A stretch of DNA of 64,000 bases from a virus: IMG/VR virus record IMGVR_UViG_3300002835_000049, positions 51,353-115,352 of that record, one strand, 5' to 3'. Made by a program: the position numbers and the translations under genes. The notes beneath the pieces were generated by a model, which saw only the letters and a list, made by a program, of their open reading frames with translations, was not told where the DNA came from and did no database searches. This document shows positions 1 through 64,000 of the stretch, one piece after another. Each line of letters opens with the position of its first letter. Positions within the stretch are counted from its first letter, which is position 1.

Positions 1-370
1 ATTTTGATTTAATCTTTAAATTTTTTTGAACCCAAGATTTAGTTTCATTATATGTCATTTTATAAATTATTCCACACCCACCTAACCCTCCCGATGATGT
101 GTTTGTTAGATTTGGATATTTTAAGATATATTCTTTTTCTTTTTCATTCCATATTAAATAATTACATTCTTCAAGAATGATAAAATCAATTTCATAATTA
201 TTTTTAATTATCCAATAATCTTTATGAGTTAAATTCTTACCTTTATTCACAGAATGTTTTGTCAAATATTTATGTCTTTTTAATCTATCTGATGGATTAT
301 CTGATTTTCCAATATATCTAACCTCATTAGGGGATTTTTTACTAACTAACCCATAAATAAATGTATTCAT
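1..370 (-). CDS. GIY-YIG endonuclease, 3' end beyond window
   Basis: Translating from the ATG at 370 gives 123 residues with no stop before the window edge. IYG at residues 5-7 and YIG at 19-21, then K22 and R29 and an acidic EE at 67-68, match the GIY-YIG nuclease core; a TNTSSGG stretch near residue 89 is typical of phage homing-endonuclease versions. The family cuts DNA site-specifically and usually spreads as a free-standing selfish gene. The DNA-binding C-terminus is not in the window. An ATATTTAT box lies 15 nt upstream of the ATG. The family call is firm; target and activity are unknown. Confidence 0.85.
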   Translation of the reverse strand, partial: MNTFIYGLVSKKSPNEVRYIGKSDNPSDRLKRHKYLTKHSVNKGKNLTHKDYWIIKNNYEIDFIILEECNYLIWNEKEKEYILKYPNLTNTSSGGLGGCGIIYKMTYNETKSWVQKNLKIKSK

Positions 371-385
371 AACTTCTCTTTTATT

Positions 386-393
386 ATAAATAT
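386..393 (-). promoter_or_regulatory. ATATTTAT box, 15 nt before GIY-YIG gene
   Basis: Octamer ATATTTAT on the minus strand upstream of the ATG at 370; one of about 22 such boxes in the window (inferred phage promoter element). Confidence 0.45.
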
Positions 394-482
394 CAACAAT
401 TTATAAAAAATCATAGTTTTACTTCAGGTGGTGTTGTTTTTGTTTATTTTTTTATTTATATTTAAATAAAAACGATAATACA

Positions 483-1001
483 ATGGCGAACACGATGACA
501 ACTTATGTTAAGATAGGAAACCTTAACGAAGAAACCCACAAGAAGTTTGTAGAGTTATTTGAAGAAATAGATGACCTATTAAACCACTACAATAAATTAT
601 ACGGAACAGATTTTAAAAGTTTTGAAGATATTGATAGAGAATGGATGTCGGAGAATGTTGGAACGAAATGGTTGGGGGTTGAGTGTGATGATTTAGATTA
701 CCACGACAATATGGATTTGGTTATTGAATCCTCTTGGGCAGTCCCAACCCAGTATCTTCAAAAGATTGTTGAGTTTATTGGTGGTGATGTTGTTGTTTAT
801 GGAACTTACGAAGACGATGGTTACGACCCAATCGGAGCATTTGTATATGCGGTGGGTTACGATGATATTGAAGATTACGATGAGGTTGAAACCGACAAAA
901 TGTTTCAGGACGATGATTATATGGAAGAGATTTACGATGGTTTATATGAACTCCGTGATTCTTTATATGAAGGTTATCTTGAAGTAAAAAACGAAGAATA
1001 A
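483..1001 (+). CDS. Api92/DUF1281-like protein
   Basis: 172 residues, strongly acidic. The segment with NVGTKW at residues 58-63 followed about 20 residues later by ESSWAVP (82-88) and a GGDVVVYGTYEDDG-type strand region resembles the ferredoxin-like DUF1281/Api92 family of phage and plasmid proteins, whose signature is N-W-GTKW then T-W-x-P. Function of the family is unknown. First gene of a plus-strand trio ending at a terminator at about 1400. A variant AT-rich box (TTATATTTAAATA) precedes it. The family assignment is by motif only. Confidence 0.6.
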   Translation: MANTMTTYVKIGNLNEETHKKFVELFEEIDDLLNHYNKLYGTDFKSFEDIDREWMSENVGTKWLGVECDDLDYHDNMDLVIESSWAVPTQYLQKIVEFIGGDVVVYGTYEDDGYDPIGAFVYAVGYDDIEDYDEVETDKMFQDDDYMEEIYDGLYELRDSLYEGYLEVKNEE

Positions 1002-1004
1002 ATT

Positions 1005-1103
1005 ATGGAACCATTATTTGTGGGAATCGGAATAGGATTTATTTTAGGCGCTGCGGTAGTAGGGTTTTTTTGGAGTGAATATAAAAAATCAGAAAATGAG
1101 TAA
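1005..1103 (+). CDS. 32-residue membrane microprotein
   Basis: ATG three bases after the previous stop opens 32 codons: a glycine-rich hydrophobic helix (residues 4-22) followed by a charged SEYKKSENE tail, so probably one membrane span with a short cytoplasmic end. Its stop overlaps the start of the next gene by 8 nt, which favours a real, translationally coupled gene. No function recognised. Confidence 0.6.
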   Translation: MEPLFVGIGIGFILGAAVVGFFWSEYKKSENE

Positions 1104-1377
1104 ACAAGAAACGCTTGAAGAAGTGAAAGATTTATCATATTGGAAAGAAAATGCGGAAGAAGATTACTTACAAGTACCGATTAGTGTGTTGAGATATATC
1201 TCTGAACTTGAGCAAAGAAGTTATATCGAGGAGGAAGTTAGAGAGTTATTAGAAACACAAAGAGGTAATTGTTATGTTGCATTACTATCTCACACAAAGA
1301 ATGATGACACGTCATCAATAGCTTTACAAGCGCCGGAACCTGGTGGTAAAAATGGGACCTGGGTTAAATCAATTTAA
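1096..1377 (+). CDS. Stand-alone ETLEEV-type module protein
   Basis: 93 residues from the ATG at 1096 (a GTG at 1075 is possible but less likely given the overlap with the microprotein). Residues EDYLQVPISVLRYISELE are nearly identical to the protein at 19139-19402, about 18 kb away, so it is a dispersed copy of the C-terminal module found in the MKNIHLLPT cluster. The C-terminal third differs and lacks the usual WFEQFKKK ending. Function unknown. Confidence 0.7.
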   Translation: MSKQETLEEVKDLSYWKENAEEDYLQVPISVLRYISELEQRSYIEEEVRELLETQRGNCYVALLSHTKNDDTSSIALQAPEPGGKNGTWVKSI

Positions 1378-1388
1378 CAAAAAATAAA

Positions 1389-1412
1389 AACCCTCACTTA
1401 ACGGTGGGGGTT
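1389..1412 (+). terminator. Bidirectional rho-independent terminator
   Basis: Stem AACCCTCAC / GTGGGGGTT (one G-T wobble) with a six-base loop, A-rich before and T-rich after, between convergent genes ending at 1377 and 1418. Confidence 0.8.
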
Positions 1413-1417
1413 TCTTT

Positions 1418-1729
1418 TTAAAATAAAATGAGGGATGTAATTCGTTTATCCGTAATCCTTTCAACAACTTCAGCCATCAAAGATTTTAATCTTTTATAAT
1501 CAATACCTAATTGATTTGTGATATCACTAATGGTTTTAATACTAAACGCCATATCATCACCTATTTCATCATAAATAATGATAATATCACCATTTCTCGT
1601 TGATATCCATTGTTCTTCGTCACCATAAGTATCATTACTTCTCATTTTGGAAACTACTTTTTTCTCCAATGGACCAATAAATTTGATGATAACATCAATT
1701 AATTTATTTTCAGTAATCAATACTTTCAT
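1418..1729 (-). CDS. ITE-leader family protein
   Basis: 103 residues starting MKVLITENKLIDVIIKFI. The MKVLITEN start is the short N-terminal tag shared by many proteins here; I-T-E at residues 5-7 fits a prohead-protease-like cleavage site. The rest shows a helix, a beta segment (GDIIIIYDEIGDD) and a helical end with an LGIDYKRLKSLM stretch, the layout of the ITE family. A TATTTAAT variant box precedes it. Function unknown; packaging in the capsid is inferred. Confidence 0.7.
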   Translation of the reverse strand: MKVLITENKLIDVIIKFIGPLEKKVVSKMRSNDTYGDEEQWISTRNGDIIIIYDEIGDDMAFSIKTISDITNQLGIDYKRLKSLMAEVVERITDKRITSLILF

Positions 1730-1825
1730 ACTATTAAATACTATTATTTTCCATTATAATGTAATATAATCCAATATTAAGACATTTTTTTCCACTAAAA
1801 GTGGTATTTTGGTAAATATTTTCCA

Positions 1826-2218
1826 CTATTCTATTGTTTTAACAGGAACATTAAAGTTATCCCAAAACCAATCAATAAATGGTTGTTTCCATCTATCACC
1901 AAATAAACTATTTAATTGGTCTAATTTATCAGTGTCTTCAAATTCTAATATCGGAGATTCATCAATCATTTCTTTTAAAAAAACAGGGCTTAAAGTTTCA
2001 GTTTCTTCACTACGCCAATAATCCTCACCATACCATCTGAATAGAGTGTTATCGCCACCATCTTCATAATCATCTGTATAGAATTCTACGGCGTAATCAA
2101 CTTCATTACCCCAATCATCTATGCCGGGTGTCCATCCAATATTATCAACATCAAACATACTATTAATATATTTGAGTATTAAATCATACACTTTATCTTC
2201 AGTTATTATAATTTTCAT
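1826..2218 (-). CDS. ITE-leader family protein
   Basis: 130 residues. Leader MKIIITED, then a helix (LILKYINSMF), a very acidic beta-rich middle, and a C-terminal LFGDRWKQPFIDWF region followed by VPVKTI. The end matches the proteins at 27350 and 27748 (LFGNRW...WFE...GLPVKTL), so these are paralogues 25 kb apart. An ATATTTAT box sits exactly 4 nt before the ATG. Virion role inferred from the leader; no enzymatic motif seen. Confidence 0.75.
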   Translation of the reverse strand: MKIIITEDKVYDLILKYINSMFDVDNIGWTPGIDDWGNEVDYAVEFYTDDYEDGGDNTLFRWYGEDYWRSEETETLSPVFLKEMIDESPILEFEDTDKLDQLNSLFGDRWKQPFIDWFWDNFNVPVKTIE

Positions 2219-2222
2219 ATTT

Positions 2223-2230
2223 ATAAATAT
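2223..2230 (-). promoter_or_regulatory. ATATTTAT box 4 nt before ATG of 1826-2218 gene
   Basis: Same octamer at the same 4-nt spacing is found before nine other start codons in the window. Confidence 0.55.
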
Positions 2231-3075
2231 TAAATTAAATCGGATAAGGGTAAAATATCAATAGAATTATCACCATAATTGGTAACAATAACATTAGTAT
2301 CATTTGACGCTATCCCATGAGGAAAACTAAATCCGGGGATTGTTTTAATAAAACTTAACTTATCGTCGATTAGTTTAAAATGTAATAATGAATCTTGAGC
2401 TTGTAAGGTTATAAAACCATCCTCACCACTCAAACAAACCGCGTCAGTCTGACCATAAAAAGTTAATTCATCTATTTGTTTTAAACTAGGATATTCAAAT
2501 AAATATAAAATAGAATCGGTCACAGTAACTTTATTTGTCGCCGATGGTCGGCTACTTGAAGATGAGATTAATATTCTATCGTTGATGATTAAAATATCTT
2601 TAGGGTAATGCTTGAAATTATTAAATTGACGAACATAACCACTGTTAATATTCACATAGAAACATCCCCTATATGTATTATTACTTGTATTAGTAACAAT
2701 CACATTATCATTATCAATGATTCTACACCCGTGTATTTGGTCTATTTGTTTTTTAACAATATCTTTAACAAAAACAATTTTATTATCAATTAAATTAAAA
2801 ATAGAAATAACACCATATCCATTACCGGTTGATATTATTAACCCATCTTTATAATCAATTAAATCAGGACAATAATTTGTGGTAATTTCATCTATGATGG
2901 TAAAATCGCCATTCTCAATGGTAATTAAATATATTTTTTTATTTAAAAATGATGCCACCAAAATTAAATTATCAGTCACAAATGAAACCGATGTTGCCGT
3001 CGCATGTCTTTTATTTTGTCCAGCAAAAACTGTTGGGTATTTTTCTAAATTAAAATCCGGTAATTTAAATTTCAT
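2230..3075 (-). CDS. Beta-propeller (NHL/YncE-like) protein
   Basis: 281 residues made of repeated beta-rich units of about 40 residues with ends such as DNLILVAS, DGLIISTGNGYGVI, DNVIVTN, DGFITL and TNVIVTNYGDNSID, the pattern of an NHL/YncE/lactonase-type propeller. No signal peptide and no catalytic site is evident. It starts one base after the stop of the glycosyltransferase at 3077-3784, so the two are probably co-expressed; the propeller could bind a glycan or protein partner, which is inference. Confidence 0.65.
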   Translation of the reverse strand: MKFKLPDFNLEKYPTVFAGQNKRHATATSVSFVTDNLILVASFLNKKIYLITIENGDFTIIDEITTNYCPDLIDYKDGLIISTGNGYGVISIFNLIDNKIVFVKDIVKKQIDQIHGCRIIDNDNVIVTNTSNNTYRGCFYVNINSGYVRQFNNFKHYPKDILIINDRILISSSSSRPSATNKVTVTDSILYLFEYPSLKQIDELTFYGQTDAVCLSGEDGFITLQAQDSLLHFKLIDDKLSFIKTIPGFSFPHGIASNDTNVIVTNYGDNSIDILPLSDLI

Positions 3076-3076
3076 A

Positions 3077-3784
3077 TTAATTAATTTTATAGTATTCTTT
3101 TATTTCTTTAATGGGGTTTGTCCATTTCCTTAAATATTTTTTTTTAGCAAATGCTTTCACATATACCGACCTTAATTTAGATGATAGATTTGTCTCTTTA
3201 TCCACAGTTAGATTAACAGTGTGGATTCTTCTGTGAAATTGAGGTTCTTTAATTAACACAGATTTAATTTTATTATGTTTTAATCTATAGGAAAATTCAA
3301 CATCTGCATGACATATCCAATTTTCAAAACCGATTAAATTATTAAATAATGTTTTCTTAATCCCTAAGATTGCAAAAGCGGTTTCCTCACCCTTAATTGT
3401 TTTAATATCATCAACTATTTTAAAATTTAAAAATTTAAAATTAACAACATCAAATGATTCAATATTCTCATAAAAATTATTTAACATCCCATCAATCATT
3501 AAATCATCAGAATCAAAAAATAAAACATACTCAAACATTGATTCATTAATTAAATTATTTTTAATAATGTAAGGACCAACACTCTCATTGAAATGGAAAA
3601 CTTTTATGTCCCGATAAAACTCCTCGTTTTCTTGTATATGTTTTAATGTTTCTTCACAATTATCTATCCCCACAATTATCTCAACATCAAAATTAACATT
3701 TTGAGATTGGATGGATTGAATACATTCTTTTAAATATTCAGGGACTTTATGTGTTGGTATTATTATTGAAATTCCGTTAGTCAT
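3077..3784 (-). CDS. Family 2 glycosyltransferase
   Basis: 235 residues with the GT-A start ISIIIPTHKVPEYLKECIQSI and a metal-binding DSDD at residues 91-94 after YVLFF. This family moves a sugar from a nucleotide-sugar to an acceptor. Short for the family, with a basic C-terminal segment (LRKWTNPIKEIKEYY). Possible roles are modification of phage DNA, virion proteins or host surface glycan. Pairs with the propeller gene downstream. A second, different GT2 lies at 33489-34199. Confidence 0.85.
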   Translation of the reverse strand: MTNGISIIIPTHKVPEYLKECIQSIQSQNVNFDVEIIVGIDNCEETLKHIQENEEFYRDIKVFHFNESVGPYIIKNNLINESMFEYVLFFDSDDLMIDGMLNNFYENIESFDVVNFKFLNFKIVDDIKTIKGEETAFAILGIKKTLFNNLIGFENWICHADVEFSYRLKHNKIKSVLIKEPQFHRRIHTVNLTVDKETNLSSKLRSVYVKAFAKKKYLRKWTNPIKEIKEYYKIN

Positions 3785-3812
3785 ACTATTAAATAATGTT
3801 TAAATTAAAAAA

Positions 3813-3829
3813 CCCCTCTAATTGAGGGG
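3813..3829 (-). terminator. Terminator after 3836-4297 gene
   Basis: Minus-strand CCCCTC/GAGGGG stem followed by TTTTTT, directly after the stop at 3836. Confidence 0.8.
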
Positions 3830-3835
3830 ATTAAA

Positions 3836-4297
3836 TTATATTTCTTCACCAAATAAATCATCTGTCCATCGTTCAGGGACAAGAACCACAATATAACCTT
3901 TTGTGACATTAACAGCGGATGTTGGTAATAAGTTATTGATTTCTTCTAATAGTTCCTCATTTTCCTTAAAAACGATTCGTAATTTACCATCTTCAGCGGT
4001 GTCAACGATTTTATGTCTATTATTTTCCATAATAGACTTAAAATTTTCTATATCACCAAATTTATCTTCAGTTTCTTCTGGTTCAATATCCAAATCACCA
4101 GCTAAAAATCTATCGGGAACATTACTCTCACCACCACTTTTTAAATATTTGATTTCTTCGTCTGTCATTCCTTCAAGACCAACTTCATTATATAAATCCA
4201 AGATACTATCGTAATAATCGGTATCAAATTGTTCCGTCATAATTAATTTAATAATATCTTTTAATTCAGATTCTGTTAATTTTATAATCTTTGCCAT
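3836..4297 (-). CDS. Leader-bearing acidic protein (LTESELK type)
   Basis: 153 residues. Starts MAKIIKLTESELKDIIKLIM: L-T-E at 7-9 then a helix ending MTEQF, a longer version of the leader. The remainder is acidic with no recognised domain; a C-terminal beta segment (GYIVVLVPERW) is visible. An ATATTTAT box lies 14 nt upstream. I infer a virion-associated protein from the leader and box only. Confidence 0.65.
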   Translation of the reverse strand: MAKIIKLTESELKDIIKLIMTEQFDTDYYDSILDLYNEVGLEGMTDEEIKYLKSGGESNVPDRFLAGDLDIEPEETEDKFGDIENFKSIMENNRHKIVDTAEDGKLRIVFKENEELLEEINNLLPTSAVNVTKGYIVVLVPERWTDDLFGEEI

Positions 4298-4311
4298 AAT
4301 TAGTTTTATCT

Positions 4312-4319
4312 ATAAATAT
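4312..4319 (-). promoter_or_regulatory. ATATTTAT box, 14 nt before 3836-4297 gene
   Basis: Octamer on the minus strand, variable-spacing class. Confidence 0.45.
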
Positions 4320-4341
4320 CTGATGAAATCATTTATCCATT

Positions 4342-4461
4342 TTACAACACTTTTTTTAATGTGATATAAATTAAATGTAATAAAAAAAGTAAGGATATTA
4401 ACACCATAAACCCCAATAACACAGCACTTCCGGTTATTATAAATTTAAAAAAAGTTTCCAT
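4342..4461 (-). CDS. 39-residue membrane microprotein
   Basis: ATG at 4461 opens 39 codons: short polar start METFFKF, then a continuous hydrophobic stretch (residues 8-33) and a basic LKKVL end, consistent with one membrane span. A host-type TATCTTTG box sits 17 nt upstream, which supports a real gene. Function unknown; a holin-like role cannot be judged from sequence. Confidence 0.6.
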   Translation of the reverse strand: METFFKFIITGSAVLLGFMVLISLLFLLHLIYITLKKVL

Positions 4462-4477
4462 TTTTATTTATTTTTCA

Positions 4478-4485
4478 CAAAGATA
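4478..4485 (-). promoter_or_regulatory. Host-type TATCTTTG promoter box
   Basis: Minus-strand TATCTTTG fits the Bacteroidota -7 consensus TAnnTTTG and lies 16-17 nt before the ATG at 4461; no clear -33 TTTG. Confidence 0.5.
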
Positions 4486-4492
4486 GTAATAA

Positions 4493-4669
4493 TTATTTAC
4501 TTTGAACTAAAAAATAAACCACACCCTCTTTTTTAAAAAATACATTTCTCGGATTATCCACACCTGGTGCTGTGCTCCATAATTCCGTTAATCCTTCTTG
4601 GTCATCCATTGGTCTCATAATCGCCTTTTTGTCAGTGAACTTAATTGTTCTTGTAATTTCTTTTTCCAT
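4493..4669 (-). CDS. Small hypothetical protein
   Basis: 58 residues from the ATG at 4669 (MEKEITRT); an in-frame start further upstream would add only a hydrophobic ten-residue extension. Ends VYFLVQSK. No family recognised. Confidence 0.5.
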   Translation of the reverse strand: MEKEITRTIKFTDKKAIMRPMDDQEGLTELWSTAPGVDNPRNVFFKKEGVVYFLVQSK

Positions 4670-4740
4670 ATATAAAATATAAGAAAATTTAAATAACAAG
4701 TAAATTTGATTGGTTGGAAATTAATAACTATATTTGGGTT

Positions 4741-5634
4741 ATGGAAGAAATAATTAACAAACTAATAAAATATCATATAAAGGGTGTGGATACTTACACT
4801 CACAATGGCTCCACTTGGTTAATCTTTACGAAGACCAAACAATGGGTGATAGAATTAACCGATAGTAAAACTCTATGGTATAATTATACCATAGAATTAA
4901 CCGAGGGTAAAACTCTATGGTATAACTACAACTTCTTCAATAGTGTTTTTTCTTATGCGTCGTTAGATGTCGTTCAGAACCAACACCTCATTACAAAATG
5001 GGTGGAAGATAATGTTATAAATGGGGTAAAGGAAACTTCCCACAACGCAACGATGTTCCAATCAATGAAGGTTGAAGACACCCTTGAAAATGGGGTGAAA
5101 GAAACACAATTTAATTGGCACGAAAATAAAAGTTGGGTTGAAGGCGTTATTAAAGAAGGTGTGAAGGAAACTCTCAACACCGAGTATATGCCACAGATAA
5201 TGGTTGAAGACACAATTGAAAATGGTGTAAAACAAACCTTACCTGGAGGAAAATATATTAACGATGTTGAAGAAGTTATTAAAGATGGTGTGAAAAGTTC
5301 TCATCCACTCCAATATAAATCAGAAGAGATAATTGATGAGGTGGTTAATGATGGTATAAAAGAAACCCACGATGACACATACCACCACAAAGGAAGAATT
5401 GATGGCGTTATTAAAAATGGGATAAATCATACTCAACCTCATGTTATAAAAAATAAATATATCGTTGAAGAGGTAATTGAAGATGGTGTTAAAAGTTCTC
5501 ACCCACTCCAATATATCTCAAAAGAGATAATTGGTGGTATAATAGAAACCCACGATGACGCATATCACCACAAAGGAAGAATAGATGGCGTAATTAAGAA
5601 TGGAGTTAAAGAAATAAAAAATCCCACCGGTTAG
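4741..5634 (+). CDS. Tandem-repeat protein with VEDxIxxGVKET units
   Basis: 297 residues from the ATG at 4741 (a TTG start at 4714 is less likely). After residue 80 it is built of about ten units of roughly 22 residues with the core VE-D/E-x-I-x-x-GVKET. Two adjacent units, including SSHPLQY and YHHKGRIDGVIKNG, are duplicated as a block; the second block has lost about five residues (NDGIK). A separate 14-residue tandem duplication (IELTDSKTLWYNYT) sits near the N-terminus. No signal peptide or known fold recognised. Lone plus-strand gene ending at a hairpin. Confidence 0.75.
   Translation: MEEIINKLIKYHIKGVDTYTHNGSTWLIFTKTKQWVIELTDSKTLWYNYTIELTEGKTLWYNYNFFNSVFSYASLDVVQNQHLITKWVEDNVINGVKETSHNATMFQSMKVEDTLENGVKETQFNWHENKSWVEGVIKEGVKETLNTEYMPQIMVEDTIENGVKQTLPGGKYINDVEEVIKDGVKSSHPLQYKSEEIIDEVVNDGIKETHDDTYHHKGRIDGVIKNGINHTQPHVIKNKYIVEEVIEDGVKSSHPLQYISKEIIGGIIETHDDAYHHKGRIDGVIKNGVKEIKNPTG
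4849..4932 (+). repeat. 42-bp tandem duplication
   Basis: Two in-frame 42-nt copies starting at 4849 and 4891, differing at few bases, encode IELTDSKTLWYNYT and IELTEGKTLWYNYN. Confidence 0.9.
5290..5610 (+). repeat. Higher-order repeat inside the repeat gene
   Basis: Segments beginning GTGTGAAAAGTTCTCATCCA and GGTGTTAAAAGTTCTCACCC encode the same two-unit block; the second copy is 15 nt shorter in the middle. Confidence 0.75.
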
Positions 5635-5650
5635 GATGGGGTTATTTTTT
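5621..5650 (+). terminator. Terminator between convergent genes
   Basis: ATCCCACC / GGATGGGGT stem with one bulge, followed by ATTTTTT; overlaps the stop codon at 5632. Confidence 0.65.
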
Positions 5651-5765
5651 ACATCTCAGATTTTAATCTTCTGATAATTTCGTTGTTTTTATTAATTATT
5701 TTTAATTTCTTAACAACATTTACTCTGTTTTTTTTAGGTTTCCCTGGTTTTCTTGATTTAGACAT
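5649..5765 (-). CDS. 38-residue basic protein
   Basis: ATG at 5765 opens MSKSRKPGKPKKNRVNVVKK and a helix NKNNEIIRRLKSEM. Over a third of residues are Lys or Arg, suggesting nucleic-acid binding. It fills the gap between its neighbours neatly. No family recognised. Confidence 0.55.
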   Translation of the reverse strand: MSKSRKPGKPKKNRVNVVKKLKIINKNNEIIRRLKSEM

Positions 5766-5811
5766 AATAATAATTTATTAATAAGTATTACATACTTTAA
5801 ATTTATTCAGA

Positions 5812-6183
5812 TTACCAAGTTCTACACGCCCAATATCTAGCTTTCCATCTTGGTCCTGGATTATCACAATTCATTCTCGCTCTAAAAGATTTTCTTCTTG
5901 CCGGATTATTCTTTTTTATTACCATTCTTTTACCTTTGGCAGATTTTCCTCCAAATCCAAAATTTACCTTAACAACATTTCCTTTGTCGTTCTTAACATA
6001 CACTTTGAATTTTTTAACATCTCCTTGCATAATTTTACCAAGTTGAACTTTTCGTCCCTGATATTCGGCTTCCGTTAGTAAATCACCAACAACAAAGTTG
6101 GTTTCCTCAACGGAGCCATAAAAACTATCATCTATATTGTTAAATAGTTTTTCGTACTGTGATTCTGTAATTATTATTTTCAT
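5812..6183 (-). CDS. ITE-leader protein with Cys/Trp C-terminal motif
   Basis: 123 residues. Leader MKIIITES with I-T-E followed by S. A beta region around GDVKKFKVYVKND and KVNFGFGGKSAKGKRM precedes a basic C-terminus: NPARRKSFRARMNC then DNPGPRWKARYWACRTW, which I recall as a recurrent tail of small proteins in large marine and freshwater myophages. Two cysteines and clustered aromatics could bind a metal. Start overlaps the preceding gene's stop by 4 nt (ATGA), so it is translationally coupled. Confidence 0.75.
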   Translation of the reverse strand: MKIIITESQYEKLFNNIDDSFYGSVEETNFVVGDLLTEAEYQGRKVQLGKIMQGDVKKFKVYVKNDKGNVVKVNFGFGGKSAKGKRMVIKKNNPARRKSFRARMNCDNPGPRWKARYWACRTW

Positions 6184-6680
6184 TTCTTTTTGTAACTTGT
6201 CATTGTTGGTTTATTTCCTGTTCCCACCTTTGGGTCTTTCTTTTCCGCTCTTCTTTTTTGTTGGGTCATTGATTTTTTCTCATCCTTATCATATGATGAT
6301 GCCACCTTTGGAGTTTCCGATGATACCTTTTTTGATGGACGACATTTTGGGTAAGCCTTTCCATCAGCATCCTTTCTTCCACAAGGAGGATGTTTTCCAT
6401 CAACTTTTTTACTTACATCAACCCACTTTTCTTTAAACCATCTTTTCAAATCTTCATTAACAGCTTCGTTGGTTGATTTCTTTTTTCTCCAACCACCACC
6501 TTTTGATTTATATCGTTTGGCAGCAGCACCATTACAATACGCACTTGGACATACTTTATATTTTGACCTTGCCCAAGCCAAACATTGAGCCCATAATTTT
6601 GGGTTGGTTGGTTTATTCTCACCTTCGGTCAAATAACCTTCCAATATGGTATGTTGTCTTTCTGTAATTATAAGTTTCAT
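6180..6680 (-). CDS. ITE-leader, DUF5872-like basic structural protein
   Basis: 166 residues from the ATG at 6680. Leader MKLIITERQHTILEGYLTEG offers two candidate sites, I-T-E and L-T-E followed by G. Then a KVCPSAYCNGAAAKRYKSKG block and a WVDVSKKVDGKHPPCGRKD / YPKCRPSKKVSSETP block; both are motifs of small basic proteins in large phages, the latter like DUF5872. The tail is Lys-rich. ATATTTAT box 4 nt before the ATG. A virion or internal DNA-binding role is inferred. Confidence 0.75.
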   Translation of the reverse strand: MKLIITERQHTILEGYLTEGENKPTNPKLWAQCLAWARSKYKVCPSAYCNGAAAKRYKSKGGGWRKKKSTNEAVNEDLKRWFKEKWVDVSKKVDGKHPPCGRKDADGKAYPKCRPSKKVSSETPKVASSYDKDEKKSMTQQKRRAEKKDPKVGTGNKPTMTSYKKK

Positions 6681-6954
6681 ATAAATAAATATCCCCCAAT
6701 TCAAAAAGAAACTGGGGGATTACATATAATTTATATTTCTCGGAGAACCATTTATTTACCACTTTATGATAATTTCCTGACCCAAACCAACTTACTAAAT
6801 CTAAATGAACCTTACCTACTACACCAATTTGATTAAGACTTTTATGATATATCAAAACACCATTAATACCAATAGATTTTTCATTTTCATATACTTCTCT
6901 ATTGCCATAGGTAAGTTCCAAATATTTTAGTATAATTTTTTCTTTCTTATCCAT
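6619..6954 (-). CDS. Leaderless member of the ITE paralogue family
   Basis: 111 residues. Begins MDKKEKIILKYLELTYGN, matching the first helix of ITE-family proteins but lacking the MKxxITE tag. The family-like end NKWFSEKYKLYVI is followed by about 23 extra residues encoded through a terminator hairpin and into the next gene, so the natural stop may have been lost by a small indel (a TAA is present one frame over at this point). Start shares a base with the preceding stop (TAATG). Confidence 0.6.
   Translation of the reverse strand: MDKKEKIILKYLELTYGNREVYENEKSIGINGVLIYHKSLNQIGVVGKVHLDLVSWFGSGNYHKVVNKWFSEKYKLYVIPQFLFELGDIYLYETYNYRKTTYHIGRLFDRR
6685..6692 (-). promoter_or_regulatory. ATATTTAT box 4 nt before ATG of 6180-6680 gene
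   Basis: Octamer at the fixed 4-nt spacing; it overlaps the outer end of a terminator-like hairpin (6691-6720). Confidence 0.5.
6691..6720 (-). terminator. Terminator-like hairpin inside the 3' end of 6619-6954
   Basis: Stem ATCCCCCA / TGGGGGAT with a T-rich downstream side, but the reading frame from 6954 runs straight through it. Confidence 0.55.
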
Positions 6955-7211
6955 TACAAAACCATTAATACCGGTAAATTATACCTCTCTTTAAACCACT
7001 CACCCAAATAATCCTGAAATTCTTTTCTTTCAACACCAAACATTGCTGAAACCTCGTCAAGTAAATCACCTCCATAAAATACAATTTCAGTCTCATGCGA
7101 ATATCCAAACCCTTTTTTATTATTGGGTTTTAACCAACCAGGGTCGTTAACATCCCCAATTAGTTCCCCATAATAAAACACATCAAAATATTTGAATATT
7201 GACTTTTTCAT
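6954..7211 (-). CDS. Leaderless member of the ITE paralogue family
   Basis: 85 residues, MKKSIFKYFDVFYYGEL at the start and EWFKERYNLPVLMVL at the end, the family helices without the leader tag. Own host-type promoter (TATCTTTG at 7216-7223 with TTTG about 20 nt further) lies so close to the ATG that the mRNA would be nearly leaderless. Function unknown. Confidence 0.65.
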   Translation of the reverse strand: MKKSIFKYFDVFYYGELIGDVNDPGWLKPNNKKGFGYSHETEIVFYGGDLLDEVSAMFGVERKEFQDYLGEWFKERYNLPVLMVL

Positions 7212-7215
7212 TTGG

Positions 7216-7247
7216 CAAAGATAATTAAAAAAAATTTATCTACCAAA
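7216..7247 (-). promoter_or_regulatory. Host-type promoter TTTG-N20-TATCTTTG
   Basis: Minus-strand TTTG (7244-7247) and TATCTTTG (7216-7223) with a 20-nt spacer, before the ATG at 7211. Confidence 0.6.
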
Positions 7248-7631
7248 CAATTCAAAAAATTTATCTTGATTAGTTTTCTCTGGGGGGATAATTAATGATT
7301 CAACCTTAAATGTTACAAAATCCATACCAGCATATGTCATCTTGAAATAATCATTTAACATTAACTCATAACTCGCCTTATCTCCCATAACCAACCAATT
7401 CTCATGACAAAATATATTAACACCAACAAGAAATTTTTTAATAGGTTCAAAAGTTTGGGGGTCATATACTGATGTCGTTCTAAATCCAGCTGATTCAATA
7501 TCTCTAATCTCCGGACGAGTCCTTAAGACAACCGATTTAAAAGTATCCGGTATAACAATTTCCCTATTTTCTAAAGATTTCTCGCATAATACCCGAATCT
7601 CATCCATACTTAAATTATATTCATTTTCCAT
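7236..7631 (-). CDS. Hypothetical protein
   Basis: 131 residues, mixed alpha/beta, no leader tag, no known motif. Ends FFELFGR. Lies between a microprotein gene and the paralogue at 6954 on the same strand. Confidence 0.6.
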   Translation of the reverse strand: MENEYNLSMDEIRVLCEKSLENREIVIPDTFKSVVLRTRPEIRDIESAGFRTTSVYDPQTFEPIKKFLVGVNIFCHENWLVMGDKASYELMLNDYFKMTYAGMDFVTFKVESLIIPPEKTNQDKFFELFGR

Positions 7632-7634
7632 AAC

Positions 7635-7718
7635 CTATTTCTTTTTAACAAATTCAATAACCAATCTTATCATAAGCCCGGCAATAATACCAAACAAAGC
7701 AAATATAGTTTCTCTCAT
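7635..7718 (-). CDS. 27-residue membrane microprotein
   Basis: ATG at 7718: MRETIFALFGIIAGLMIRLV then IEFVKKK. One hydrophobic helix with a basic end. Tight fit between neighbours supports it, but such short frames can arise by chance. Confidence 0.45.
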   Translation of the reverse strand: MRETIFALFGIIAGLMIRLVIEFVKKK

Positions 7719-7730
7719 AACTTTTATTTT

Positions 7731-8138
7731 TTAATTTCTCCCCCAACCATAATTCACAATATCACCATTAATATATTCTTTCCATTTTTTTCTCCAAGGA
7801 CCCGAAAATAATATTGTCATACATCCGTTGCTGTTGGAGATTCTATGATATGAATCCCGGGGGAAATAAACTAATGTCTTTTCTCTTCTAACGATGTGAA
7901 AATCGCCGGTTAATTCATTGTCTAGTATATGCTCATCATATTCACCAAACAGTTTCACAGACCACGCATTAAAAGCGTGGGTATGAAACCTATCCTGACT
8001 ACCAAAGGATTTATGAAAATAAAAAAAGATGATGGAGAATAACCATTTACATTCAAATAATACAAATTGACTAACGATTTGGTCCCCGAATTCAAATCTA
8101 TTGTATTTTAATAGGGAAATTGTTTTTGTTTTTACCAT
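7731..8138 (-). CDS. Cupin-fold protein
   Basis: 135 residues. HTHAFN (H52, H54), E69 and FPRDSYHRI with H98 follow the cupin pattern of two metal-binding motifs, then ILFSGPWRKKW, an ending I associate with small phage/bacterial cupins of the HTHPW...GP..R.W type. Cupins bind a metal and often a small ligand or oxygen; the substrate here is unknown. Single gene followed by a terminator of its neighbour. Confidence 0.7.
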   Translation of the reverse strand: MVKTKTISLLKYNRFEFGDQIVSQFVLFECKWLFSIIFFYFHKSFGSQDRFHTHAFNAWSVKLFGEYDEHILDNELTGDFHIVRREKTLVYFPRDSYHRISNSNGCMTILFSGPWRKKWKEYINGDIVNYGWGRN

Positions 8139-8199
8139 AATTACTGTGTATCTTATGGAATTAAAATATAATCACAATATTTGGTTTAGTCAAATAAAA

Positions 8200-8219
8200 A
8201 ACCCCCAATCAAGGGGGTT
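8200..8219 (-). terminator. Terminator after 8225-8551 gene
   Basis: AACCCCC / GGGGGTT stem with minus-strand T tail. Confidence 0.85.
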
Positions 8220-8224
8220 AAATT

Positions 8225-8551
8225 TTATTCTTCTTCTTCGTCATCATCCTCATCGTCGTCCTCATCAACATCAACAAAGAATATTTCTTTTTCTTCGTCA
8301 TAAATTTTGTCTTTGGTTTCATACATATTAGTCAAATCATCATACAATGAGTCGCTATACGATTCCTCACCCTCTTCTTCAATTGGGTCCATATCCCAAA
8401 AATTTTCTTCAATATATTTTTTCATTTCGTTTTCGGTCATACCATCCAATTCTGGGTAGTCCGATACGGTAATGGTTACAGGTGCGTGCCAAACGGCAAT
8501 ACAATGGGATTCTAATAATCCAAAACTGAGTTTTTTAGGTGCTTCTGACAT
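8225..8551 (-). CDS. Acidic DYPELxGM protein
   Basis: 108 residues ending in a run of Asp and Glu. Shares DYPEL-x-GM-x-x-x-E and the following Y-x-E-x-N pattern with the upstream gene (8554-8847), so the two are tandem paralogues. No leader. A highly acidic tail could mimic DNA or bind basic proteins; that is speculation. Confidence 0.6.
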   Translation of the reverse strand: MSEAPKKLSFGLLESHCIAVWHAPVTITVSDYPELDGMTENEMKKYIEENFWDMDPIEEEGEESYSDSLYDDLTNMYETKDKIYDEEKEIFFVDVDEDDDEDDDEEEE

Positions 8552-8553
8552 AA

Positions 8554-8847
8554 TTAAAACATTTTAGCCACAGCGTAAATTTCTTGGGTCTCATTCGTAA
8601 TTTTGTCTCTACGAATATCCATATCGTTAAGTTGTTCCTCAAGTGAATCATAACCAAATTCATCATTGGTTGGTTTCATTTTCGAAGCGTTGAATTCAAC
8701 ATAATCAATAGATTCTTCTTTACTCATACCTTCCAATTCAGGATAATCTTCAAGGTTTAATTCCACCGGTTCTTTTGTAATTGATGTTTCATAATATTCT
8801 CTAGCGAATACTGCAATTGTTTTTGGGTTTTCTGTTTGTTCTGACAT
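8554..8847 (-). CDS. DYPELxGM protein, paralogue of downstream gene
   Basis: 97 residues, MSEQTENPKTIAVFAREYY start; NLEDYPELEGMSKEESIDYV matches its neighbour. Lacks the poly-acidic tail. Two bases separate the genes, so they form one operon. A weak TATCTTTA box lies upstream near 8865. Confidence 0.6.
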   Translation of the reverse strand: MSEQTENPKTIAVFAREYYETSITKEPVELNLEDYPELEGMSKEESIDYVEFNASKMKPTNDEFGYDSLEEQLNDMDIRRDKITNETQEIYAVAKMF

Positions 8848-8882
8848 AATTTTTAAGTTTTTTTATAAAGATACAAATAAAA

Positions 8883-8906
8883 AACCCCACTGTCAAGGTG
8901 GGGGGT
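8883..8906 (-). terminator. Terminator after 8911-9189 gene
   Basis: AACCCCAC / GTGGGGGGTT hairpin with T-rich tail on the minus strand. Confidence 0.85.
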
Positions 8907-8910
8907 TAAA

Positions 8911-9189
8911 TTATTCTGAAATATCTTCAATACCGGCTTCAGGAAAATTATCTTGGAGATACCTCAACATTAAATCATTTGAGTTTTTCCCAAATATATC
9001 CTCTAATTTATCTTCCATATCATAACTTGAGAATATAAAACTTTTACCATTTTTCCACCCATAAACTTCCCCATGATTCTTCCAATTTCGAAACTCCCTA
9101 TGCTCGGGGACATAAATTAAATTTGTTCGGTGATTGATATATTTAACGAACGCATCATACATTCTACTTTCTGTTATTAGTATTTTCAT
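8911..9189 (-). CDS. ITE-leader family protein
   Basis: 92 residues. MKILITESRMYDAFVKYINH: I-T-E followed by S is the best match to a T4-type prohead-protease site. Family beta segment (GKSFIFSSYDM) and C-terminal LEDIFGK...LMLRYLQDNF helices are present. Third gene of a run 9875-8911 of related proteins. Confidence 0.7.
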   Translation of the reverse strand: MKILITESRMYDAFVKYINHRTNLIYVPEHREFRNWKNHGEVYGWKNGKSFIFSSYDMEDKLEDIFGKNSNDLMLRYLQDNFPEAGIEDISE

Positions 9190-9190
9190 A

Positions 9191-9511
9191 TTAATAATTT
9201 AATTCTTGTATATATAATAATGTACTTAATAAATTGGGTTGACCGAATTTATCGGCAACATATTCTTTACAAATATCTACCAATTCGGGGATGCCAATAC
9301 CAAACATATTTTTAGCAGTACCAAAGTCATCACTATTAAAGACAATAATTTCAGTTTCTGTGTCATAATGAAAAGCAACACGACCATCACCATTCATATA
9401 TTCAAATAGAACATGGGGTGCTTTCATATTTATCGCTCGTCTTCCGTGTTTTTCGTAACCTCTGAAAACCGAATCAAAAAATTTAAACACAAGTCGTTTT
9501 ATTTTATCCAT
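9191..9511 (-). CDS. Leaderless ITE-family paralogue
   Basis: 106 residues from the ATG at 9511, immediately after the previous stop. MDKIKRLVFKFFDSVF aligns with the first helix of leader-bearing relatives; the C-terminal end EYVADKFGQPNLL corresponds to their WFxxKYNLPV. Middle has TETEIIVFNSDD. Sits between two leader-bearing paralogues, showing the tag is optional. Confidence 0.6.
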   Translation of the reverse strand: MDKIKRLVFKFFDSVFRGYEKHGRRAINMKAPHVLFEYMNGDGRVAFHYDTETEIIVFNSDDFGTAKNMFGIGIPELVDICKEYVADKFGQPNLLSTLLYIQELNY

Positions 9512-9512
9512 A

Positions 9513-9875
9513 TTATTCATCAACAAAGTTATTTATAATATAATCTAATTCAATACCCAAATGTTGGATACCAAGAACTTTTAAAAAATCATATTCGTCA
9601 ATTTTACGATTTTGTTTTTCGCTTAAAACCAATATACCATATTCTTTACCTTGAGGTTGAACATAATAATTATTACCATCAATATGAAACAAATACATTG
9701 GACCAAAATTGTTAAGTAACCATCTAAACTCCTCTCTACCATCAGAGAACAAGTGTTGACCTTTAGGTCCTAACTCAATCCAATTTGTAATTATCTCAAT
9801 ACGGTCAGACAAATCATATCCCACCACCTTGGTAATTAAATCTTTTATTTTATTCTCCGTAATTATAAATTTCAT
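9513..9875 (-). CDS. ITE-leader family protein
   Basis: 120 residues. MKFIITENKIKDLITKVV leader and helix; no clear WF-type end, so a divergent member. ATATTTAT box 4 nt before the ATG. First gene of a three-gene run. Function unknown. Confidence 0.65.
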   Translation of the reverse strand: MKFIITENKIKDLITKVVGYDLSDRIEIITNWIELGPKGQHLFSDGREEFRWLLNNFGPMYLFHIDGNNYYVQPQGKEYGILVLSEKQNRKIDEYDFLKVLGIQHLGIELDYIINNFVDE

Positions 9876-9879
9876 ATTA

Positions 9880-9887
9880 ATAAATAT
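9880..9887 (-). promoter_or_regulatory. ATATTTAT box 4 nt before ATG of 9513-9875 gene
   Basis: Fixed-spacing class of the octamer. Confidence 0.55.
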
Positions 9888-9967
9888 AACAACATCCCAA
9901 AAAAAAAGGGGGGCGGGGGGTTTGAATACGACCGGAGGGAGTTCGGGTTATGTGAGACATCAATAAA

Positions 9968-9995
9968 AAACCCCCAACTACTTAAAGCGGGGGTA
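9968..9995 (-). terminator. Terminator after 10002-10556 gene
   Basis: ACCCCC / GGGGGT stem with minus-strand T run. The 70 bases to its left include an unusual GGGGGGCGGGGGG tract with no gene. Confidence 0.75.
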
Positions 9996-10001
9996 TCAAT
10001 A

Positions 10002-10556
10002 TTAATTAAACACATAATCATTCATCGTTGACATAGGGGTAAGATACTCCAATTGTTTAAAACCCTTTTCATGAGAGTACCTTTGTAATAAACTTTTAAT
10101 TTGAACACAAGAATCAAACCACTCATGACTCATTATTTTAATATCCGATTTAATTGAAATAGAAACTTCGGGGGGGTATACCTCACTACCTTTCCTACGA
10201 TAAAAATTTATTGACTGTATAGATTTACCATAAATGGATTTCTTAATATATTCCTTCAATTGAATAACATACTTATTGAAAAATTTATCCTTATTAACAA
10301 TATTCAAAAATATATACTGTAAATCAAACCCAAAAGTAACATAATCCCCTTTATCATTTAATTCCTCAAGAATTTCCTCCATATGTAATTCCCCAAAAAC
10401 ATAGGACTCACAATCAATGTTTAATGTTAAACAAATTTTATCTTTACCATCTTTTATCTCCTCACTAAAATACTCAAACTCATACCCCTCTTTAGAACCC
10501 TTATTTAAAAATCCCAAATAGTATCCCGCTTTCTTTGATACCTCTTTTTTATCCAT
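10002..10556 (-). CDS. Hypothetical protein
   Basis: 184 residues, mixed alpha/beta, MDKKEVSKKAGYYLGFLNKG start. No signal, leader or catalytic motif seen. Followed by a terminator; a weak AT-rich box with TATCTTTA precedes it. Confidence 0.6.
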   Translation of the reverse strand: MDKKEVSKKAGYYLGFLNKGSKEGYEFEYFSEEIKDGKDKICLTLNIDCESYVFGELHMEEILEELNDKGDYVTFGFDLQYIFLNIVNKDKFFNKYVIQLKEYIKKSIYGKSIQSINFYRRKGSEVYPPEVSISIKSDIKIMSHEWFDSCVQIKSLLQRYSHEKGFKQLEYLTPMSTMNDYVFN

Positions 10557-10588
10557 ATTATTATTTTTTAATTAAAGATACAAATAAA

Positions 10589-10612
10589 AAACCCCACAAT
10601 CAAGTGGGGGTA
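10589..10612 (-). terminator. Terminator after 10617-11087 gene
   Basis: CCCCAC / GTGGGG stem, minus-strand T tail. Confidence 0.85.
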
Positions 10613-10616
10613 TAAA

Positions 10617-11087
10617 TTAATATCCAATATGTTCCCTTAATCCCGGAATAATAATACCGTACTGTTCATAGACAAGATAATTCATAACTCCGGTTCCCTT
10701 TGTTAATTGGGTAATCTTCTTATGTTCATCCTTAGTCAACAATATAGTTGAAGAATATTTTTTAATTAATTCAGTAAACTCATCAACCCCCATATCAGGA
10801 TTCTTATGTAACTCCTCAAACATAATCTCAGTAGACTTAACTCTCGGAATGTAATGTTCGTTAACAGGTGTTCCCCCATTCTCAATTAACCCATTAGATT
10901 TAAACCCCGTTTTAAAATACTTAATTGTTGTAATATCAAATAAAGGATTCCTATTCCTTGAACAGAACTCTTTTACCAATTCATCACCCCCACGATATTT
11001 ACGGTATCTAACCAATAGACATTTGAAATCCTCTAAGGTTTCCTCAATCATTCTCTGCTTTAACTTACTAATCTTTGGGATACCCAT
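10617..11087 (-). CDS. Hypothetical protein, possible nuclease-like
   Basis: 156 residues, basic N-terminus (LLVRYRKYRGG), then HYIPRVKSTEIMFEEL and ILLTKDEHKKITQLTK. The LTKDEH segment is reminiscent of HNH-type phage proteins, but the full His/Cys pattern is absent, so I leave it unassigned. Own host-type promoter upstream. Confidence 0.6.
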   Translation of the reverse strand: MGIPKISKLKQRMIEETLEDFKCLLVRYRKYRGGDELVKEFCSRNRNPLFDITTIKYFKTGFKSNGLIENGGTPVNEHYIPRVKSTEIMFEELHKNPDMGVDEFTELIKKYSSTILLTKDEHKKITQLTKGTGVMNYLVYEQYGIIIPGLREHIGY

Positions 11088-11103
11088 AATCGTTTATTTT
11101 TTA

Positions 11104-11135
11104 CAAAGATAATACATCCCCCCCTTATAATCAAA
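11104..11135 (-). promoter_or_regulatory. Host-type promoter TTTG-N20-TATCTTTG
   Basis: TATCTTTG (11104-11111) and TTTG (11132-11135) on the minus strand, 17 nt before the ATG at 11087. Confidence 0.65.
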
Positions 11136-11142
11136 TTTTCTT

Positions 11143-11161
11143 ATCCGGAAATTTTCCGGAT
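11143..11161. repeat. ATCCGGAA inverted repeat
   Basis: Perfect 8-bp arms ATCCGGAA / TTCCGGAT around ATT, with a third TCCGGA copy at about 11182; lies just upstream of the promoter at 11104-11135, so an operator is possible. Confidence 0.5.
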
Positions 11162-11197
11162 TATAAACCATTATTTCCGGATTCCCCAAAATGGGGG

Positions 11198-11518
11198 TTA
11201 ATTTACAAATCTCATTAGGTCACCCATTTTTTTTATATTATGTTTATCCCCAAACCAATCTCTAATAATTCTTGACACATCATCAGGATTCATTAAAAAG
11301 AAAGTGGATACCATATTGGTTAATTTACTACCCCTAAAAATAAGAATACCCCCCGATGAATTAAAAATATTGAAATATAGTATAAGGGATTTATTCTTTT
11401 TTGATATAATATCATAAGTGTTATATTTCTCTCTTGGTTTTCCCTTAATACAAACCACCTCATCCCCCAAATAATTATCCAAGAACTTATATATTATTTT
11501 TTTCATATTATTTTCCAT
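11198..11518 (-). CDS. Leaderless ITE-family paralogue
   Basis: 106 residues from the ATG at 11518 (the ATG at 11506 is an alternative). MKKIIYKFLDNYLGDEV and RDWFGDKHNIKKMGDL are the family's first and last helices; a GGILIFRG beta segment lies between. No MKxxITE tag. Uses a host-type promoter rather than the ATATTTAT box. Confidence 0.6.
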   Translation of the reverse strand: MENNMKKIIYKFLDNYLGDEVVCIKGKPREKYNTYDIISKKNKSLILYFNIFNSSGGILIFRGSKLTNMVSTFFLMNPDDVSRIIRDWFGDKHNIKKMGDLMRFVN

Positions 11519-11535
11519 AATTCTATATTTTGGGA

Positions 11536-11566
11536 CAAAGATAATACAATTTATTTAATAACCAAA
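11536..11566 (-). promoter_or_regulatory. Host-type promoter TTTG-N19-TATCTTTG
   Basis: TATCTTTG (11536-11543) and TTTG (11563-11566) on the minus strand before the ATG at 11518. Confidence 0.65.
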
Positions 11567-11890
11567 CATTATTTTCAGACATCCCCAAAATGGGGGGATT
11601 TTTTCCCCAAAAATTTTTCCAGAATTTTTTAGACAAATTTTCTATAAAAGTTTTTTTTACCCATACACAATGTAGAGAGGATTATCCCCCCTTTTGACGC
11701 CCAAAATACCCATATGGGGAGGGGGGATACCCCCCCGGGAGGGGGTGTAGGGGGTATATACGGGGGGATGGGAGGGTGTTTGGACAAAAAACCCCCTGTA
11801 AATAGATGGGGGGTGAGGGGGTATATTTGATTTATCCTAATAAATGGGGGAAAAGTTATCAACATGACATGGTGTCAGTTGTTCATAACT
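11567..11890. other. Gene-free G/C-run-rich region
   Basis: About 320 bases with no credible gene. It has many runs of 4-8 G or C, including a GGAGGGGGGATACCCCCCCG hairpin and further G-runs to 11820, in sharp contrast to the AT-rich surroundings. The plus strand could form G-quadruplexes or strong hairpins. The open minus-strand frame across it is low complexity and I do not call it. Confidence 0.6.
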
Positions 11891-12340
11891 TTATTCATTA
11901 TACACAATAAAGTTATGAACACTTGGTTGAGCTGGGTATATTCTATCGGGGTTACCCCACTTTGATTCATAGGTATACATTCTTTTGAGTTCATCGGGGA
12001 TGTATTGATAAGTATTCTTGTAGTGGTCGCTTATCTTGGTTCGGAACTTGTGCATATCATCATCTTGAGTTGGGGATAGTTCCTCAAGGAACCCCCCAAT
12101 TGCGTAAGAGGAGTTGTAGTCATTCTCTGGGTCCTTAAGTTTTATCTTCCAATAGGGGTTTAATGGAATGTTGAGGTAATCGGATAACATATAGAAGTCA
12201 ACGTATAGGTCAATGACTGTTATAGAATCATACTTCTTATAATCATCCCCATACTTCCATCCTTTAATGAATGGGTATTTCTTTGCTGTAGCTTTGGTTG
12301 TTATATCAAACCCTTTATCTATTAATTTATTTTCTTTCAT
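11891..12340 (-). CDS. Hypothetical protein
   Basis: 149 residues from the ATG at 12340 (MKENKLIDKGFDITTKATAK); longer in-frame starts exist but the ATATTTAT box 5 nt before this ATG fixes it. Aromatic-rich, soluble, no motif recognised. Confidence 0.6.
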   Translation of the reverse strand: MKENKLIDKGFDITTKATAKKYPFIKGWKYGDDYKKYDSITVIDLYVDFYMLSDYLNIPLNPYWKIKLKDPENDYNSSYAIGGFLEELSPTQDDDMHKFRTKISDHYKNTYQYIPDELKRMYTYESKWGNPDRIYPAQPSVHNFIVYNE

Positions 12341-12345
12341 ATTGT

Positions 12346-12353
12346 ATAAATAT
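12346..12353 (-). promoter_or_regulatory. ATATTTAT box 5 nt before ATG of 11891-12340 gene
   Basis: Octamer on the minus strand; decides the start codon. Confidence 0.5.
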
Positions 12354-12526
12354 ATTGAAATAATGTTTGTGTATGTAATATATAATTTGAATTTATTTGG
12401 TATTGTGAAAACAATATCATATCTTTGTACCACAGAATCGGTAATCACTCCGGATGGGGGCGCGACGATAGGGTTGGAAGAGTAGACTCCACAGCGCTTT
12501 ATATATTTTTATATAAATCCCCCATC

Positions 12527-12958
12527 CTATTCATTGAAAGATATCCCTTTCATATCTTCAGATATCTTTAATCCCCCCACTATCCATTGGTTCTTAACAT
12601 CTATCTCACATATAATATTCTTATTTAAATTGTCACTCCACCATAACATCTGTAGATTATCCGGGTGAGCAATATGTTTCTCCGGGATGTTATGGTCAAA
12701 CCCCCATTTCACACTTATCTTATGGTCTATGTGATATTTGTGCCAACCCCTGTTCTCCACCCCCTCGATAAGATGTTTCACCTGTTCGGTTAGTTCATTA
12801 ACCCTTATCCTATACTTATCGTATTTGGTTAAAGGTTTTTTAACTTTCTTCTTCCTTGTTGTTTTAGTTGGGGGTTTATAGTGTTTACTCTTGTTAGATT
12901 TTAATGGACTCTCACTCCATATCGGAGTCAAATCAGTCTTTTTTGGTATTAATCCCAT
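12527..12958 (-). CDS. HNH endonuclease
   Basis: 143 residues. A basic N-terminus (THE KKKVKK region, residues 35-41) precedes YHIDHKISVKWGF (H76, D78, H79), HPDNLQMLWW with N101, and SDNLNKN, the H-N-N order of HNH nucleases that cut DNA with a metal. Phage versions act in packaging, homing or host-DNA breakdown. It stands alone next to the gene-free regions, so a homing-type selfish gene is the likeliest reading. Confidence 0.85.
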   Translation of the reverse strand: MGLIPKKTDLTPIWSESPLKSNKSKHYKPPTKTTRKKKVKKPLTKYDKYRIRVNELTEQVKHLIEGVENRGWHKYHIDHKISVKWGFDHNIPEKHIAHPDNLQMLWWSDNLNKNIICEIDVKNQWIVGGLKISEDMKGISFNE

Positions 12959-13015
12959 AGTTTATAATGTTTCTTTATTATATATATCATAATAATGAGG
13001 AAAAGACAATTATAT

Positions 13016-13067
13016 CTCGACATTCATTGATAATTTAATAAAATATACTCGACATTCACTAATAATT
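13016..13067. repeat. Two 20-bp direct repeats
   Basis: CTCGACATTCATTGATAATT at 13016 and CTCGACATTCACTAATAATT at 13048 (18 of 20 identical, period 32), upstream of the HNH gene; a possible protein-binding site pair. Confidence 0.6.
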
Positions 13068-13137
13068 AGGTAATTGTGGGGGATTAATATGATTTTGTCG
13101 TACATTTGTCTATACTTATGTATTAAACATCTATACT

Positions 13138-13224
13138 ATGAAAAAAATTACACATTGGTTGAAGTTATTATGGGTGTCCATTAAAGAGACATCTAAGAAT
13201 TGTCCCCGAGAGACAAAGTGGTAA
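13138..13224 (+). CDS. Possible 28-residue protein
   Basis: ATG at 13138 opens MKKITHWLKLLWVSIKETSK, an amphipathic basic start, ending in ETKW. It overlaps the end of a convergent gene by 32 nt. Weak evidence only. Confidence 0.25.
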   Translation: MKKITHWLKLLWVSIKETSKNCPRETKW

Positions 13225-13480
13225 TGTAATCCTCCACCCTACCAAGGGAATCAGTCCTTATTTCCATATTAACCCCATTGAAGTCTTCACTCGATAGGGG
13301 GGTTTTCTTATGTATCATCTCTATCACATCCCCCATGTCAACATCCACAAGCAATAATACATCCTGTTTTATTCTCTTCCCCGATTTAAACATCCGGTAA
13401 ACACATTTCCCATATCCATAATCCACCACATAGGTATCACCCGACATAGTGACAGTAGCATTCATTTCATTTAAGTACAT
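13193..13480 (-). CDS. Hypothetical beta-rich protein
   Basis: 95 residues with TYVVDYGYGKCVYRMFKSGK and DVLLLVDVDMGDVIEMI beta/alpha segments. No family recognised. An ATATTTAT box lies 18 nt upstream of the ATG, followed by a large inverted repeat. Confidence 0.55.
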   Translation of the reverse strand: MYLNEMNATVTMSGDTYVVDYGYGKCVYRMFKSGKRIKQDVLLLVDVDMGDVIEMIHKKTPLSSEDFNGVNMEIRTDSLGRVEDYITTLSLGDNS

Positions 13481-13498
13481 AATTGTTCATATCTTTTT

Positions 13499-13506
13499 AT
13501 AAATAT
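13499..13506 (-). promoter_or_regulatory. ATATTTAT box, 18 nt before 13193-13480 gene
   Basis: Variable-spacing class of the octamer, abutting the inverted repeat at 13507. Confidence 0.45.
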
Positions 13507-13557
13507 AGTTATTAACAATTGGGTTTTAAATACTAACAGAGGGGATTGTTAATAACT
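13507..13557. repeat. 13-bp perfect inverted repeat
   Basis: AGTTATTAACAAT (13507-13519) and ATTGTTAATAACT (13545-13557) around a 25-nt loop; could be a hairpin in a transcript or a regulator site. Confidence 0.75.
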
Positions 13558-13680
13558 TTTTATGTTAAATTTCTTGTTTTTGACAAAATGTCAGTCTCTC
13601 TTTACGATGGGGATAATCCTTTTTCCCCCATTTTAATAATACAACCTTACCATCTTCTACCACATATTCCCACCAAATAT

Positions 13681-14011
13681 GGTCCTATGAATAGTTAAAC
13701 ATCAATTTATCCCCTCTGTAGGGGTCTGTAGGACCAATAAATTAGGTATATACATTTCCCAGTGATTTATGTTAGTTATGGTACATAACGCGTGAGAACC
13801 GTTAGGTGTTAGGATGATTACTCTTCAACCTGACTGAAAGGAAGTTCAACGACCCGTCAGGGGGTATTTTGTTCCATTTAATAGACTCCCTACGTGTCGG
13901 TCAGGACACGAACTTAATGGGTGTGGAATGGGACACCACAGAGACAGATAATACCATTAAAACTTACCTTTCGTATCAGTCCTGTGAGTTTTAAACTGAC
14001 TACAATGATAC
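13681..14011. ncRNA. Candidate structured non-coding RNA
   Basis: Perfect complementary arms seen: GGTCCTA 13681-13687 with TAGGACC 13729-13735 enclosing CCCC/GGGG at 13711-13724; ACCC/GGGT at 13853-13865; CGTGTC 13893-13898 with GACACG 13905-13910; TTAATGG 13914-13920 with CCATTAA 13954-13960; GTATCA 13973-13978 with TGATAC 14006-14011, itself enclosing GTC/GAC and AGTT/AACT. CCTGAC at 13830 could pair with either of two GTCAGG loops (13857, 13900). Strand and identity unknown; I recognise no known RNA family. Confidence 0.35.
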
Positions 14012-14059
14012 AAAACATAAGTTATTATAACATCCCGTAGTATGTTCATTTCATTTGAT

Positions 14060-14078
14060 TGTTCATTAACAATGAACA
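14060..14078. promoter_or_regulatory. Palindromic operator-like site
   Basis: TGTTCATTAACAATGAACA is a perfect palindrome; half-site copies occur at about 14044 (GTTCATT) and 14085 (AACAATGAAC). Such clusters often bind a repressor. Confidence 0.5.
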
Positions 14079-14301
14079 TCCACTAACAATGAACGCCATA
14101 CCGGATAACTAAACCTGTCCCTCATTTGTCCCCCCTTAAAAGGGGGATTAGTTAAATGGGGGGTAAAATGATTATATGTATAAATTATTGAGTTTTTTAT
14201 ACATATGGAAGTTGATGTGTATAGATAAATGGATTTCTTATACATATATCCGTATTGATACGATAATATACGAAAATGATACGATTAATTATTTGAGAGA
14301 T

Positions 14302-14309
14302 ATATTTAT
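14302..14309 (+). promoter_or_regulatory. ATATTTAT box 4 nt before ATG of 14314-14667 gene
   Basis: Fixed-spacing class; decides the start at 14314 over longer in-frame starts from 14176. Confidence 0.55.
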
Positions 14310-14313
14310 ATAT

Positions 14314-14667
14314 ATGAAATTTATTATAACAGAGAATAAAAGGAATCAGATTGTCACTGATTGGTTGGATAAGAACTATGGTAATTTAAAACCTGAACAA
14401 CATAAAATTGCTTCCGTTACGTCTTATGTGGATGATAATGAAAATGAGATATTCACATCTAATTGGTCCGGATTAGTTACCATACATAACTCTGATTTAC
14501 AAACAATGTTATTTACCGTATTTAATTTGGATAAGGATAGTTTAAATAGTATCTTTATACCTTGGATGATGGAGAGATATTATATAAAAGTTAATGATGT
14601 TCGGTATACCACTTGGCATTGTAATAAGTGTGGTGAATTTCATCCTACTAAATATCATATTGATTAA
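14314..14667 (+). CDS. ITE-leader family protein with CxxC end
   Basis: 117 residues. MKFIITENKRNQIVTDWLDK leader and helix, very close to the gene at 21531 (NWLNKNYGDLEP / DWLDKNYGNLKP). Family end PWMMERYYIKV, then an extra WHCNKCGEFHPTKYHID tail whose two Cys and two His could bind zinc. One of few plus-strand members. Confidence 0.7.
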   Translation: MKFIITENKRNQIVTDWLDKNYGNLKPEQHKIASVTSYVDDNENEIFTSNWSGLVTIHNSDLQTMLFTVFNLDKDSLNSIFIPWMMERYYIKVNDVRYTTWHCNKCGEFHPTKYHID

Positions 14668-14763
14668 TCCCCCTCGTTTTAAAATAGTAAAGGATGGAAC
14701 TATGAGTGAAATTCCGGAACGGTAGTGTAGGAATGATAACGAATGGTTTTATCGTTTAGTATT

Positions 14764-15120
14764 TTATTCACACTCTTTAATGTATTTTGGGAATATATCC
14801 ACATCTTTTCCTATGTAATCCCATACTATGTCCCATACCTCATCTATTAAGTCATCATATCTACGCTGTACCGCTTGGGTTTGAGGCCAAAACTTGGTTC
14901 CTATTCCCCCGATAAATATTATGTCAACCCTGTAGGATAAGTAATTATTATCCGAATGTGGTAATTTGGTTCTGTTGTCCGGGTGTTTAACTTTTACACC
15001 ACAGATAATATCTTGGTTATCCTTAACCAACATCTTATTTAATAACTTCTCTAATATTGGAGACAAATCCTTATTTACTTCTTCTATTAATATTCTTCTT
15101 ATGGTTGTTTGTAAGTTCAT
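14764..15120 (-). CDS. MNLQ-leader protein
   Basis: 118 residues. MNLQTTIRRILIEEVNKDL is a leader of the MNLQ/IRRIL-EE type with L-I-E-E as a possible cleavage site. The rest (beta-rich SYRVDIIFIGG, then DEVWDIVWDYIG) is not recognised. Last gene of a run of three leader genes reading from 16125. Confidence 0.65.
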   Translation of the reverse strand: MNLQTTIRRILIEEVNKDLSPILEKLLNKMLVKDNQDIICGVKVKHPDNRTKLPHSDNNYLSYRVDIIFIGGIGTKFWPQTQAVQRRYDDLIDEVWDIVWDYIGKDVDIFPKYIKECE

Positions 15121-15123
15121 ATC

Positions 15124-15687
15124 TTAATAGAATGTTTTTAATTTCATATATGGTTCCAAATTATACTTGTCTATTATCTGTTTGAAGATTTGTTGTCTGT
15201 GTCTTAAACCTAATGTATTTTTTTGAGTGATAAAACCATAACCAAATCCTGAATCCCCACTTAACCCCACAACTTTATAATAGGGTTGGTCATGAAGTTT
15301 TATTGGGTATAATCTTGCGGTGAACTTATACATCATATGGTCTTTGGCTCCGAATCTAAAATCACCCAATTCTTTTTCACCACGATGTTGTAGTCGTGTA
15401 TTATCATTTAACCCAAGTTTTTCTACCAACGCGTCATGTAAATATAAAGACTTTTTGTCTACCGACATATATGCAAGTGGTGTGTGAGTATCTTCACTGA
15501 ACTTCATAATATCTCCATCATAAAGAACACTTATTAAATAATCAATCCCACCTATTAATTTAGATGTTACATCCATCCCTAATTTTTTTAACATGGATTT
15601 CATGGAATCTTTTTTTGATTCAGATTCTTCGGATATAACCCCACCCATCATTTGTTTTACTCTATCTATGTTCTCTTGTAAGTTCAT
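15124..15687 (-). CDS. MNLQENI-leader protein
   Basis: 187 residues. MNLQENIDRVKQMMGGVISE gives I-S-E at 18-20 as a cleavage site. The following KLGMDVTSKLIGGIDYL segment resembles KMGLYYTIKLFGGYDTI in the gene at 22128, so these two are paralogues. Remaining 120 residues have no recognised fold. Confidence 0.7.
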   Translation of the reverse strand: MNLQENIDRVKQMMGGVISEESESKKDSMKSMLKKLGMDVTSKLIGGIDYLISVLYDGDIMKFSEDTHTPLAYMSVDKKSLYLHDALVEKLGLNDNTRLQHRGEKELGDFRFGAKDHMMYKFTARLYPIKLHDQPYYKVVGLSGDSGFGYGFITQKNTLGLRHRQQIFKQIIDKYNLEPYMKLKTFY

Positions 15688-15690
15688 AAT

Positions 15691-16125
15691 TTATATCTTT
15701 ATTTTACCAACAAAACATATTATTGACGTTAAACCTAATTCTCTTAACGCGTTTGCTCTGTGTGTCCCATCAATAATATCATACTCTTTAGTTAAAACTA
15801 TTGGTGGATATGATTGTAATTCTTTGAATAATTCTATATATTCCTCTAAATCATCTTCATCAATTTGATATACATCCATATCTATCTCATCAATAGGTAT
15901 CTCTCTTACAACATAATACGGGTATTCCTCAATTCTATCCCCTAAATCCCCCTCCCAAAAATCTTCCTTTCTTTTATAATGTAACTTTTGGACATATGTA
16001 TAAATTTCCGATTCTTCATATACATCACCAACCATTACATTTGTGTTTGTAAATATGTGTGAGGTATTCTCATTAATAACCCCCATCATTTGTTTTATCC
16101 TGTTTGTTTGCTCTTGTAAGTTCAT
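15691..16125 (-). CDS. MNLQE-leader ParB-like protein
   Basis: 144 residues. Leader MNLQEQTNRIKQMMGVINE (I-N-E at 17-19), then a ParB/sulfiredoxin-like domain: IPIDEIDMDV, PPIVLTKEYDIIDGTHRANA with DGTHRA at 119-124, and ELGLTSIICFVG. This fold binds nucleotides and, in phage and plasmid proteins, can be a nuclease, CTPase or kinase-like switch. A ParB-like domain with a packaging-type leader suggests a protein delivered with the virion (inference). ATATTTAT box 4 nt before the ATG. Confidence 0.8.
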   Translation of the reverse strand: MNLQEQTNRIKQMMGVINENTSHIFTNTNVMVGDVYEESEIYTYVQKLHYKRKEDFWEGDLGDRIEEYPYYVVREIPIDEIDMDVYQIDEDDLEEYIELFKELQSYPPIVLTKEYDIIDGTHRANALRELGLTSIICFVGKIKI

Positions 16126-16129
16126 ACAT

Positions 16130-16137
16130 ATAAATAT
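16130..16137 (-). promoter_or_regulatory. ATATTTAT box 4 nt before ATG of ParB-like gene
   Basis: Fixed-spacing class, heading the three-gene leader operon 16125-14764. Confidence 0.55.
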
Positions 16138-16146
16138 AAAAAAAAG

Positions 16147-16164
16147 GGAAATGTTACTTTCCCC
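16147..16164 (-). terminator. Terminator after nitroreductase gene
   Basis: GGGAAA / TTTCCC stem with minus-strand T run, separating the nitroreductase from the leader operon. Confidence 0.8.
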
Positions 16165-16173
16165 CTCTTTTAA

Positions 16174-16800
16174 TTATCTTCTTATAAAGAAACTATCATC
16201 ATCTCTCCTTATCTTCTTCATAAAGGAAAGGTAATCACCTGAATCTCTATACCCTAATGTTAATACAAGCGTGGATTTTAATCCTAATTCATCAAGCCCT
16301 AATACCTCATCTACTTGTTCCGGTATAAATCCCTCCATTGGCGTTGAATCTATTCCCTCTAGTGCTGATGCAACTAATGAGAACCCTAACCCTATATATG
16401 TTTGTTTCTGAGCCCATATTGTCTTCTGTTCCTCCGACATATTATTGATTGTTCCTATCATCATATTTTTGAAATCATTTAACCCCTCTATAGGAATATT
16501 TCTTTGTGTTGCCGTATCATTGATATATTTCTCCACCGATTCTTCGTTGATTGTTTCCCATACAGCAAACACCAATACAGTTGATGAATCCTTTAGTTGT
16601 GGCTGTCCGTAGCACGCCGGAACCAATCGTTCTTTTAACTCTTGGTCCTCGATGACTATCACCTGATATGGCGTTAGCCCGTATGAACTAGGTGCCAACT
16701 TGGTTGCCTGCAATATTCTATCTAATTTGTCTTGAGGTATTTTATCCCCATTCATTTTCTTGGTGGCATATCTCCACTCTAACGACTCTAATAATCCCAT
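16174..16800 (-). CDS. NfsB-like NAD(P)H nitroreductase
   Basis: 208 residues, the usual family length. WRYATKKMNGDKIP at residues 9-22, LAPSSYGLTPYQVIVIED at 36-53, the IGLGFSLVASALEGIDSTPMEGF region and LVLTLGYR near the end follow the NfsB-type FMN flavoenzyme pattern (reduces nitro groups or quinones with NAD(P)H). No leader. A single-gene unit bounded by a terminator; likely acquired from a host as an auxiliary metabolic gene. Physiological substrate unknown. Confidence 0.88.
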   Translation of the reverse strand: MGLLESLEWRYATKKMNGDKIPQDKLDRILQATKLAPSSYGLTPYQVIVIEDQELKERLVPACYGQPQLKDSSTVLVFAVWETINEESVEKYINDTATQRNIPIEGLNDFKNMMIGTINNMSEEQKTIWAQKQTYIGLGFSLVASALEGIDSTPMEGFIPEQVDEVLGLDELGLKSTLVLTLGYRDSGDYLSFMKKIRRDDDSFFIRR

Positions 16801-16874
16801 AATATATCTTTTTGTTAATGAATAAGTAATTCTTCCCGGATAATCAATATTATTGTTTTAATTTTGTCAAATAA

Positions 16875-16906
16875 TTTGGTGGGATAGTTTTTATTACTTA
16901 TCTTTG
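16875..16906 (+). promoter_or_regulatory. Host-type promoter TTTG-N20-TATCTTTG
   Basis: TTTG at 16875-16878 and TATCTTTG at 16899-16906, 18 nt before the ATG at 16925. About 40 bases here are nearly identical to the promoter at 23881-23912. Confidence 0.75.
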
Positions 16907-16924
16907 CCCTCTAATTTAATTACT

Positions 16925-17647
16925 ATGAAAAACATACACGTATTACCAACAGAAAATTCAAGTAGAGTATCTTACAACAAAGATGGTGTTTTAGAATTAC
17001 ATAGACTTCAATGGAGAAAGAATACTCAAAACATCTATATCACTTCTGATGAAGAAATTAAAGAAGGGGATTGGTATATTCATAAACAAATCAATTATTT
17101 GAGAGTATCTAATTCAAATTCTATACCAATGGATGCTAAAAAAATCATCCTAACAACAGACCAAGACCTAATCAAAGATGGTGTACAAGCTATTCCTGAT
17201 GAGTTTTTAGAATGGTTTGTTAAGAATCCAAGTTGTGAGAAAGTTGAGGTTGTTAAAGAAATTAATAAATCTATATCTGCAAAAGAACCTTATTATAAAT
17301 ACAAAATCATCATTCCAGAAGAAGAACAAAAACAACATCTTATTGATATGATGGAACAAGATGAGCAATTAGGATTGTATCAAGAACCTAAAAAAGAAAC
17401 ACTTGAAGAAGCTGTTGCTAAAAAATTATATCCACTTAATGATGGGTTTCAAGTAATGGATATTGATATTAGTGAAGAATTACAATTAGCTTTCCTTAAC
17501 GGTGCTAAATGGCAACAAGAAAGAAGTTATAGTAAGGAAGAGGTTGAAACAATAGCTAAAGATGCTTATACTATGGGTAGAAATAATATTCTTATAGGAG
17601 TATTTAATAAATGGTTTGAGCAATTTAAAAAGAAAATAAGTATATGA
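16925..17647 (+). CDS. MKNIH(V/L)LPT modular protein
   Basis: 240 residues from the ATG at 16925. Module order: MKNIHVLPTENSSR start; IYITSDEEIKEGDW; KIILTTDQDLIKDGVQAI; EFLEWFVKNPSCEKVEVV; linker with KETLEEAVAKK; NGAKWQQERSYSKEE; and WFEQFKKK near the end. I recognise this as a widespread family of unknown function in Bacteroidota phages and metagenomes. Heads a seven-gene plus-strand cluster. Overlaps the next gene by 4 nt. Confidence 0.8.
   Translation: MKNIHVLPTENSSRVSYNKDGVLELHRLQWRKNTQNIYITSDEEIKEGDWYIHKQINYLRVSNSNSIPMDAKKIILTTDQDLIKDGVQAIPDEFLEWFVKNPSCEKVEVVKEINKSISAKEPYYKYKIIIPEEEQKQHLIDMMEQDEQLGLYQEPKKETLEEAVAKKLYPLNDGFQVMDIDISEELQLAFLNGAKWQQERSYSKEEVETIAKDAYTMGRNNILIGVFNKWFEQFKKKISI
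17532..17640 (+). repeat. Repeat copy 1 of the VETIAKDAYTMGR segment
   Basis: About 95 bases from GAGGTTGAAACAATAGC onward are nearly identical to 19532-19627. Confidence 0.85.
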
Positions 17648-17934
17648 AAAAAACAATTGAAGAAGTTGCTGAAAGATTAGTAAAAGAAACTACATTGTAC
17701 GGAAGCCAAGAAGCTAGTATTGGAAGTTCTGCTAGAAGTTATTTTGAAACAGAATTACGATGTGTGTTGTTGGGTATGAAATGGCAACAAGAACAAGACA
17801 AGAAAATGTATAGTGAGTTGGTTGATTTATTGGAAAGATTAACGACAATTTATAAAGAAGATTGTCATTTAGATATTAAGTACGATAAAAAAAGATTAGA
17901 ATTTATTGAACAATTTAAAAAGAAATCATTATGA
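17644..17934 (+). CDS. Stand-alone C-terminal module (GMKWQQEQ...FIEQFKKK)
   Basis: 96 residues: TIEEVAERLVKET, GMKWQQEQDKKMYSELVD and EFIEQFKKKSL. It corresponds to the C-terminal part of the MKNIH proteins without their N-terminal domain. Overlaps both neighbours by 4 nt (ATGA), so translation is coupled. Function unknown. Confidence 0.75.
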   Translation: MKKTIEEVAERLVKETTLYGSQEASIGSSARSYFETELRCVLLGMKWQQEQDKKMYSELVDLLERLTTIYKEDCHLDIKYDKKRLEFIEQFKKKSL

Positions 17935-18680
17935 AAAACATACATTTATTACCAACAGATAAACCAAGTAGGTTATACTTAACAAAAGAAGGGTTTTATT
18001 TTTTATTACCTAACATTAAAGGTAATGCTGTGAAATTTCAACACATTTACATCACTTCTGATGAAGAAATTAAAGAAGGAGATTGGTTTTATAATATAAT
18101 ATCTTTAAAACCTGAACCATTTAAGGCTTGTGAAAATGGTAATGGATATGTAAATTGTAGTAAATATTCACATAATAGAATTGATTGTAAAAAAATCATC
18201 CTAACAACAGACCAAGAATTAATCAAAGAGGGTGTACAAGCTATTGATGAGGATTTTTTAGAATGGTTTGTTAAAAATCCAAGTTGTGAAAAGATTGAAG
18301 TAAATAAAAGTTATAGCGGTATTTATTATATCAAATATCCTTACAAAATCATCATTCCACAAGAAGAACCTAAACAAGATGAAATTGATTTTATGGCTAA
18401 TGAACTAGTTATAGAAAAAGAAAAATTTGAAAGTAAAGAAACACTTGAACAAGAAACTTGTAATTTTTGTGGTAAAACATTAAGAGAACAGATGAAAGGT
18501 TGTGGTGAAATAACTTGTTATAGACAGTTTTTACCTAAACAAGAAACACTTGAAGATTTCTGCACTAGAGAACTATCAAATTTTAATGATAATGTAAGAA
18601 ATACTCAGTTCGATTTAGGTTTTAGAACTGGAGCCATTATTGGACTTAGATTTCCAAAAGAAAGAAGTTATAATGAGTAA
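17931..18680 (+). pseudogene. MKNIHLLPT modular protein cut by in-frame TAA
   Basis: 249 residues to a TAA at 18678. It has all N-terminal modules plus a zinc-finger-like CNFCGKTLREQMKGC insert and KQETLEDF. Family members read SYSEEE at this point; here it is SYNE-stop, and the same frame continues after the stop for 48 codons to IIEQFKKK at 18827. A single GAA-to-TAA change explains it. It may still make a truncated protein, so 'pseudogene' is provisional. Confidence 0.7.
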
Positions 18681-18827
18681 GAAGCTAGATCTTCTTTAAC
18701 AGATTTGTCGTTAGTTAATCCTGCTCATTTAACAATGACAAGTGATGGTTATGGAGAGTTTCCTGATAGTTATAAATTAACTGAAAAAGGCATTAACTAC
18801 ATTATTGAACAATTTAAAAAGAAATAA
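18681..18827 (+). pseudogene. Detached 3' end of the interrupted MKNIHLLPT gene
   Basis: In frame with the preceding gene after its TAA: residues TSDGYGEFPDSYKLTEKGIN then YIIEQFKKK and a stop at 18825-18827. It has the family ending and no start codon of its own at the right place. Confidence 0.65.
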
Positions 18828-18828
18828 G

Positions 18829-19137
18829 ATGAAAAAAGAAACACTTGAAGATTTTACCAAAGAAGTATTGCAAGATGAATTTTTTACAAATATGGCTGAA
18901 TACGGAAAAGCTGAAAGACTTATTGAAATTGGAGCTAAATGGCAACAAGAACAAGACAAGAATAAGTATAGTGAACAAGATATTTTAGATATAAATAATT
19001 GGTATTTGGAAACTTTTTTAGATGATGCTCTAGGTTTAAATGGTAATGATGCTGAACAAAAAGTAAAGCATTTATCAGGTAAAGGTCTTACAAAAGAAGT
19101 TTTAGATTATTGGTTTGAACAAATTAAAAAGAAATAA
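18829..19137 (+). CDS. Stand-alone C-terminal module protein
   Basis: 102 residues from the ATG at 18829: MKKETLEDFTKEVL, IGAKWQQEQDKNKYSEQDI and YWFEQIKKK. A free copy of the ETLEE...WFEQFKKK module. Starts one base after the preceding stop. Confidence 0.75.
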   Translation: MKKETLEDFTKEVLQDEFFTNMAEYGKAERLIEIGAKWQQEQDKNKYSEQDILDINNWYLETFLDDALGLNGNDAEQKVKHLSGKGLTKEVLDYWFEQIKKK

Positions 19138-19138
19138 G

Positions 19139-19402
19139 ATGAAAGAAACACTTGAAGAAGTAAAAGATTTAGCATACTACAGAGCTAATGCAGAAGAAGA
19201 TTATTTGCAAGTGCCAATAAGTGTATTGAGGTATATCTCTGAGCTTGAAGAAAAAAGTTATAGTGAGGAAGATATGAAACAATTTGCTTGGGAATGTGTT
19301 GCCAATTTTCTTTCTAATAGTGATAATAAGGTGGAAATGGCACTTGTAGAAGTTATTATGGATAGAAACAGTAAACAGTTTGAACAATTTAAAAAGAAAT
19401 AA
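19139..19402 (+). CDS. Stand-alone C-terminal module protein
   Basis: 87 residues from the ATG at 19139: MKETLEEVKDLAYYRANAEE, then LQVPISVLRYISELEEKSYS and FEQFKKK. Near-identical over its first 60 residues to the gene at 1096-1377. Function unknown. Confidence 0.75.
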   Translation: MKETLEEVKDLAYYRANAEEDYLQVPISVLRYISELEEKSYSEEDMKQFAWECVANFLSNSDNKVEMALVEVIMDRNSKQFEQFKKK

Positions 19403-19405
19403 GAT

Positions 19406-19636
19406 ATGGACTTTAGAACAGAATTATCAAAATGGGGCTATAATAAAGGAAATTCAGTTGATGTTGAAACATTAATAGATGAAATATTGCCTGAATTATT
19501 TCTTAAACAAGAAAGAAGTTATAGTGAGGAAGAGGTTGAAACAATAGCTAAAGATGCTTATACTATGGGTAGATATAATATTCTTATAGGAGTATTTAAT
19601 AAATGGTTTGAACAATTTAAAAAGAAATCATTATGA
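19406..19636 (+). CDS. Stand-alone C-terminal module protein
   Basis: 76 residues: MDFRTELSKWGYNKG start unlike its neighbours, then QERSYSEEEVETIAKDAYTM and WFEQFKKKSL shared almost exactly with the gene at 16925. A hybrid that shows module exchange. Overlaps the next gene by 4 nt. Confidence 0.75.
   Translation: MDFRTELSKWGYNKGNSVDVETLIDEILPELFLKQERSYSEEEVETIAKDAYTMGRYNILIGVFNKWFEQFKKKSL
19532..19630 (+). repeat. Repeat copy 2 of the VETIAKDAYTMGR segment
   Basis: Nearly identical to 17541-17636; the following bases (into MKNIHLLPTDKPSRLYLT) also match 17907-17986 without a difference that I could find. Confidence 0.85.
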
Positions 19637-20583
19637 AAAACATACATTTATTACCAACAGATAAACCAAGTAGGTTATACTTAACAACACACGAATATAT
19701 TTTTGAAGAAGGATACTCTTTATCAACTGATGAATGTGAAAACAAACATATCTACATCACTTCTGATGAAGAAATTAAAAAAGGAGATTGGTATTATCTT
19801 CCAAGAACAAATTCAGTTTATAAATGTATTGAAGCAACTGAATTAAACTTAGAAAGAAGTTATGGCGTAGCTAAAATCATTCTAACAACAGACCCTGAGC
19901 TTATCAAAACTGGTGTACAAGCTATTGATGATGAGTTTTTAGAATGGTTTGTTAAAAATTCAAGCTGTGAGAAGGTTGAAGTAAATAAAAGTTATAGCGG
20001 TATTTATTATATCAAATATCCTTACAAAATCATCATTCCACAAGAAGAACCTAAACAAGATTGGTATTGTCCTAAATGCCAAAGTTATGTTAGTTCAGAA
20101 AGTGTAACATTTGAAGAAACACATCAAATATGTAATACAAGTGTTGTTATAAAAGAACCTAAACAATCAACTAAAGATAGAATATTATCTGAAACACCTG
20201 AGTTAGTAAAACAAAAAGTAAGAGAAACTGCTAATAAGTTAGTGGAACCTAAACAAGAAACACTTGAAGAAGTCGCATTAAAATTATATCCAATTATTTT
20301 AGAATATGATGATTGGGATAAAAATAAGCAATACAGAGATGAATGGATTAACGGTGCTAAATGGCAACAAGAAAATATACCCATTTGTATTTATGCTGAA
20401 AATATTTACTGTCATATTGAAAATGGAGTTGTAATTGTTGAGAAAAATGATAAATCGGTAATAAGTTATAGTGAGGAAGATATGAGAAAAGCTATTCAAG
20501 AAACAATTACTTTGATGAGGTATAAAGCCACTGAATTTAGAGAACACGAAAATACTATAATTGGACGATTTAAAAAGAAATAA
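19633..20583 (+). CDS. MKNIHLLPT modular protein, longest copy
   Basis: 316 residues. Standard N-terminal modules, then a WYCPKCQSYVSSES zinc-ribbon-like insert with a matching C about 20 residues on, a linker, KQETLEEVALKL, NGAKWQQENIPI and a final GRFKKK. The KSYSGIYYIKYPYKIIIPQE segment is identical to that of the interrupted copy at 17931. Last gene of the cluster. Confidence 0.8.
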   Translation: MKNIHLLPTDKPSRLYLTTHEYIFEEGYSLSTDECENKHIYITSDEEIKKGDWYYLPRTNSVYKCIEATELNLERSYGVAKIILTTDPELIKTGVQAIDDEFLEWFVKNSSCEKVEVNKSYSGIYYIKYPYKIIIPQEEPKQDWYCPKCQSYVSSESVTFEETHQICNTSVVIKEPKQSTKDRILSETPELVKQKVRETANKLVEPKQETLEEVALKLYPIILEYDDWDKNKQYRDEWINGAKWQQENIPICIYAENIYCHIENGVVIVEKNDKSVISYSEEDMRKAIQETITLMRYKATEFREHENTIIGRFKKK

Positions 20584-20609
20584 ACCATTCTTATTTATCT
20601 CCCCTCGTA

Positions 20610-20876
20610 TTACCATAGAACCGCATTACAATAACTATGGACCGCACCTTCAGTCATATTGGTTTTATGACAATGTTGTAGATGTATTGGGTTATTTAAA
20701 AATCCCTCCGGAAACAATCGCCAATTTATTGGCTTCTTTGTTATTCTTTCAGGGGCAACCTCATCTAATGTCTCCCCACAATACATACATAGATTATCCT
20801 GTTCTTTGATATATTGTATTCTAACCTCTCTTCGTTGTTGAGGTTTTAATTTTGTATAATCTGTTGGTAATTTCAT
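20610..20876 (-). CDS. HNH/CxxC endonuclease-like protein, slightly truncated
   Basis: 88 residues. C30-x-x-C33, then HLQHCH (65-70) and H80...C83 with the MTEGAVHSYCNAVLW ending form the zinc and active-site pattern of HNH/endonuclease VII-like phage proteins. After the TAA the frame continues TAC GAG GGG AGA TAA; relatives I recall end CNAVLWQYEGR, so a CAA-to-TAA change seems to have removed four residues. The catalytic part is intact. Confidence 0.75.
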   Translation of the reverse strand: MKLPTDYTKLKPQQRREVRIQYIKEQDNLCMYCGETLDEVAPERITKKPINWRLFPEGFLNNPIHLQHCHKTNMTEGAVHSYCNAVLW

Positions 20877-20877
20877 A

Positions 20878-21444
20878 TTATTGGAGTCTCACAGGTATCT
20901 TATGTTTGGCACCATCGGTTCTTGAATATACAGCATATTGTGGTGTCATTATCATTTCATTATGCTCATCACCCAACATATTAATATAATCATTACCTTT
21001 GCCAGGTTTAAGATATGCAATAGTCATATGTGGATAATAGTCAGGGTAATCACTTGTGAATGGAAATTGTTTTAATTCCTCGTTTGTATCATTTAGATTA
21101 TCCCCCATTATATCATACTTTAATACATCATACTTTGGGCTGTTGAAACAAGATAGGTTATGAGCTTTACAATTTGTGTATGTATATTTGTTTAACACAT
21201 TAATTATGTCGTCAATACTCACCTCGTTATCGTGTAATCCGTATAATAATGTACAATGTGATTCCGGTTCTAAACCAAACCCCTCTTCTTCGGTGTATAA
21301 GTCATCAGGGTTTATCTTGTTGTGTAATTCCGTAATAGTATCAGGGTTAAAGTATAACATTGCACAAGAATATGGATATACTTGTTTGTTCTCATTTATC
21401 CCCATCATTGTTTTGATTTTTGTTATCTGTTCGTTTAATTCCAT
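20878..21444 (-). CDS. Leader-bearing 2H phosphoesterase
   Basis: 188 residues. Leader MELNEQITKIKTMMGINEN with I-N-E as cleavage site, then a 2H phosphoesterase domain: H63-C-T65 in HCTLLYGLH and H139-M-T141 in HMTIAYLKPG. This fold cleaves 2',3'-cyclic or 2'-5'-linked phosphates; the phage T4 member Acb1 destroys CBASS signal nucleotides. A tagged enzyme could enter the cell with the DNA and act before transcription starts (inference). One base before the HNH gene; a TATAAATA sequence lies upstream. Confidence 0.82.
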   Translation of the reverse strand: MELNEQITKIKTMMGINENKQVYPYSCAMLYFNPDTITELHNKINPDDLYTEEEGFGLEPESHCTLLYGLHDNEVSIDDIINVLNKYTYTNCKAHNLSCFNSPKYDVLKYDIMGDNLNDTNEELKQFPFTSDYPDYYPHMTIAYLKPGKGNDYINMLGDEHNEMIMTPQYAVYSRTDGAKHKIPVRLQ

Positions 21445-21505
21445 ATATGTTTCTTTTTATTTATAATAATAAGTATTTTTTACCACGTTATCAATAGGAA
21501 TGTTT

Positions 21506-21525
21506 TATCTTTGTATGATATTTAT
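21506..21525 (+). promoter_or_regulatory. Host-type box and ATATTTAT box together
   Basis: TATCTTTG at 21506-21513 and ATATTTAT at 21518-21525, the latter 5 nt before the ATG at 21531: both promoter types upstream of one gene. Confidence 0.5.
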
Positions 21526-21530
21526 TTAAT

Positions 21531-21872
21531 ATGAAAATAATAATAACTGAAAGTAGATTGGGACAAATCGCCATTAATTGGTTAAATAAGAACTATGGTG
21601 ATTTGGAACCATATGAAACCGGAAAATATCCTGAATATATTTTCTATAAAAAAGGTAATGAAATAATCTTTGATTACAATAAAAAAAATGGGTTTGTTAA
21701 TGTGAATTACGATGAAATTTGGTCATATTTTCAATCGTTTTTTGGTATGGAATATAAACAAATTCAAGACTTAACAAAGGTATGGGTGGAGGAACGTTAC
21801 AATTTAAGGGTGACAAGAACCAAAACCATTGTATTCCTCGGGATTGATGGGTGGAGGAACGTTACAATTTAA
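21531..21872 (+). CDS. ITE-leader family protein with duplicated 3' end
   Basis: 113 residues. MKIIITESRLGQIAINWLNK leader and helix, closest to the gene at 14314. Family end KVWVEERYNLRVT is followed by an odd TKTIVFLGIDGWRNVTI, produced because the 34-bp segment coding the end is repeated 31 bp later and the frame runs into the second copy in a different register. Confidence 0.7.
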   Translation: MKIIITESRLGQIAINWLNKNYGDLEPYETGKYPEYIFYKKGNEIIFDYNKKNGFVNVNYDEIWSYFQSFFGMEYKQIQDLTKVWVEERYNLRVTRTKTIVFLGIDGWRNVTI

Positions 21873-21880
21873 GGGTGACA
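21782..21880 (+). repeat. 34-bp perfect direct repeat
   Basis: ATGGGTGGAGGAACGTTACA... at 21782-21815 and again at 21847-21880, separated by 31 bases, at the 3' end of the gene. Confidence 0.92.
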
Positions 21881-21957
21881 GAAACAACCTTTGCGACTTT
21901 AGCGTCTTTGCGGTGGTGGAGAAGGAACATTACAAATTAATAGTAAATAGTAAAAAC

Positions 21958-21992
21958 ATAATAAGCTATAGATGTATTCTATAACTTATTAT
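21958..21992. repeat. AT-rich hairpin
   Basis: ATAATAAG-C-TATAG / CTATA-A-CTTATTAT with a 7-base loop; probable terminator or processing stem. The 135 bases to its right hold short direct repeats (ATAAGGTT, GGTGAATTATACTTAT) and no gene. Confidence 0.55.
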
Positions 21993-22127
21993 GGCTATAA
22001 GGTTCGGGACTTATTTTGTGGGTTTATAAGGTTTGGAACTTATATTACACATTTTGGTAATATGTGGTGAATTATACTTATCTTTGGTGAATTGTGGTTA
22101 TATTAATCACCCGATGGTGAAATATAC

Positions 22128-22592
22128 TTATTTGTAATAGTTTAATGTGTCAAGCATAAATAGGAAAACATCATTTAATGTGTGATTATCAAAATTTTTG
22201 TATTTCTCCTTAAAATCTGATTCATGATAACCCTCGTAGTAAACATCTATTACAGCAGATTCCGGACCAAAATACTCTATCTGTCGTACCTCATCGCCTG
22301 ATATACTATATGGGACAGGACTTAAACCTAATTCATATATAGAAATTCCGATTGTATTATAAGGTTTTGCTAAATGTTGAACCGAATCTTTAATGAAATC
22401 AATCTTATCTTCTTTTGTTAAATTAAAACTATCACCATACATATTCTTAATAGTATCATAACCACCGAAAAGTTTAATGGTGTAATATAACCCCATCTTA
22501 TCAATCATTTTTTGTATCTTTGTGGTCTTATCATCCTCATTGATAACCCTCATCATTTGGTGGATTCTATGTATATTCTCTTGTAAGTTCAT
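22128..22592 (-). CDS. MNLQENI-leader protein
   Basis: 154 residues from the ATG at 22592. MNLQENIHRIHQMMRVINE leader (I-N-E 17-19). KMGLYYTIKLFGGYDTIKNM matches the paralogue at 15124. C-terminal half acidic and aromatic, unrecognised. One base separates it from the flavodoxin-like gene, so it is last in a three-gene operon from 23864. Confidence 0.7.
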   Translation of the reverse strand: MNLQENIHRIHQMMRVINEDDKTTKIQKMIDKMGLYYTIKLFGGYDTIKNMYGDSFNLTKEDKIDFIKDSVQHLAKPYNTIGISIYELGLSPVPYSISGDEVRQIEYFGPESAVIDVYYEGYHESDFKEKYKNFDNHTLNDVFLFMLDTLNYYK

Positions 22593-22593
22593 A

Positions 22594-23367
22594 TTATTTT
22601 TCTTCCGGTAATTTAGTATCTTTGATAAATTTCTTATGTGAATCCTTATATGATTTTTCTGTCTCATCATTCACATCTTTGGTATATTGCCAATTCCAAT
22701 ATAAATCATCGTTTGGTTTGAATCCGTAGAACTTATGAACTTCTTTTTGTGTTTCACTTACAACTTCACCATTCCAATTCTGACCAACACAGATGAATCC
22801 TGTCTCAATATCCTCAACAAGATTTGATTCCCCCAATGTTGCGTGTCTGTTCTCAATCCAAGTCAATCTCTCAATTAAGTTTTGGTAGAACATATTGGTT
22901 TGTCCCCACCTTACCGAACTAAAGAATATAACTGCGTCTGATTCAAATAACTCTTTGGATATCTTCCATAGTTCGTCTTTAGGATTATTAATACTTGCCC
23001 AACATCTATGGTCTCCGGATGGATTCTTTTTCTTATCTTTGAGCATTGACTTTAATATCCCACAGCTGTTCCCGTCTTTTCTTGATACATTCCCCTCACA
23101 AGGAACAATATTAAGTTCGGAAACATCAATTAATACTGACTTATCACCCAACTCATCGTTAAGATACATTGCAATCATCTTTGATTTTGGTATGTCAAGG
23201 TTTTTTTCATCCCAATTATATCTGTTGGAACAACTCAATAACAATACCTTTTTCTTTTTCTTTAGAATGTCTAATGTTTTCTTTATTGATTTCCATGCGT
23301 CCGATTGAACCATCTCCTCAGCAATCATCATCTCCCTTATTCTTTGTATATTTTCTTGTAGGTTCAT
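22594..23367 (-). CDS. Leader-bearing flavodoxin-like NAD(P)H/FMN reductase
   Basis: 257 residues. Leader MNLQENIQRIREMMIAEEM. From residue 40: KKVLLLSCSNRYNW (phosphate-binding loop of the flavodoxin-like fold), LIDVSELNIVPCEG, FESDAVIFFSSVRWGQTNMF and ETGFICVGQNWNG. These match NADPH-dependent FMN reductase/multimeric flavodoxin-like proteins, which bind FMN and transfer electrons. Cysteines at 90, 102 and 122 might bind a metal. Redox cargo with a packaging-type leader is unusual. Confidence 0.72.
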   Translation of the reverse strand: MNLQENIQRIREMMIAEEMVQSDAWKSIKKTLDILKKKKKVLLLSCSNRYNWDEKNLDIPKSKMIAMYLNDELGDKSVLIDVSELNIVPCEGNVSRKDGNSCGILKSMLKDKKKNPSGDHRCWASINNPKDELWKISKELFESDAVIFFSSVRWGQTNMFYQNLIERLTWIENRHATLGESNLVEDIETGFICVGQNWNGEVVSETQKEVHKFYGFKPNDDLYWNWQYTKDVNDETEKSYKDSHKKFIKDTKLPEEK

Positions 23368-23864
23368 TCTAAATTAAGTATTTCTTGTTTAATCTTTAAG
23401 GTTTCCTGTTTTAGTAAATCAAAATACTTATATAACTCATCATTTCTATCGTATAACTTTTCTATTTCCTCTGTATAGTCCTCATCAGGGTGTGTGTTAT
23501 ATAAAAGTTCAAACACTCTATCATCATTTTTATCGTGCTCTCTTCTATAATTGTTATACTCAATCAATTTGGATATATCAATATTTAAATTCTTATCTTT
23601 GACGTAAGATATTAGTTTTTCAACTAGTGAGTCCGATGTAAAACTGTTCTCATCATCTAAGAACGATTCCACGGAACCAATCTGAAATTCAAATTTGTCT
23701 ATGTTGTTTATAATGTTTTCTATGCTCGTGTTTATAGTCACATCATTGTCCTTTGCAGACTTGTTTAACCCCTTCTCTATTTGTTTTACAGTGTATGACG
23801 ATTTAACCTCGGAGATAATCCCCATCACTTCCTGTATTCTAATTATATTTTCCTGTAAGTTCAT
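23364..23864 (-). CDS. MNLQENI-leader helical protein
   Basis: 166 residues. MNLQENIIRIQEVMGIISE leader (I-S-E 17-19 before V). The rest is almost wholly helical and charged, with EEIEKLYDRNDELYKYFDLL suggesting a coiled coil at the C-terminus. Overlaps the flavodoxin-like gene by 4 nt. First gene of the operon, with an ATATTTAT box 4 nt before the ATG. Confidence 0.7.
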   Translation of the reverse strand: MNLQENIIRIQEVMGIISEVKSSYTVKQIEKGLNKSAKDNDVTINTSIENIINNIDKFEFQIGSVESFLDDENSFTSDSLVEKLISYVKDKNLNIDISKLIEYNNYRREHDKNDDRVFELLYNTHPDEDYTEEIEKLYDRNDELYKYFDLLKQETLKIKQEILNLE

Positions 23865-23868
23865 AATA

Positions 23869-23876
23869 ATAAATAT
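23869..23876 (-). promoter_or_regulatory. ATATTTAT box 4 nt before ATG of 23364-23864 gene
   Basis: Fixed-spacing class; lies back to back with a host-type promoter for the plus-strand gene at 23929. Confidence 0.55.
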
Positions 23877-23880
23877 ATTG

Positions 23881-23912
23881 TTTGGTAGAATAGTTTTTAT
23901 TTCTTATCTTTG
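23881..23912 (+). promoter_or_regulatory. Host-type promoter TTTG-N20-TATCTTTG
   Basis: TTTG 23881-23884, TATCTTTG 23905-23912, 17 nt before the ATG at 23929; almost a copy of the promoter at 16875-16906. Confidence 0.75.
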
Positions 23913-23928
23913 CTCTCTAAATAATAAT

Positions 23929-24192
23929 ATGATGAATACCACCGAATTGTATATTAGTCCGAATTTTGATAAGAATGAATCGTCCCATAAACCGGGACAC
24001 ACCGAAAGATGTGTCTGTTGCAATAAACCTATGAAGGTTGAGCAAGTTAAGTTTATGGTTCATATGACAACCGATTGGGTTGCCGTTGATACCGATGATT
24101 TATCTATCGTATCTAATAGCCAAGGATTCTTTCCTATTGGCTCTGAATGTAAAAAGAATATGAACAAGGAATTTATCTTTAAAAACAAATAA
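23929..24192 (+). CDS. Small zinc-finger-like protein
   Basis: 87 residues from the ATG at 23929. C28-x-C30-C31 in ERCVCCNKPM and C74 in IGSECKKNM, with MVHMTTDWVAVDTD between, form a treble-clef-like zinc site found in small phage proteins. Binding partner unknown. Followed four bases later by an MKNIHLLPT gene. Confidence 0.65.
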   Translation: MMNTTELYISPNFDKNESSHKPGHTERCVCCNKPMKVEQVKFMVHMTTDWVAVDTDDLSIVSNSQGFFPIGSECKKNMNKEFIFKNK

Positions 24193-24196
24193 AACT

Positions 24197-25006
24197 ATGA
24201 AAAACATACACTTATTACCAACACAATCAAAAACAAGATTATTTTTATCTGACTATGGTAAAATACTTAATTTAGCGAGTTATCCTGAAACATTTTACAC
24301 TACAGGTCAAAACATCTACATCACTAATTCAGAAGAAATTAAAGAAGGAGATTATGTATGTGCTTCAGGTGGATTTAGATTTGTTAAAACTTTAAATAAT
24401 GATGCAAGAACATTTAAAGATGATGGAATTGTAAGCAAAGAAAGTCCATCAAACAGTTGTCATTTATCTAATTATAAAAAAATCATACTAACAACAGACC
24501 AAGACTTAATTAAAGATGGTGTACAAGCTATTGATAATGATTTCCTTGAATGGTTTGGTAAGAATCCAAGTTGTGAGGAGGTTGATTTTGAGGTTGTTGA
24601 TGATAATATACAATGGTATAAAATAATCAATCCAAGAAAGAATTTCTATTGTGGTGATGAAGTTGATTATGGTGATAAATGTTCAGAGCAATGTGTCCAA
24701 TGTGTAAACGCCACCGGTGTTGATTACGGATATCTTCCGAAAGAACATGTTGAATTTATTAATGATAATATTGATGAATTTGATGAAAAGATTAAGGAGT
24801 TCAAACAAATAGACCAAAATAATCCTGTCACAAGAGGTAGTACTGCTTTAGTATATAAACAAGAAACACTTGAAGATATTAAACTTGAAGAAGTGGTTGG
24901 GAGTAAGCATTGTCGATATTCGGTCATCGAAAATAAGTTATCTGTACTCTATAGAAATCAAGAACAAATTTTAAAAGCTATTAAAATGTTAAACAATGGA
25001 AAATAA
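24197..25006 (+). CDS. MKNIHLLPT modular protein, separate locus
   Basis: 269 residues. N-terminal modules as in the 16.9-20.6 kb cluster (IYITNSEEIKEGDY, KIILTTDQDLIKDGVQAI, FLEWFGKNPSCEEV), then FYCGDEVDYGDKCSEQCVQC, a Cys-rich insert. The C-terminal KQETLEDIKLEEVVG is followed by a different helix ending AIKMLNNGK instead of WFEQFKKK. Confidence 0.78.
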   Translation: MKNIHLLPTQSKTRLFLSDYGKILNLASYPETFYTTGQNIYITNSEEIKEGDYVCASGGFRFVKTLNNDARTFKDDGIVSKESPSNSCHLSNYKKIILTTDQDLIKDGVQAIDNDFLEWFGKNPSCEEVDFEVVDDNIQWYKIINPRKNFYCGDEVDYGDKCSEQCVQCVNATGVDYGYLPKEHVEFINDNIDEFDEKIKEFKQIDQNNPVTRGSTALVYKQETLEDIKLEEVVGSKHCRYSVIENKLSVLYRNQEQILKAIKMLNNGK

Positions 25007-25013
25007 TACATAG

Positions 25014-25412
25014 ATGAGACATAAATTCCCTTCGACACATATAGACGATAATTCTTATTCAACTAAAATAGTTCCTTTAATGAGGAAAATCATTAAAAAA
25101 CATCCGTGGTCCGGAGAATTAGAAGCCGAAAGGTGGTTTAAATATGATTATAAAATTGTTGGTATGACTCTTAATACCGATTACTATGAACCAAAATTAT
25201 TAATTCACATTGAGATTAGTAATTTTAGAACATATCATAAGGATAGAATGAACGATACTTTTAAATGGAACCCCCCTAGATTTCAGCTTTGGTCATCAAG
25301 ACAAAGAAATGAATATGTTAGAACTTGGGGTTTAACGGAAATGAAATTATTTGTTAAATTGTTCTCATTCCCACATAGAATTGAAATTGGGAAAATTAAA
25401 TTGGTTCGATAA
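25014..25412 (+). CDS. Hypothetical protein
   Basis: 132 residues, basic, with DYKIVGMTLNTDYYEPKLLI and EISNFRTYHKDRM segments. No family recognised. Seven bases after the MKNIHLLPT gene, probably same transcript. Confidence 0.6.
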   Translation: MRHKFPSTHIDDNSYSTKIVPLMRKIIKKHPWSGELEAERWFKYDYKIVGMTLNTDYYEPKLLIHIEISNFRTYHKDRMNDTFKWNPPRFQLWSSRQRNEYVRTWGLTEMKLFVKLFSFPHRIEIGKIKLVR

Positions 25413-25466
25413 AATCTTTGCCATTAGTACCGCTTTCCGGTACTTATGGCAATAATTTACTTTAAA

Positions 25467-25781
25467 ATGGAAAAGATAATCATACAATACCTCAATCTTA
25501 CTTATCCCAATAAACTCACATTTAGTCAATCCAACTATCATAATAAATCAATTGTATTTAGGCATGGCGACACTGAAATTGGAATAATGCGGTCGGATAT
25601 GGTTAATTTTATTAGAATTAATAACCAAATACATAAAGAAATATTTATGTGGTTGGGGGATAATTTAGATTCCAAATTTATCAGCGAATGCGCCTTTAAA
25701 TGGTTATTGATGAAGCATAACTCTAATAATGCTGGAGAAATACTTATGTCGGAATGGTTTGGAGTTGATTCATTAAATTAA
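25467..25781 (+). CDS. Leaderless ITE-family paralogue
   Basis: 104 residues from the ATG at 25467. MEKIIIQYLNLTYPNKL equals MDKKEKIILKYLELTYGN of the gene at 6619 in pattern; C-terminal FKWLLMKHNSNNAG stands where relatives have WFxxKYNLP. No leader tag. Confidence 0.6.
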   Translation: MEKIIIQYLNLTYPNKLTFSQSNYHNKSIVFRHGDTEIGIMRSDMVNFIRINNQIHKEIFMWLGDNLDSKFISECAFKWLLMKHNSNNAGEILMSEWFGVDSLN

Positions 25782-25808
25782 TTAAATTATTATTATAAAA
25801 AACAAATT

Positions 25809-26648
25809 ATGAACTATCATTTAGAGAACGCAAAGAGATACCTAATTTATATGTATCATCTTATTAAAGGAGGAGATTCTTTATCACGATTACTTAATCA
25901 ATACGATAAATTAAATGAGGATGAAAAACAAATGTTTAACGAAAAATCCATTATTGACCCATCAGATTCTCATGTTGGACTTTTTAGTATTCTAAATAAT
26001 AAATGGGGTGAATGGAAATTAAGAAAAGGTGAAAAGTATAGTCAATCCATTTTTAAATCCCATACCACCATAGGTTGGAGATATTTAACACCAAACAAAA
26101 ATAGAGGTGTGATAGGATATCCGGAGCTATTCATAGGGAAATCCCCATTTGGAGGAGAATCAACCAATGAATACTTCCCAAAAAAGATAGACGATATTAA
26201 TATTCTAAACGCCACTTACGATGTATCAATGTATGTCGAACCTAAAAAATACAATTTAGCATTTGATTTATGGGTAACTAAAGAAGGTAAGAATCAAACA
26301 AGTGATATCTCCCATGAAATAATGATATGGGAAGATAGAAATGTGGCAATGCCAGCAGGAAAATTCATAAGGGAAGTAAACACAACTTCAGGAATATATA
26401 GAATGTATCACACTTGGATGGACAGAACATCAGAAAATTTAGGAACAGATGGATGGTACTTTACAGCATTTATTAGAAAAGATAGACGAAGAGGTGGTAT
26501 AGTTAATTTAAAAGAATTTATTTACATTATGTTAATAGATAATTTATTAAATGAAAACCACTTTGTGTCAACAGTAGAGTTTGGAAATGAAATTTACAAT
26601 GCATGTGGATATACAATAGTCAATGATTATAAATTAGATATAAAATAA
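25809..26648 (+). CDS. Hypothetical protein, possible jelly-roll lectin
   Basis: 279 residues. Middle part has NLAFDLWVTK, SHEIMIWEDRNVAMPAG and MYHTWMDRTSENLGTDGWYF, a pattern reminiscent of beta-sandwich endoglucanase-like (GH12-type) folds with an EIMIW stretch; I cannot confirm it, and the catalytic pair is unsure. No signal peptide. Lone plus-strand gene. Confidence 0.5.
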   Translation: MNYHLENAKRYLIYMYHLIKGGDSLSRLLNQYDKLNEDEKQMFNEKSIIDPSDSHVGLFSILNNKWGEWKLRKGEKYSQSIFKSHTTIGWRYLTPNKNRGVIGYPELFIGKSPFGGESTNEYFPKKIDDINILNATYDVSMYVEPKKYNLAFDLWVTKEGKNQTSDISHEIMIWEDRNVAMPAGKFIREVNTTSGIYRMYHTWMDRTSENLGTDGWYFTAFIRKDRRRGGIVNLKEFIYIMLIDNLLNENHFVSTVEFGNEIYNACGYTIVNDYKLDIK

Positions 26649-26657
26649 CCCCCAATG

Positions 26658-26689
26658 TTTGTATGTCTTGGTGTTATATTGTATCTTTG
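26658..26689 (+). promoter_or_regulatory. Host-type promoter TTTG-N20-TATCTTTG
   Basis: TTTG 26658-26661 and TATCTTTG 26682-26689, 4 nt before the ATG at 26694, so the mRNA would be nearly leaderless. Confidence 0.65.
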
Positions 26690-26693
26690 ACAT

Positions 26694-26978
26694 ATGAAAC
26701 TACTTAAATATTTGATTATCCGGACAACAACAAAGGGTTCTAATGAGGCAATTAATATATATAATACATTATATAACACTAATGTGGTTATGACCCCTAT
26801 AAAACCCTTACCCGTTGTTAAACCTACTGTGACTGTTCATAACTCCCCACTGAAACCTACAGATAAGAAACAGGAAATGATAGATTCTTTGGAATACCTT
26901 AAAGGTAAAACTGTGAAGACAAAAAAAGACAAGGAATCAATCTCTATGTTGGAAGCTATCTTGAAGAATATGACATAA
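26694..26978 (+). CDS. Hypothetical protein
   Basis: 94 residues: short hydrophobic start (MKLLKYLIIR), a Pro/Val/Thr-rich middle, and a Lys-rich helix. Converges directly with the minus-strand gene ending at 26979. No family recognised. Confidence 0.55.
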   Translation: MKLLKYLIIRTTTKGSNEAINIYNTLYNTNVVMTPIKPLPVVKPTVTVHNSPLKPTDKKQEMIDSLEYLKGKTVKTKKDKESISMLEAILKNMT

Positions 26979-27350
26979 TTACCAATTATGTATATCTCCA
27001 ATACCCATATTCTCCCAATCTAATGAACCCGGATTTGAAAAATATACCTCATCAGGTTCAATATTCGCTCTACTTTTAAACCATCGGGAGATTAATTGGG
27101 TTTTCTCATTTTCATCAAATGAGAAGATATCTAAAATATTCTCAAAACTATTTGTAACATATAAATGGTCTCTCTTTTCAGACCATCTCATAATAATATC
27201 ACCATCATTGTTTTTGAACACCACTTGTTGATTACTATATACAGAATCTCTATTTGAATCAAAATCTTCTCGAGTTAACTCATTAAAGATATCGTCTAAT
27301 AACTTATACGCCAAATCTTTTCTTTTATTCTCTGTTATTAATATTTTCAT
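26979..27350 (-). CDS. ITE-leader family protein
   Basis: 123 residues. MKILITENKRKDLAYKLLDD leader and first helix, NNDGDIIMRWSEK beta segment, ISRWFKSRANIEPDEV family end and a short Trp-containing tail. ATG overlaps the previous stop by one base. Last of a three-gene run of paralogues. Confidence 0.72.
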   Translation of the reverse strand: MKILITENKRKDLAYKLLDDIFNELTREDFDSNRDSVYSNQQVVFKNNDGDIIMRWSEKRDHLYVTNSFENILDIFSFDENEKTQLISRWFKSRANIEPDEVYFSNPGSLDWENMGIGDIHNW

Positions 27351-27751
27351 TATATTTTTAAATAATCATCCGTTATTTGTTTAACCTCTAATCCCGTATT
27401 TTCTTCAAACCACTGTTTAAACACCGGTTTCCATCTATTTCCAAATAAAGAAGTTAGTTTTTCACCAATCACAGGATATATGTGTAATAAAGGACAGTCA
27501 TAGTTGTGTAAACGACCATAACCCGCAAAGTATTCATCTTCCGGGCCAGCATTTGCATTACAACCATAATAAATGTAAGAATCATCATCATTTATGAAAA
27601 AAACAAGGTCTCCAAATCTATCAACATCATCTTGGTAAGTACCAGCTATCGTCCTCATATTCTCATACCACCCATAATCCGGAATATAGTTATTATCCAA
27701 CCACTTGCGTATTAAATTATCAACCTTATTTTCTGTTATTACTATTTTCAT
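27350..27751 (-). CDS. ITE-leader family protein
   Basis: 133 residues. MKIVITENKVDNLIRKWLDN leader, DLVFFINDDDSYIYYG beta part, LFGNRWKPVFKQWFEENTGL family end. Overlaps the upstream paralogue by 4 nt. Confidence 0.72.
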   Translation of the reverse strand: MKIVITENKVDNLIRKWLDNNYIPDYGWYENMRTIAGTYQDDVDRFGDLVFFINDDDSYIYYGCNANAGPEDEYFAGYGRLHNYDCPLLHIYPVIGEKLTSLFGNRWKPVFKQWFEENTGLEVKQITDDYLKI

Positions 27752-28134
27752 TCTTCTATATGGATTGATAGTGTTTTAACCGGTAATCCAAAAGTATTCT
27801 CAAACCATTTAATAAACGGTTTATCCCATCTATTACCAAATAATGAATCTAATTTTTCAAATAAATCTTTATCAGATAATTCTAATATAGGAGCTTCTTT
27901 TCTAAAACTTATTGATGATGGGCCTTTATAATATTCCGGAGTATAATAACTAAAAAGAAAATCAGTATTTGAATATCCACCACCCCAAAAATAATCAATC
28001 ACCGATTCATCCCCATTATCATCGTCATCAACACTATCAGGGTGAGACCAACGAATATTATCAACATCAATTATTGATTCTATATATTTATAAATTGCGT
28101 CGTCTAATTTACTTTCTGTTATTACTATTTTCAT
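27748..28134 (-). CDS. ITE-leader family protein
   Basis: 128 residues. MKIVITESKLDDAIYKYIES leader with I-T-E before S, an acidic middle, LFGNRWDKPFIKWFENTFGL and PVKTL end. Closest to the gene at 1826 (both have DVDNI-x-W after the first helix). ATATTTAT box 4 nt before the ATG; heads the run. Confidence 0.75.
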   Translation of the reverse strand: MKIVITESKLDDAIYKYIESIIDVDNIRWSHPDSVDDDDNGDESVIDYFWGGGYSNTDFLFSYYTPEYYKGPSSISFRKEAPILELSDKDLFEKLDSLFGNRWDKPFIKWFENTFGLPVKTLSIHIEE

Positions 28135-28138
28135 ATAA

Positions 28139-28146
28139 ATAAATAT
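28139..28146 (-). promoter_or_regulatory. ATATTTAT box 4 nt before ATG of 27748-28134 gene
   Basis: Fixed-spacing class of the octamer. Confidence 0.55.
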
Positions 28147-28160
28147 CCCATAAATTAAAA

Positions 28161-28182
28161 AACCCCATTAATCTTGGGGGTT
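28161..28182 (-). terminator. Terminator at end of 28168 gene
   Basis: AACCCC / GGGGGTT stem with T run on the minus strand; overlaps the stop codon of 28168. Confidence 0.75.
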
Positions 28183-28404
28183 ATCTTTTTCTTTATTATA
28201 CACTACATAAAAATTATGTCCAAAGTAAGGTAAATCAATATTATCACCAAACCCCAATGTCTCAACCATATTTTCAAGGTCTCTATTGGACATCTTATTC
28301 AAAACCTCCACACCAACCTTTAATAGTATCAGTTCTATAACCTCATCTCTACTAATTTCTACTGTTGATTTCCACCCCATATCACATTTTAGCTTTACCC
28401 ACAA
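28168..28404 (-). CDS. Hypothetical protein
   Basis: 78 residues from the ATG at 28404 (MWVKLKCDMGW); the ATG at 28380, two bases after the upstream stop, is as likely and gives 70 residues. Shares the MWV start and size with its upstream neighbour. Function unknown. Confidence 0.5.
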   Translation of the reverse strand: MWVKLKCDMGWKSTVEISRDEVIELILLKVGVEVLNKMSNRDLENMVETLGFGDNIDLPYFGHNFYVVYNKEKDNPQD

Positions 28405-28582
28405 ATTCTATTAATTCATTCGCCAATCGTATTGCCTCATCATAGGACATATACAATCTTGAGTCAATACTTTTGTCCTGTCTCTCTACAACTCGTAATA
28501 CAATAGCATTTTGAGTTTCATTTTCTTGGATAACCACTTCTTGATACCCACCATCCATTATTATTTTTGTTTCTACCCACAT
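28382..28582 (-). CDS. Hypothetical protein
   Basis: 66 residues: beta-rich MWVETKIIMDGGYQEVVIQE then a helix YDEAIRLANELIEFV. One base after the 28584 gene. No family recognised. Confidence 0.55.
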   Translation of the reverse strand: MWVETKIIMDGGYQEVVIQENETQNAIVLRVVERQDKSIDSRLYMSYDEAIRLANELIEFVGKAKM

Positions 28583-28583
28583 A

Positions 28584-28949
28584 TCATTTAATTGAATTAG
28601 TTAATTTTTCTTTATAATCGTTGTCGTTCTTTTCAATATGGTATTTCGCCATCTCACTCATTGCTTTACGTAACCTTGAAGATTGTTTATTAAACGGATT
28701 GTAATACATCCAAAATGGAATTTCCCAAGCAAGTTTACCATCAATATAAGCACTAACAAAATCTCTATCAGAAAAAGATAATGTTCCTTCATTTGTTGTT
28801 GGATATTTCGGACTATAATAATCCACAAAACACCCATCCATTCCACACATAACTTCTCTATTCCAAAGTTCTTTGTCATTCTCTAATGACTCAATAATAC
28901 GATTAACATATTTCTCGTTAATCTCCTTCATAGTCAATTTTTCACTCAT
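28584..28949 (-). CDS. Hypothetical protein
   Basis: 121 residues from the ATG at 28949 (MSEKLTMKEINEKYV). Contains LSFSDRDFVSAYIDG and a basic helix SRLRKAMSEMAKYHIEK. Overlaps the upstream gene by 8 nt. Unrecognised. Confidence 0.55.
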   Translation of the reverse strand: MSEKLTMKEINEKYVNRIIESLENDKELWNREVMCGMDGCFVDYYSPKYPTTNEGTLSFSDRDFVSAYIDGKLAWEIPFWMYYNPFNKQSSRLRKAMSEMAKYHIEKNDNDYKEKLTNSIK

Positions 28950-29448
28950 AATCATCAAAATATTTATTCATCGGTATTGGTTTTTCATAACTTCCGATTT
29001 TTTTTAATTCCTTTTTCATTGTTGATATATCATCTTTAGTGTAATGTGGTGGAAAAGTTGGTTTCATCCCATATGGCATGTTATGTCTCTCTTCCCAAAT
29101 TTTCAACCTGTGTTCAGCAGTTGATATCTCGTTAGCCAATTCCGTCCCTAATAACCATTTATCGTACTCATCTTTAGATTTAATAAGCATTATATCACCA
29201 CCATAATTGGTGATTTTAGCATCCGGATTGGTTGTATAAACATTTACAATACCATCTTGACCATTGTAATCCTCACATAAATCATTCACCGCAAGTTCAT
29301 TGGTTAATCTGTTTTTCCATTTACTACCATATGACCTAACCTCACAGATATAAATAAACCCATCTTCACGATTTTGTAAATAATTACCTATTTTGTTTTG
29401 AAGCTCTCTTAATTCTTCTACCGAGTATTTTATAAAATCTATTTCCAT
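28942..29448 (-). CDS. Hypothetical protein
   Basis: 168 residues; EELRELQNKIGNYLQNREDG start and a helical end DDISTMKKELKKIGSY. A TATATTTG box (29453-29460) lies just before the ATG, implying a nearly leaderless host-type transcript. No known family. Confidence 0.6.
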   Translation of the reverse strand: MEIDFIKYSVEELRELQNKIGNYLQNREDGFIYICEVRSYGSKWKNRLTNELAVNDLCEDYNGQDGIVNVYTTNPDAKITNYGGDIMLIKSKDEYDKWLLGTELANEISTAEHRLKIWEERHNMPYGMKPTFPPHYTKDDISTMKKELKKIGSYEKPIPMNKYFDDYE

Positions 29449-29473
29449 AAGGCAAATATAGGTATAAAAAAAA

Positions 29474-29490
29474 GAACTACCAAGTAGTTC
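29474..29490 (-). terminator. Terminator after 29502-29831 gene
   Basis: GAACTAC / GTAGTTC stem with T runs on both sides. Confidence 0.8.
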
Positions 29491-29501
29491 CTTCTTTTTT
29501 T

Positions 29502-29831
29502 TTATTGTAAAACACCTTTTTGTGTGTGATGTATAATTTTAACCGGTAATTCAAACTTATCTTCAAACCAATTTTTTATCAATTTTTTATATTCCGGTGG
29601 TGTATAACCGAAATAAACTATAGGTGCAAGAATATCATCACAAATATATAAAGCTCTTGTCTTTTCACCGTAAATCATTATAACACCATCACCATTTCTA
29701 TAATCAATTCTCTTATGTTCTCCTGTTGAATCTGTAATATAATCAACATCAATATACATATTAGAAAATGCTTTATCCAATTCTTTTTTTGCTAATTCGT
29801 CTCTACGACTTTCTTTTATTACTATTCTCAT
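29502..29831 (-). CDS. ITE-family protein with variant leader
   Basis: 109 residues. MRIVIKESRRDELAKKELDK: K replaces T so the site reads I-K-E before S. YRNGDGVIMIYGEKTRALYI beta part and LIKNWFEDKFELPVKII end are classic for the family. Overlaps the upstream gene by 4 nt. Confidence 0.7.
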   Translation of the reverse strand: MRIVIKESRRDELAKKELDKAFSNMYIDVDYITDSTGEHKRIDYRNGDGVIMIYGEKTRALYICDDILAPIVYFGYTPPEYKKLIKNWFEDKFELPVKIIHHTQKGVLQ

Positions 29832-30448
29832 ACATCATTTGATTTTATATTATAGACACTTCTGTATCTACTTTTTAAGTCATAATCACTCAAAGCTTCT
29901 AACTCACTAATCCCATATAACGCATTTTTATAAAGATAATTAATCATTTCTTCTCTACTTAAATTATCAGTACTAACCATTTGATAACATTTATGCCAAG
30001 CATCTAATCCGTGAGTTTCATCAATCTCTATTTCCGGATGACCAATCTCTTGTCCAAACTTGGTTGTGTATTTATCGTCATACCATTCAGTAATAACATT
30101 AAATATAAAGGTTTTTCTAACCTGTAATATTTTAGATAAATAATTAATCTCTTCTTTATCAACATATAAATCACCGGCAAAAAACTTTACATCCTCCACA
30201 TAATCGGGACCATAATTTTCATCACCATCATTCATAAAATTATACCTCGCCTCAATAATAATTTTATCTCCTTTACACCATTCCTCATTATAGTTCCCGT
30301 AATTCTCTTCAGTAGGTGGAGTGACTCTTGTTGTATTAGAGATAATTTTCTCCATATGTTTAATAATAATTGATTTAGCAGCGTCTGTACCTCTGATAAA
30401 TCGTTTACTAACTTCTTCTCTTAATATCTTTTTAATTAAATCTTTCAT
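29828..30448 (-). CDS. IKKILREE-leader protein with ITE-family core
   Basis: 206 residues. MKDLIKKILREEVSKRFIRG is a different leader (L-R-E-E). The middle resembles the ITE family (VEDVKFFAGDLYVDKEE, ITEWYDDKYTTKFG), then an added C-terminal helical domain ending SRYRSVYNIKSNDV. It links the leader classes: same core, different tag. Confidence 0.65.
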   Translation of the reverse strand: MKDLIKKILREEVSKRFIRGTDAAKSIIIKHMEKIISNTTRVTPPTEENYGNYNEEWCKGDKIIIEARYNFMNDGDENYGPDYVEDVKFFAGDLYVDKEEINYLSKILQVRKTFIFNVITEWYDDKYTTKFGQEIGHPEIEIDETHGLDAWHKCYQMVSTDNLSREEMINYLYKNALYGISELEALSDYDLKSRYRSVYNIKSNDV

Positions 30449-30449
30449 A

Positions 30450-31058
30450 TTATTTAATAATTCTGAACCTTAATAATGGTTTGCCATTTATTGTTATATC
30501 ACCTTTTTCATTCTTATCTATTGTCTTAACAACAACCTTTTTGTTTTTGAATTTTCCACCCATTATGGTATCACCAACTTTAATATCCAATTTAATCATT
30601 TCACTTAATGTTAATTCTCTATTATCATCTTGAGTGTTCCAAATATCTTGCCCGGTTCCCTTGTGAATTAATTTAATTGAGTCTCTTGGTATATCATCAA
30701 AGGTAACAATATGTTTATACTTATCATCAAAATGAGCATCTTTATACCATTGAACATTTGATTTTTCTGTATCTATCACCCATATGTCATCATCATAAGT
30801 TGAATCAAACATATCTTTTTTCTTTAAACTATTGGTGGCAAATACTGCAGGAACACATTCTTCATCGTCACTGTATTCACTGGCTGCGTGAGTTAAATAA
30901 CAATCACCTAACACCGCTCTAATCCCATAGTCCATAATACTATCTCGGTTAGACTTATTAGAGGAATGGACAACATATTTCCCGGGAGTAATCTCTTCTC
31001 CCTTAACCCTTTGTTCTTGCAACAATTTATATTGTAATTCTGTTATAATTATTTTCAT
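30450..31058 (-). CDS. ITE-leader protein with ADP-ribosyltransferase-like domain
   Basis: 202 residues. Leader MKIIITEL. From residue 28: YVVHSSNKSNRDSIMDYGIR (H31), a segment with FATNSL, then DDDIWVIDT and a WYKD stretch and IPRDSIKLIHKG. This order resembles small ADP-ribosyltransferase/2'-phosphotransferase-like folds. The C-terminus (VGDTIMGGKFKNKKVVVKTI, INGKPLLRFRI) is a small beta-barrel seen in other phage proteins. T4 packages the ADP-ribosyltransferase Alt in its capsid, so the leader is suggestive. Catalytic residues are not certain. Confidence 0.55.
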   Translation of the reverse strand: MKIIITELQYKLLQEQRVKGEEITPGKYVVHSSNKSNRDSIMDYGIRAVLGDCYLTHAASEYSDDEECVPAVFATNSLKKKDMFDSTYDDDIWVIDTEKSNVQWYKDAHFDDKYKHIVTFDDIPRDSIKLIHKGTGQDIWNTQDDNRELTLSEMIKLDIKVGDTIMGGKFKNKKVVVKTIDKNEKGDITINGKPLLRFRIIK

Positions 31059-31059
31059 A

Positions 31060-31437
31060 TTATTCTATAGCTCTTTCTAAAAATATAACATCTTCTATCT
31101 CTTTATCACCATAAATACTTGGGTATTTACTAGTATAAATTTTAAAAATTCTTTTAATTAAATCTTTTCTTATTGCATTATAAATTTTACGGGAACCAAA
31201 AATTGGACTAATCAAATCATAAAAATAATCATCACTCACTTTAATAAATTTTTTGGTATCAAATCCGTAATATTCCGCTATCACATGTTTTCTTGTTCCC
31301 GGAGTTACAAATTGGATTTTTTTTCCATTCATTCTTACTTGGAAGGCTCTTATTAAACTATCCTTATCAATATCAAGACTACTAATAATAATATCTTTTA
31401 ATTTTTCTATTTTTTCTTCACTAATCTTAATATCCAT
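31060..31437 (-). CDS. ISEE-leader protein, ITE-related
   Basis: 125 residues. MDIKISEEKIEKLKDIIISS start with I-S-E at 5-7. Basic, with VTPGTRKHVIAEYYG and a helical LISPIFGSRKIYNAIRKDL region like the LFG-containing end of the family. ATATTTAT box 4 nt before the ATG; first of a four-gene overlapping run. Confidence 0.62.
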   Translation of the reverse strand: MDIKISEEKIEKLKDIIISSLDIDKDSLIRAFQVRMNGKKIQFVTPGTRKHVIAEYYGFDTKKFIKVSDDYFYDLISPIFGSRKIYNAIRKDLIKRIFKIYTSKYPSIYGDKEIEDVIFLERAIE

Positions 31438-31441
31438 ATGT

Positions 31442-31449
31442 ATAAATAT
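31442..31449 (-). promoter_or_regulatory. ATATTTAT box 4 nt before ATG of 31060-31437 gene
   Basis: Fixed-spacing class; heads the operon 31437-29502. Confidence 0.55.
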
Positions 31450-31452
31450 AAC

Positions 31453-31515
31453 ACGAGAGTAAAAATTACTCCCATCTTTTGAACGAAGGTAATTTTGAGT
31501 TCTTTTTACTCTCGT
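31453..31515. repeat. 13-bp inverted repeat
   Basis: ACGAGAGTAAAAA (31453-31465) and TTTTTACTCTCGT (31503-31515) around 37 nt; may end transcripts arriving from the right. Confidence 0.7.
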
Positions 31516-31647
31516 TTAATTCTTTTTATCTTATATTTCGTTTGCAAAATGGAACACAATGCGTAGAAAAGGGCGAATGAAATATATTACCAATCACCGC
31601 AAGATGAACCTTAATTTTTAGGGTTTATATTACCACCAAAAGTAATA

Positions 31648-31670
31648 AACCCCCAACAATGTGAGGGTTT
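31648..31670 (-). terminator. Terminator at end of 31669 gene
   Basis: AAACCC / GGGTTT arms with one mismatch above, T-rich to both sides. Confidence 0.65.
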
Positions 31671-31836
31671 ACTTTTTTTTCATAAGTTCTCTTATTTCTA
31701 TCTGTAATTGATGTAGTTCAGGGTCAGTCATAAGTAGATAACGCGATTTAATATCCCGATAATTATTTCGTATATCATTGATTGTCCATTTTAAAAATAG
31801 AGTAATTAAGTCAATTTTTATTTTTAGGTTTCTCAT
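31669..31836 (-). CDS. 55-residue basic protein
   Basis: ATG at 31836: MRNLKIKIDLITLFLKWTIN, then RNNYRDIKSRYLL, a DPELHQLQIEIRELMKKK helix. Overlaps the end of the membrane microprotein upstream by 26 nt. No family recognised. Confidence 0.5.
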   Translation of the reverse strand: MRNLKIKIDLITLFLKWTINDIRNNYRDIKSRYLLMTDPELHQLQIEIRELMKKK

Positions 31837-31924
31837 CTCTTAATATATCGTAAATCGCTAGACAGCAAAAAATAACCAACAATAATATAAAACCGTACAA
31901 CGGGAATATTGGGTCGGGTATCAC
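31811..31924 (-). CDS. 37-residue membrane microprotein (GTG start)
   Basis: GTG at 31924 opens a frame with PDPIFPLYGFILLLVIFCCL, one clear membrane span, then a charged YDILRDEKPKNKN tail. Start codon choice is uncertain; composition argues for a real protein. Confidence 0.4.
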   Translation of the reverse strand: MIPDPIFPLYGFILLLVIFCCLAIYDILRDEKPKNKN

Positions 31925-31929
31925 AACTT

Positions 31930-32001
31930 TTATGGTAATAGATTAGGGAAGATTAAGATATCTTCGTCTGATAAATACTCATCATCATCGAATTGTTCCA
32001 T
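31930..32001 (-). CDS. Possible 23-residue acidic peptide
   Basis: ATG at 32001: MEQFDDDEYLSDEDILIFPN. Very short; listed because it fills the gap within a run of small genes. Confidence 0.3.
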   Translation of the reverse strand: MEQFDDDEYLSDEDILIFPNLLP

Positions 32002-32069
32002 TTTTTTGTGATATTATTTCAATTATTTAAATATATTTGTATTTTTCTGTTAAATATTCTTTTTTTTCA

Positions 32070-32270
32070 TTAAAATATAACAGAAAAGATACCATAAACT
32101 ATTGATGATACGATAAAACCTATTATACATCCTTTTAAAAAACCATAATCCAAATTTGAGTTTATTGGAATTTTAATTTTACATCGTTGTCCATCACATA
32201 TGACATTCCAATAATTTTTAATCATCTCATCAACAACAAAATCATCATTGTTTTTTACTTTTTCATCCAT
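32070..32270 (-). CDS. Small C-tail membrane protein
   Basis: 66 residues: acidic start MDEKVKNNDDFVVDEM, a CDGQRCK pair, and a single C-terminal hydrophobic span (GFLKGCIIGFIVSSIVYGIF). Orientation suggests a tail-anchored protein. Function unknown. Confidence 0.6.
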   Translation of the reverse strand: MDEKVKNNDDFVVDEMIKNYWNVICDGQRCKIKIPINSNLDYGFLKGCIIGFIVSSIVYGIFSVIF

Positions 32271-32275
32271 AACTT

Positions 32276-32416
32276 TTATTTTTCTGATTCACCAATTATT
32301 AAAAAACCTAAAACACCCAATACAAACCATACATTAACAAAATAAGTTAATGCGCCACATAATAGCATTAAAATATCGTACCTATTGTTTAATATAAATT
32401 GTTTTATTTTATTCAT
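32276..32416 (-). CDS. 46-residue membrane protein
   Basis: ATG at 32416: MNKIKQFILNNRYDILMLLC, then ALTYFVNVWFVLGVLGFLII and GESEK. Probably two short spans or one long hairpin. Six bases from the next gene. Function unknown. Confidence 0.55.
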   Translation of the reverse strand: MNKIKQFILNNRYDILMLLCGALTYFVNVWFVLGVLGFLIIGESEK

Positions 32417-32429
32417 AATTTTAAATAGT

Positions 32430-32615
32430 TTAACAAACACAGTTTCCGTCACCACCTTTAGCTGGATTGCAAACGCATTCTTTTTTTTCTTTAACTACTC
32501 CGGTAATTAGAGTATATCCCTTGAATATCTCTAATAAAGATTTAATTTCATCAACTCTACCTTCACTATTGTGAACGGTAATTGTTTTATTTTCGTGATT
32601 TATAGTATGTTTCAT
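32430..32615 (-). CDS. Small protein with Cys-rich end
   Basis: 61 residues. Beta-rich start MKHTINHENKTITVHNSEGR; C-terminus CVCNPAKGGDGNCVC has four cysteines and may bind zinc or iron. Start overlaps the previous stop (ATGA). Confidence 0.6.
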   Translation of the reverse strand: MKHTINHENKTITVHNSEGRVDEIKSLLEIFKGYTLITGVVKEKKECVCNPAKGGDGNCVC

Positions 32616-32722
32616 ATCAAAATTATTATATATAGAATAATAATAAATATTATTTGAGCAATCAATATTTTGGTACCCAACCTACTTTGTTTTCCAACTC
32701 TTAAATATTCTTGTCTTGTCAT
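32612..32722 (-). CDS. 36-residue membrane microprotein
   Basis: ATG at 32722: MTRQEYLRVGKQSRLGTKIL then a continuous Ile/Leu-rich span. Three lines support it: a host-type TATCTTTG box 18 nt upstream, an ATGA overlap with the next gene, and a basic-then-hydrophobic layout. Confidence 0.65.
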   Translation of the reverse strand: MTRQEYLRVGKQSRLGTKILIAQIIFIIILYIIILI

Positions 32723-32740
32723 CTTAAAACATTTACGATA

Positions 32741-32748
32741 CAAAGATA
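32741..32748 (-). promoter_or_regulatory. Host-type TATCTTTG box
   Basis: 18 nt before the ATG at 32722; drives the small-membrane-protein run. Confidence 0.55.
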
Positions 32749-32772
32749 TTCATTTATTCTTAATTATCAAAA

Positions 32773-33489
32773 TTATTTATGGAATTCTATTATTTTCCAT
32801 TTACCTTTACGGGTCTCAACAAGTGCGGTACAATTCTCACACCAATCTCCACTATTCATATAATTATCTTTAATCTCCGGTTGATGTATATGTCCGCATA
32901 CGGCAACATCACAACCTTTTTTATATGTCAATAGTATTGCATTATGTTCAAAATCATTTATAAAATTAACGGCTTTTTTAACACCATTCTTTATATCTTT
33001 GGAGATAGAGTAATAAGGTAATCCTCTCATCTCACGATATTTGTTGTATACCCTGTTCATCCATAAAGCAAAGTCATAACCCATTGAGCCAATCTTTGCT
33101 AACCATTTTACTTTGGTGATAAACACATCTAACACATCTCCGTGAAACACATACATTTTACGACCATCAACAGATGTGAATGTATAATCCTCATCTATTG
33201 TGATGTTAGATAATTTGAATGGTATAAAATCTTTAATAAAATCATCGTGATTACCTCTGAGCCAAACGACATTTACATCTTTCTCACTCATCTTTATAAT
33301 CTTTCTCAATACTTTGGTATGACTTTCTTTCCATTTACCACCTCTATTAAGAGCCCAACCATCAATGATATCACCATTTAATATTAATGTCTCTGTGGTG
33401 TTCTTTTCAAGGAATGAGATAACATCGTTGGCTCTACTTGATTTGGAACCCAAGTGTATGTCCGATAGAATTATTGTTTTATATTTCAT
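32773..33489 (-). CDS. LpxH-like metallophosphoesterase
   Basis: 238 residues. Calcineurin-like metal motifs: D10-x-H12 in SDIHLGS, D40 in NGDIID, N80-H81 in RGNHDD, H116 in FHGD, H200-x-H202 in GHIHQP. Layout and length fit UDP-2,3-diacylglucosamine diphosphatase-like (LpxH/YbbF) proteins of Bacteroidota, which act on lipid A precursors; other phosphodiester substrates are possible. Start shares a base with the stop of the glycosyltransferase upstream, a pairing that suggests joint action on surface glycolipid. Confidence 0.82.
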   Translation of the reverse strand: MKYKTIILSDIHLGSKSSRANDVISFLEKNTTETLILNGDIIDGWALNRGGKWKESHTKVLRKIIKMSEKDVNVVWLRGNHDDFIKDFIPFKLSNITIDEDYTFTSVDGRKMYVFHGDVLDVFITKVKWLAKIGSMGYDFALWMNRVYNKYREMRGLPYYSISKDIKNGVKKAVNFINDFEHNAILLTYKKGCDVAVCGHIHQPEIKDNYMNSGDWCENCTALVETRKGKWKIIEFHK

Positions 33490-34199
33490 TATGTCCAGTA
33501 ATTATGTTCCTTTGTAAAGAACTCATCATTATTTCTATTAAACCAAGATTTAATCATCATCTTAACCATATAGAATAATCCTTTATTCTTAAATCTTCTT
33601 GATGTGGTGTAAACAATTTCGTTATCCACATAAAACTTATTTGGCGTTATCTTTGAACTTAAATGGTAATCCTCGGCAAACTTATCATCCGGATTAAATC
33701 CTCCTAATGAATTAAACACCTCTCTATTAAATAACATAAATCCACCTACAGCAAATGGTGTGGTGAATTTGGTTAAGTATTGGATAACATCAAATGATTT
33801 ATATACATAATTGTAATGTCCATCATCTGTTCTCATTTTAGTTGTGGATAAATGATAATCGTTATTTTTCATTACCTTAACCATATGGGATAATAAATTA
33901 AGGTCAGTAATGAATATGTCGGCATCCAAAAATAAAACATAAGGTGTTTTTATCTTTTTGGTTCCGTTGTTTCTGGCTTCAGCTGGAAATCCACCTTTAA
34001 CTATTTTTACATTAATGTTATTATGAAATGAATGAAGAATACAATTCTGTGTGAATCCGTTGTCTGTTGAAGAGTCGGCAACCATAACATTCACATTTTT
34101 AATATTAGTTTGCAAGTTTATTAACTCCAAAGTTTTCTTTATGATTAAACCCTCATTTTTACAGGGTATGACTATCGTTAAATCCTTACTTAAACTCAT
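33489..34199 (-). CDS. Family 2 glycosyltransferase
   Basis: 236 residues. TIVIPCKNEGLIIKKTLELI start, ADSSTD at 41-46, DAD at 92-94 in LFLDADIF, and EDYHL at 176-180 as probable catalytic base, all GT-A family 2 features. C-terminus has an amphipathic KGLFYMVKMMIKSWFNRN that could touch membrane. Operon with the LpxH-like gene downstream and overlapping the large leader protein upstream by 4 nt. Confidence 0.87.
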   Translation of the reverse strand: MSLSKDLTIVIPCKNEGLIIKKTLELINLQTNIKNVNVMVADSSTDNGFTQNCILHSFHNNINVKIVKGGFPAEARNNGTKKIKTPYVLFLDADIFITDLNLLSHMVKVMKNNDYHLSTTKMRTDDGHYNYVYKSFDVIQYLTKFTTPFAVGGFMLFNREVFNSLGGFNPDDKFAEDYHLSSKITPNKFYVDNEIVYTTSRRFKNKGLFYMVKMMIKSWFNRNNDEFFTKEHNYWT

Positions 34200-35788
34200 A
34201 TACTAATATCGTCTAATCTGTAATTAACATTTTCATTTACTACATCATAATCAGGTGATGGATACCATCTATCATCAGGACTATAATCAGGTTTTTCAAT
34301 ATAATCTTCTGAAATTAATGTATCAAGGACGCCTTCTAAATTATAACCTCCATCTCTACTTAGATTATCTTCAAATATTACATCAATATCTTCATCATCA
34401 ACATCAACTAAATTACTTAAATCAATTTGGATTTTGGCTCCATCACTATTAAAGAAAAACACATTACCATAAAACTCTAACGCCGATTTTATTTCATCCT
34501 GTAAATGATTAACATAATCGTCAGCGTCAGCATCATTTATTGCACCACCAATAGCATTTTTAATTTCATAATCACCATCAACTTCTCCTATCGCGTCTTC
34601 TAAAGATAAACTATCGTCTAATTCAATACCATCTCTTTGAGACATGTCTCTAACAATCGCCCATAACTTTTCTTCTGTTGGTTTATCCATTACATATTCA
34701 AAATAACTTGGTAAATCTTCATTATCGTGTTGACCCCATAAATTCCAAGCATCACCTTCCATTATCTCTTCAAAAATACTAACCCTTTTTACCACACCTG
34801 TTGTTCTATTAGTATAACTATTGTAAGTTCCCCCATCAATATACCTGTGAAAATCATCCGGGGTAATATCTAATGTAAATGTTGTTGGGAGTGGTTGGAC
34901 ATCAACAATTCCCATCTTACCTAACAATCGTTGCATGGTTCTTGATGAGAATAACTCCGGTCTGTTTTTATATAAATCTTTGATTGTTTCTTCTGGTAAA
35001 TCAGATAGTTTAAAGTCCTGTTCTGATGCGTATTCTGTTCCAAATCCTTGAATTAAGTAATCCTCTTCTTCTCCTGAACCACCTAACACATAGAATAATG
35101 GTAAAATATATTGATGGTATTCATCTTTTGGTTTAGAGTTCTTAACACCCTTTAATTGATATAAAATACCATCCTCACCGATTGCGGCAGTTAGAACCGA
35201 TTTATTTAATTTATATTTATTATTAATTGGGATATTTTGTCTTAATGAATAAAGATACCCATAACTACTTCTTCCACAATGCCCCATCCTGTTGCACTCA
35301 GCTTCTGAATTTTTTGTATTCAAATCCGCCCAATAAAACCCATTTCCGTTCTCATCTGTAAAATCTAATATGGTAGGGTTTGTTTCTTTATAGTTAATAT
35401 CTCCCTGACCAACTTCTAAACTATCGTGCCATACCTCCGATTTTCCCCATAATTCTTTGAATGGTAAATTTTGGTATTCTTTGACATTACCATTTAACCC
35501 GACTCTAATCCAATCCATAATAGATTGTATCTTACTACGATGTCCGGTAATAAAACGATTACTATTCATTTTATCAACCAATGCTTGACCCTGACTAGCT
35601 GGCTTACCCCAACCTAACTCAATATTTTGCTGAAACTCCATCACTTTTTTAGCCATCCAAATTGCTAACGGACCACAAACAGAATCTAATATTTCAGCGT
35701 TCTCTTCGTTAAACCCAATCTTATCCAATAAGATTTGTTTCTTGGATGCTTCAGATATAATTTGTTTTATACTTTCTATTAATTTCAT
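34196..35788 (-). CDS. ISE-leader, PcfJ-like large protein
   Basis: 530 residues. Leader MKLIESIKQIISEASKKQIL: I-S-E at 11-13 followed by A is an exact T4-type prohead-protease site. A central block (FYWADLNTKNSEAECNRMGH then CGR at 171-173, LYSLRQN) recalls the PcfJ-type/phage 'MGHCG...LYSLR' domain. The last 200 residues are very acidic. ATATTTAT box 6 nt before the ATG. Probably an internal virion protein; function unknown. Confidence 0.65.
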   Translation of the reverse strand: MKLIESIKQIISEASKKQILLDKIGFNEENAEILDSVCGPLAIWMAKKVMEFQQNIELGWGKPASQGQALVDKMNSNRFITGHRSKIQSIMDWIRVGLNGNVKEYQNLPFKELWGKSEVWHDSLEVGQGDINYKETNPTILDFTDENGNGFYWADLNTKNSEAECNRMGHCGRSSYGYLYSLRQNIPINNKYKLNKSVLTAAIGEDGILYQLKGVKNSKPKDEYHQYILPLFYVLGGSGEEEDYLIQGFGTEYASEQDFKLSDLPEETIKDLYKNRPELFSSRTMQRLLGKMGIVDVQPLPTTFTLDITPDDFHRYIDGGTYNSYTNRTTGVVKRVSIFEEIMEGDAWNLWGQHDNEDLPSYFEYVMDKPTEEKLWAIVRDMSQRDGIELDDSLSLEDAIGEVDGDYEIKNAIGGAINDADADDYVNHLQDEIKSALEFYGNVFFFNSDGAKIQIDLSNLVDVDDEDIDVIFEDNLSRDGGYNLEGVLDTLISEDYIEKPDYSPDDRWYPSPDYDVVNENVNYRLDDISI

Positions 35789-35794
35789 ATCACT

Positions 35795-35802
35795 ATAAAT
35801 AT
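35795..35802 (-). promoter_or_regulatory. ATATTTAT box 6 nt before ATG of 34196-35788 gene
   Basis: Octamer on the minus strand. Confidence 0.5.
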
Positions 35803-35826
35803 ATCAAAATTAAATAATAGGTTAAT

Positions 35827-35834
35827 ATATTTAT
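35827..35834 (+). promoter_or_regulatory. ATATTTAT box 15 nt before nuclease gene
   Basis: Plus-strand octamer, diverging from the box at 35795. Confidence 0.5.
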
Positions 35835-35849
35835 TATAAAATAACCTTT

Positions 35850-36482
35850 ATGAAAATCCTTACATTATTTTTATTTTTAGTATTTTCGTTATCATCTTAT
35901 TCTCAAGATTTGGTAACCATCAAACATACCAATTATACCACAACATTTAGTAAATCATTAAAATATCCAATCGTTGTTGAGTGGTGGGAGACAAAAGATA
36001 ATGTTGCTTGTCCAACACCGTTAAAAAGAAAAGACCAATTTCAACCTGACCCCCAATTATTAGACGATACTAACTTAATATCAGATTATGTTGGTTCAGG
36101 GTTTGATAGAGGACATATGAGCCCTGCTGCATCCAATTTATGTAGTGGTGATAAAGTTCTAACAGAATGTTTTTACTTCTCTAATATGTCTCCCCAGACA
36201 CACGCATTAAACGCTGGTTCGTGGAAATTGTTGGAGGTGGAGACAAGAGCAATTGCAACAGAAAAAGATAGTATGCATGTGTGGTGTGGGAACATCGGAG
36301 AATTAAAGAAAATTGGTAGAGTTTCTGTCCCAACCAAATGTTGGAAGGTAATCTATATCAAAAAGACAAAAACATTTAAAGCGTATCTTTTCATTAACAA
36401 TACATCTAAATCGGATGGTATAATAGACAACGAAGTAAGTGTTCTCTTCATCTCAAAACTAACCGGATTAACATTTAAATAA
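35850..36482 (+). CDS. Secreted DNA/RNA non-specific endonuclease
   Basis: 210 residues. A typical signal peptide (MKILTLFLFLVFSLSSYSQD, cleavage about residue 19) precedes a NucA/Serratia-type beta-beta-alpha-metal nuclease: DRGHM at 86-90 with catalytic H89, FSNMSPQTHALNAG with metal ligand N121, and E129 in LLEVE. It would degrade DNA and RNA in the periplasm or outside the cell: host DNA after lysis, competing DNA, or extracellular DNA. A secretion signal on a phage nuclease is unusual. Confidence 0.87.
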   Translation: MKILTLFLFLVFSLSSYSQDLVTIKHTNYTTTFSKSLKYPIVVEWWETKDNVACPTPLKRKDQFQPDPQLLDDTNLISDYVGSGFDRGHMSPAASNLCSGDKVLTECFYFSNMSPQTHALNAGSWKLLEVETRAIATEKDSMHVWCGNIGELKKIGRVSVPTKCWKVIYIKKTKTFKAYLFINNTSKSDGIIDNEVSVLFISKLTGLTFK

Positions 36483-36506
36483 AAAACCCCCTGAAATGGG
36501 GGTTTT
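36483..36506 (+). terminator. Bidirectional terminator
   Basis: AAAACCCCC / GGGGGTTTT, nine perfect pairs, between convergent genes. Confidence 0.92.
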
Positions 36507-36509
36507 GTT

Positions 36510-36797
36510 TTATAGATTAAAAGAGAAGTGATTAGTCCCATCAAAATCAAAAGTCGCTATTACATCATCACGACCCCAAACAAGCCGAATATATAAACTA
36601 ATATCGGGATATAAATTACCGGAGTTCCCTGGAAATGTAATGATGAGTTTTGTTTTATAACCTCTCATCACACCAACATAACCTATCGTAGGAATATCAT
36701 AATCACACTCAATTAATGTGTTAATAGACACGGAATTAACATACTTCGGATGGTATCGTTTCAATATCTTTCTAAAACTTTCAACTCCTGATACCAT
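36510..36797 (-). CDS. Hypothetical beta-rich protein
   Basis: 95 residues: basic start FRKILKRYHPKYVNS, then strands IGYVGVMRGYKTKLIITFPG and ISLYIRLVWGRDDVIATF. No family recognised. Start shares a base with the preceding stop. Confidence 0.58.
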   Translation of the reverse strand: MVSGVESFRKILKRYHPKYVNSVSINTLIECDYDIPTIGYVGVMRGYKTKLIITFPGNSGNLYPDISLYIRLVWGRDDVIATFDFDGTNHFSFNL

Positions 36798-37336
36798 TAC
36801 CCTTTATACCAATCTATCTTTGGACAATACTTGTTATATTTAGCCTTCACAAATTCCACCACCAAATAAGTTTTTTGTTCCTTTGGTTCACCCCATATTC
36901 TCCAACCATTCTCATCGTATTCTATCTTACAGTTCCATTCTTTAAGTTCTTTAACACCTTCAATAACACCAATAACAATCGCAGCCGCCCATATCATAAC
37001 ACCAAGTGTCACCATAAACATATAAAAAGAGTCTTTTTCAGGTTTAATAAAAAACCATCCGATAACCGATAACATAGATGAAACACAAAATAACAAAAAA
37101 TAAATCAAGACACTAAAACCAATGCGTTTTCCGGTACTGTTATCGTTATAATTATAATCTTTACCCATTATTAATTCCACTATGATTACCGGAGCACATA
37201 CCAACGAATAAGGGATTAACACTAACCAAGCTAAAACTAATTTCCAAAAATATGGACATAAGTTGTTTGGTAAAATATTTGTTCCGTAGAACCATCTGTA
37301 CAGTTTTGAACTGATTGAATTTTGATTTAATTTCAC
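36797..37336 (-). CDS. Polytopic membrane protein
   Basis: 179 residues with spans at about 28-55, 76-96 and 104-126, then a cytosolic tail with EYDENGWRIWGEPKEQKTYL. No transporter or holin signature. Overlaps its neighbours by 1 and 4 nt. Role unknown. Confidence 0.65.
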   Translation of the reverse strand: MKLNQNSISSKLYRWFYGTNILPNNLCPYFWKLVLAWLVLIPYSLVCAPVIIVELIMGKDYNYNDNSTGKRIGFSVLIYFLLFCVSSMLSVIGWFFIKPEKDSFYMFMVTLGVMIWAAAIVIGVIEGVKELKEWNCKIEYDENGWRIWGEPKEQKTYLVVEFVKAKYNKYCPKIDWYKG

Positions 37337-37686
37337 AATCCTAATTTTTGTCTTTTTGTTTTACTTTTCTTTGGTTCTCTCAACTTAACATATAGTTTTT
37401 TAATCTCACCATACGACTTATACCATCTTGGTATTGCTCCCACACCCTGAATATAACAACCAATTAAACAAGACCGTACGGAATTTGAAATATAAGGGTT
37501 ATCAGTAGAACCGAGTAATATTTGTGGTTTTGACCCATCCATCATATACGGATTAGATTCTCTAACTTTCTCAAGGAACTCTAAAACATCTTTATCTTTA
37601 GGTGGAAATCCCACAACCGAAATAACTCCAATTTCATTCACAATTAAACCAAGACATAATAACGATAAAATAATTTCTACAAACAT
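37333..37686 (-). CDS. N-anchored small protein
   Basis: 117 residues. Hydrophobic N-terminus (FVEIILSLLCLGLIV) is either an anchor or signal; a basic Lys-rich end (EPKKSKTKRQKLGL). Four cysteines-containing middle (RSCLIGCYIQG). Operon with the SPFH gene six bases upstream. Unrecognised. Confidence 0.55.
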   Translation of the reverse strand: MFVEIILSLLCLGLIVNEIGVISVVGFPPKDKDVLEFLEKVRESNPYMMDGSKPQILLGSTDNPYISNSVRSCLIGCYIQGVGAIPRWYKSYGEIKKLYVKLREPKKSKTKRQKLGL

Positions 37687-37692
37687 AACTTT

Positions 37693-38550
37693 CTAATTTC
37701 TATTTAACAATATTCCTTGAGTCGAACCGAAAACATTATTAGAACCATAAGGTGATTTACCTTTATTCGCCCATACTCGTTCAGTTTCCGCTCTATACAA
37801 CTCCAACATTTTAGGTTGAGATAGTATCTCTTTTGTTTTAGCATCATAGATAGCCGCCTCATAGTTACCTTTAGCAGTTGCGACTTTCTTCAGAGCCGTT
37901 TGTTCTGCTTGTTTTGTTTGGGAGATAATAGTTGCTGTCTCTTGGAGAACGGCAATCTTTCTTTCAATAGCCTTTTTATATGATGGTGGTAACGCCATTT
38001 TAAGGATTGCAATGTTATTTAATATAAACCCTTCTTTCTCTAAAGATGTAGTTAATGTTTTGGTCACATTTGCCTCATATATATTTCTATGTTGTAATAA
38101 ACTATCTGACGCAAAATTAACAGCGTTATCCAATAATTCTTTTCTAACAATAGTTCTCACACGAGTATTAATTAAATCTTCCATATCTACTCTGTATTTA
38201 ATGAACAACTCAGAAGCTCTAGCTCTCTGTAATTGTAAATTAATGGAAACATCTAAACCAAATGTCGCCCCGTCAGATGATGTCACATCAATATGTTCAT
38301 CTGCTGGTGAATCTTCACTTATGTCTGCCGTCCATACTTTGTGTTGGACCGATGTTGGATACATAAACACATCCTGTGTTGGGGGAAAATAAAAGATAAA
38401 CCCGGACGCCATCTCAATGTTGGGAACCCCTTTATTTGTCCCAATTTGGTCAACAACCAACGCAACTTCTGCCGAATCGGCAATTTTACAAGAACTAACT
38501 CCCGCAATCAACAATAACACTAAACTTACCGCTACTAAAATTCTTTTCAT
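37693..38550 (-). CDS. SPFH/Band 7 lipoprotein
   Basis: 285 residues. Signal and lipobox ending AGVSSC (C21) imply a lipoprotein. An SPFH/prohibitin domain follows: VALVVDQIGTNKGV, DVTSSDGATFGLDVSINLQL and RTIVRKELLDNAV, then a coiled-coil-like Ala/Glu/Lys region (190-250). Band 7 proteins scaffold membranes and control proteases; phage versions may block superinfection or protect against host defence. Own host-type promoter upstream. Confidence 0.82.
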   Translation of the reverse strand: MKRILVAVSLVLLLIAGVSSCKIADSAEVALVVDQIGTNKGVPNIEMASGFIFYFPPTQDVFMYPTSVQHKVWTADISEDSPADEHIDVTSSDGATFGLDVSINLQLQRARASELFIKYRVDMEDLINTRVRTIVRKELLDNAVNFASDSLLQHRNIYEANVTKTLTTSLEKEGFILNNIAILKMALPPSYKKAIERKIAVLQETATIISQTKQAEQTALKKVATAKGNYEAAIYDAKTKEILSQPKMLELYRAETERVWANKGKSPYGSNNVFGSTQGILLNRN

Positions 38551-38578
38551 TTTTATTTTTTTTAAATTAATTTGAGTA

Positions 38579-38608
38579 CAAAGATACTACATTTTTTTTA
38601 ATACACAA
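38579..38608 (-). promoter_or_regulatory. Host-type promoter for SPFH gene
   Basis: TATCTTTG (38579-38586) with a TTG about 19 nt further, 28 nt before the ATG at 38550. Confidence 0.55.
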
Positions 38609-38616
38609 CTTTTTTA

Positions 38617-38856
38617 TTATTTTTTTTCTTTATCAAAGAAAACACCCCACATATTCTTCAGAAACATTACAATATTATCCAAATAATAAATTATAGGACC
38701 AACAGTAATTAACGCTAACATTAAAACTCCACCAAAAAAATAATGGGTGTTAGGTAATGTCATAAGGTTGAATGATAAGTTAACCAATTCTACCCAAATA
38801 AAGAGTCCAATTAGAACTCCGATAAATTTTAATACATTTTTCATCTTACTTTTCAA
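38617..38856 (-). CDS. Small membrane protein
   Basis: 79 residues with two spans (FIGVLIGLFIWVELVNLSF and GGVLMLALITVGPIIYYL) and a basic end DKEKK. Overlaps the upstream gene by 11 nt. No family recognised. Confidence 0.6.
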   Translation of the reverse strand: MKSKMKNVLKFIGVLIGLFIWVELVNLSFNLMTLPNTHYFFGGVLMLALITVGPIIYYLDNIVMFLKNMWGVFFDKEKK

Positions 38857-39055
38857 TTAACATATTTGTATTCGCAACCGGAACTCTTAATACCGGAACC
38901 ACCGAACTTGCCGATTTTTGCATTATTTCGTAATACCCATTCTCAATTCTTACCGTTGGCACATCCTTAAAAGAATATAGGTTAAATCCGTCAGCCCCGG
39001 ATAAAAGGTTTACTGTTTTTTCTGTCGTATTAAATACGAGTGTTTGTACATTCAT
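38846..39055 (-). CDS. Hypothetical beta-rich protein
   Basis: 69 residues with strands TLVFNTTEKTVNLLSG, ENGYYEIMQ and VVPVLRVPVANTNMLIEK, resembling small phage beta proteins. Promoter box TATCTTTG at 39071-39078. Confidence 0.55.
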   Translation of the reverse strand: MNVQTLVFNTTEKTVNLLSGADGFNLYSFKDVPTVRIENGYYEIMQKSASSVVPVLRVPVANTNMLIEK

Positions 39056-39070
39056 AGTTATTTTTTTTTA

Positions 39071-39078
39071 CAAAGATA
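39071..39078 (-). promoter_or_regulatory. Host-type TATCTTTG box
   Basis: 16 nt before the ATG at 39055; no clear -33 element. Confidence 0.45.
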
Positions 39079-39128
39079 ATCATTTTTTTTAAATAAAAAT
39101 AGTGTTTTACATTTTTTTTTATTATACC

Positions 39129-39136
39129 ATATTTAT
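39129..39136 (+). promoter_or_regulatory. ATATTTAT box 13 nt before 39150 gene
   Basis: Plus-strand octamer that also favours the ATG at 39150 over an upstream in-frame ATG at 39102. Confidence 0.45.
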
Positions 39137-39149
39137 TGTAAAGAATTTT

Positions 39150-39977
39150 ATGGAAAAAGATAGATTGTTAAAACTTGTGAGTAAAAGCTCTAAATCATTC
39201 AAAGATTTAACTCCAACACAAATTTACAATAAAATACAATCCGACTCAATATTTGAACCTTTTTTGTCTATATTACAACCTAACGATATTGTATTATATT
39301 GTTTTTTAGTTAATCAAAACCAATTAAAAAAAGATATTGATGAGATGTATGACCGAATAACTAGTGGTCTATACGCTGTTCAAATTGCTGAAATAGACGA
39401 ACAAAACCCTGAAGTGGATTGTTCATATTGTGATGCTGGCATTGTTAATTGTAGTAATTGTGATTCATCAGGTGTTATCCCTTGTGGTCAATGTAATGAA
39501 ACCGGTGAAGTCCCTTGCCATTATTGTGAAGGTAGTGGCATGAGTGATAATGAAACCGAATGTCGAGAATGTGAAGGTGATGGTAATGAAACTTGTAATG
39601 ATTGCAATGGAAATGGTGAAGTTGATTGTCACTGGTGTGATGATGGTTATAACCTTTGTGATGAATGTGGTGGAAGTGGTGAAATACCCGACTATGATTT
39701 AACATCAGTTGTCTATTCAGAGTTTGTATCTTGGAGCGAAGGTTGGAGAAATAATTTTGACACCTATGTTTCAGATGAAATCATTGATACTGATGATTAC
39801 CATAATTTTATTGATAATAATCAAACTTTATTACTTCACTATGTTACACTCAAGAGCGAACATTATAAAGATTTTGAAGTTGGGGATTTAGTTTTTGATG
39901 AATTGGTATTTCAACCAACAATCAGTAGAGCAGGAACAATAGGAAATAAATTAGTAGTTAAAAACTTTAGACATTAA
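39150..39977 (+). CDS. DnaJ-type Cys-rich zinc-binding protein
   Basis: 275 residues. Eight C-x-x-C pairs at residues 91, 101, 112, 123, 138, 149, 160 and 170, each spaced 10-15 with Gly (e.g. CDECGGSGE), make a double-length DnaJ zinc-binding domain, but no J domain is present. Such domains bind zinc and unfolded protein. Flanking parts are helical and acidic. One base before the 39979 gene; the pair may be an operon. Confidence 0.75.
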   Translation: MEKDRLLKLVSKSSKSFKDLTPTQIYNKIQSDSIFEPFLSILQPNDIVLYCFLVNQNQLKKDIDEMYDRITSGLYAVQIAEIDEQNPEVDCSYCDAGIVNCSNCDSSGVIPCGQCNETGEVPCHYCEGSGMSDNETECRECEGDGNETCNDCNGNGEVDCHWCDDGYNLCDECGGSGEIPDYDLTSVVYSEFVSWSEGWRNNFDTYVSDEIIDTDDYHNFIDNNQTLLLHYVTLKSEHYKDFEVGDLVFDELVFQPTISRAGTIGNKLVVKNFRH

Positions 39978-39978
39978 A

Positions 39979-40626
39979 ATGGAAAAAATTATCGCAATGT
40001 ATTACAAATCCCTTAAAAAACCAACAAATATAAATGGTCTTTTACTTTATCCATTTATGGAAGATGGAAAAATAAGATGGGAATACGATAACCAAAACAA
40101 TGTATCATTTAATATTGATACAATAGAAGGATATTTAGAACAATTAATTTATGATTTTTTTAAGTTAGTTGGTATTGAACCTGATTTTAGAGAACTAACC
40201 CCTAAATATTGTAAAATAGATTCTCCTAAAACTTTATATATTAATAATGAATTAAAATCAAAACTTGAAAAGTCATTATCTAAAATAAAAACAATGCATC
40301 TTTTTGATGGTGAAAAGAATTTTAAATGCAATTCACAAATGATTAATTGGGAATTAAAAAGACAGGACAACGAATCATTATCTCTTTATGTTAGTTTTAA
40401 AATTTACAACGCATCTATAGATAAAGAACCTGTTGACGATATTAAAGCGAGTAAGTGGTTACAAGAATTTACTTATTCTGATTGGGCAATGGAAAGTGAA
40501 GAAGATGTGATACACGAAGCGACAAGTATCATATACTATGAAAAAAATATATATGATAAAGATTATATGTCTATCAATACGGTACTAGATTATTATGATA
40601 CTGAAGGTAATCCAATGCTTCGTTAA
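39979..40626 (+). CDS. Hypothetical protein
   Basis: 215 residues; MEKIIAMYYKSLKKPTNING start and a segment with WLQEFTYSDWAMESEEDVIH. No leader, signal or known motif. Its stop overlaps the convergent gene by 4 nt, with no terminator between. Confidence 0.6.
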   Translation: MEKIIAMYYKSLKKPTNINGLLLYPFMEDGKIRWEYDNQNNVSFNIDTIEGYLEQLIYDFFKLVGIEPDFRELTPKYCKIDSPKTLYINNELKSKLEKSLSKIKTMHLFDGEKNFKCNSQMINWELKRQDNESLSLYVSFKIYNASIDKEPVDDIKASKWLQEFTYSDWAMESEEDVIHEATSIIYYEKNIYDKDYMSINTVLDYYDTEGNPMLR

Positions 40627-40988
40627 GTGAAATCAATATCAACACAAACCATTGGTAACCATTTTTCTATTTCATCAAGAATACTATCCTTAACATCATC
40701 TTCAACCCAACTTGGTAAATCTGTAATGTATTTCATATATTCCCAATCACCTTCAAACCCAACCTTAATTTCAATTGGTTCAAGATATATTGTCCCACTA
40801 TATATACAATTATTGTATTTTTTAGTTTCCCAAATATTAACACGGTCAATCCTATAAATCACAGACCAATTGGCATAATCATTATTAGTGGAATACGGCA
40901 TCATATATTTTCCCTCCATAGTCATAACTTTATTAAATAATTTAGTTATTAACTTTTTAATTTTTTCTATTTTTTCTTCAGGATTCAT
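40623..40988 (-). CDS. Hypothetical protein
   Basis: 121 residues. Helical start EEKIEKIKKLITKLFNKV resembles the first helix of leader proteins but has no clean hydrophobic-x-E site. Beta part IYSGTIYLEPIEIKVG, then SWVEDDVKDSILDEIEKWLP. Start shares one base with the preceding stop. Confidence 0.58.
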   Translation of the reverse strand: MNPEEKIEKIKKLITKLFNKVMTMEGKYMMPYSTNNDYANWSVIYRIDRVNIWETKKYNNCIYSGTIYLEPIEIKVGFEGDWEYMKYITDLPSWVEDDVKDSILDEIEKWLPMVCVDIDFT

Positions 40989-42022
40989 TATATGTAGTCA
41001 GGGAATAATTCATTTATGTTTTGAATAGTACGTCTATAATCCGGATAATCAGGGATTCTAAAATCAAGACGATTTTCCTCTCCATCATCCATAAGTTCAT
41101 TCATCATAGTTAACCAAGACCCTATATAATCAATATTATACTCATAACTTCCCCACAAATTTCTATCCCCAACATATTTTTTAATTGAGTTCTTAACTTC
41201 ATTGGGATTAAATTTGATATAATAATATTCTATAAGTTGGTCAGGATAATTTCTTTTAGGTTCTGATAACCATTGTGTTGATTTAGTATCAAAAAAAGTC
41301 TCTAACTCATTCATAACCATATCGTAAATTTCAGATTCTAACGCGTTATTATAAGCATTGTTATGAATATTATATAATTCACTTTCTAAATCTTCTAAAT
41401 AACCTTCATTCATCAAATAGTTCATTGATTCCTCATCACCTATAACATCACCAACATTATCAGATTCTAAATAAAAAACACCCTCATCATCTACAAAATT
41501 TTGAAATAAGTCAGGACTATCATCATCAACCTCAATCTTCCAATTGGTTAATTTATCTAAAATATATGTTTTTAATAAATTAAGATTATTTGGATTTAAT
41601 TCACTAATAACATCACGATAAACATCATCCGTTGTATTATCATATGGATGCCAACTATCTTCACCCAATACCGATATAGCCACTTGAGCCGCAGTTAAAT
41701 CTCTACCTCTATCATCAAATAAAATTGATAAATCTTCTCGGTCACCCATTTTTAAATAATAACCATCTTCTTTTTGAACAATATTTGACAATTGTTTTAT
41801 ACATTTTTGAAGAACCTCCTCACTACCTAATGTGTTAATCATATAGTCAAGTAATTCTAATTGCTCATCCTCTAATTCACCAATAAATGGGTCAATTAAA
41901 TGAATTAAGTTTTTAGATTTGAAGAATCTTAATACACTGTTAATATCCCCAAATATATCAACAAGATGATTAAGTTCTCCTCTATTAAATTCCTCAACAT
42001 ATTTTAATAATTTATTATCCAT
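40988..42022 (-). CDS. Large acidic hypothetical protein
   Basis: 344 residues, many Asp/Glu and aromatics, mostly helical, no known domain. Central segment LTAAQVAISVLGEDSWHPYD recurs in style in other large-phage proteins. Overlaps the upstream ITE-leader gene by 8 nt, so likely co-expressed with it. Confidence 0.6.
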   Translation of the reverse strand: MDNKLLKYVEEFNRGELNHLVDIFGDINSVLRFFKSKNLIHLIDPFIGELEDEQLELLDYMINTLGSEEVLQKCIKQLSNIVQKEDGYYLKMGDREDLSILFDDRGRDLTAAQVAISVLGEDSWHPYDNTTDDVYRDVISELNPNNLNLLKTYILDKLTNWKIEVDDDSPDLFQNFVDDEGVFYLESDNVGDVIGDEESMNYLMNEGYLEDLESELYNIHNNAYNNALESEIYDMVMNELETFFDTKSTQWLSEPKRNYPDQLIEYYYIKFNPNEVKNSIKKYVGDRNLWGSYEYNIDYIGSWLTMMNELMDDGEENRLDFRIPDYPDYRRTIQNINELFPDYI

Positions 42023-42551
42023 AATTGAATTCAGTTTTACTCGTATATTCCGGTGTTCCGTAGATGACTTTTATTCCAGTGTTTGTTGTTATATTATCTT
42101 TAAAATAATCATTTATACCCCAATCTACCTCATCTCTTATTTCCCACCCAAAAATATCATCATTTAATGCGTCTTCTAATGTCCTGTGTCCATTACCTAA
42201 ATCAACACTACCCGCCATATCATCCACCTTTATTCTAACAACAACAAATGGTTCGTCATCATCTAAATCCCAATTATCAATATCCACAACCTCAAAAAAG
42301 AAATCATAATTACCATAATCATCTATATGATGGGGATTTTGAAGTAATAAAGATTTTGCTAACTCTTTTGCTTGGTCATTACCTCTAAACTCAACTAAAT
42401 ATTTATATGCTTGGTCATAAGTAACCATTGGATTACCGCTATCTAATCCGAACAAACTAATGAAAGTTTTGTCTACTTTCCATTTTCCGGTCTTACCCCA
42501 ATATTTAAAAAAGATGTTTTTTAATTTGGATTCTGTCAGTATAAATTTCAT
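42015..42551 (-). CDS. ITE-leader (LTES) protein
   Basis: 178 residues. MKFILTESKLKNIFFKYWGK: L-T-E at 5-7 before S fits the cleavage consensus. The body has FFFEVVDIDNWDLDDDEPFV and VRIKVDD strands; not clearly in the ITE core family. An AGTATTTATC box lies about 35 nt upstream, in a divergent promoter region shared with 42608. Confidence 0.65.
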   Translation of the reverse strand: MKFILTESKLKNIFFKYWGKTGKWKVDKTFISLFGLDSGNPMVTYDQAYKYLVEFRGNDQAKELAKSLLLQNPHHIDDYGNYDFFFEVVDIDNWDLDDDEPFVVVRIKVDDMAGSVDLGNGHRTLEDALNDDIFGWEIRDEVDWGINDYFKDNITTNTGIKVIYGTPEYTSKTEFNYG

Positions 42552-42607
42552 TGATTAATCGGTTCTTTATATTATAATTATAATGATAAATACTTAAAAC
42601 TACAGAA

Positions 42608-42958
42608 ATGGCACATCCAATATTACATTCTAAATCATCCGCCAAAAAGTTTGGTGGTATATGGGAAGATTATATTCACCTACATAATTGGTTAGATGAG
42701 ACCAAGGCGTGGTACGGACACTCATTACATAGAATTTTCCGGCATCATTCTGAAGGTATTTTTGAAATGGAACAGAAGTTTGGACCATCCTTTACAAATA
42801 GTGATGGAAAAATTGTTTATACCCGATATGTGGGGGAACAACATATTAAAGAAGATTGTTATAATTATATTCCAACAGCCCGTGAGTGGTTACAAGCATT
42901 AGAAAATAAAGAAAAGCCTATGTGGATGATAAGAACTTTAGATATTAATGTAGATTAA
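42608..42958 (+). CDS. DUF6915-like protein
   Basis: 116 residues. MAHPILHSKSSAKKFGG, then YIHLHNWLDETKAWYGHSLH, HHSEGIFEMEQKFG, NSDGKIVYTRYVGEQHIKED match the conserved pattern of DUF6915, a family of small proteins in bacteria and phages with many invariant His. Function unknown; the repeated His residues suggest a metal or nucleic-acid site. Confidence 0.72.
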   Translation: MAHPILHSKSSAKKFGGIWEDYIHLHNWLDETKAWYGHSLHRIFRHHSEGIFEMEQKFGPSFTNSDGKIVYTRYVGEQHIKEDCYNYIPTAREWLQALENKEKPMWMIRTLDINVD

Positions 42959-42959
42959 C

Positions 42960-42967
42960 ATATTTAT
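42960..42967 (+). promoter_or_regulatory. ATATTTAT box 14 nt before 42982 gene
   Basis: Plus-strand octamer spanning the end of the preceding gene's spacer. Confidence 0.45.
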
Positions 42968-42981
42968 AATAAAAAAAGATT

Positions 42982-43680
42982 ATGCAACCAGAAATAACAG
43001 AAGACCAATTAAAATCCCTTAAATTATTCGCAATCTATTGTCAAGGTTATGGAGCCGATGAAGTTAATCACACCATATACACAATGAATTGTGAGGAAGA
43101 TTGGAGAGATAATGAATTTTATCCAACTAACGGGATTAGTAGTATAGAAGGATATGATAGAATTAATGAAGTTCTTGACCAAATTATTGACCAAAACGAG
43201 TTATTTGAAAATAGTGTTACTGATTGTGAAAATAGAGGACAATTAGTGTTTAACATTGATTGTAAAGAAAGAACATTAACTATAAACGCTTGGGAATGGC
43301 AATATGGTTATAACGAATCTTCAGCATCTTGGACATTAGAAGAGATTAAAGAGGATGATGAAGATTATTATAATGAAGTTATTCAGGTATTTGAAATGTT
43401 AGGTGATGGTAGAACAGCAAGTGTTAGTTTTGAAGGAGGTGGTGATTCAGGTTCTTTAGATAATTATATGGATATTGAGGGTCAAAGTGAAGATATTTCA
43501 GCAGGTCTTGAAGATTTATTATATAGATTATTAGCTAGTCATTATGGTGGTTGGGAAAATAACGAAGGTTCTAGAGGAGATTTTATATTTAATCCCTCCG
43601 ATGGTGAGATACAATTAGAATTCCTTGAAAATACTGAAGAAGAAGTTTCAGTCCCACTAAATTTCACAATAAAGTTTTAA
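42982..43680 (+). CDS. DUF6878-like protein
   Basis: 232 residues, acidic. The C-terminal half with ASVSFEGGGDSGSLD, ISAGLEDLLYRLLASHYGGW, ENNEGSRGDFIFNPSDG resembles DUF6878-type proteins (SHYGGWE-x-N-x-GS-x-G). N-terminus predicted helical. Function unknown. Followed by a strong terminator. Confidence 0.5.
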   Translation: MQPEITEDQLKSLKLFAIYCQGYGADEVNHTIYTMNCEEDWRDNEFYPTNGISSIEGYDRINEVLDQIIDQNELFENSVTDCENRGQLVFNIDCKERTLTINAWEWQYGYNESSASWTLEEIKEDDEDYYNEVIQVFEMLGDGRTASVSFEGGGDSGSLDNYMDIEGQSEDISAGLEDLLYRLLASHYGGWENNEGSRGDFIFNPSDGEIQLEFLENTEEEVSVPLNFTIKF

Positions 43681-43683
43681 TAA

Positions 43684-43709
43684 AAAACCCCACCGAAAGA
43701 TGGGGTTTT
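43684..43709 (+). terminator. Bidirectional terminator
   Basis: AAAACCCCA / TGGGGTTTT, nine pairs, between convergent genes. Confidence 0.92.
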
Positions 43710-43718
43710 TATTTATAA

Positions 43719-44465
43719 TTAAATCATTTTAAGGATGATTTCAGTTTTACCCTCCCATTTTATGATTTTAGATTTTGGTATCCAAAAGTTCATTACACCT
43801 ATCTCATCAACCTTTTTTAGATACTCCTCTCTAAATCTTTCAGTCTGACTTCTGTCAGTGATGTAAGGAATACCCATATGTTTAGAACATAACTTACCAA
43901 CTCCGGTTAACATAGAGAACTCATCGGTCAATGTTTTAGCACAACATCTACAAATATCACCTCTCTTAATAGTCATCTTACCTTCAAATTTAACCGCTTT
44001 TGGAGAAACACCCAATACTTTGGTAATATCAATCAAAATTGGGTTAAACTTTAATCCGTATTTTTCTTTCAAATCTTGACCAATTGTTCTACCAATTTTA
44101 AGAGTCTCACCAGGAGTAGGAATTTTTAATTGGAGAGTTTGTTTTTTATCAGATTCTTTTTGAATTTGATTCAGTGCCGCTCTAACTTGACTATCAGTTA
44201 AAGTCCCGTAGGTCATTAATTTATTTTTAATGTCCGCCATAAATACATTAGTACCATCGTATTTAGCGATTTTCTGTAAATCTTCAGACATAGTCTCAAT
44301 TTTAACTGACTGAATCCCTTTAAGAGCCTTTTCCGCCGACTCAAGTTGTTTTGGGGTTAGATTACCCCATTTTTTTAATGAAGCTTTAAGATTTAAAAGA
44401 AATGGAGTAGTACCTTCGTAGTTTCTTACTCTTGAGAAAATAGTCGATGTTGATGTAGTTGTCAT
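43719..44465 (-). CDS. Zinc-finger protein with DUF6011-like domain
   Basis: 248 residues. Two repeats of a FLLNLKASLKKWGNLTPKQ-type helix pair (about 20-60 and 75-110) precede a linker and a CRCC...LTGVGKLCSKHMG zinc site like DUF6011 (C-x-x-C-L-...-S-...-G-G-C). Ends KIIKWEGKTEIIL. Probably binds nucleic acid or protein. Clean host-type promoter, so likely an early or host-timed gene. Confidence 0.68.
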   Translation of the reverse strand: MTTTSTSTIFSRVRNYEGTTPFLLNLKASLKKWGNLTPKQLESAEKALKGIQSVKIETMSEDLQKIAKYDGTNVFMADIKNKLMTYGTLTDSQVRAALNQIQKESDKKQTLQLKIPTPGETLKIGRTIGQDLKEKYGLKFNPILIDITKVLGVSPKAVKFEGKMTIKRGDICRCCAKTLTDEFSMLTGVGKLCSKHMGIPYITDRSQTERFREEYLKKVDEIGVMNFWIPKSKIIKWEGKTEIILKMI

Positions 44466-44493
44466 AGGATGTTTGTTTTTAGTTTTGTGAGTA

Positions 44494-44524
44494 CAAAGAT
44501 AAGCCTTTATTTCATATAACCAAA
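44494..44524 (-). promoter_or_regulatory. Host-type promoter TTTG-N19-TATCTTTG
   Basis: TATCTTTG (44494-44501) and TTTG (44521-44524), 28 nt before the ATG at 44465. Confidence 0.75.
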
Positions 44525-44540
44525 CTTTTTATAAAAAAAA

Positions 44541-44559
44541 AAGGAACAAAATGTTCCTT
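44541..44559 (-). terminator. Terminator after 44564-45502 gene
   Basis: AAGGAAC / GTTCCTT stem with a minus-strand T run. Confidence 0.85.
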
Positions 44560-44563
44560 TAAT

Positions 44564-45502
44564 TTAATGTATGAATTCAAATGTTGAATTATCCTCTGAT
44601 AAATACTTTTCATTACTTGAGATTATTTGTCGTTTTATCCCATTTTCAACCTCTTCAACAAATCCCGGAATATTTTGGTAGTCATTATCAACAACCATTT
44701 TATTATTAACAACTTTACCGGCTTTAATTATTGTAATAGTAATTTTAATTTTCCCACCTTCTTCTTTAATATCTGAAATGGTATAACTTACTTTTTTTGC
44801 CGTATCACCATAACCCAAAGTCAATAATTTTTTAGAACCAACTAATTCAGATTTAATTTTTGTTGTAAAATTTACCACTTTTGCATTATTAATCTCCTCT
44901 AAAGTATAAACACCATACATAAGACCTTTAATATCGTCTTGAGTAACTTTTATAACATCACTCTTTAAATCTGAACTATAACTTATCGGATTAACTTGGG
45001 ACATTTGTTTGGATGTTGACATAGAATAAGTGTCTGACACTTTAAACCACATATTATTGATAAATAAATAAATTGGATACCATCCATATGATGTTATAAC
45101 ATAATACCATTCATTTTTTCTATTAACATCCCATTTACCCTCAAGATTAGACCCTTTAAATGGCATTTTAGCCGAAGCATACTCTGAAGCTTTATTATTT
45201 GGTGTCTTACTTTGTTTAAATAATCTATAATCTTTGAAGTTCTCTTTGGTTAAATTTTCATAGTCCCCATCTTCCCTAAAATTTGCAGTATAAACTTCAT
45301 AATAAAATAAAGCATCTCTGGATGGTAATCCAAAAACATCCATCATCCTTTTAATTAAATCAACTAATATTTTTTTAGTCTTTGCCTGATGTTTGTGTTT
45401 GTTAAGGTATTTGAAAAGTAATATTTCCTTTTTTGATAAAGGATTTTCATTTTCACCACCTTCAAGCTGTTCTTTTAATATTTTCTTAATTAAATCTCTC
45501 AT
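44564..45502 (-). CDS. IKKILKEQ-leader protein
   Basis: 312 residues from the ATG at 45502, just after the ferritin stop. MRDLIKKILKEQLEGGENEN leader (L-K-E at 9-11). Middle has WYYVITSYGWYPIYLFINNMWFK and the C-terminal KVSYTISDIKEEGGKIKITI domain is beta-rich. No known family. Part of a leader operon 46433-44564 with ferritin. Confidence 0.65.
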   Translation of the reverse strand: MRDLIKKILKEQLEGGENENPLSKKEILLFKYLNKHKHQAKTKKILVDLIKRMMDVFGLPSRDALFYYEVYTANFREDGDYENLTKENFKDYRLFKQSKTPNNKASEYASAKMPFKGSNLEGKWDVNRKNEWYYVITSYGWYPIYLFINNMWFKVSDTYSMSTSKQMSQVNPISYSSDLKSDVIKVTQDDIKGLMYGVYTLEEINNAKVVNFTTKIKSELVGSKKLLTLGYGDTAKKVSYTISDIKEEGGKIKITITIIKAGKVVNNKMVVDNDYQNIPGFVEEVENGIKRQIISSNEKYLSEDNSTFEFIH

Positions 45503-45503
45503 T

Positions 45504-46100
45504 TTAAAAATATGTTTGTTCAAAATATAACACCTGGAATTTATCGTTCTTATCAATTAAGTTACCAGCATTGATTAAATCATTGTATTCTACAACAGCA
45601 TTTTTTTGAAATTTTCTAAATTTAGTTAAAACATCAAAAGTTGTAATATCATCATTAAATAATGATTGTGAGTTTTTATTATACTCATTCATTAAACCTA
45701 ACTCCATTTTATATGCTCCGTGAACAATATCAATTAGGTTAGAAAAATCGTGTTTAGTTGGTGCTTGGGGTATTTCCGGTTGGACATTAAAATCCACCAT
45801 ATATTCCTGTAGAGTTTGAGCATGTGTTAATTCATCCGCCGCTTCATTTGTGAAAAATTCTGCAGCTTTCTTATAATTCATATCCTGACACCAATTGGCT
45901 GCCGCTCTATAATAATAATGAGCCGTGTATTCATCTTTAATTCTATCTGTAATAATTTTAATTGTTTTTGTATCTAATTTATACAAAGTAACCTTACTAA
46001 TTTTAGCCAAAGTATTATCAGCCTCACTTATTATTTCGTCGTTTGATGACATATTCTTAATCTGTTGGAACATTTTGTCCGTTAATGATTTATTTTCCAT
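45504..46100 (-). CDS. Ferritin-like protein with N-terminal leader
   Basis: 198 residues. Ferroxidase ligands line up with bacterial ferritin: E57 (KDEYTAHYYY), E90 and H93 (DELTHAQ), E133 (KMELG), Q165 (FQKNAVVEY); spacing 33/3/43/32 is close to E. coli FtnA (33/3/41/33). The family stores iron and removes Fe(II) with oxygen or peroxide. Residues 1-26 precede the ferritin helix and end EIISE before A27, an ideal hydrophobic-x-E cleavage site, so the ferritin may be packaged or processed. Between two leader genes. Confidence 0.82.
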   Translation of the reverse strand: MENKSLTDKMFQQIKNMSSNDEIISEADNTLAKISKVTLYKLDTKTIKIITDRIKDEYTAHYYYRAAANWCQDMNYKKAAEFFTNEAADELTHAQTLQEYMVDFNVQPEIPQAPTKHDFSNLIDIVHGAYKMELGLMNEYNKNSQSLFNDDITTFDVLTKFRKFQKNAVVEYNDLINAGNLIDKNDKFQVLYFEQTYF

Positions 46101-46112
46101 ATTTAATTATTT

Positions 46113-46433
46113 TTATTTCCCAATTATTATGTCACTATAATCTAATTTATTCATACCGTCAATTTCTTTCTCATCAACAACCTCATCATACATAAATGCT
46201 TTCACAACAGATGTTATACTTTCCTCCGCCTGAGCAATTTTACTTTCCATCCAATCATCCAATTGAACGCTTCCATTTTCATCCATCTTTTCCCACATTT
46301 TTTCAGCTAATTTAAATATAGTGAAAAGGTGTTGGCGACTCATATAAGAACCTTGACCTTCATTTTCTTTAATGGTTTTCATTTTATCCACCAACTTTTC
46401 AAGTTGTTTTTCTGTTAATATAATGTTTTTCAT
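46113..46433 (-). CDS. LTE-leader helical virion-type protein
   Basis: 106 residues from the ATG at 46433. MKNIILTEKQLEKLVDKMKT leader (L-T-E at 6-8), second candidate site near KENEGQ, then an all-helical domain: YMSRQHLFTIFKLAEKMWEK, ...LDDWMESKIAQAEESITSVV. This helical pattern (MARxQL..., WVQxKIAQA) recurs in small proteins of T4-like marine phages. Likely virion-associated. Heads the ferritin operon; ATATTTAT box 13 nt upstream. Confidence 0.68.
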   Translation of the reverse strand: MKNIILTEKQLEKLVDKMKTIKENEGQGSYMSRQHLFTIFKLAEKMWEKMDENGSVQLDDWMESKIAQAEESITSVVKAFMYDEVVDEKEIDGMNKLDYSDIIIGK

Positions 46434-46446
46434 ATTCAGTTTATTT

Positions 46447-46454
46447 ATAAATAT
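46447..46454 (-). promoter_or_regulatory. ATATTTAT box, 13 nt before the ferritin operon
   Basis: Octamer upstream of the ATG at 46433. Confidence 0.5.
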
Positions 46455-46468
46455 ATCATAAAACAAAA

Positions 46469-46490
46469 AACCCCCACTATTGTGAGGGTT
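46469..46490 (-). terminator. Terminator after 46543-47031 gene
   Basis: AACCCCCAC / GTGAGGGTT with one mismatch and a T tail; a second CCGACA/TGTCGG hairpin lies at about 46500-46513. Confidence 0.75.
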
Positions 46491-46542
46491 AATTTTGGAC
46501 CGACAGATGTCGGCGACTCCACCATCCTATTTTTAAAGAGAA

Positions 46543-47031
46543 TCAGGAAAACTCCGTGTGTGATGAAACTCTAAGACCATCAACTTCTTTATCATAATAT
46601 GATGATATATATGACGAATAACTAGATTTATGTTTATCAATATATTCTTGATTGAGAACATAACCATCCGGTTGGCCCCACTCTAAAGCCATCTTAATAA
46701 ACTCTTCGGTGTTTTGTATTTCACCATACTCATTAACTATTCTACCTGAACGGATGAACGTTAATAGTTCTTCTTTATTGGTATAGAATTTATTGTCTTG
46801 GAAGTTCCATAGAAATTTCCAACCTGAACTTCTTTTTCCGATATGAATTTTCATATTTTCCAAGAAGACATCCCAAGGAGATAGGTTTTCAAACCCTCTC
46901 TCTATTGTTCTGAAGTCATTTCTAATGTTATTTGGACTCCATATATCCAAATCATTTATTTGTTCCACCAAATCAAGGTATTTGAGTCTAACCTCACTTG
47001 GTTTTGGTATACGAAAATAATTTGTGCTCAT
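46543..47031 (-). CDS. Conserved phage protein
   Basis: 162 residues. HIGKRSSGWKFLWNFQDN and GRIVNEYGEIQNTEEF are motifs I have seen in conserved small phage proteins of unknown function. No leader or signal. Terminator follows. Confidence 0.6.
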   Translation of the reverse strand: MSTNYFRIPKPSEVRLKYLDLVEQINDLDIWSPNNIRNDFRTIERGFENLSPWDVFLENMKIHIGKRSSGWKFLWNFQDNKFYTNKEELLTFIRSGRIVNEYGEIQNTEEFIKMALEWGQPDGYVLNQEYIDKHKSSYSSYISSYYDKEVDGLRVSSHTEFS

Positions 47032-47037
47032 ACCTTA

Positions 47038-47316
47038 TTATTGTTTAGTTACTAACGCCTCTACTTTACTTCTCATATGGTCCGCCAAATCATAATCATT
47101 AACTGATGTTACGATAATGGAATCTACCAAATATTTGTGGGGGATGTGGATTAAGAAATCCATCCCGTTGAAGAACGACAAATCATTCTTTAATTCAATA
47201 CAACCTTGAATCATCTTCAAAAATAACTTGAATTGGGTCGTGTCCACGAATGTTTCGTGTAATAGTTTTCCGAACTTCTCGTTCTCAATTCTGATAGTGT
47301 GAGTGTTTGTCGTCAT
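47038..47316 (-). CDS. Hypothetical protein
   Basis: 92 residues: beta start THTIRIENEKFGKLLHETFV, helical middle and IHIPHKYLVDSIIVTSVNDY. Host-type promoter upstream. No family recognised. Confidence 0.58.
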   Translation of the reverse strand: MTTNTHTIRIENEKFGKLLHETFVDTTQFKLFLKMIQGCIELKNDLSFFNGMDFLIHIPHKYLVDSIIVTSVNDYDLADHMRSKVEALVTKQ

Positions 47317-47336
47317 ATGTTTTAGTTTCTATGGTA

Positions 47337-47366
47337 CAAAGATAATCTTTTTTTTAATAATACCAA
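47337..47366 (-). promoter_or_regulatory. Host-type promoter TTTG-N18-TATCTTTG
   Basis: TATCTTTG (47337-47344) and TTTG (47363-47366), about 20 nt before the ATG at 47316. Confidence 0.65.
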
Positions 47367-47373
47367 ACATTTT

Positions 47374-47628
47374 TTAATATTTTTCAATATTATATGAACC
47401 ACAGATTCTGTGCTCTCTATTATACTCATCTTTGAATGTAATACATCCGTTTTTCTCCACATATGTATTAGTGAAAAAATTTGTGTTCTGAGTTCTATTA
47501 CCCGAAATGGTAATTTCATAATAGTGACCATTTATTGAGACACGACTTACCATATACATTCTGTGTCCAATAATAACAAATACAAATAAAAAAATAACAC
47601 CCACCAAAGTCAATAACTTATTTACCAT
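47374..47628 (-). CDS. N-anchored protein, duplicated family
   Basis: 84 residues. N-terminal membrane span (LLTLVGVIFLFVFVIIGHRM) and an outer domain with GHYYEITISGNRTQNTNFF, ENGCITFKDEYN-like and HRICGSYNI, very similar to the gene at 47931-48185. Two conserved Cys may pair. Function unknown. Confidence 0.65.
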   Translation of the reverse strand: MVNKLLTLVGVIFLFVFVIIGHRMYMVSRVSINGHYYEITISGNRTQNTNFFTNTYVEKNGCITFKDEYNREHRICGSYNIEKY

Positions 47629-47651
47629 ATTAATTTAATTTAAATTCCCGA

Positions 47652-47682
47652 CAAAGATAATCCTTTTTTTAATAATACCAAA
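47652..47682 (-). promoter_or_regulatory. Host-type promoter TTTG-N19-TATCTTTG
   Basis: TATCTTTG (47652-47659) and TTTG (47679-47682), 24 nt before the ATG at 47628. Confidence 0.7.
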
Positions 47683-47692
47683 CTTTTTTATA

Positions 47693-47929
47693 TTATTTTT
47701 TCATCGGATATAAAATTGTTTCCAAAGTTGCTTTATACGCCGAAGATTTAAATGGGTCTTTTTGATGTTGTATAGCAGCACCCTCAAATAACTCAATTGC
47801 TTTATCTAACCCATCATATTTAACAATCATTCTACCCGCAGCGGGAATCGTAAATGGATTACTCACTTTATGTTTATCACATATGTTATCAATCGTCTCT
47901 TTAATTCTCTCTTGAAATGTCTTTTCCAT
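47693..47929 (-). CDS. Hypothetical helical protein
   Basis: 78 residues from the ATG at 47929, one base after the upstream stop. MEKTFQERIKETIDNICDKH, then YDGLDKAIELFEGAAIQHQK. No family recognised. Lies between the two anchored paralogues. Confidence 0.58.
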   Translation of the reverse strand: MEKTFQERIKETIDNICDKHKVSNPFTIPAAGRMIVKYDGLDKAIELFEGAAIQHQKDPFKSSAYKATLETILYPMKK

Positions 47930-47930
47930 C

Positions 47931-48185
47931 TTAATATTCTGTAATGTTATACATACCACATATTCTATGTGACCTACTAAACTCATCTTTAAATGTTATA
48001 CACCCGTCTTTCTCCGCATACTTTTCAGTATAGAAACTTGTCTCTTGACGTTTATTACCCGGGATGGAGATTTCATATAAATGTTCCCCCTTTTTTAACC
48101 CACTAACCAAATATACTTTGTAACCTACAGAAGTTATAACAAGTAAAAAAATTATCACTATAAAACCTATCACACTATTTCTCAT
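47931..48185 (-). CDS. N-anchored protein, duplicated family
   Basis: 84 residues. Membrane span GFIVIIFLLVITSVGYKVYL, then EHLYEISIPGNKRQETSFYT, KDGCITFKDEFSRSHRICGM. About half identical to the gene at 47374, with both cysteines kept. Function unknown. Confidence 0.65.
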   Translation of the reverse strand: MRNSVIGFIVIIFLLVITSVGYKVYLVSGLKKGEHLYEISIPGNKRQETSFYTEKYAEKDGCITFKDEFSRSHRICGMYNITEY

Positions 48186-48186
48186 C

Positions 48187-48693
48187 TTATCTAAATTTTT
48201 CCATTCGTTTTTTAATCAACTCCGCAGTATCGTAGTCCTCATTCTCAATCGATTGTTTTAAATAAACCTCACACTCAACCTCATTCATCAAATCCACCGG
48301 TTTGCCATCAACTTTTTTACCGGTAGATTTACTAGTTTCACCAACACCACCTGTAAATCCTGGCTCACAACCCATCACTTCTTTAGCTTTATCATAGTTT
48401 TCTCTCCAAGTTGCAGATTTGTTAAAATTCATGACTGACCAATTGACTTGATAAGTCATCTTATCACCACAACTAATATAAAGTTTATCCAAATCCCAAC
48501 CTTCAAGGATTGCAAATTCCTTATTATTTTTTTCCAATATTCTATAATAATCACTTCTAATCAGAGATAATTTATCACCAACTTTCCAATTTTTACATAT
48601 TGATTTTCTATTTTTTTCTTGAATGGCACCAATGATACCAATCAACATCAATATTACCACAATAACACTTAAAATAATCCCTAATACTATCAT
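48187..48693 (-). CDS. N-anchored protein with UvrB/C-like helical tail
   Basis: 168 residues. N-terminal span (VLGIILSVIVVILMLIGIIG), a beta domain, and C-terminal ECEVYLKQSIENEDYDTAEL then IKKRMEKF, similar in pattern to the UVR helix-pair (L-x-x-A-I-x-x-E-D-Y-x-x-A). Operon with the anchored paralogues below. Function unknown. Confidence 0.58.
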   Translation of the reverse strand: MIVLGIILSVIVVILMLIGIIGAIQEKNRKSICKNWKVGDKLSLIRSDYYRILEKNNKEFAILEGWDLDKLYISCGDKMTYQVNWSVMNFNKSATWRENYDKAKEVMGCEPGFTGGVGETSKSTGKKVDGKPVDLMNEVECEVYLKQSIENEDYDTAELIKKRMEKFR

Positions 48694-48723
48694 AATTTAT
48701 TTTTTTATTTATTTGTCCATATT

Positions 48724-49461
48724 TTATTGTTCTGTAGTTGGTTTCAACCACAATAGTTTGTTTTCAAAAATGTAATTCTTTAATGTTGGGAAGTAGTATA
48801 ATGTCTCCAAAGTTTTTAATGTGTCGTGTTTGAAACATTTTAATAATTCCTCCCGGATTCTTTCCGTTGAAACGACCCCCATTTTAGTTTCATAGTCATA
48901 GTTATTGATATAGTAATCCAAAAACTTTAAACTAAAACCTTTTGTTATTGAGAATCTAATTGCTCTTAAAATACGGAGGGGGTCATCATCAAAAGTTTCT
49001 TTACAGGACTTTGGAGTGATTAAAACTCTTCTTTCCAAATCAAGTCGTCCACTGAAATAATCAATGATGGTACCATCCTCATCTTTGGCAAGAGCATTTA
49101 ATGTGAAGTCACGTCTCTCTAAATCATCGTATAGTGTCCCTGGTTTAACAATTGGTGTTCTTGTTCCGGGAATGTACCCAACTTCTTTACGAGCCATCAC
49201 AAAGTCAGCAACACCACTATACTTATGGTCTTTTGGGAACTTTGCTCTGATAGTAAAACAATCGGCAGTGATTAAGAACAATTCAAACTTCTCATCCTTC
49301 AGGTATTGTTCCAACATAGAGAACATAGATTCCGCAGTATCAAAGTCCTGCAACAATTTGTCATTAGGAACCGCAACATAATCCACATCTTTAGATTCAA
49401 GACCTAAAATCTCATCTCTAACCTTTCCCCCGACTTCGTAAAACTTAAACATATTTTCCAC
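48724..49461 (-). CDS. tRNA CCA-adding/poly(A) polymerase head domain protein
   Basis: 245 residues. GGKVRDEILG (11-20), KDVDYV with D25 and D27, RRDFTLNALA (116-125), DYFSGRLDLERRV (134-146) and DDPLRILRAIRF (159-170) are the class II nucleotidyltransferase motifs. The C-terminal tRNA-binding parts of full CCA enzymes (about 400 residues) are missing, so it is a short form. May add nucleotides to phage or host tRNA 3' ends, or to another RNA. Strong host-type promoter. Confidence 0.85.
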   Translation of the reverse strand: MENMFKFYEVGGKVRDEILGLESKDVDYVAVPNDKLLQDFDTAESMFSMLEQYLKDEKFELFLITADCFTIRAKFPKDHKYSGVADFVMARKEVGYIPGTRTPIVKPGTLYDDLERRDFTLNALAKDEDGTIIDYFSGRLDLERRVLITPKSCKETFDDDPLRILRAIRFSITKGFSLKFLDYYINNYDYETKMGVVSTERIREELLKCFKHDTLKTLETLYYFPTLKNYIFENKLLWLKPTTEQ

Positions 49462-49480
49462 TTTCTATTATTTTATTCGA

Positions 49481-49511
49481 CAAAGATAATACTATTATTT
49501 ATATAAACAAA
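49481..49511 (-). promoter_or_regulatory. Host-type promoter TTTG-N19-TATCTTTG
   Basis: TATCTTTG (49481-49488) and TTTG (49508-49511), 19 nt before the ATG at 49461. Confidence 0.72.
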
Positions 49512-49512
49512 A

Positions 49513-49546
49513 AAAACCTCAACAAATTTTACTCTGTTGAGGTTTT
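49513..49546 (-). terminator. Strong terminator after Nudix gene
   Basis: AAAACCTCAAC / GTTGAGGTTTT, eleven perfect pairs, T runs on both sides. Confidence 0.9.
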
Positions 49547-49619
49547 TATTATTCCAACCAGTTAAAGAAAGGGGTTGTTGGCTAAATGAGTATATAAATA
49601 TGCGGTAAAATTAGAAAAA

Positions 49620-50045
49620 TCAATCTTTTTTCAATAATCTCATAATTAATTTACATAATTGGTCCGATTTATTATCAAATGGCAGATTTTCAAGGTTAAA
49701 ATATCCACATTCTGTATGTTCTTCTCCATCCTTCGCACTTTCTAAATCCGGATTTATTGGTTCGTCTGTCTCCATCATAAAAACATACATCAACCCTTTT
49801 ATTTCCGTACCATCCCGATTATATCTTTTAACAAACCCAACTAATTTTAAATCATTATCTAATGTATAGTTAGTCTCTTCTTTGAATTCGCGTTTCACAC
49901 CATCCATAGGGTGTTCCCCCTTTTCCAAATGACCACAAGGAATACTCCATTGTCCTGGTAATTCACCTGTAGCGTTTCTTTTACAAAGCAAAACCTCGTC
50001 ACCACATTTAACTATTACTCCGGAATATCGTTTAACCTCTTTCAT
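49620..50045 (-). CDS. Nudix hydrolase
   Basis: 141 residues. Nudix box at 38-60: G38, E44, R52-E53, E56-E57, in the order G-x5-E-x7-RE-x2-EE, with N59 in place of the usual Gly. Upstream VIVKCGDEVLLCKRN and GQWSIPCGHLEKGE are typical. The family hydrolyses nucleoside diphosphate-linked compounds (e.g. oxidised dNTPs, NADH, capped RNA). Diverges from the DUF192 gene. Confidence 0.9.
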   Translation of the reverse strand: MKEVKRYSGVIVKCGDEVLLCKRNATGELPGQWSIPCGHLEKGEHPMDGVKREFKEETNYTLDNDLKLVGFVKRYNRDGTEIKGLMYVFMMETDEPINPDLESAKDGEEHTECGYFNLENLPFDNKSDQLCKLIMRLLKKD

Positions 50046-50060
50046 TTTATTAAATTTATG

Positions 50061-50068
50061 ATATTTAT
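50061..50068 (+). promoter_or_regulatory. ATATTTAT box 4 nt before ATG of 50073 gene
   Basis: Fixed-spacing class, plus strand; decides the start at 50073. Confidence 0.55.
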
Positions 50069-50072
50069 CTAT

Positions 50073-50414
50073 ATGATAATAAATATAGGCAATTCAGAAT
50101 TCAATGTCAAAGTAGTTTTTTCAAAAAAAGATACATCAAATGGTATGATGGGTAAGAGATTTGATAAAACTTTTAATGGTATGTTATTTTTAATGTCTGA
50201 TGGTCAACACGGATTTTGGATGAAAGATTGTATCATACCTTTAGATATAATTTTCATATCCAATAATGTAATTACAAAAATATACCATAAGTGTCCACCT
50301 TGTAATACCAACGAATGTAAATCATATATTGGTGAAGGAGACACAATTCTTGAAGTTCAAGGGAACACCTGTAAAAAATTAGGTATTAAAATTGGTGATA
50401 AAATATCCGCATAA
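50073..50414 (+). CDS. DUF192 family protein
   Basis: 113 residues from the ATG at 50073. MMGKRFDKTFNGMLFLM, HGFWMKDCIIPLDIIFISNN and KIYHKCPPC then ILEVQGNTCKKLGIKIGDKI are the DUF192 signature; most family members have an N-terminal signal, which is absent here. Function of the family is poorly known. Uses the phage ATATTTAT box but has no leader. Confidence 0.85.
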   Translation: MIINIGNSEFNVKVVFSKKDTSNGMMGKRFDKTFNGMLFLMSDGQHGFWMKDCIIPLDIIFISNNVITKIYHKCPPCNTNECKSYIGEGDTILEVQGNTCKKLGIKIGDKISA

Positions 50415-50417
50415 AAA

Positions 50418-50437
50418 ATGACCCATTATAGGTCATC
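50418..50437. terminator. Bidirectional terminator
   Basis: ATGACC / GGTCAT stem followed by T-rich sequence between convergent genes. Confidence 0.65.
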
Positions 50438-50451
50438 TCTTATTTTTCATA

Positions 50452-51399
50452 TTATATCAAACCCTTTACCGCATTTCCTAACAATGGAGCCAATAGAGTT
50501 GTTATTGGGTCAGACCCTGTTTTAGGTTGAGTTGGAGGTGTTGGTTTCATTTCCTTATTTTCACCACCAAATTCACTATTAAACAATTCTTTATTTTTTG
50601 GGTCACTATTAAATTTCTCAACCTTTTGGTCTATGTCCGTAACCTTTTGTTCCAATTCATCCGGACCAACAAAGTTATGAATACCTAACATATCTAATAA
50701 TGCCAAATACCATTTACTTCTTCTCATTAATGACCTTGTCGCCGCATTACCACCAATTCTTGGGACACCACCAACAAGTCTATTAAGGAAGGATGGTTTT
50801 AACGCCTCATAACCTCTGAAAGCCTTGAATTTACCTGTCGTACCCATTTCTTTACTTGCTTTAGTAAATAATTTCACATATTCTTCCAATAAATTAACAA
50901 ATCTACTACCTAAATAAGGAACTTTACCAATAGAAGACCTTAATGTAGTTATTAATTTCTCACCCCAAGCCGGAGATTTTTCTACCATTTTAGCAATTGG
51001 CCCACCAACTGATTTGGCAGCTCCAGCAACTTTAACAGCATCACCAGTAAGAGTCGCCGCTTTAAACGCTTTTGCTCCTTCACCACCTAATTTCATAACA
51101 CCTACAACCGGTTTAGCTATAATATCACCAAAAATAGGTAAAGCAGCAATAAAAGATAAAATCGCAAACAATTTATCTCCTTGTCTCCAATAACTAATAC
51201 CATTAACTAAATCCACAACACCTGTTGGGTCAAATATACCCGCAATATCACCAACGGTATTATACCATTTTGACTCTGAAAGTAATTTTTTCTTTTCAGG
51301 GTAAAGAGTTTTCATTACCTCAACAACAAAAATTTTCTCACCACGAGTTAAACCTTCCCACTTTTCAGTTAACTCATTAATTTGATTTAATTTTTTCAT
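50452..51399 (-). CDS. Leader-bearing hydrophobic protein (pre-toxin-like)
   Basis: 315 residues. Long leader of about 42 residues ends KKKLLSE before SKW (L-S-E before S, ideal site). Next comes WYNTVGDIAGIFDPTGVVDL and a hydrophobic stretch LFAILSFIAALPIFGDIIA, resembling the pre-toxin regions of polymorphic toxins and some phage internal proteins, then basic helices and a Pro-rich end. It could insert into or cross membranes during DNA entry (inference). Pairs with the peptidoglycan-binding gene. Confidence 0.58.
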   Translation of the reverse strand: MKKLNQINELTEKWEGLTRGEKIFVVEVMKTLYPEKKKLLSESKWYNTVGDIAGIFDPTGVVDLVNGISYWRQGDKLFAILSFIAALPIFGDIIAKPVVGVMKLGGEGAKAFKAATLTGDAVKVAGAAKSVGGPIAKMVEKSPAWGEKLITTLRSSIGKVPYLGSRFVNLLEEYVKLFTKASKEMGTTGKFKAFRGYEALKPSFLNRLVGGVPRIGGNAATRSLMRRSKWYLALLDMLGIHNFVGPDELEQKVTDIDQKVEKFNSDPKNKELFNSEFGGENKEMKPTPPTQPKTGSDPITTLLAPLLGNAVKGLI

Positions 51400-51401
51400 A
51401 A

Positions 51402-51761
51402 TTAATCTAACCCCAAGAAATGAATACCTTTATCAATAATACTACCTTCTTGAGATACACAACTTTTGAATATTTGAACATCTGAGTCAGGCATTTTACT
51501 TTGTGTTGCAGGACCCCAAATACCGTCCACAGGATAAACACCAATTTTAGATTGGTATTTACTCAATGCTTGTTTAACACTATCACCCAAGAGTCCATCA
51601 ACTTTTAGTGGTTGATTCTTATCATCTCTATGTCCTTTTTTATTTAAAAAACATTGAATACCTTTCTTTAATTCAGGACTTTCATTTTGTTCAGTAACCA
51701 ATCCGTATATTGAACGGATATCACTTCTTTCTTCTTCGGAAATTATAAATCTTTTTGCCAT
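51402..51761 (-). CDS. Leader-bearing peptidoglycan-binding protein
   Basis: 119 residues. MAKRFIISEEERSDIRSIYG leader (I-S-E at 7-9) then a PG_binding_1-type helical domain: LKKGIQCFLNKKGHR, VDGLLGDSVKQALSKYQSKI and VDGIWGPATQSKM. Such domains hold enzymes on peptidoglycan; no catalytic part is present. With the hydrophobic partner two bases downstream, it fits a wall-contact role in genome delivery or lysis. ATATTTAT box 16 nt upstream. Confidence 0.78.
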   Translation of the reverse strand: MAKRFIISEEERSDIRSIYGLVTEQNESPELKKGIQCFLNKKGHRDDKNQPLKVDGLLGDSVKQALSKYQSKIGVYPVDGIWGPATQSKMPDSDVQIFKSCVSQEGSIIDKGIHFLGLD

Positions 51762-51777
51762 AATAAATCTTTTAGTT

Positions 51778-51785
51778 ATAAATAT
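51778..51785 (-). promoter_or_regulatory. ATATTTAT box, 16 nt before 51402-51761 gene
   Basis: Variable-spacing class of the octamer. Confidence 0.45.
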
Positions 51786-51798
51786 ACAGAAAACAAAA

Positions 51799-51818
51799 AA
51801 GAGGTTATAACACCTCTT
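51799..51818 (-). terminator. Terminator at end of methyltransferase gene
   Basis: AAGAGGT / ACCTCTT stem and T run; the gene's stop codon lies inside it. Confidence 0.8.
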
Positions 51819-53712
51819 CTTTTAATTCTAATTTTGTCTGTTTCTTATCATCAATGAATGCTTGAACTCTTTTCCGAGCAACTTCCGTATAATCCGGAGA
51901 TAACTCAATTCCAATCCATCGTCTCTCTAATACTTCTGCCGCTACAGCTGATGTTCCACTTCCCATAAAGGGGTCAAGAACAATATCATCCTTATATGTA
52001 AGTATCTTAATCGCCTTCCCAGGTATATCCATTGAGAATGTGGCTTTAGTTAATGATTTAGTATCTGCAAAATATTCCCACCTTCCAAACACCAAGTTCA
52101 TAAACTCTTTCTTGTCCTCATCCTTATAAACCATCTTATTTTTGATGGTTCCATCTTCCTGAATTACTTTAGTTGGTTCTCCTTCCCATTGGGATTGTCC
52201 TTTAAGTAATTTCTTACTCGTTTTCTTATAAGCCAATATGATACACTCTTTTGGGTTATAAATATAGGGGCTCGACGCTGACATCCATGAGTTACCACAC
52301 CACACTAATTGTCCTGATTTTTCAACTAATAATGTTTTATTAGGTACTGACACACAATAAACTTTATCATCATAATCAATTGTGGTAACATTTTTTTTCT
52401 TTATATAACTTTGTTCTTTGTTGAGGATTTGAATTGTTGTCATTGGGTAATTAGATTTTATTATTTTACCATTCCAAAGTCTATCTTTCGCAAAATAACT
52501 ATATAATGAACAAATTCTCCCCGATTCAAATAATAATCTAAGAATTTGGTCTTTCATTATCTCACTACATACAGAAATTTTCCACAATTCATTGTCTTTA
52601 GTAAAAGACCCATCACCATAAAATATCCATAATAATAATATTTCTTTCTGTCTTTTAGACATATTAAAAACATAATCAGGTATTGTTCTTAAATTTTTAC
52701 TTTTTGTATCAAGTAAAAACGACGCCAATTGTTTTGAACAACAAAAATATTCGTTTTTTTGTTTTTTATATTCAAAATTAAATGGCAATCTCTCCAACAA
52801 TTCTTCAATTTCTTTTAAAAATTTTATTTTTGTTTGATAAATAGATATTTTGTATATACCTCGTTTAACATCATACGTTAATGAACCATCTGTTAGAAAA
52901 ATACCTAAAAATCTCATCCAATCATCCGCATCAACAATTACCGAATCTTCATTTCTATATATTTTTTTACTTCTTAACCCATACTCTACAGGAGGTATCA
53001 CAACAGTTTTCACATCCACAACATTATTTAACCCATTATGACTTCTAGGTATTGTGAAAACCTCTTGAGTTATCTCATTAAATGGTATAACGTCTATTTT
53101 AGAGTTGTCTACTCTAACCATATTATGGTTTTCTGTTATAGTAAGATTAACCGAACGAGTTTTAATATTTACTAATTTACCTTTAAATGGTTTTTCAATA
53201 TAATCAAAAGCCTTTTGATACTCAATTTCTTTAGTTGTAGGATTTAATGTCATAAATAAATCCGTCTTAATATCAACATCCTTAAAAAATTTAAGACCAT
53301 TATTTGTCATAACTTTAGTTTCATTATCATAACAACCCCAAGCAGTTTGTCTCACTCGGTGTGGTGAATCCTCAGTTAAATCAACCATCCCGTAAAATTT
53401 AAAACCAACTTCCTTCATCTTCATCCAAAATTCAGCGTTGAATAATATTCTACCTCCTCTTTCTTGAACATTCACTTCTATTGGAACATTGATGGCGATT
53501 CTTCCGTCATCCTTTAACACTCTATACGCTTCAGTTAACCATTTTGTCGTAAAATCCCAATACTCATCCATTGGAATACTATCATTATACACATCGTATT
53601 TGATGTTAACAGAATATGGTGGACTAGTCACCACTAAATCCACACAACCTTCAGGAAATGTTCCCATAACCTCAACACACTCACCATTTATAATCTTCCC
53701 TGTCTCTATCAT
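51805..53712 (-). CDS. DNA methyltransferase interrupted by an intein
   Basis: 635 residues as translated. N-extein 1-126 holds the motif IV loop SPPY (30-33) after GTFPEGCVDLVVT; C-extein 475-635 holds DPFMGSGTSAVAA (580-592) and RWIGIELSPDY, the S-adenosylmethionine motif, as in beta-class N4-C/N6-A methyltransferases. Spliced length would be about 287. The intein (127-474) sits at WG-C. Methylation could protect phage DNA from host restriction. Starts one base from the 53714 gene. Confidence 0.9.
   Translation of the reverse strand: MIETGKIINGECVEVMGTFPEGCVDLVVTSPPYSVNIKYDVYNDSIPMDEYWDFTTKWLTEAYRVLKDDGRIAINVPIEVNVQERGGRILFNAEFWMKMKEVGFKFYGMVDLTEDSPHRVRQTAWGCYDNETKVMTNNGLKFFKDVDIKTDLFMTLNPTTKEIEYQKAFDYIEKPFKGKLVNIKTRSVNLTITENHNMVRVDNSKIDVIPFNEITQEVFTIPRSHNGLNNVVDVKTVVIPPVEYGLRSKKIYRNEDSVIVDADDWMRFLGIFLTDGSLTYDVKRGIYKISIYQTKIKFLKEIEELLERLPFNFEYKKQKNEYFCCSKQLASFLLDTKSKNLRTIPDYVFNMSKRQKEILLLWIFYGDGSFTKDNELWKISVCSEIMKDQILRLLFESGRICSLYSYFAKDRLWNGKIIKSNYPMTTIQILNKEQSYIKKKNVTTIDYDDKVYCVSVPNKTLLVEKSGQLVWCGNSWMSASSPYIYNPKECIILAYKKTSKKLLKGQSQWEGEPTKVIQEDGTIKNKMVYKDEDKKEFMNLVFGRWEYFADTKSLTKATFSMDIPGKAIKILTYKDDIVLDPFMGSGTSAVAAEVLERRWIGIELSPDYTEVARKRVQAFIDDKKQTKLELKEEVL
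52291..53334 (-). mobile_element. Intein with LAGLIDADG homing endonuclease
   Basis: 348 residues. Starts C127-YDNETKVMTNNG (splicing block A); TITENHNM is block B. RFLGIFLTDGSL and LLWIFYGDGSF are the two LAGLIDADG helices, so it may cut an unoccupied allele. Ends VYCVSVPNKTLLVE...LVWCG-N474, with S475 as the first C-extein residue. The residue before the terminal Asn is Gly, not the usual His, a known but slower-splicing variant. Inserted in the motif between target and cofactor domains. Confidence 0.88.
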
Positions 53713-53713
53713 A

Positions 53714-54010
53714 TTATTCTGTTAATTGGTATTCCCAACCATCTTCTTTTTTTATTGGTGTAATCTCTAAATCTAAAAACACCGCATTCTGTTCTCCCGC
53801 ATATAACCCTAATATGTTATAATCATAAAACTCTTCAGCCTCACCATAAGTCATCAGGTCTCTCTCTTGTAGGATGTGTAATATTCTTGGTTTGGAATAT
53901 AACATTTTCCTTCCAGGGGAACCAAAATCCTCAACAATCCCAATGATAGCATCCTCTAACCCATCTAATAAAACCGCACCTTCCGCGTACTCATCAATAT
54001 CAACTAACAT
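53714..54010 (-). CDS. Conserved phage protein
   Basis: 98 residues. EGAVLLDGLEDAIIGIVEDF, PRILHILQERDLMTYGEAEEF and NILGLYAGEQNAVFLD match a conserved phage family of unknown role that often neighbours DNA-metabolism genes. Overlaps the DUF3310 gene. Confidence 0.68.
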   Translation of the reverse strand: MLVDIDEYAEGAVLLDGLEDAIIGIVEDFGSPGRKMLYSKPRILHILQERDLMTYGEAEEFYDYNILGLYAGEQNAVFLDLEITPIKKEDGWEYQLTE

Positions 54011-54236
54011 TCTTGTTATTTTTTTCTAAATTTTCAATTCTACGATTAAGATACCAAGCCGCCTTGAGTAAATCTTCCAATTCTTTCTCCGGATATTTCT
54101 TACCCGCTCTTGAGATATATTTCACCGTATTACCCAAATGAAAATCTAAAGACCAATTCTCTATTACCTTAATCGCCTCATAAGGATTTTCCGCACCCCC
54201 ATAATGGTCTGGGTTTTTCACCATTTCTTTACTCAT
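54000..54236 (-). CDS. DUF3310 family protein
   Basis: 78 residues. PDHYGGAENPYEAIKVIENW, LDFHLGNTVKYISRAGKK and LEDLLKAAWYLNRRIENLEK are the DUF3310 signature, a family often listed as nucleotide kinase-like or SaV-like in phages, function unproven. Overlaps neighbours by 4 and 11 nt, part of a six-gene compact run. Confidence 0.85.
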   Translation of the reverse strand: MSKEMVKNPDHYGGAENPYEAIKVIENWSLDFHLGNTVKYISRAGKKYPEKELEDLLKAAWYLNRRIENLEKNNKNVS

Positions 54237-54457
54237 AATTTTACTATATAATATTTACCTAATTTAATATTTTTTTTATACCCCTGTCTAACAGAAAACA
54301 ATGGTTTTGTTGTTATTTTAAACCCAACCCCACTCTTACCTGAAGTAATATAAAACTGAGTTTTAGATTTACCTATTAAGAGGGGAAAGTTAAATATTCT
54401 AACCACTGTTTGACTACAACCACTACCAATATGATATGTTTTTTTAGATAACCACAT
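54233..54457 (-). CDS. Small basic protein
   Basis: 74 residues, Lys/Gly-rich beta, GSGCSQTVVRIFNFPLLIGK and YKKNIKLGKYYIVKL. Unrecognised; overlaps the next gene by 4 nt. Confidence 0.52.
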   Translation of the reverse strand: MWLSKKTYHIGSGCSQTVVRIFNFPLLIGKSKTQFYITSGKSGVGFKITTKPLFSVRQGYKKNIKLGKYYIVKL

Positions 54458-54626
54458 AATAATCTTTCGCTACTTTACTTTCTACAATAATACCGGATTC
54501 TATCAAAAAATCCAGCTCTTTTTTTGTTTCTTCAATATTTTTTTTGAGAATATACTTTGAAATATAAGTAATGTGAATTGGTTGTCTTAATTTACCAATC
54601 AAATTGTTAATTTGTTTTTCGTCCAT
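54444..54626 (-). CDS. Small helical protein, possible winged helix
   Basis: 60 residues. IHITYISKYILKKNIEETKK and LDFLIESGIIVESKVAKDYYVVI have the helix-turn-wing spacing of small DNA-binding proteins, but this is not certain. Overlaps neighbours by 14 and 20 nt. Confidence 0.52.
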   Translation of the reverse strand: MDEKQINNLIGKLRQPIHITYISKYILKKNIEETKKELDFLIESGIIVESKVAKDYYVVI

Positions 54627-54807
54627 AATTAAGTTTTTCTTTAATTTTATCTTCAGGTAATCCTTTATTATACCATTTATAAACTTTAGACGATATTTTA
54701 TCCGACAGAATTAACATATCCGATTTAAACAACAAAGTTAAACCTAAATTATTATTAAAACAATTTTTTATTGATTTTTTATTAATTATTCTTTTATTAA
54801 ATCCCAT
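54607..54807 (-). CDS. Small basic protein
   Basis: 66 residues: basic start MGFNKRIINKKSIKNCFNNN, then YKWYNKGLPEDKIKEKLNYG with a helix of the kind seen in small DNA-binding proteins. Shares a base with the preceding stop. Confidence 0.52.
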   Translation of the reverse strand: MGFNKRIINKKSIKNCFNNNLGLTLLFKSDMLILSDKISSKVYKWYNKGLPEDKIKEKLNYGRKTN

Positions 54808-55577
54808 TAAGATAATAATCTTTTATTTTGTTTTCCACTTTGACTTATATACGCTAATATTTTCCTTTTAAAGATTGGTACTAATGTTTCCTCTAATGGA
54901 AAAATATCACTACAAAAAACTTCAAATAATGGATGTGATTCTTCATTATTCTTTTCATAAGTTTTAGAAAATTTAGATATAATTTGGGAAATTGTCAAAT
55001 CGTCTTGGACTCCTTCGTAAATTAATTTTAAGGATGTTTTGGTTTGATTCTTTGTTTTGTAAATTTTTCTATTAGTATATTGCCAAATATATAATTTATC
55101 CGGTAATTTGTAGTAAAAAAAACCTGACTTGTTTGATAAATTACTTTTATTTTTCTTCATCACAACATCTATGGAGTCATAAACAATACTCCAAATAGAC
55201 TTTGCAAAATTAAAATAGTCGTATAATTGGGGTTGACTATTTTTTAAAATTTTTCGGTATTCAATTACTTCTTCGTCCGCTAGCACGGGAATATCCTTAA
55301 CTTTTAAATCTGAAAAAATTAATTCATCATCTTTTGATGATAATTTTCTATCAATATAAAGTATTTTGTTTTGTGTCAATAAGGTTTGCATATTACCCAA
55401 ATGTAATGAAAGTTCAATAAACATTGGGTAAACCTCCATTCTCTCAAGATGTTTATTCATCTTTTGGAAGTAATCTAATAGAACATATTGTTTTTGTTCT
55501 GCATCAAGCACACCATCAAACAACCAATCGGTGTTCATTATAAATGATGTCTTTTTATTTTTTTGTTTCTTTTCCAT
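54807..55577 (-). CDS. Hypothetical protein
   Basis: 256 residues, basic start, mostly helical with FDGVLDAEQKQYVLLDYFQK. C-terminal part FKRKILAYISQSGKQNKRLL is basic. I do not recognise the family with certainty. First of the compact run; an ATATTTAAAT variant box is upstream. Confidence 0.58.
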   Translation of the reverse strand: MEKKQKNKKTSFIMNTDWLFDGVLDAEQKQYVLLDYFQKMNKHLERMEVYPMFIELSLHLGNMQTLLTQNKILYIDRKLSSKDDELIFSDLKVKDIPVLADEEVIEYRKILKNSQPQLYDYFNFAKSIWSIVYDSIDVVMKKNKSNLSNKSGFFYYKLPDKLYIWQYTNRKIYKTKNQTKTSLKLIYEGVQDDLTISQIISKFSKTYEKNNEESHPLFEVFCSDIFPLEETLVPIFKRKILAYISQSGKQNKRLLS

Positions 55578-55626
55578 ATATTACTAATTTAAATATATGA
55601 AACCATAATAAATAAATGAATAGTTA

Positions 55627-56985
55627 TTAATTAATCCTCATAATATTATAACTATCATCGTTAATATAAACATTGTCGTAATTACCATTGTAACCATTCA
55701 TCATGCCCCAACCATCTTCATCCACTAATCCTTGAGCTAAAGCGTCTTTATCAACATACTCTGATATATCTAACCCAAAATCAGACATATAACTTTTAAT
55801 GTTATATCTAACCTCATCTAACATTGAATCAACCTTATTATCAATCATTTCTTGGGATGGTTCCATATCAACCTCAATATTATCTAATTCTTCTTGAAGA
55901 TATTCTATATGGTCTTGTGTTTGTTCGTATTCTGTTGAGTCCGAATCATCCATATTTCTTAATCTTTCTTCATATTCCTCAATTTCAGATTCAAGTTGTT
56001 CTTTCCTTTCTTCTTGTTCTGAGGTTAACTCAAAATCATCATCACTAAAATATATATCCGGTTCATTAGCTATATCATTTTCATAATAATCTCTAAAATA
56101 ATCAAGAACCTCATCTTCGTTAATATAATAATCAATAAAACCACTTCTAAATCCATCAACACCTATATCATCAATTAAATCTTTTGCATATTCTAAAGCC
56201 GAACTATCCATCTCATCATCAGAACCAACGGTATATTCTTGGTCTTTAAATCCAGGTGATAACACCTCAAATTGTGTTAAATCATGATAACCATAACCAT
56301 AAGGATACAAATCATAAACATCAATTTTATTATCAGTTAATTCAGTTATCTCTTCTTCAATTTCTTCAATGGTATTTAATATTTCAACATTTTCATCGGG
56401 GTCACCATCTCTTTCTTCATCATCATAAAGAGACTCAAGGTCTTCTTTCTTTTTTGTTAAAACTTTTAATTTTTCTTCATCATCTTCATCTAAAGTTTCA
56501 ACCTCACCACTATCAACTAAATATTTTAATAACGCTTGAGCCTTTAACCCTAACTCATCACCTTTTTCAATACTCCAATCATCACCATCTCTATATTGAT
56601 TCATTGTTTGTTTCTTATTGTTCAATTCCTCTATTTCTCGTTTTTTTTGTATAGGTGAACCATAATCACTAATATAACCTGTAATCTCCATTTTAGGTAA
56701 TTTAGATACATTAGTATAACTAATATTTAAATTACCATCAATACGACCAATATTACCCAACGAATTTGTTGGAGTATTTGAAAGGTCTAAAGTTCCTGTT
56801 ATCCATAATGGCTTTCCCATAAATTTCTTAAGACTCGTTATTGAGCTCCCATTGTAACTGGTTAAAACCATTAAGTCAACATATTGTTTAGGTGTCATTT
56901 TATAATAATCGTCTTCAACTTGTTCAACAATTGTTTTAATAAAACGATATAACTCTTTTTCCGTAAGTCTAATTTTTCTACTCAT
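55627..56985 (-). CDS. LTEKEL-leader LRR-like acidic protein
   Basis: 452 residues. MSRKIRLTEKELYRFIKTIV leader (L-T-E at 7-9). Then a short LRR-like beta stretch (WITGTLDLSNTPTNSL, GRIDGNLNISYTN), then long Glu-rich coiled coils (KVLTKKKEDLESLYDDEE; EERKEQLESEIEEYEERLRN) and an acidic C-terminus. ATATTTAT box 4 nt before the ATG. Probably a structural or scaffold-like virion protein. Confidence 0.65.
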   Translation of the reverse strand: MSRKIRLTEKELYRFIKTIVEQVEDDYYKMTPKQYVDLMVLTSYNGSSITSLKKFMGKPLWITGTLDLSNTPTNSLGNIGRIDGNLNISYTNVSKLPKMEITGYISDYGSPIQKKREIEELNNKKQTMNQYRDGDDWSIEKGDELGLKAQALLKYLVDSGEVETLDEDDEEKLKVLTKKKEDLESLYDDEERDGDPDENVEILNTIEEIEEEITELTDNKIDVYDLYPYGYGYHDLTQFEVLSPGFKDQEYTVGSDDEMDSSALEYAKDLIDDIGVDGFRSGFIDYYINEDEVLDYFRDYYENDIANEPDIYFSDDDFELTSEQEERKEQLESEIEEYEERLRNMDDSDSTEYEQTQDHIEYLQEELDNIEVDMEPSQEMIDNKVDSMLDEVRYNIKSYMSDFGLDISEYVDKDALAQGLVDEDGWGMMNGYNGNYDNVYINDDSYNIMRIN

Positions 56986-56989
56986 AATA

Positions 56990-56997
56990 ATAAATAT
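56990..56997 (-). promoter_or_regulatory. ATATTTAT box 4 nt before ATG of 55627-56985 gene
   Basis: Fixed-spacing class of the octamer. Confidence 0.55.
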
Positions 56998-57039
56998 GTA
57001 AAATTAAAAAAAAATCTTTACATATTACCATTATAACAG

Positions 57040-57047
57040 ATATTTAT
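57040..57047 (+). promoter_or_regulatory. ATATTTAT box upstream of 57075 gene
   Basis: Plus-strand octamer, 27 nt before the ATG, divergent from the box at 56990. Confidence 0.4.
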
Positions 57048-57074
57048 TGATATAAACATTTAAAAAAATATATC

Positions 57075-57221
57075 ATGGGATGCGGTTGCAAAGGAAATTC
57101 GAATCAAACACAAACAACACAACAAACGAGCCAGTCTCAACCTAAAGCTCCTGAGCCTAAAACTCAGCCTATACAAGAATCAATTCGTAAAGTTGTTGAG
57201 AAATATTATAATAAAAAATAA
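57075..57221 (+). CDS. Small MGCGCKGN protein
   Basis: 48 residues. MGCGCKGNSNQTQTTQQTSQ then a Pro/Gln-rich linker and helix IQESIRKVVEKYYNKK. I have seen this pattern in Bacteroidota phages; the two Cys and N-terminal Gly could bind a metal or lipid. Followed by a terminator. Confidence 0.68.
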   Translation: MGCGCKGNSNQTQTTQQTSQSQPKAPEPKTQPIQESIRKVVEKYYNKK

Positions 57222-57243
57222 TATTTATTGTGTTAAAAATCTG

Positions 57244-57267
57244 AGGGACTTTATGTCCCTTTTTTTA
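57244..57267 (+). terminator. Terminator after 57075-57221
   Basis: AGGGAC / GTCCCT stem then TTTTTTT. Confidence 0.88.
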
Positions 57268-57322
57268 TTTTCTATTTAGAATTAATATAATTTTAATTAT
57301 TAATTGGTATAAGTTTAAAATT

Positions 57323-58147
57323 ATGAAATATATTAACGAAAAATCAAATAGAGGTATTGTGAATTTATTCTCCGATTACCTATTAAAAGAATTAACTAAA
57401 GAAAATAATATTGATGCAGTTATAGAAGTAACCGATTGTGGTAAATTTTTTATCGTTAACGGATTAACTAATTCAAATAAGATATTAGATATGACTAAAT
57501 TAAAATCTTCTTTCTTGGAAGAATATAAAGAACTATTATCTGAATTTGGTTATACACAAATAAATATTATTGATGTTATTAGTTATGGTCACGAATTAGT
57601 TAAGAAATCTGAATACACTTATGAGTTTTATGATTCAGTTAGACCAATATATTCACAATCAATCATTGATTATGTCTCTAATGATACTCAAGGATTAAAA
57701 TATCATTCTATCTCTGATATTAATGGTTTAAACCTTGAATTAGATTATTCTGAAGAGAATACTAAAGATTTAACAACTTTTAATTATTCACCTTTAAACA
57801 TCACATCCGAATTCCCACACGGATATAGTTTAGATATGGGTAGATTAGAATTTTATTATTCAGAATATATCACCAATCATTTATTTTGTCATTCAATCAC
57901 CGATAAAATACAATTCAAATATTCTAACATTAAAAATAATGATGACGATTACATGATTAATATTAATACAACATCTGTCCATAATAATGAATCTATCGTT
58001 TCAATGGTATTAGATGTGTTTGATTTTGATATGTTGAAATTTAAATCTACAATAAAATCATATGATATAATAGAAGACTTAACAAAACCTTTCGATAAAA
58101 AACCTTGGTTAATAAAAGACCGTATAAAAGATTTGGTTATATTTTAA
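57323..58147 (+). CDS. Hypothetical protein
   Basis: 274 residues, aromatic- and acid-rich, mixed alpha/beta. The N-terminal third (LFSDYLLKELTKENNIDAVI, LLSEFGYTQINIIDVISYGH) weakly recalls the start of S-adenosylmethionine synthetase, but the catalytic motifs are missing, so I do not assign it. No leader. Converges with the tail genes. Confidence 0.55.
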   Translation: MKYINEKSNRGIVNLFSDYLLKELTKENNIDAVIEVTDCGKFFIVNGLTNSNKILDMTKLKSSFLEEYKELLSEFGYTQINIIDVISYGHELVKKSEYTYEFYDSVRPIYSQSIIDYVSNDTQGLKYHSISDINGLNLELDYSEENTKDLTTFNYSPLNITSEFPHGYSLDMGRLEFYYSEYITNHLFCHSITDKIQFKYSNIKNNDDDYMININTTSVHNNESIVSMVLDVFDFDMLKFKSTIKSYDIIEDLTKPFDKKPWLIKDRIKDLVIF

Positions 58148-58151
58148 CTAA

Positions 58152-60419
58152 TTAGGGAATACAGGTGTTTGATTTTACGAAGGTACCTGTAGATAAAGTA
58201 TATGTAAAAAATCCAACACAATCAGTACCTGAACACGTAGCATTCGATATTAATATTGTAGAATCAGCAAATGTATAAGTCGTCCCTATTTGTGTACCTC
58301 CGGAAGTTATAAAACCATAATTACCATCACTAATCATTGTTCCACCAGAATAAGCTTTCATTTGTATTTGAACAATGCCCGTACCTGTATTTGGAGTGTT
58401 TCTATACCAATTCGCTCGACAATTTAACTGTATTGAGGTAACACTTCCACTAAGTTTTAATTGTTTAATATCTACATACACACTTTCGGAACCACCCGTA
58501 TTTTGATTATCACCACCCCACCATAAATTAGGACCAACACGTTTACCTGACGCCAGATTTCCAGTAGTACAAAACCCAACTGGGTTAAAAGTATTCGCAT
58601 ATGTTGTCCCCGTCACATTATTCACATATAAATAAGTAAGAGTGTCTAAATCTTTCCCACTAGTAATTGGGAATGTATATGTAAAAACAAGATAATCAGC
58701 ATTAAGTATTATCGGAGCCTTTGTTGGCGTAACCGTTGGCGTATATGTTGGTGTAGGTGTTTGAGTTGGTGTTTTAGTCGGTGTAAGCGTTTGTGTTGGT
58801 GTTTGTGATGGTGGGAGCACATCTTTAATTAAACGAACTGAAAAACCAACTGTTTTATTAGTATTAATTCTACTAACACTTTGACTACTATTACTCATCT
58901 GACGACTCCACGAACTAACAGTATTAGCCGATGATGAAGTCCACCAATACCCACCATTACGAATGTCAGTAAATACCCCGCTAATACTTCTATTACCTCC
59001 TGGAAGAGCAGTAAAACCATAAGTGTTAACAGCACCCGTATTTGGAGTGTTCCAATATGTGGTACCAGTTCCTTTCAATATTCCCCCTGATACCGATTCA
59101 CCACCTAAAAAAGTTGTTAAAGTAGTCCATTCAGCATCTGTAGGAATATGATAACCTAACGGAGCTAATCCACCATTTGCGGTATTATTAACCGCATACC
59201 AATTATATAACATACCATAAGTATTTCCTGTTGTTGTACTACCGCTGTAATAACACCAAGCCCCCGTGGTTAATCCTGACCAAATAGCCGGGTCAGTCAC
59301 TTTTGGAATTACAGTACCATCTCTATAAGTAGGAACATTTAAATTACACGCCGTCCAAGTTTGAGTTCCAATTGTCACATCATTTAATGAACAAAGATAT
59401 GGTGAGGGTGCATTTAAATTAGTCGTTAAACAACTAGGAACTTGAGACGCACCAGCAATTGTTTTATTAATTTCTGTAACATATACTAAATTGTATGGCG
59501 AATTTTTATTAATTATATATAATTTTGTATTTATACCATCAAGATTAACCGATGTTATGTAAATATTTCCATTCGACTCAAAAATACCATAAGTATTACA
59601 AGGAATTGTTAGAACAACATCAACTTCTAAAGTCCCTGTTAAATAATTCCACTGACTTAAATAACAAATCTCATTAACAGGGTCATTATTAAGTACCAAA
59701 AATTTATTAGTTGTTGTTTTATAAAAATCACCAGTAATAGTTCTACCAGCCGTTAAAGGAAATTTAGTTGTCATAACAGGACTTACACCTGATACATCTA
59801 TTTCAACAACTTCGTTAGGATTATTGAGTGTATTTACCGCTAAAATAACTGTGTCCGAAATCGCCGCAAGACCCGCAGAATTACTAAAATTTAATGGAGA
59901 GGGGATATTACGATTAAATATCGCACTAAATGATGGTAAAGTTATATTATATTCGTTAAAACTAATACCAGTTGGTTCCCAAAGTTTATTTGAGGTATGA
60001 GCAATATCATTACCTCCAGAATATTCCGCCGGCATTGTTAATAATGTTGAAGTGTTTGCAGAAACATTATAATAATAAACTTTATCTTGATTATCATTAT
60101 ATAGTACAGCACAAGTCGGTACAACAGGATTACTCGTTGGTGTTGGTGTTTTTGTCGGTGTTATACTTGGCGTTGGAGTTTGAGTTTTAGTGATTGTTGG
60201 TGTTGGTGTTTGAGTTGGTGTAACTGTTGGAGTTAATGTTTTTGTTGGTGTAACTGTTGGAGTTTGCGATGGCGATGCATTTGGTGTTTGAGTTGGTGTT
60301 GGGGTACCGATTGGTAATAAAACACCATTAATTCTAATGGTGTTTGGTATAGGATTATTGTTGGCTTTTTTCATAGAAGCCAATAATACATTATCAAATT
60401 TTTTAAGTAATTGTGCCAT
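58152..60419 (-). CDS. FISUMP-containing tail protein with Pro/Thr linkers
   Basis: 755 residues. Short helical start, then a linker of TPTPT repeats (about 37-97), a propeller-like beta domain (about 98-340), a FISUMP (Fibrobacter paralogous) domain at about 345-540 with CSLNDVTIGTQTWTACNLNV, GLAPLGYHIPTDAEWTTLTT and RNGGYWWTSSSANTVSSWSR, a second TPTPT linker (545-590) and a C-terminal jelly-roll-like domain. FISUMP occurs on surface proteins of Bacteroidota. I read it as a tail spike or host-binding protein, 11 bases after the tail-fibre gene. Confidence 0.75.
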   Translation of the reverse strand: MAQLLKKFDNVLLASMKKANNNPIPNTIRINGVLLPIGTPTPTQTPNASPSQTPTVTPTKTLTPTVTPTQTPTPTITKTQTPTPSITPTKTPTPTSNPVVPTCAVLYNDNQDKVYYYNVSANTSTLLTMPAEYSGGNDIAHTSNKLWEPTGISFNEYNITLPSFSAIFNRNIPSPLNFSNSAGLAAISDTVILAVNTLNNPNEVVEIDVSGVSPVMTTKFPLTAGRTITGDFYKTTTNKFLVLNNDPVNEICYLSQWNYLTGTLEVDVVLTIPCNTYGIFESNGNIYITSVNLDGINTKLYIINKNSPYNLVYVTEINKTIAGASQVPSCLTTNLNAPSPYLCSLNDVTIGTQTWTACNLNVPTYRDGTVIPKVTDPAIWSGLTTGAWCYYSGSTTTGNTYGMLYNWYAVNNTANGGLAPLGYHIPTDAEWTTLTTFLGGESVSGGILKGTGTTYWNTPNTGAVNTYGFTALPGGNRSISGVFTDIRNGGYWWTSSSANTVSSWSRQMSNSSQSVSRINTNKTVGFSVRLIKDVLPPSQTPTQTLTPTKTPTQTPTPTYTPTVTPTKAPIILNADYLVFTYTFPITSGKDLDTLTYLYVNNVTGTTYANTFNPVGFCTTGNLASGKRVGPNLWWGGDNQNTGGSESVYVDIKQLKLSGSVTSIQLNCRANWYRNTPNTGTGIVQIQMKAYSGGTMISDGNYGFITSGGTQIGTTYTFADSTILISNATCSGTDCVGFFTYTLSTGTFVKSNTCIP

Positions 60420-60430
60420 TTTATTTAGAT

Positions 60431-63400
60431 TTACAGTACCTCAACCCAACTATTATCCGGACAGAAATATATTATGTCGTTTGTTGCGTCAGTACAATAA
60501 CCAATGATTCTAACATTATTACCAGTAGCCGGTGGTGATGTCGAACTAAACTCACCCGCAGTTGTTGATACATATAATATAGAACCTAAAGTCACACTAG
60601 TAAATGATGTTGTACTAAATTTAGCATAACCTCTTAACAACATTCCACTCGCAATTGTTGTCCCTAACGCCATACCTAATAATCCTGTTGACCCAGAAAC
60701 TGTTGTAGCATTTGCCAATGTCCAAGTACCTCCAGTACTATAATAATAAACTGACCCGGCAGTTAATGTTGCTCCAATACCAAAATAAACAACTTCTCCG
60801 GCACCACCATTAGATGTTGGAACTGTAAATATTTTATTGTTTGTAATATTAATATTATTGACAAATGTTGTACACCCTCTATCTGCAGTAATGTTAGAAC
60901 CTACAATAGTTGCAAAAGTAATACCTGATGGTATTCGATTACTACTACCACCAAGAATTGACGAAAAACAACTTCCTATACAGTTATTATAACCACCCGC
61001 AATAGTTGACCAATTACCATATATACGATTCGACACTCCACCTGCAATAGTTGAATAACTTCCCACAATTTTTTGAAATTCAGGATTACCATTAACATAA
61101 GTAAATCCACCACCACCAATTGTTGAACAATTTCCACTAACAGAAACATAACATCCACCACCAATGGTTGAAGCATTACCGGAAACCCTATTAAAACGAC
61201 CTCCACTAACTGTTGAATAAGTAGCACCTAATAAAATCTCATTACCACAACCACCACCAATAAATGAATCATTCCCTCTAGCGGTATTACCTTGACCACC
61301 CCCGATTGTCGCAAAACTTCCAGAAGCAGTATTACTATAACCATACCACCCACCACACTGGAAGCGTTGACCACCCCCTCCAATAGTTGAAGCCATCCCT
61401 GACGCTTTGTTATAACCACCTCCACCAATTGTTGAGGTACTACCGGAAGCAATGTTTCCACCACCACCACCTACTGTTGAAACATAATTAGACACTGTGT
61501 TGATTCTACCTCCACCAATGGTTGAATAGTTACCCGTCGCACAGTTTTTACATCCACCACCAATTGTTGAATTTACACCATAAGCAGTATTTCCAACACC
61601 ACCACCAATAAATGAATTACTTCCACCAAAACTAGATTTTGTTAGATTTCTAACTAATGGTTGATTTCCAATTGCAAACACATCAACCGAAGCTGTTGCT
61701 CCGGTAACATTTACTGTGGTGAATCCTGCGGAGTAAGTTGATGCCGTTACCACAACATTTCTTGAACAAGTATTATTATCAAAAGTTAATAATAAATCAT
61801 TAGTTACAAAACAACTAGTTAAATTACCAGTAAACCTTAACGAACAATTACCAAGGACTGTAGATGTTTCTATTTTTGGAGAATTACCCACCATATTTAA
61901 AACACCTCCGTTAATACCTCCTTGATACCCACAGACAATATTCACATGACCACCACCTACAAAAGCAAATTTGGTAGCCGATTTATTATTATTACCTGAA
62001 ACTATCCCTGAACCATAACCTGTTGCGTAATTACCACAACCACCTAAAATAGCCGCTCTAATACCATTGGTCTTATTAGAAAGACCACCACCAATAACAG
62101 CATCTTCATGAACTGTTATATTATTACATCTACCACCACCTATAAACGATGCCGCACTTGTATTACAATTGTAAGAACCTCCAACAACAACTGATTGATT
62201 TGAAGACACTGTATTACTAAGTCCACCTCCGAGAAATCCACCACCTGAACCACAACTAAGAATCTTACCACAATATCCACCGGCAATTGTTGTTGCAACA
62301 CCATAGTTTCTATTACAATTTCCTCCACCAACTACAGAACAGTTACTTCCTGAACTTACACAATTATTTTTCCCACCACCAATTGTTGAATAAGTACCAA
62401 TAGCATTATTACATCGACCCCCACTAACTGTTGAAATAAAACCAAAAGCAGTATTTGTAAAACCACCACCAATGAATGAACGATTACCAGAAGCAGTATT
62501 ACCTTGACCACCACCAATAAACGATTGTTCACTTATATTACAATTGTATTGACCTCCAACAATAACTGAACTATATGAAGATACTGTATTACAATAACCA
62601 CCACCTATAAACCCACCTACTCCATTACAATTAAGTATACTATTAGTATTACCACCGGCGATAGTTGATGAGTGACCATAATTTTTATTTTGGTATCCAC
62701 CACCAACAACAGAATATTCTTTTTTTATACAGTTTAATTTACCTCCACCGATAAATGAATTGTTATTATTATCAATAATGTTGGAACAACCACCACCTAT
62801 GGTTCCATAAGATGTAGTGACACCACTTATTATATTACATTTACCACCACTGATGGTTGAACTACAATGGTATTGACCAAAAATTTTATTAGAAAGACCA
62901 CCACCAATAACTGAATTTTGTATTTGACGACCATATATAGTATTTGATAACCCACCACCTATAGTATTGTCATATAAATAACCATTATTACCACTATTAG
63001 ATAGACCCATTTTGTTTAAATGACCACCACTTATAGTATTACGACCACCTATATACAAAATATTAGACAACATTGTATTATCACTACCACCACCAATAAA
63101 AGATTCACAATTTGAACTTATAGTATTCGAACAACCACCGCCAATAAATGAACGACTAGCACCTGATAAAATATTATTACAACCACCCACGATTGTTCCA
63201 TGAGGAGATAAAATATCTACTATATTAAGTTGACCACCTAAAGATGCTGAACAATTTCCATTTGATTGATTACTAACACCACATCTAACCGATGAGTATG
63301 TACCTACACCTAATACGATTACCGGAGGTGTTGGGCTAAAACCACTCGTTCCTGATGAACCTGCCGCACCTGTTGCTCCCGATGTTCCTGACGAACCACT

Positions 63401-64000
63401 AGTACCTGATGTACCTCTTGTTCCTGAAGAACCACTAGTTCCTGAAGAACCACTTGTTCCTGAAGAACCACTTGTTCCGGATGTACCTCTTGTTCCCGAT
63501 GTACCACTAGAACCATTTGCACCCGATGTTCCACTAGAACCTGTTGCTCCCGATGTTCCTGACGAACCACTAGTACCTGATGTACCTCTTGTTCCTGACG
63601 AACCACTTGTTCCGGATGTACCTCTTGTTCCCGATGTACCACTAGAACCATTTGCACCCGATGTTCCACTAGAACCATTTGCACCCGATGTTCCACTAGA
63701 ACCCGTCGCTCCCGATGTTCCTGACGAACCACTTGTTCCGGATGTACCTCTTGTTCCTGAAGAACCACTTGTTCCGGATGTACCTCTTGTTCCCGATGTA
63801 CCACTAGAACCATTTGCACCCGATGTTCCACTAGAACCATTTGCACCCGATGTTCCACTAGAACCCGTCGCTCCCGATGTTCCTGACGAACCACTAGTAC
63901 CTGATGTACCTCTTGTTCCTGAAGAACCACTTGTTCCGGATGTACCTCTTGTTCCCGATGTACCACTAGAACCATTTGCACCCGATGTTCCACTAGAACC
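60431..64000 (-). CDS. Collagen-like/YadA-like trimeric tail fibre, 5' end beyond window
   Basis: The open frame runs unbroken from the window edge to the stop at 60431: at least 1189 residues. First about 224 residues are Gly-x-y triplets (GSSGTSGANGSSGTSGTRG style), a collagen-like stalk. Next, a long run of YadA-type repeats of roughly 14-20 residues (S-x-IGGG-x-x-NTASG), then a C-terminal beta domain with YSTGGTWTLANATTVSG and YILYVS-like segments, perhaps a chaperone or receptor-binding tip. The apparent start at 63190 is an internal GTG, so that boundary is an artefact. Confidence 0.85.
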   Translation of the reverse strand, partial: GSSGTSGANGSSGTSGTRGTSGTSGSSGTRGTSGTSGSSGTSGATGSSGTSGANGSSGTSGANGSSGTSGTRGTSGTSGSSGTRGTSGTSGSSGTSGATGSSGTSGANGSSGTSGANGSSGTSGTRGTSGTSGSSGTRGTSGTSGSSGTSGATGSSGTSGANGSSGTSGTRGTSGTSGSSGTSGSSGTSGSSGTRGTSGTSGSSGTSGATGAAGSSGTSGFSPTPPVIVLGVGTYSSVRCGVSNQSNGNCSASLGGQLNIVDILSPHGTIVGGCNNILSGASRSFIGGGCSNTISSNCESFIGGGSDNTMLSNILYIGGRNTISGGHLNKMGLSNSGNNGYLYDNTIGGGLSNTIYGRQIQNSVIGGGLSNKIFGQYHCSSTISGGKCNIISGVTTSYGTIGGGCSNIIDNNNNSFIGGGKLNCIKKEYSVVGGGYQNKNYGHSSTIAGGNTNSILNCNGVGGFIGGGYCNTVSSYSSVIVGGQYNCNISEQSFIGGGQGNTASGNRSFIGGGFTNTAFGFISTVSGGRCNNAIGTYSTIGGGKNNCVSSGSNCSVVGGGNCNRNYGVATTIAGGYCGKILSCGSGGGFLGGGLSNTVSSNQSVVVGGSYNCNTSAASFIGGGRCNNITVHEDAVIGGGLSNKTNGIRAAILGGCGNYATGYGSGIVSGNNNKSATKFAFVGGGHVNIVCGYQGGINGGVLNMVGNSPKIETSTVLGNCSLRFTGNLTSCFVTNDLLLTFDNNTCSRNVVVTASTYSAGFTTVNVTGATASVDVFAIGNQPLVRNLTKSSFGGSNSFIGGGVGNTAYGVNSTIGGGCKNCATGNYSTIGGGRINTVSNYVSTVGGGGGNIASGSTSTIGGGGYNKASGMASTIGGGGQRFQCGGWYGYSNTASGSFATIGGGQGNTARGNDSFIGGGCGNEILLGATYSTVSGGRFNRVSGNASTIGGGCYVSVSGNCSTIGGGGFTYVNGNPEFQKIVGSYSTIAGGVSNRIYGNWSTIAGGYNNCIGSCFSSILGGSSNRIPSGITFATIVGSNITADRGCTTFVNNINITNNKIFTVPTSNGGAGEVVYFGIGATLTAGSVYYYSTGGTWTLANATTVSGSTGLLGMALGTTIASGMLLRGYAKFSTTSFTSVTLGSILYVSTTAGEFSSTSPPATGNNVRIIGYCTDATNDIIYFCPDNSWVEVL
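60900..63190 (-). repeat. YadA-like IGGG coding repeat array
   Basis: Several dozen degenerate copies of IGGG/NTASG units of 42-60 nt. Confidence 0.85.
63330..64000 (-). repeat. Collagen-like Gly-x-y coding repeat
   Basis: About 670 bases of 9-nt-periodic, less AT-rich DNA; several 60-90 bp blocks recur nearly unchanged. Confidence 0.9.

Follow-up and report, generated by a model that had tools for sequence, protein, structure and literature searches.

An ORF on the minus strand of the window (the whole stretch of 64,000 nucleotides that was analysed) was found to encode a 2H phosphoesterase resembling Acb1, with an N-terminal leader which ends in a motif typical of prohead protease cut sites. 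On balance, this protein is taken to be an Acb1-like pro-enzyme with a T4-type capsid targeting sequence, which would be packaged, cut and injected and would then degrade cyclic-nucleotide immune signals. The leader would dock the enzyme onto the scaffold core during head assembly and a gp21-type (S77) prohead protease would cut after the glutamate of I-N-E (E18/N19). The mature enzyme would remain in the head with the DNA and be injected at infection like the T4 internal proteins, and in the new host it would cleave immune signals made of cyclic nucleotides, the 3'-5' cyclic oligonucleotides of CBASS being the most likely ones, ahead of phage gene expression. The features concerned are as follows.

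20878..21444, minus strand: 2H phosphoesterase ORF, 188 aa, Acb1-like, with N-terminal leader; ATG start
21391..21444, minus strand: leader, residues 1-18 (MELNEQITKIKTMMGINE), ending I-N-E; predicted capsid targeting sequence/propeptide
21250..21258, minus strand: first catalytic motif, H63-C64-T65; H and T invariant in 52 sequences
21022..21030, minus strand: second catalytic motif, H139-M140-T141, in the Acb1-like context YPDYxPHxT; H and T invariant in 52 sequences
20881..21390, minus strand: predicted mature enzyme, residues 19-188, after E18/N19 cleavage; cut point deduced from the starts of leaderless relatives

The ORF at 20878-21444 was confirmed as real, and its product shares 96, 94, and 78% identity with copies in three IMG/VR jumbo-phage contigs. 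As these contigs are 208-322 kb in size, the window, whose source is a partial virus record of 115 kb, most probably comes from a jumbo phage. A search of the window for tRNA genes gave none. The original prediction had assigned the ORF to the 2H phosphoesterases from its HCT and HMT pair, and this was borne out, the catalytic tetrad (HxT/HxT) being invariant in 52/52 aligned family sequences and the AlphaFold2 model (pLDDT 88) having a clear 2H fold, with a domain at residues 24-188 mostly at 85-97 confidence. The PHROGs label for the protein is 'RNA ligase', and among annotated phages it is matched best by a protein without a leader in Maribacter phages Molly and Colly (36-38% identity). When bacteria and archaea were scanned (genomes of 84,980 species), using short patterns which distant relatives could escape, just three relatives were detected; all are from metagenome bins, two of them labelled Bacteroidota, and this low number fits a viral counter-defence role.

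Immediately downstream of the enzyme gene lies a small endonuclease VII/HNH-like ORF (20610-20876), five residues shorter than the version in the 208-kb relative. The window also holds a paralogous family starting MKNIHLLPT with 'IYITSDEEIKEGDW' motifs, of which there are four copies on the plus strand (16904-17647, 17931-18680, 19633-20583, and 24197-25006), and a DNA N6/N4 methyltransferase (51805-53712) split by an intein-like insert carrying a LAGLIDADG domain.

With regard to substrate, CBASS-type cyclic nucleotides are the best guess and would seem a reasonably probable one, judging from sequence comparison. The Pfam model of Acb1 (PF23474) matched the protein at 28.1 bits against a cut-off of 27, a narrow pass, and matched 52/52 family members (E<0.01); the cut-off of Pfam 2_5_RNA_ligase2 was missed. 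A search of PDB sequences with the family profile returned Acb1 chains only. Using hhalign, an E-value of 2.5e-6 was obtained with an alignment of T4-type Acb1 and 2.4e-4 with T4 Acb1 alone, compared with 0.041 for E. coli ThpR alone (a single sequence), the Acb1 match spanning only 46 columns. Identity to T4 Acb1 is 16% over the alignment. Sequence profiles thus appear to favour Acb1. The base-stacking residues Y12, W74, and F107 of Acb1 align with Y25 (Y/F in 46/52), F100 (52/52), and Y133 (Y/F in 52/52), in an alignment that is weak outside the second motif. Residues E141 and W147 of the C-terminal lid are invariant in T4-type Acb1, whereas the protein of the window has no tryptophan, and so lacks W147, and no EPL..W motif or evident E141 counterpart was found in it. 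It is for this reason classed as Acb1-like and not as Acb1.

As modelled, the fold does not separate Acb1 from Usb1 or LigT. Foldseek placed Acb1 of BCSR5 (9q2g) first, with Usb1 and the penguinpox cGAMP phosphodiesterase close behind and 7t27 also listed; the fold score of plant CPDase equals or exceeds that of Acb1. By structural Z-score, human Usb1 reached 13.6, and the comparison of LigT with Acb1, in which a closer match to LigT would have spoken against the original prediction, ended in a tie (11.8 for LigT 5ldi and 11.8 for Acb1 9q2g). The proposed link to Acb1 is supported as regards the sequence profiles (Pfam, PDB sequences, and hhalign) and is weakened by a fold that does not discriminate and by the missing lid tryptophan. 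The further suggestion of Pycsar disarming found no support, as Acb1 and Apyc1, which degrades Pycsar signals, are separate families with different reactions (PMC9117128).

These fold scores, in which Usb1, plant CPDase and LigT do as well as or better than Acb1, also bear on a second reading, by which packaging and injection take place but the substrate is RNA ends or other nucleotides, as for LigT, Usb1 or CPDase. The enzyme would then repair or trim 2',3'-cyclic phosphate ends arising from host anticodon nucleases, or clear another nucleotide signal such as a Thoeris product. Weak matches to PF13563 (50/52 members) and TIGR02258 (37/52) are in line with this, as is the position of the leaderless copy of the Maribacter phages, approximately 4 kb from a gene annotated as the HAD domain of RNA-repair proteins, and hosts with Thoeris are suggested by the Tad3-family genes which, in three phages, lie two genes from that of the enzyme. 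However, the sequence profiles prefer Acb1, and with TIGR02258 (LigT/ThpR) the protein reaches 15.9 bits, far below the cut-off of 65.7. Action on RNA ends or on another signal is considered unlikely, but less so than the two readings that concern the leader and the head, which are taken up below.

In the preferred reading, that of a packaged Acb1-like pro-enzyme, the leader is the best-supported element. By profile search, relatives of the enzyme are encoded in at least 436 stretches of viral contigs, of which 80 were fetched and gave 53 non-redundant sequences. Leaders are present in 51/53 and are of many, very different kinds, examples being MIKLLDLLKE/EK, MENKEFKRMQKLAGLITE/EK, MKHIKLFEEFVTE/KK, MKDLIKKILKE/ET, and MKTIKDFINE/KK (with / as the predicted cut). 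They end in [LIVFM]-x-E, the E standing 7-12 residues ahead of the conserved cysteine that opens the domain (C27 in the protein of the window). This was observed in 51/53 sequences, compared with a mean of 8.7/53 and a maximum of 18 in 2000 composition-preserving shuffles; the 51 include one leaderless 'MSE' start, so that the strict test of position is passed by 50 of the leadered sequences, and a looser one by 51/51. When each leader type was represented once, 17/19 had the cut motif, compared with 2.5 in shuffles (maximum of 8 in 5000). The occurrence of leader and cut motif is far beyond chance. Mis-called starts were ruled out as the source of the leaders, since the cut-site glutamate E18 is kept in 50/52 sequences while the leader around it changes.

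Leaderless relatives (L117, L119-L121, and L008) begin at, or just past, the predicted cut point, and the non-redundant ones among them (L117, and L119 with its near-identical copies) open with MS[DE]KQTYDYG, at the cut point. No leadered copy was found in an isolated phage, the copies in Maribacter phages Molly and Colly and Tenacibaculum phage PTm1 being leaderless, and close relatives differ in their leaders by too few synonymous and non-synonymous changes for these to be of use. AlphaFold2 confidence is low across the leader (10-residue means of 54 and 47). The megaphages LR745206 and LR756502 differ in having a T4-like leader on the enzyme (MKLKKYKQFIKES and MIKKYLEFMKES), and leaders of the same kind are found on many adjacent ORFs. 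In one LR745206.1 ORF (L012:5974-7287), the 2H enzyme runs into a DnaQ/RNase_T-like exonuclease through a linker, 'KISESINENK', which comprises two consecutive L/I-x-E sites; this is possibly a polyprotein split by the prohead protease. In LR756508.1 (L010:3052-11248), several ORFs with MKLK..LLSE-type starts and an 'LYRG'-like motif surround a leaderless copy of the enzyme; these ORFs may encode ADP-ribosyltransferases (Alt-like).

It has been reported that gp21 of T4 cleaves after L/I-x-E, that its substrates in the mature virion shed propeptides of 7-65 residues, and that the first 10 residues of IPIII are enough for packaging (PMC9026906). Both a Peptidase_S77 (E 7.9e-25) and a capsid protein of the Gp23 type (1.1e-64) are encoded by the sister phage G002, a phage of 322 kb with an enzyme that shares 94% identity with that of the window. 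The N-terminal region of this capsid protein reads SFLINE/ATSDGSSG, the propeptide appearing to end LINE/A, which compares with GINE/N in the enzyme, and an ORF near the capsid gene starts MKNNKIHINE/STSDGGG. The corresponding sites of T4 are FLTE/AEIGG at residue 65 of gp23 and MKTYQEFIAE/A in IPII and IPIII. The capsid proteins of both megaphages have INE/NAY. An S77 protease was detected in 19/32 of the relatives' records, many of which are partial; no head genes were found in the window's own, partial record.

Three nearby ORFs whose bodies are unrelated start with a sequence resembling the leader of the enzyme, as do two more at 15-16 kb in the window.

22594..23367, minus strand: neighbour with the same leader type as the enzyme (MNLQENIQRIREMMIAE/E); flavodoxin/FMN-reductase-like fold, weak match
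22128..22592, minus strand: neighbour with the same leader type (MNLQENIHRIHQMMRVINE/D); body without assignment
23364..23864, minus strand: neighbour with the same leader type (MNLQENIIRIQEVMGIISE/V); body without assignment
15124..15687, minus strand: leadered ORF (MNLQENIDRVKQMMGGVISE/E); body without assignment
15691..16125, minus strand: leadered ORF (MNLQEQTNRIKQMMGVINE/N); weak ParB_N similarity

Across the ORFs of the window's record, I[TSN]E is enriched approximately 9-fold in the first 12 residues compared with residues beyond 100. The protein of 22594-23367, for which the best fold match had an E of 1.1e-3, had no match among annotated phage records; at least 251 viral stretches encode relatives, the 80 best being highly conserved (73-96%), and in these 80 relatives the leaders vary while the aligned cut-site glutamate is invariant. 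Leader-like starts ending I-S-E or V-T-E were also seen on a ferritin-like ORF (45504-46100) and on a protein with a peptidoglycan-binding domain (51402-51761). A second very frequent short start, MK[IVL]IITE[SNQ] and similar, ends I-T-E and is shared by over 20 of the record's small ORFs (window 1418-51761); it may be another capsid leader, or may be common through a paralogous family.

Leadered genes in the related phages are likewise of varied content. The domains recognised among 54 scanned ORFs with leader-like starts include ferritin, peptidoglycan binding, PD-(D/E)XK nuclease, exonuclease, zeta-toxin-like kinase, acetyltransferase, and Tad3; a Ribonuc_red_sm match in this census may be a chance match of the leader pattern to an ordinary enzyme. 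Tandem cassettes of the relatives bear T4-like leaders (MK.VKLFEEF..E). In phage G021 there is a run of approximately ten genes, nearly all leadered, in which Tad3 (68 bits, cut-off 27) lies two genes from the Acb1-like enzyme. Tad3, whose function as a type I Thoeris inhibitor is taken from the Pfam name, was detected in 5/47 related records. Four of these genes (L068:2895-3656, L158, L159, and L161) have a leader of the same kind, one ending LTDS instead of L-x-E, and the one in L157 (G004) is without leader; for three of the four leadered genes, the distance to the Acb1-like enzyme is two genes. Overall, the enzyme and its neighbours within 8 kb have the exact leader type in common only moderately often (51/598 at its own locus, a count which includes one artefactual short leader 'MSE', compared with approximately 2.9% at other loci), and such sharing was counted as support only where a cassette is evident, e.g., L068.

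It had been suggested that the leader could deliver the enzyme with the DNA, and this gained support from the swapping of leaders around a conserved prohead-protease motif, the matching capsid propeptides and the leadered neighbours, Tad3-family genes in relatives included. On this sequence evidence, packaging as a T4-type internal protein is likely, and injection also looks likely. The lack of neighbours with the exact leader type in several 8-kb neighbourhoods, the great differences in leaders among lineages and the short helix which AlphaFold2 places at residues 3-13 would also suit some other N-terminal element (an amphipathic helix that binds membranes, a regulatory N-terminus or a peptide for docking a partner) on an enzyme working inside the infected cell, like T4 Acb1. 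However, the constancy of [LI]-x-E at the edge of the domain, the similar propeptides of capsid proteins and the presence of an S77 protease specifically fit head maturation, and the leader is spread across unrelated proteins, which makes such an element improbable. A protein that is packaged and cleaved for a mainly structural or core role in head assembly, with enzyme activity secondary, would have a precedent in T4 IPIII, which also influences the rate of head assembly (PMC9026906), but is very improbable given a tetrad invariant in 52/52 sequences and relatives without any leader.

Returning to the packaged Acb1-like pro-enzyme, neither a virion-packaged Acb1 nor capsid targeting in Bacteroidota phages was found in the literature searched, nor was the combination of a signal-degrading anti-defence enzyme with a capsid leader. 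Acb1 has been described as an activity of infected cells. An enzyme which needs prior expression may be late against a fast alarm, and an injected Acb1-like enzyme, if true, would explain the success of phages against fast nucleotide alarms. More broadly, T4-type jumbo phages, probably of Bacteroidota, may use interchangeable capsid targeting leaders to load the head with whole cassettes of enzymes and inhibitors directed at nucleotide-signal immunity, among them Acb1-like phosphoesterases and Thoeris inhibitors of the Tad3 type, and alarms of the CBASS and Thoeris types would then be disarmed at DNA entry, before phage transcription; this generalisation is tentative and is given somewhat less than an even chance. 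An injected Acb1-like enzyme would also extend the internal-protein principle of T4, so far mainly tied to restriction enzymes, to signal-based immunity. The leader with its cut motif is easy to search for in sequences and offers a way to many more injected anti-defence proteins among the uncharacterised genes of jumbo phages, and the Tad3 examples illustrate that such a search catches a known inhibitor family.

Among known systems, the protein shares with Acb1 (T4 gp57B, FBB1, and BCSR5; anti-CBASS 2H nuclease, PF23474) the 2H fold, the HxT/HxT tetrad, the YPDYxPHxT context and a Pfam match above the curated cut-off, and differs in its length of 188 aa with a cleavable-looking leader and in its lid residues. 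LigT/ThpR, Usb1, and plant CPDase are alike in fold and catalytic motifs, whereas sequence matches to them fall below curated cut-offs, and we know of no capsid leader in these enzymes. T4 Acb1 itself (L017:9592-10411) starts MMEFKDFS and its relatives MKFQDFSS and MNFKEFST, which may be compared with the capsid targeting start of T4 IPI, MKTFKEFTS; the IPI gene directly adjoins the Acb1 gene, and going by these starts T4 Acb1 might be packaged without cleavage. With IPI, IPII, IPIII, and Alt of T4 the enzyme has in common a short N-terminal leader ending L/I-x-E, found on unrelated proteins in phages with T4-type heads. Ip1-3 are injected anti-restriction proteins with nothing in common except the leader (PMC12373910). 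The IPs studied inhibit type IV restriction enzymes, whereas the cargo here is a probable nucleotide-cleaving enzyme and the leaders are far more variable. Finally, Tad1, which phiKZ is said to inject in a 2026 review (PMC13282480), is likewise a jumbo-phage protein directed against nucleotide-signal immunity and said to enter with the DNA, but it sequesters signals which the enzyme of the window would cleave.

Follow-up and report, generated by a model that had tools for sequence, protein, structure and literature searches.

Encapsulins are a described case in which ferritin-like cargo is sent into an HK97-fold shell by means of a terminal peptide. In phage T4, short N-terminal propeptides direct the internal proteins into the head, and the protease gp21 cleaves after the sequence L/I-x-E (PMC9026906). 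During T4 infection, both internal proteins and tag-fused foreign proteins reach the host, and foreign fusion proteins including GFP were packaged, delivered and apparently refolded (PMC9026906). The gene analysed here lies in a stretch of viral DNA of 64,000 nucleotides (the window), whose source virus record is 115 kb long and incomplete. What is new at this locus is the combination of a ferritin with a T4-type leader, both kinds of element being known separately.

The viral ferritin and its source lineage

The ferritin gene and its surroundings comprise the following features, where a slash marks a putative cleavage site:

46469-46490, minus strand: terminator-like hairpin of the intrinsic type, separating the operon from the upstream gene
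46447-46454, minus strand: late-type promoter motif, ATATTTAT as part of GATATATTTATAAAT; the first gene of the operon starts 14-21 nt further downstream
46113-46433, minus strand: first operon gene, 106 aa, with the leader-type N-terminus MKNIILTEKQLEKLVDKMKTIKE/N
45504-46100, minus strand: ferritin ORF, ATG start, 198 aa
46023-46100, minus strand: leader of the ferritin (residues 1-26, MENKSLTDKMFQQIKNMSSNDEIISE), proposed to act as a capsid-targeting propeptide, with a putative cut after E26
45978-46022, minus strand: linker, residues 27-41
45504-45977, minus strand: ferritin domain, residues 42-198 plus stop, comprising helices A-D followed by a short helix E at the C-terminus
44564-45502, minus strand: third operon gene, 312 aa, with the leader MRDLIKKILKE/Q, in which E11 is unchanged across nine relatives
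44540-44560, minus strand: terminator-like hairpin of the intrinsic type, closing the operon

In a profile search, the window protein matched the Pfam family Ferritin (PF00210) over residues 48-177 with 62.7 bits at a cut-off of 24.5. The five ferroxidase ligands of the A and B sites that an earlier note had read from the DNA alone (E57, E90, H93, E133 and Q165) are indeed present at these positions and were found to be invariant in all viral homologues (43/43). The AF2 model of the protein (mean pLDDT 88) displays four long helices and helix E. Comparison of this model with FtnA structures using Foldseek yielded TM-scores of 0.88-0.90 by target length, and the superposition on E. coli FtnA (1eum) gave a TM-score of 0.90 by target length at 1.4 Å. 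The C-site glutamates E49, E126 and E130 of E. coli FtnA are not kept in the viral proteins, which show D/S/N, I/G/F and A/S, respectively; judged from these residues, the ferroxidase centre therefore resembles the simpler two-iron type of H-ferritin. Against the NCBIfam FtnA equivalog (PRK10304) the protein scored 38.1 bits, below the cut-off of 178, which places it outside the FtnA subtype as defined by this model. Membership in the Dps group was considered and rejected, as the best matches are of the FtnA type and helix E is present.

The statement of the earlier note that ferritin genes are rare in phages holds for deposited phages, as two queries against 50,697 phage records (INPHARED) detected no ferritin homologue. 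The IMG/VR data, however, contained 57 loci of this family on contigs of up to 322 kb. Pattern searches across 84,980 prokaryote genomes revealed no near cellular relative, a search of plasmids retrieved distant FtnA only, and a short leader query had no match in cultured phages.

A relative of 322 kb (G001) encodes a ferritin that is 94% identical to that of the window, and its head module includes a bS21-like gene. Based on this gene together with genome size and GC content, we assigned it to the group of freshwater Bacteroidetes phages that encode bS21 (PMC9723584). In common with the phages described there (Chen et al. 2022) are a genome size of 293-331 kb, a GC content of 31-34% and a T4-type head module with the bS21-like gene on the opposite strand (here G001:243319), whereas ferritin goes unmentioned in the main text of that paper. 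The ferritin-bearing giant phages probably infect Bacteroidota.

Two further ORFs of the window were noted in passing. The ORF at 51805-53712 (minus strand) encodes a DNA methyltransferase (N6_N4_Mtase) and contains an insertion with LAGLIDADG and weak intein matches; at the equivalent place, the 322-kb relative has a methyltransferase form of 299 aa. The ORF at 39102-39977 (plus strand) contains many CxxC motifs and resembles a DnaJ-type zinc region.

The N-terminal extension and its putative cleavage site

Solved bacterial ferritins begin at about residue 38-47 of the phage protein, and residue 9 of E. coli FtnA aligns with residue 49. Compared to these structures, the whole extension thus amounts to about 38-41 residues, consisting of the 26-residue leader and a linker of about 15 residues. 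The description of 26 extra residues ending in EIISE before A27 proved correct as written. An extension of this kind in ordinary ferritins had been named as the observation that would speak against a leader; in the set compared, i.e. the solved bacterial ferritins, the extension is absent.

Close relatives keep the start codon, and an in-frame stop lies 1-10 codons upstream of it. Between two of the related genes (L002 and L005), 7 codon changes in residues 1-26 are synonymous and 4 non-synonymous, compared to 28 and 5, respectively, in the ferritin core, which is six times as long. In this comparison the leader evolves faster than the core, yet synonymous changes exceed non-synonymous ones there as well. 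Across related ferritins, mean identity is 34% for the extensions and 62% for the cores.

The sequence ISE26/A27 (IISE/A) of the window ferritin fits the (L/I)-x-E pattern of a propeptide end. Among the extensions, the pattern [IL]xE[QA] was found in 10/23 clusters compared to a shuffled mean of 0.84 (maximum 6 in 10,000 shuffles), where Q or A at P1' was picked after the other leaders and the site in the capsid protein were known; the leader and late-motif patterns in general were partly defined with data already seen. The looser pattern [IL]xE alone was weakly enriched (15/23 clusters versus 10.3 expected, P 0.03) owing to the high E content of the extensions, and we left it out as evidence since composition explains most of its occurrence. 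A recognisable site is absent in about a third of the leader clusters, including a close cousin group: no clear site was seen in ferritins L007/L009-L011, which are 71% identical and have the same gene order, or in L040, L042, L044 and L049-L051.

Clusters that lack a site would be expected if the protein were an ordinary late auxiliary ferritin, serving in the infected cell to store iron or to keep oxidative stress low, and if its extension were a disordered tail with no part in packaging. The occurrence of [IL]xE near the composition expectation would fit as well, and so would the AF2 model, in which a helix at residues 6-18 is followed by a stretch below pLDDT 50 around the proposed site (residues 19-32), making the extension a low-confidence tail. 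We nevertheless regard this explanation as unlikely, as it is at odds with the enrichment of [IL]xE[QA] in the extensions and with three features of the genomic context presented below, namely leaders common to unrelated genes, leader-type N-termini on both operon neighbours and a late-type promoter motif upstream.

As a separate observation, the ferritins at L049:2783-3298, L050:3123-3638 and L051:5956-6474 have about 12 residues before the domain; they are themselves leaderless and lie among leader genes.

Leader genes, late-type motif and head maturation

In 53/10,731 pairs of proteins from the same phage, the N-termini were strongly similar while the protein bodies were unlike, compared to 0/3,828 in a control using internal segments. 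In the phage of the window, the leader types found on unrelated proteins are MKKxFIITEEExxxIxxLYxLTEQ, MNLQENIxRIxxMMGxIxE and MDKKLINEDIANxKYLFGYKxGRVISEQ, and [ILV]xEQ is concentrated at residues 4-33 across the proteome. Two leader proteins outside the ferritin operon were recorded individually. The protein encoded at 20878-21444 (minus strand; leader MELNEQITKIKTMMGINE/N) matches the Pfam family Acb1 (anti-CBASS) with 28.1 bits at a cut-off of 27 and is a candidate for a pre-packaged counter-defence. The 530-residue protein encoded at 34196-35788 (minus strand; leader MKLIESIKQIISE/A) has no assigned family, and its IISE/A site is identical to that of the ferritin.

The ferritin lies between the 106-aa and the 312-aa protein in a three-gene operon framed by the late-type motif and two terminator-like hairpins. 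As both neighbours carry leader-type N-termini, the description of this locus as an operon of leader genes was borne out. For the third gene, the structural model was of mid quality and gave no confident fold match.

Two upstream motifs were enriched genome-wide in records G000 and G001, namely TATATTTATA and the Bacteroidota-type TAnnTTTG. Among first-in-operon genes, TATATTTATA precedes 24/33 leader genes, 13/26 genes of the virion module and 33/128 others (leader versus other genes, Fisher P about 1e-6). It was also found before 24 of 37 distinct ferritin upstream regions, taken mostly from contigs other than that of the window (shuffled mean 1.8, maximum 7 in 500), whereas the early-type motif precedes none of them (0/37). 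From this distribution we infer that TATATTTATA functions as a late-type promoter, and the motif agrees with a ferritin gene that would be expressed late, together with the head genes.

Regarding head maturation, a gp21-type protease (PF03420) was found in 7/14 related records, among them the 322-kb relative with the 94%-identical ferritin, a gp23-type capsid protein (PF07068) in 9/14 and a T4 portal in 15/29 records. Head genes, including the protease, were not found in the incomplete 115-kb record of the window, so that its protease is predicted from the relatives. Where removal of a propeptide would be expected, the capsid proteins contain a conserved NE (LINE/A in 5/7, INE/T and LNE/S in the other two), which is a probable cleavage site. 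The interpretation of the extension as a packaging leader, already put forward in the earlier note, thereby draws on the site motif, the shared leaders, the late-type promoter motif and the protease of the lineage, while several relatives without a site count against it.

Structural comparison of the ferritin model additionally returned weak matches to three BFVD entries for viral proteins annotated as prohead protease (A0A6J7WPK9, A0A6J7WIS1 and A0A6J7XDU5), a hint that some prohead proteases may have ferritin/Dps-like parts fused to them.

Proposed role in the phage head and comparison with known systems

We propose, with a probability of roughly 0.62 and on the basis of sequence features, that the protein is a late-made ferritin whose T4-type leader is trimmed by a gp21-type protease and which is packaged in the head and then delivered or assembled. 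The ferritin subunit, its ferroxidase ligands intact, would be made late in infection and recruited to the prohead core by residues 1-26, after which the prohead protease would remove the leader behind ISE26. The ferritin would then be found inside the mature head alongside further cargo proteins that carry leaders. Either delivered with the DNA or assembling in the head, the subunits would most likely bind or oxidise ferrous iron and may thereby limit iron-driven oxidative damage to the phage DNA as infection begins. It is from sequence and context that we infer targeting, cleavage, virion presence and function of the ferritin.

An assembled ferritin 24-mer would be too wide for the portal channel, so ejection would require disassembled subunits. 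The same constraint would suit a sub-case of our proposal in which the packaged ferritin, by analogy to encapsulins, is not ejected but remains inside the head in the form of assembled cages, holding iron or protecting the packaged DNA. The complete fold with helix E and the intact ferroxidase ligands are compatible with such cages, but in T4, the host receives internal and tag-fused proteins during infection (PMC9026906), and we consider retention doubtful.

A different role, as a tail part or as an iron supplier to tail proteins (entry of the Ferrojan-horse type), appears highly improbable and is the least supported among the functions proposed in the earlier note. A ferritin-like protein was proposed by virion mass spectrometry in the Vi01-like phage Sajous1 (PMC10892097). 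However, the PF00210 profile had no match in the related phage Vi01 or in Flavobacterium phage immuto, and given its absence from Vi01 the protein of Sajous1 is possibly no genuine ferritin. Moreover, leaders of this type are part of the pathway of head maturation, and the surroundings of the ferritin genes showed no link to the tail.

Returning to packaging in the head, we tentatively suggest that the heads of this lineage might carry functional, possibly iron-loaded ferritin as pre-packaged cargo, which would make them a viral equivalent of the ferritin compartments formed by encapsulins. Ferritin packaged in this way would possibly bring iron-handling into the cell with the DNA, or guard the packaged genome. 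If true, ferritin would join the few enzymes known to be pre-loaded in phage heads, and iron chemistry would enter the first moments of infection or the protection of the genome. This would also bear on where the iron attributed to phage particles resides. A lineage-wide leader would furthermore offer a simple sequence rule for predicting head cargo, including the candidate anti-CBASS protein of the window.

With the non-haem FtnA of bacteria (E. coli 1eum, V. cholerae 3qz3, H. pylori 3bve), the phage ferritin shares the four-helix bundle with helix E, the A/B-site ligands E, E, H, E and Q and the conserved Tyr (Y64 in the phage protein). It differs from FtnA in its extra extension of 38-41 residues, an identity of about 22%, the absence of the C-site glutamates and a shorter C-terminus ending in LYFEQTYF.

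In common with the T4 internal proteins and Alt, which carry a gp21-cut capsid targeting sequence, are the short putative N-terminal propeptide ending in [IL]xE, the T4-type protease and capsid protein of the lineage, the late-type promoter motif and the many unrelated candidate cargo proteins. In contrast to T4, where leaders comprise 10-19 residues, the phage ferritin leader has 26 residues according to the predicted processing, and the cargo is a ferritin, which is not described among the T4 internal proteins. The analogy to encapsulin cargo lies in the ferritin-type protein, the terminal targeting peptide and the HK97-fold shell; here, however, a phage head filled with DNA would serve as the shell, and the targeting peptide would be a propeptide at the N-terminus that is probably cleaved off.
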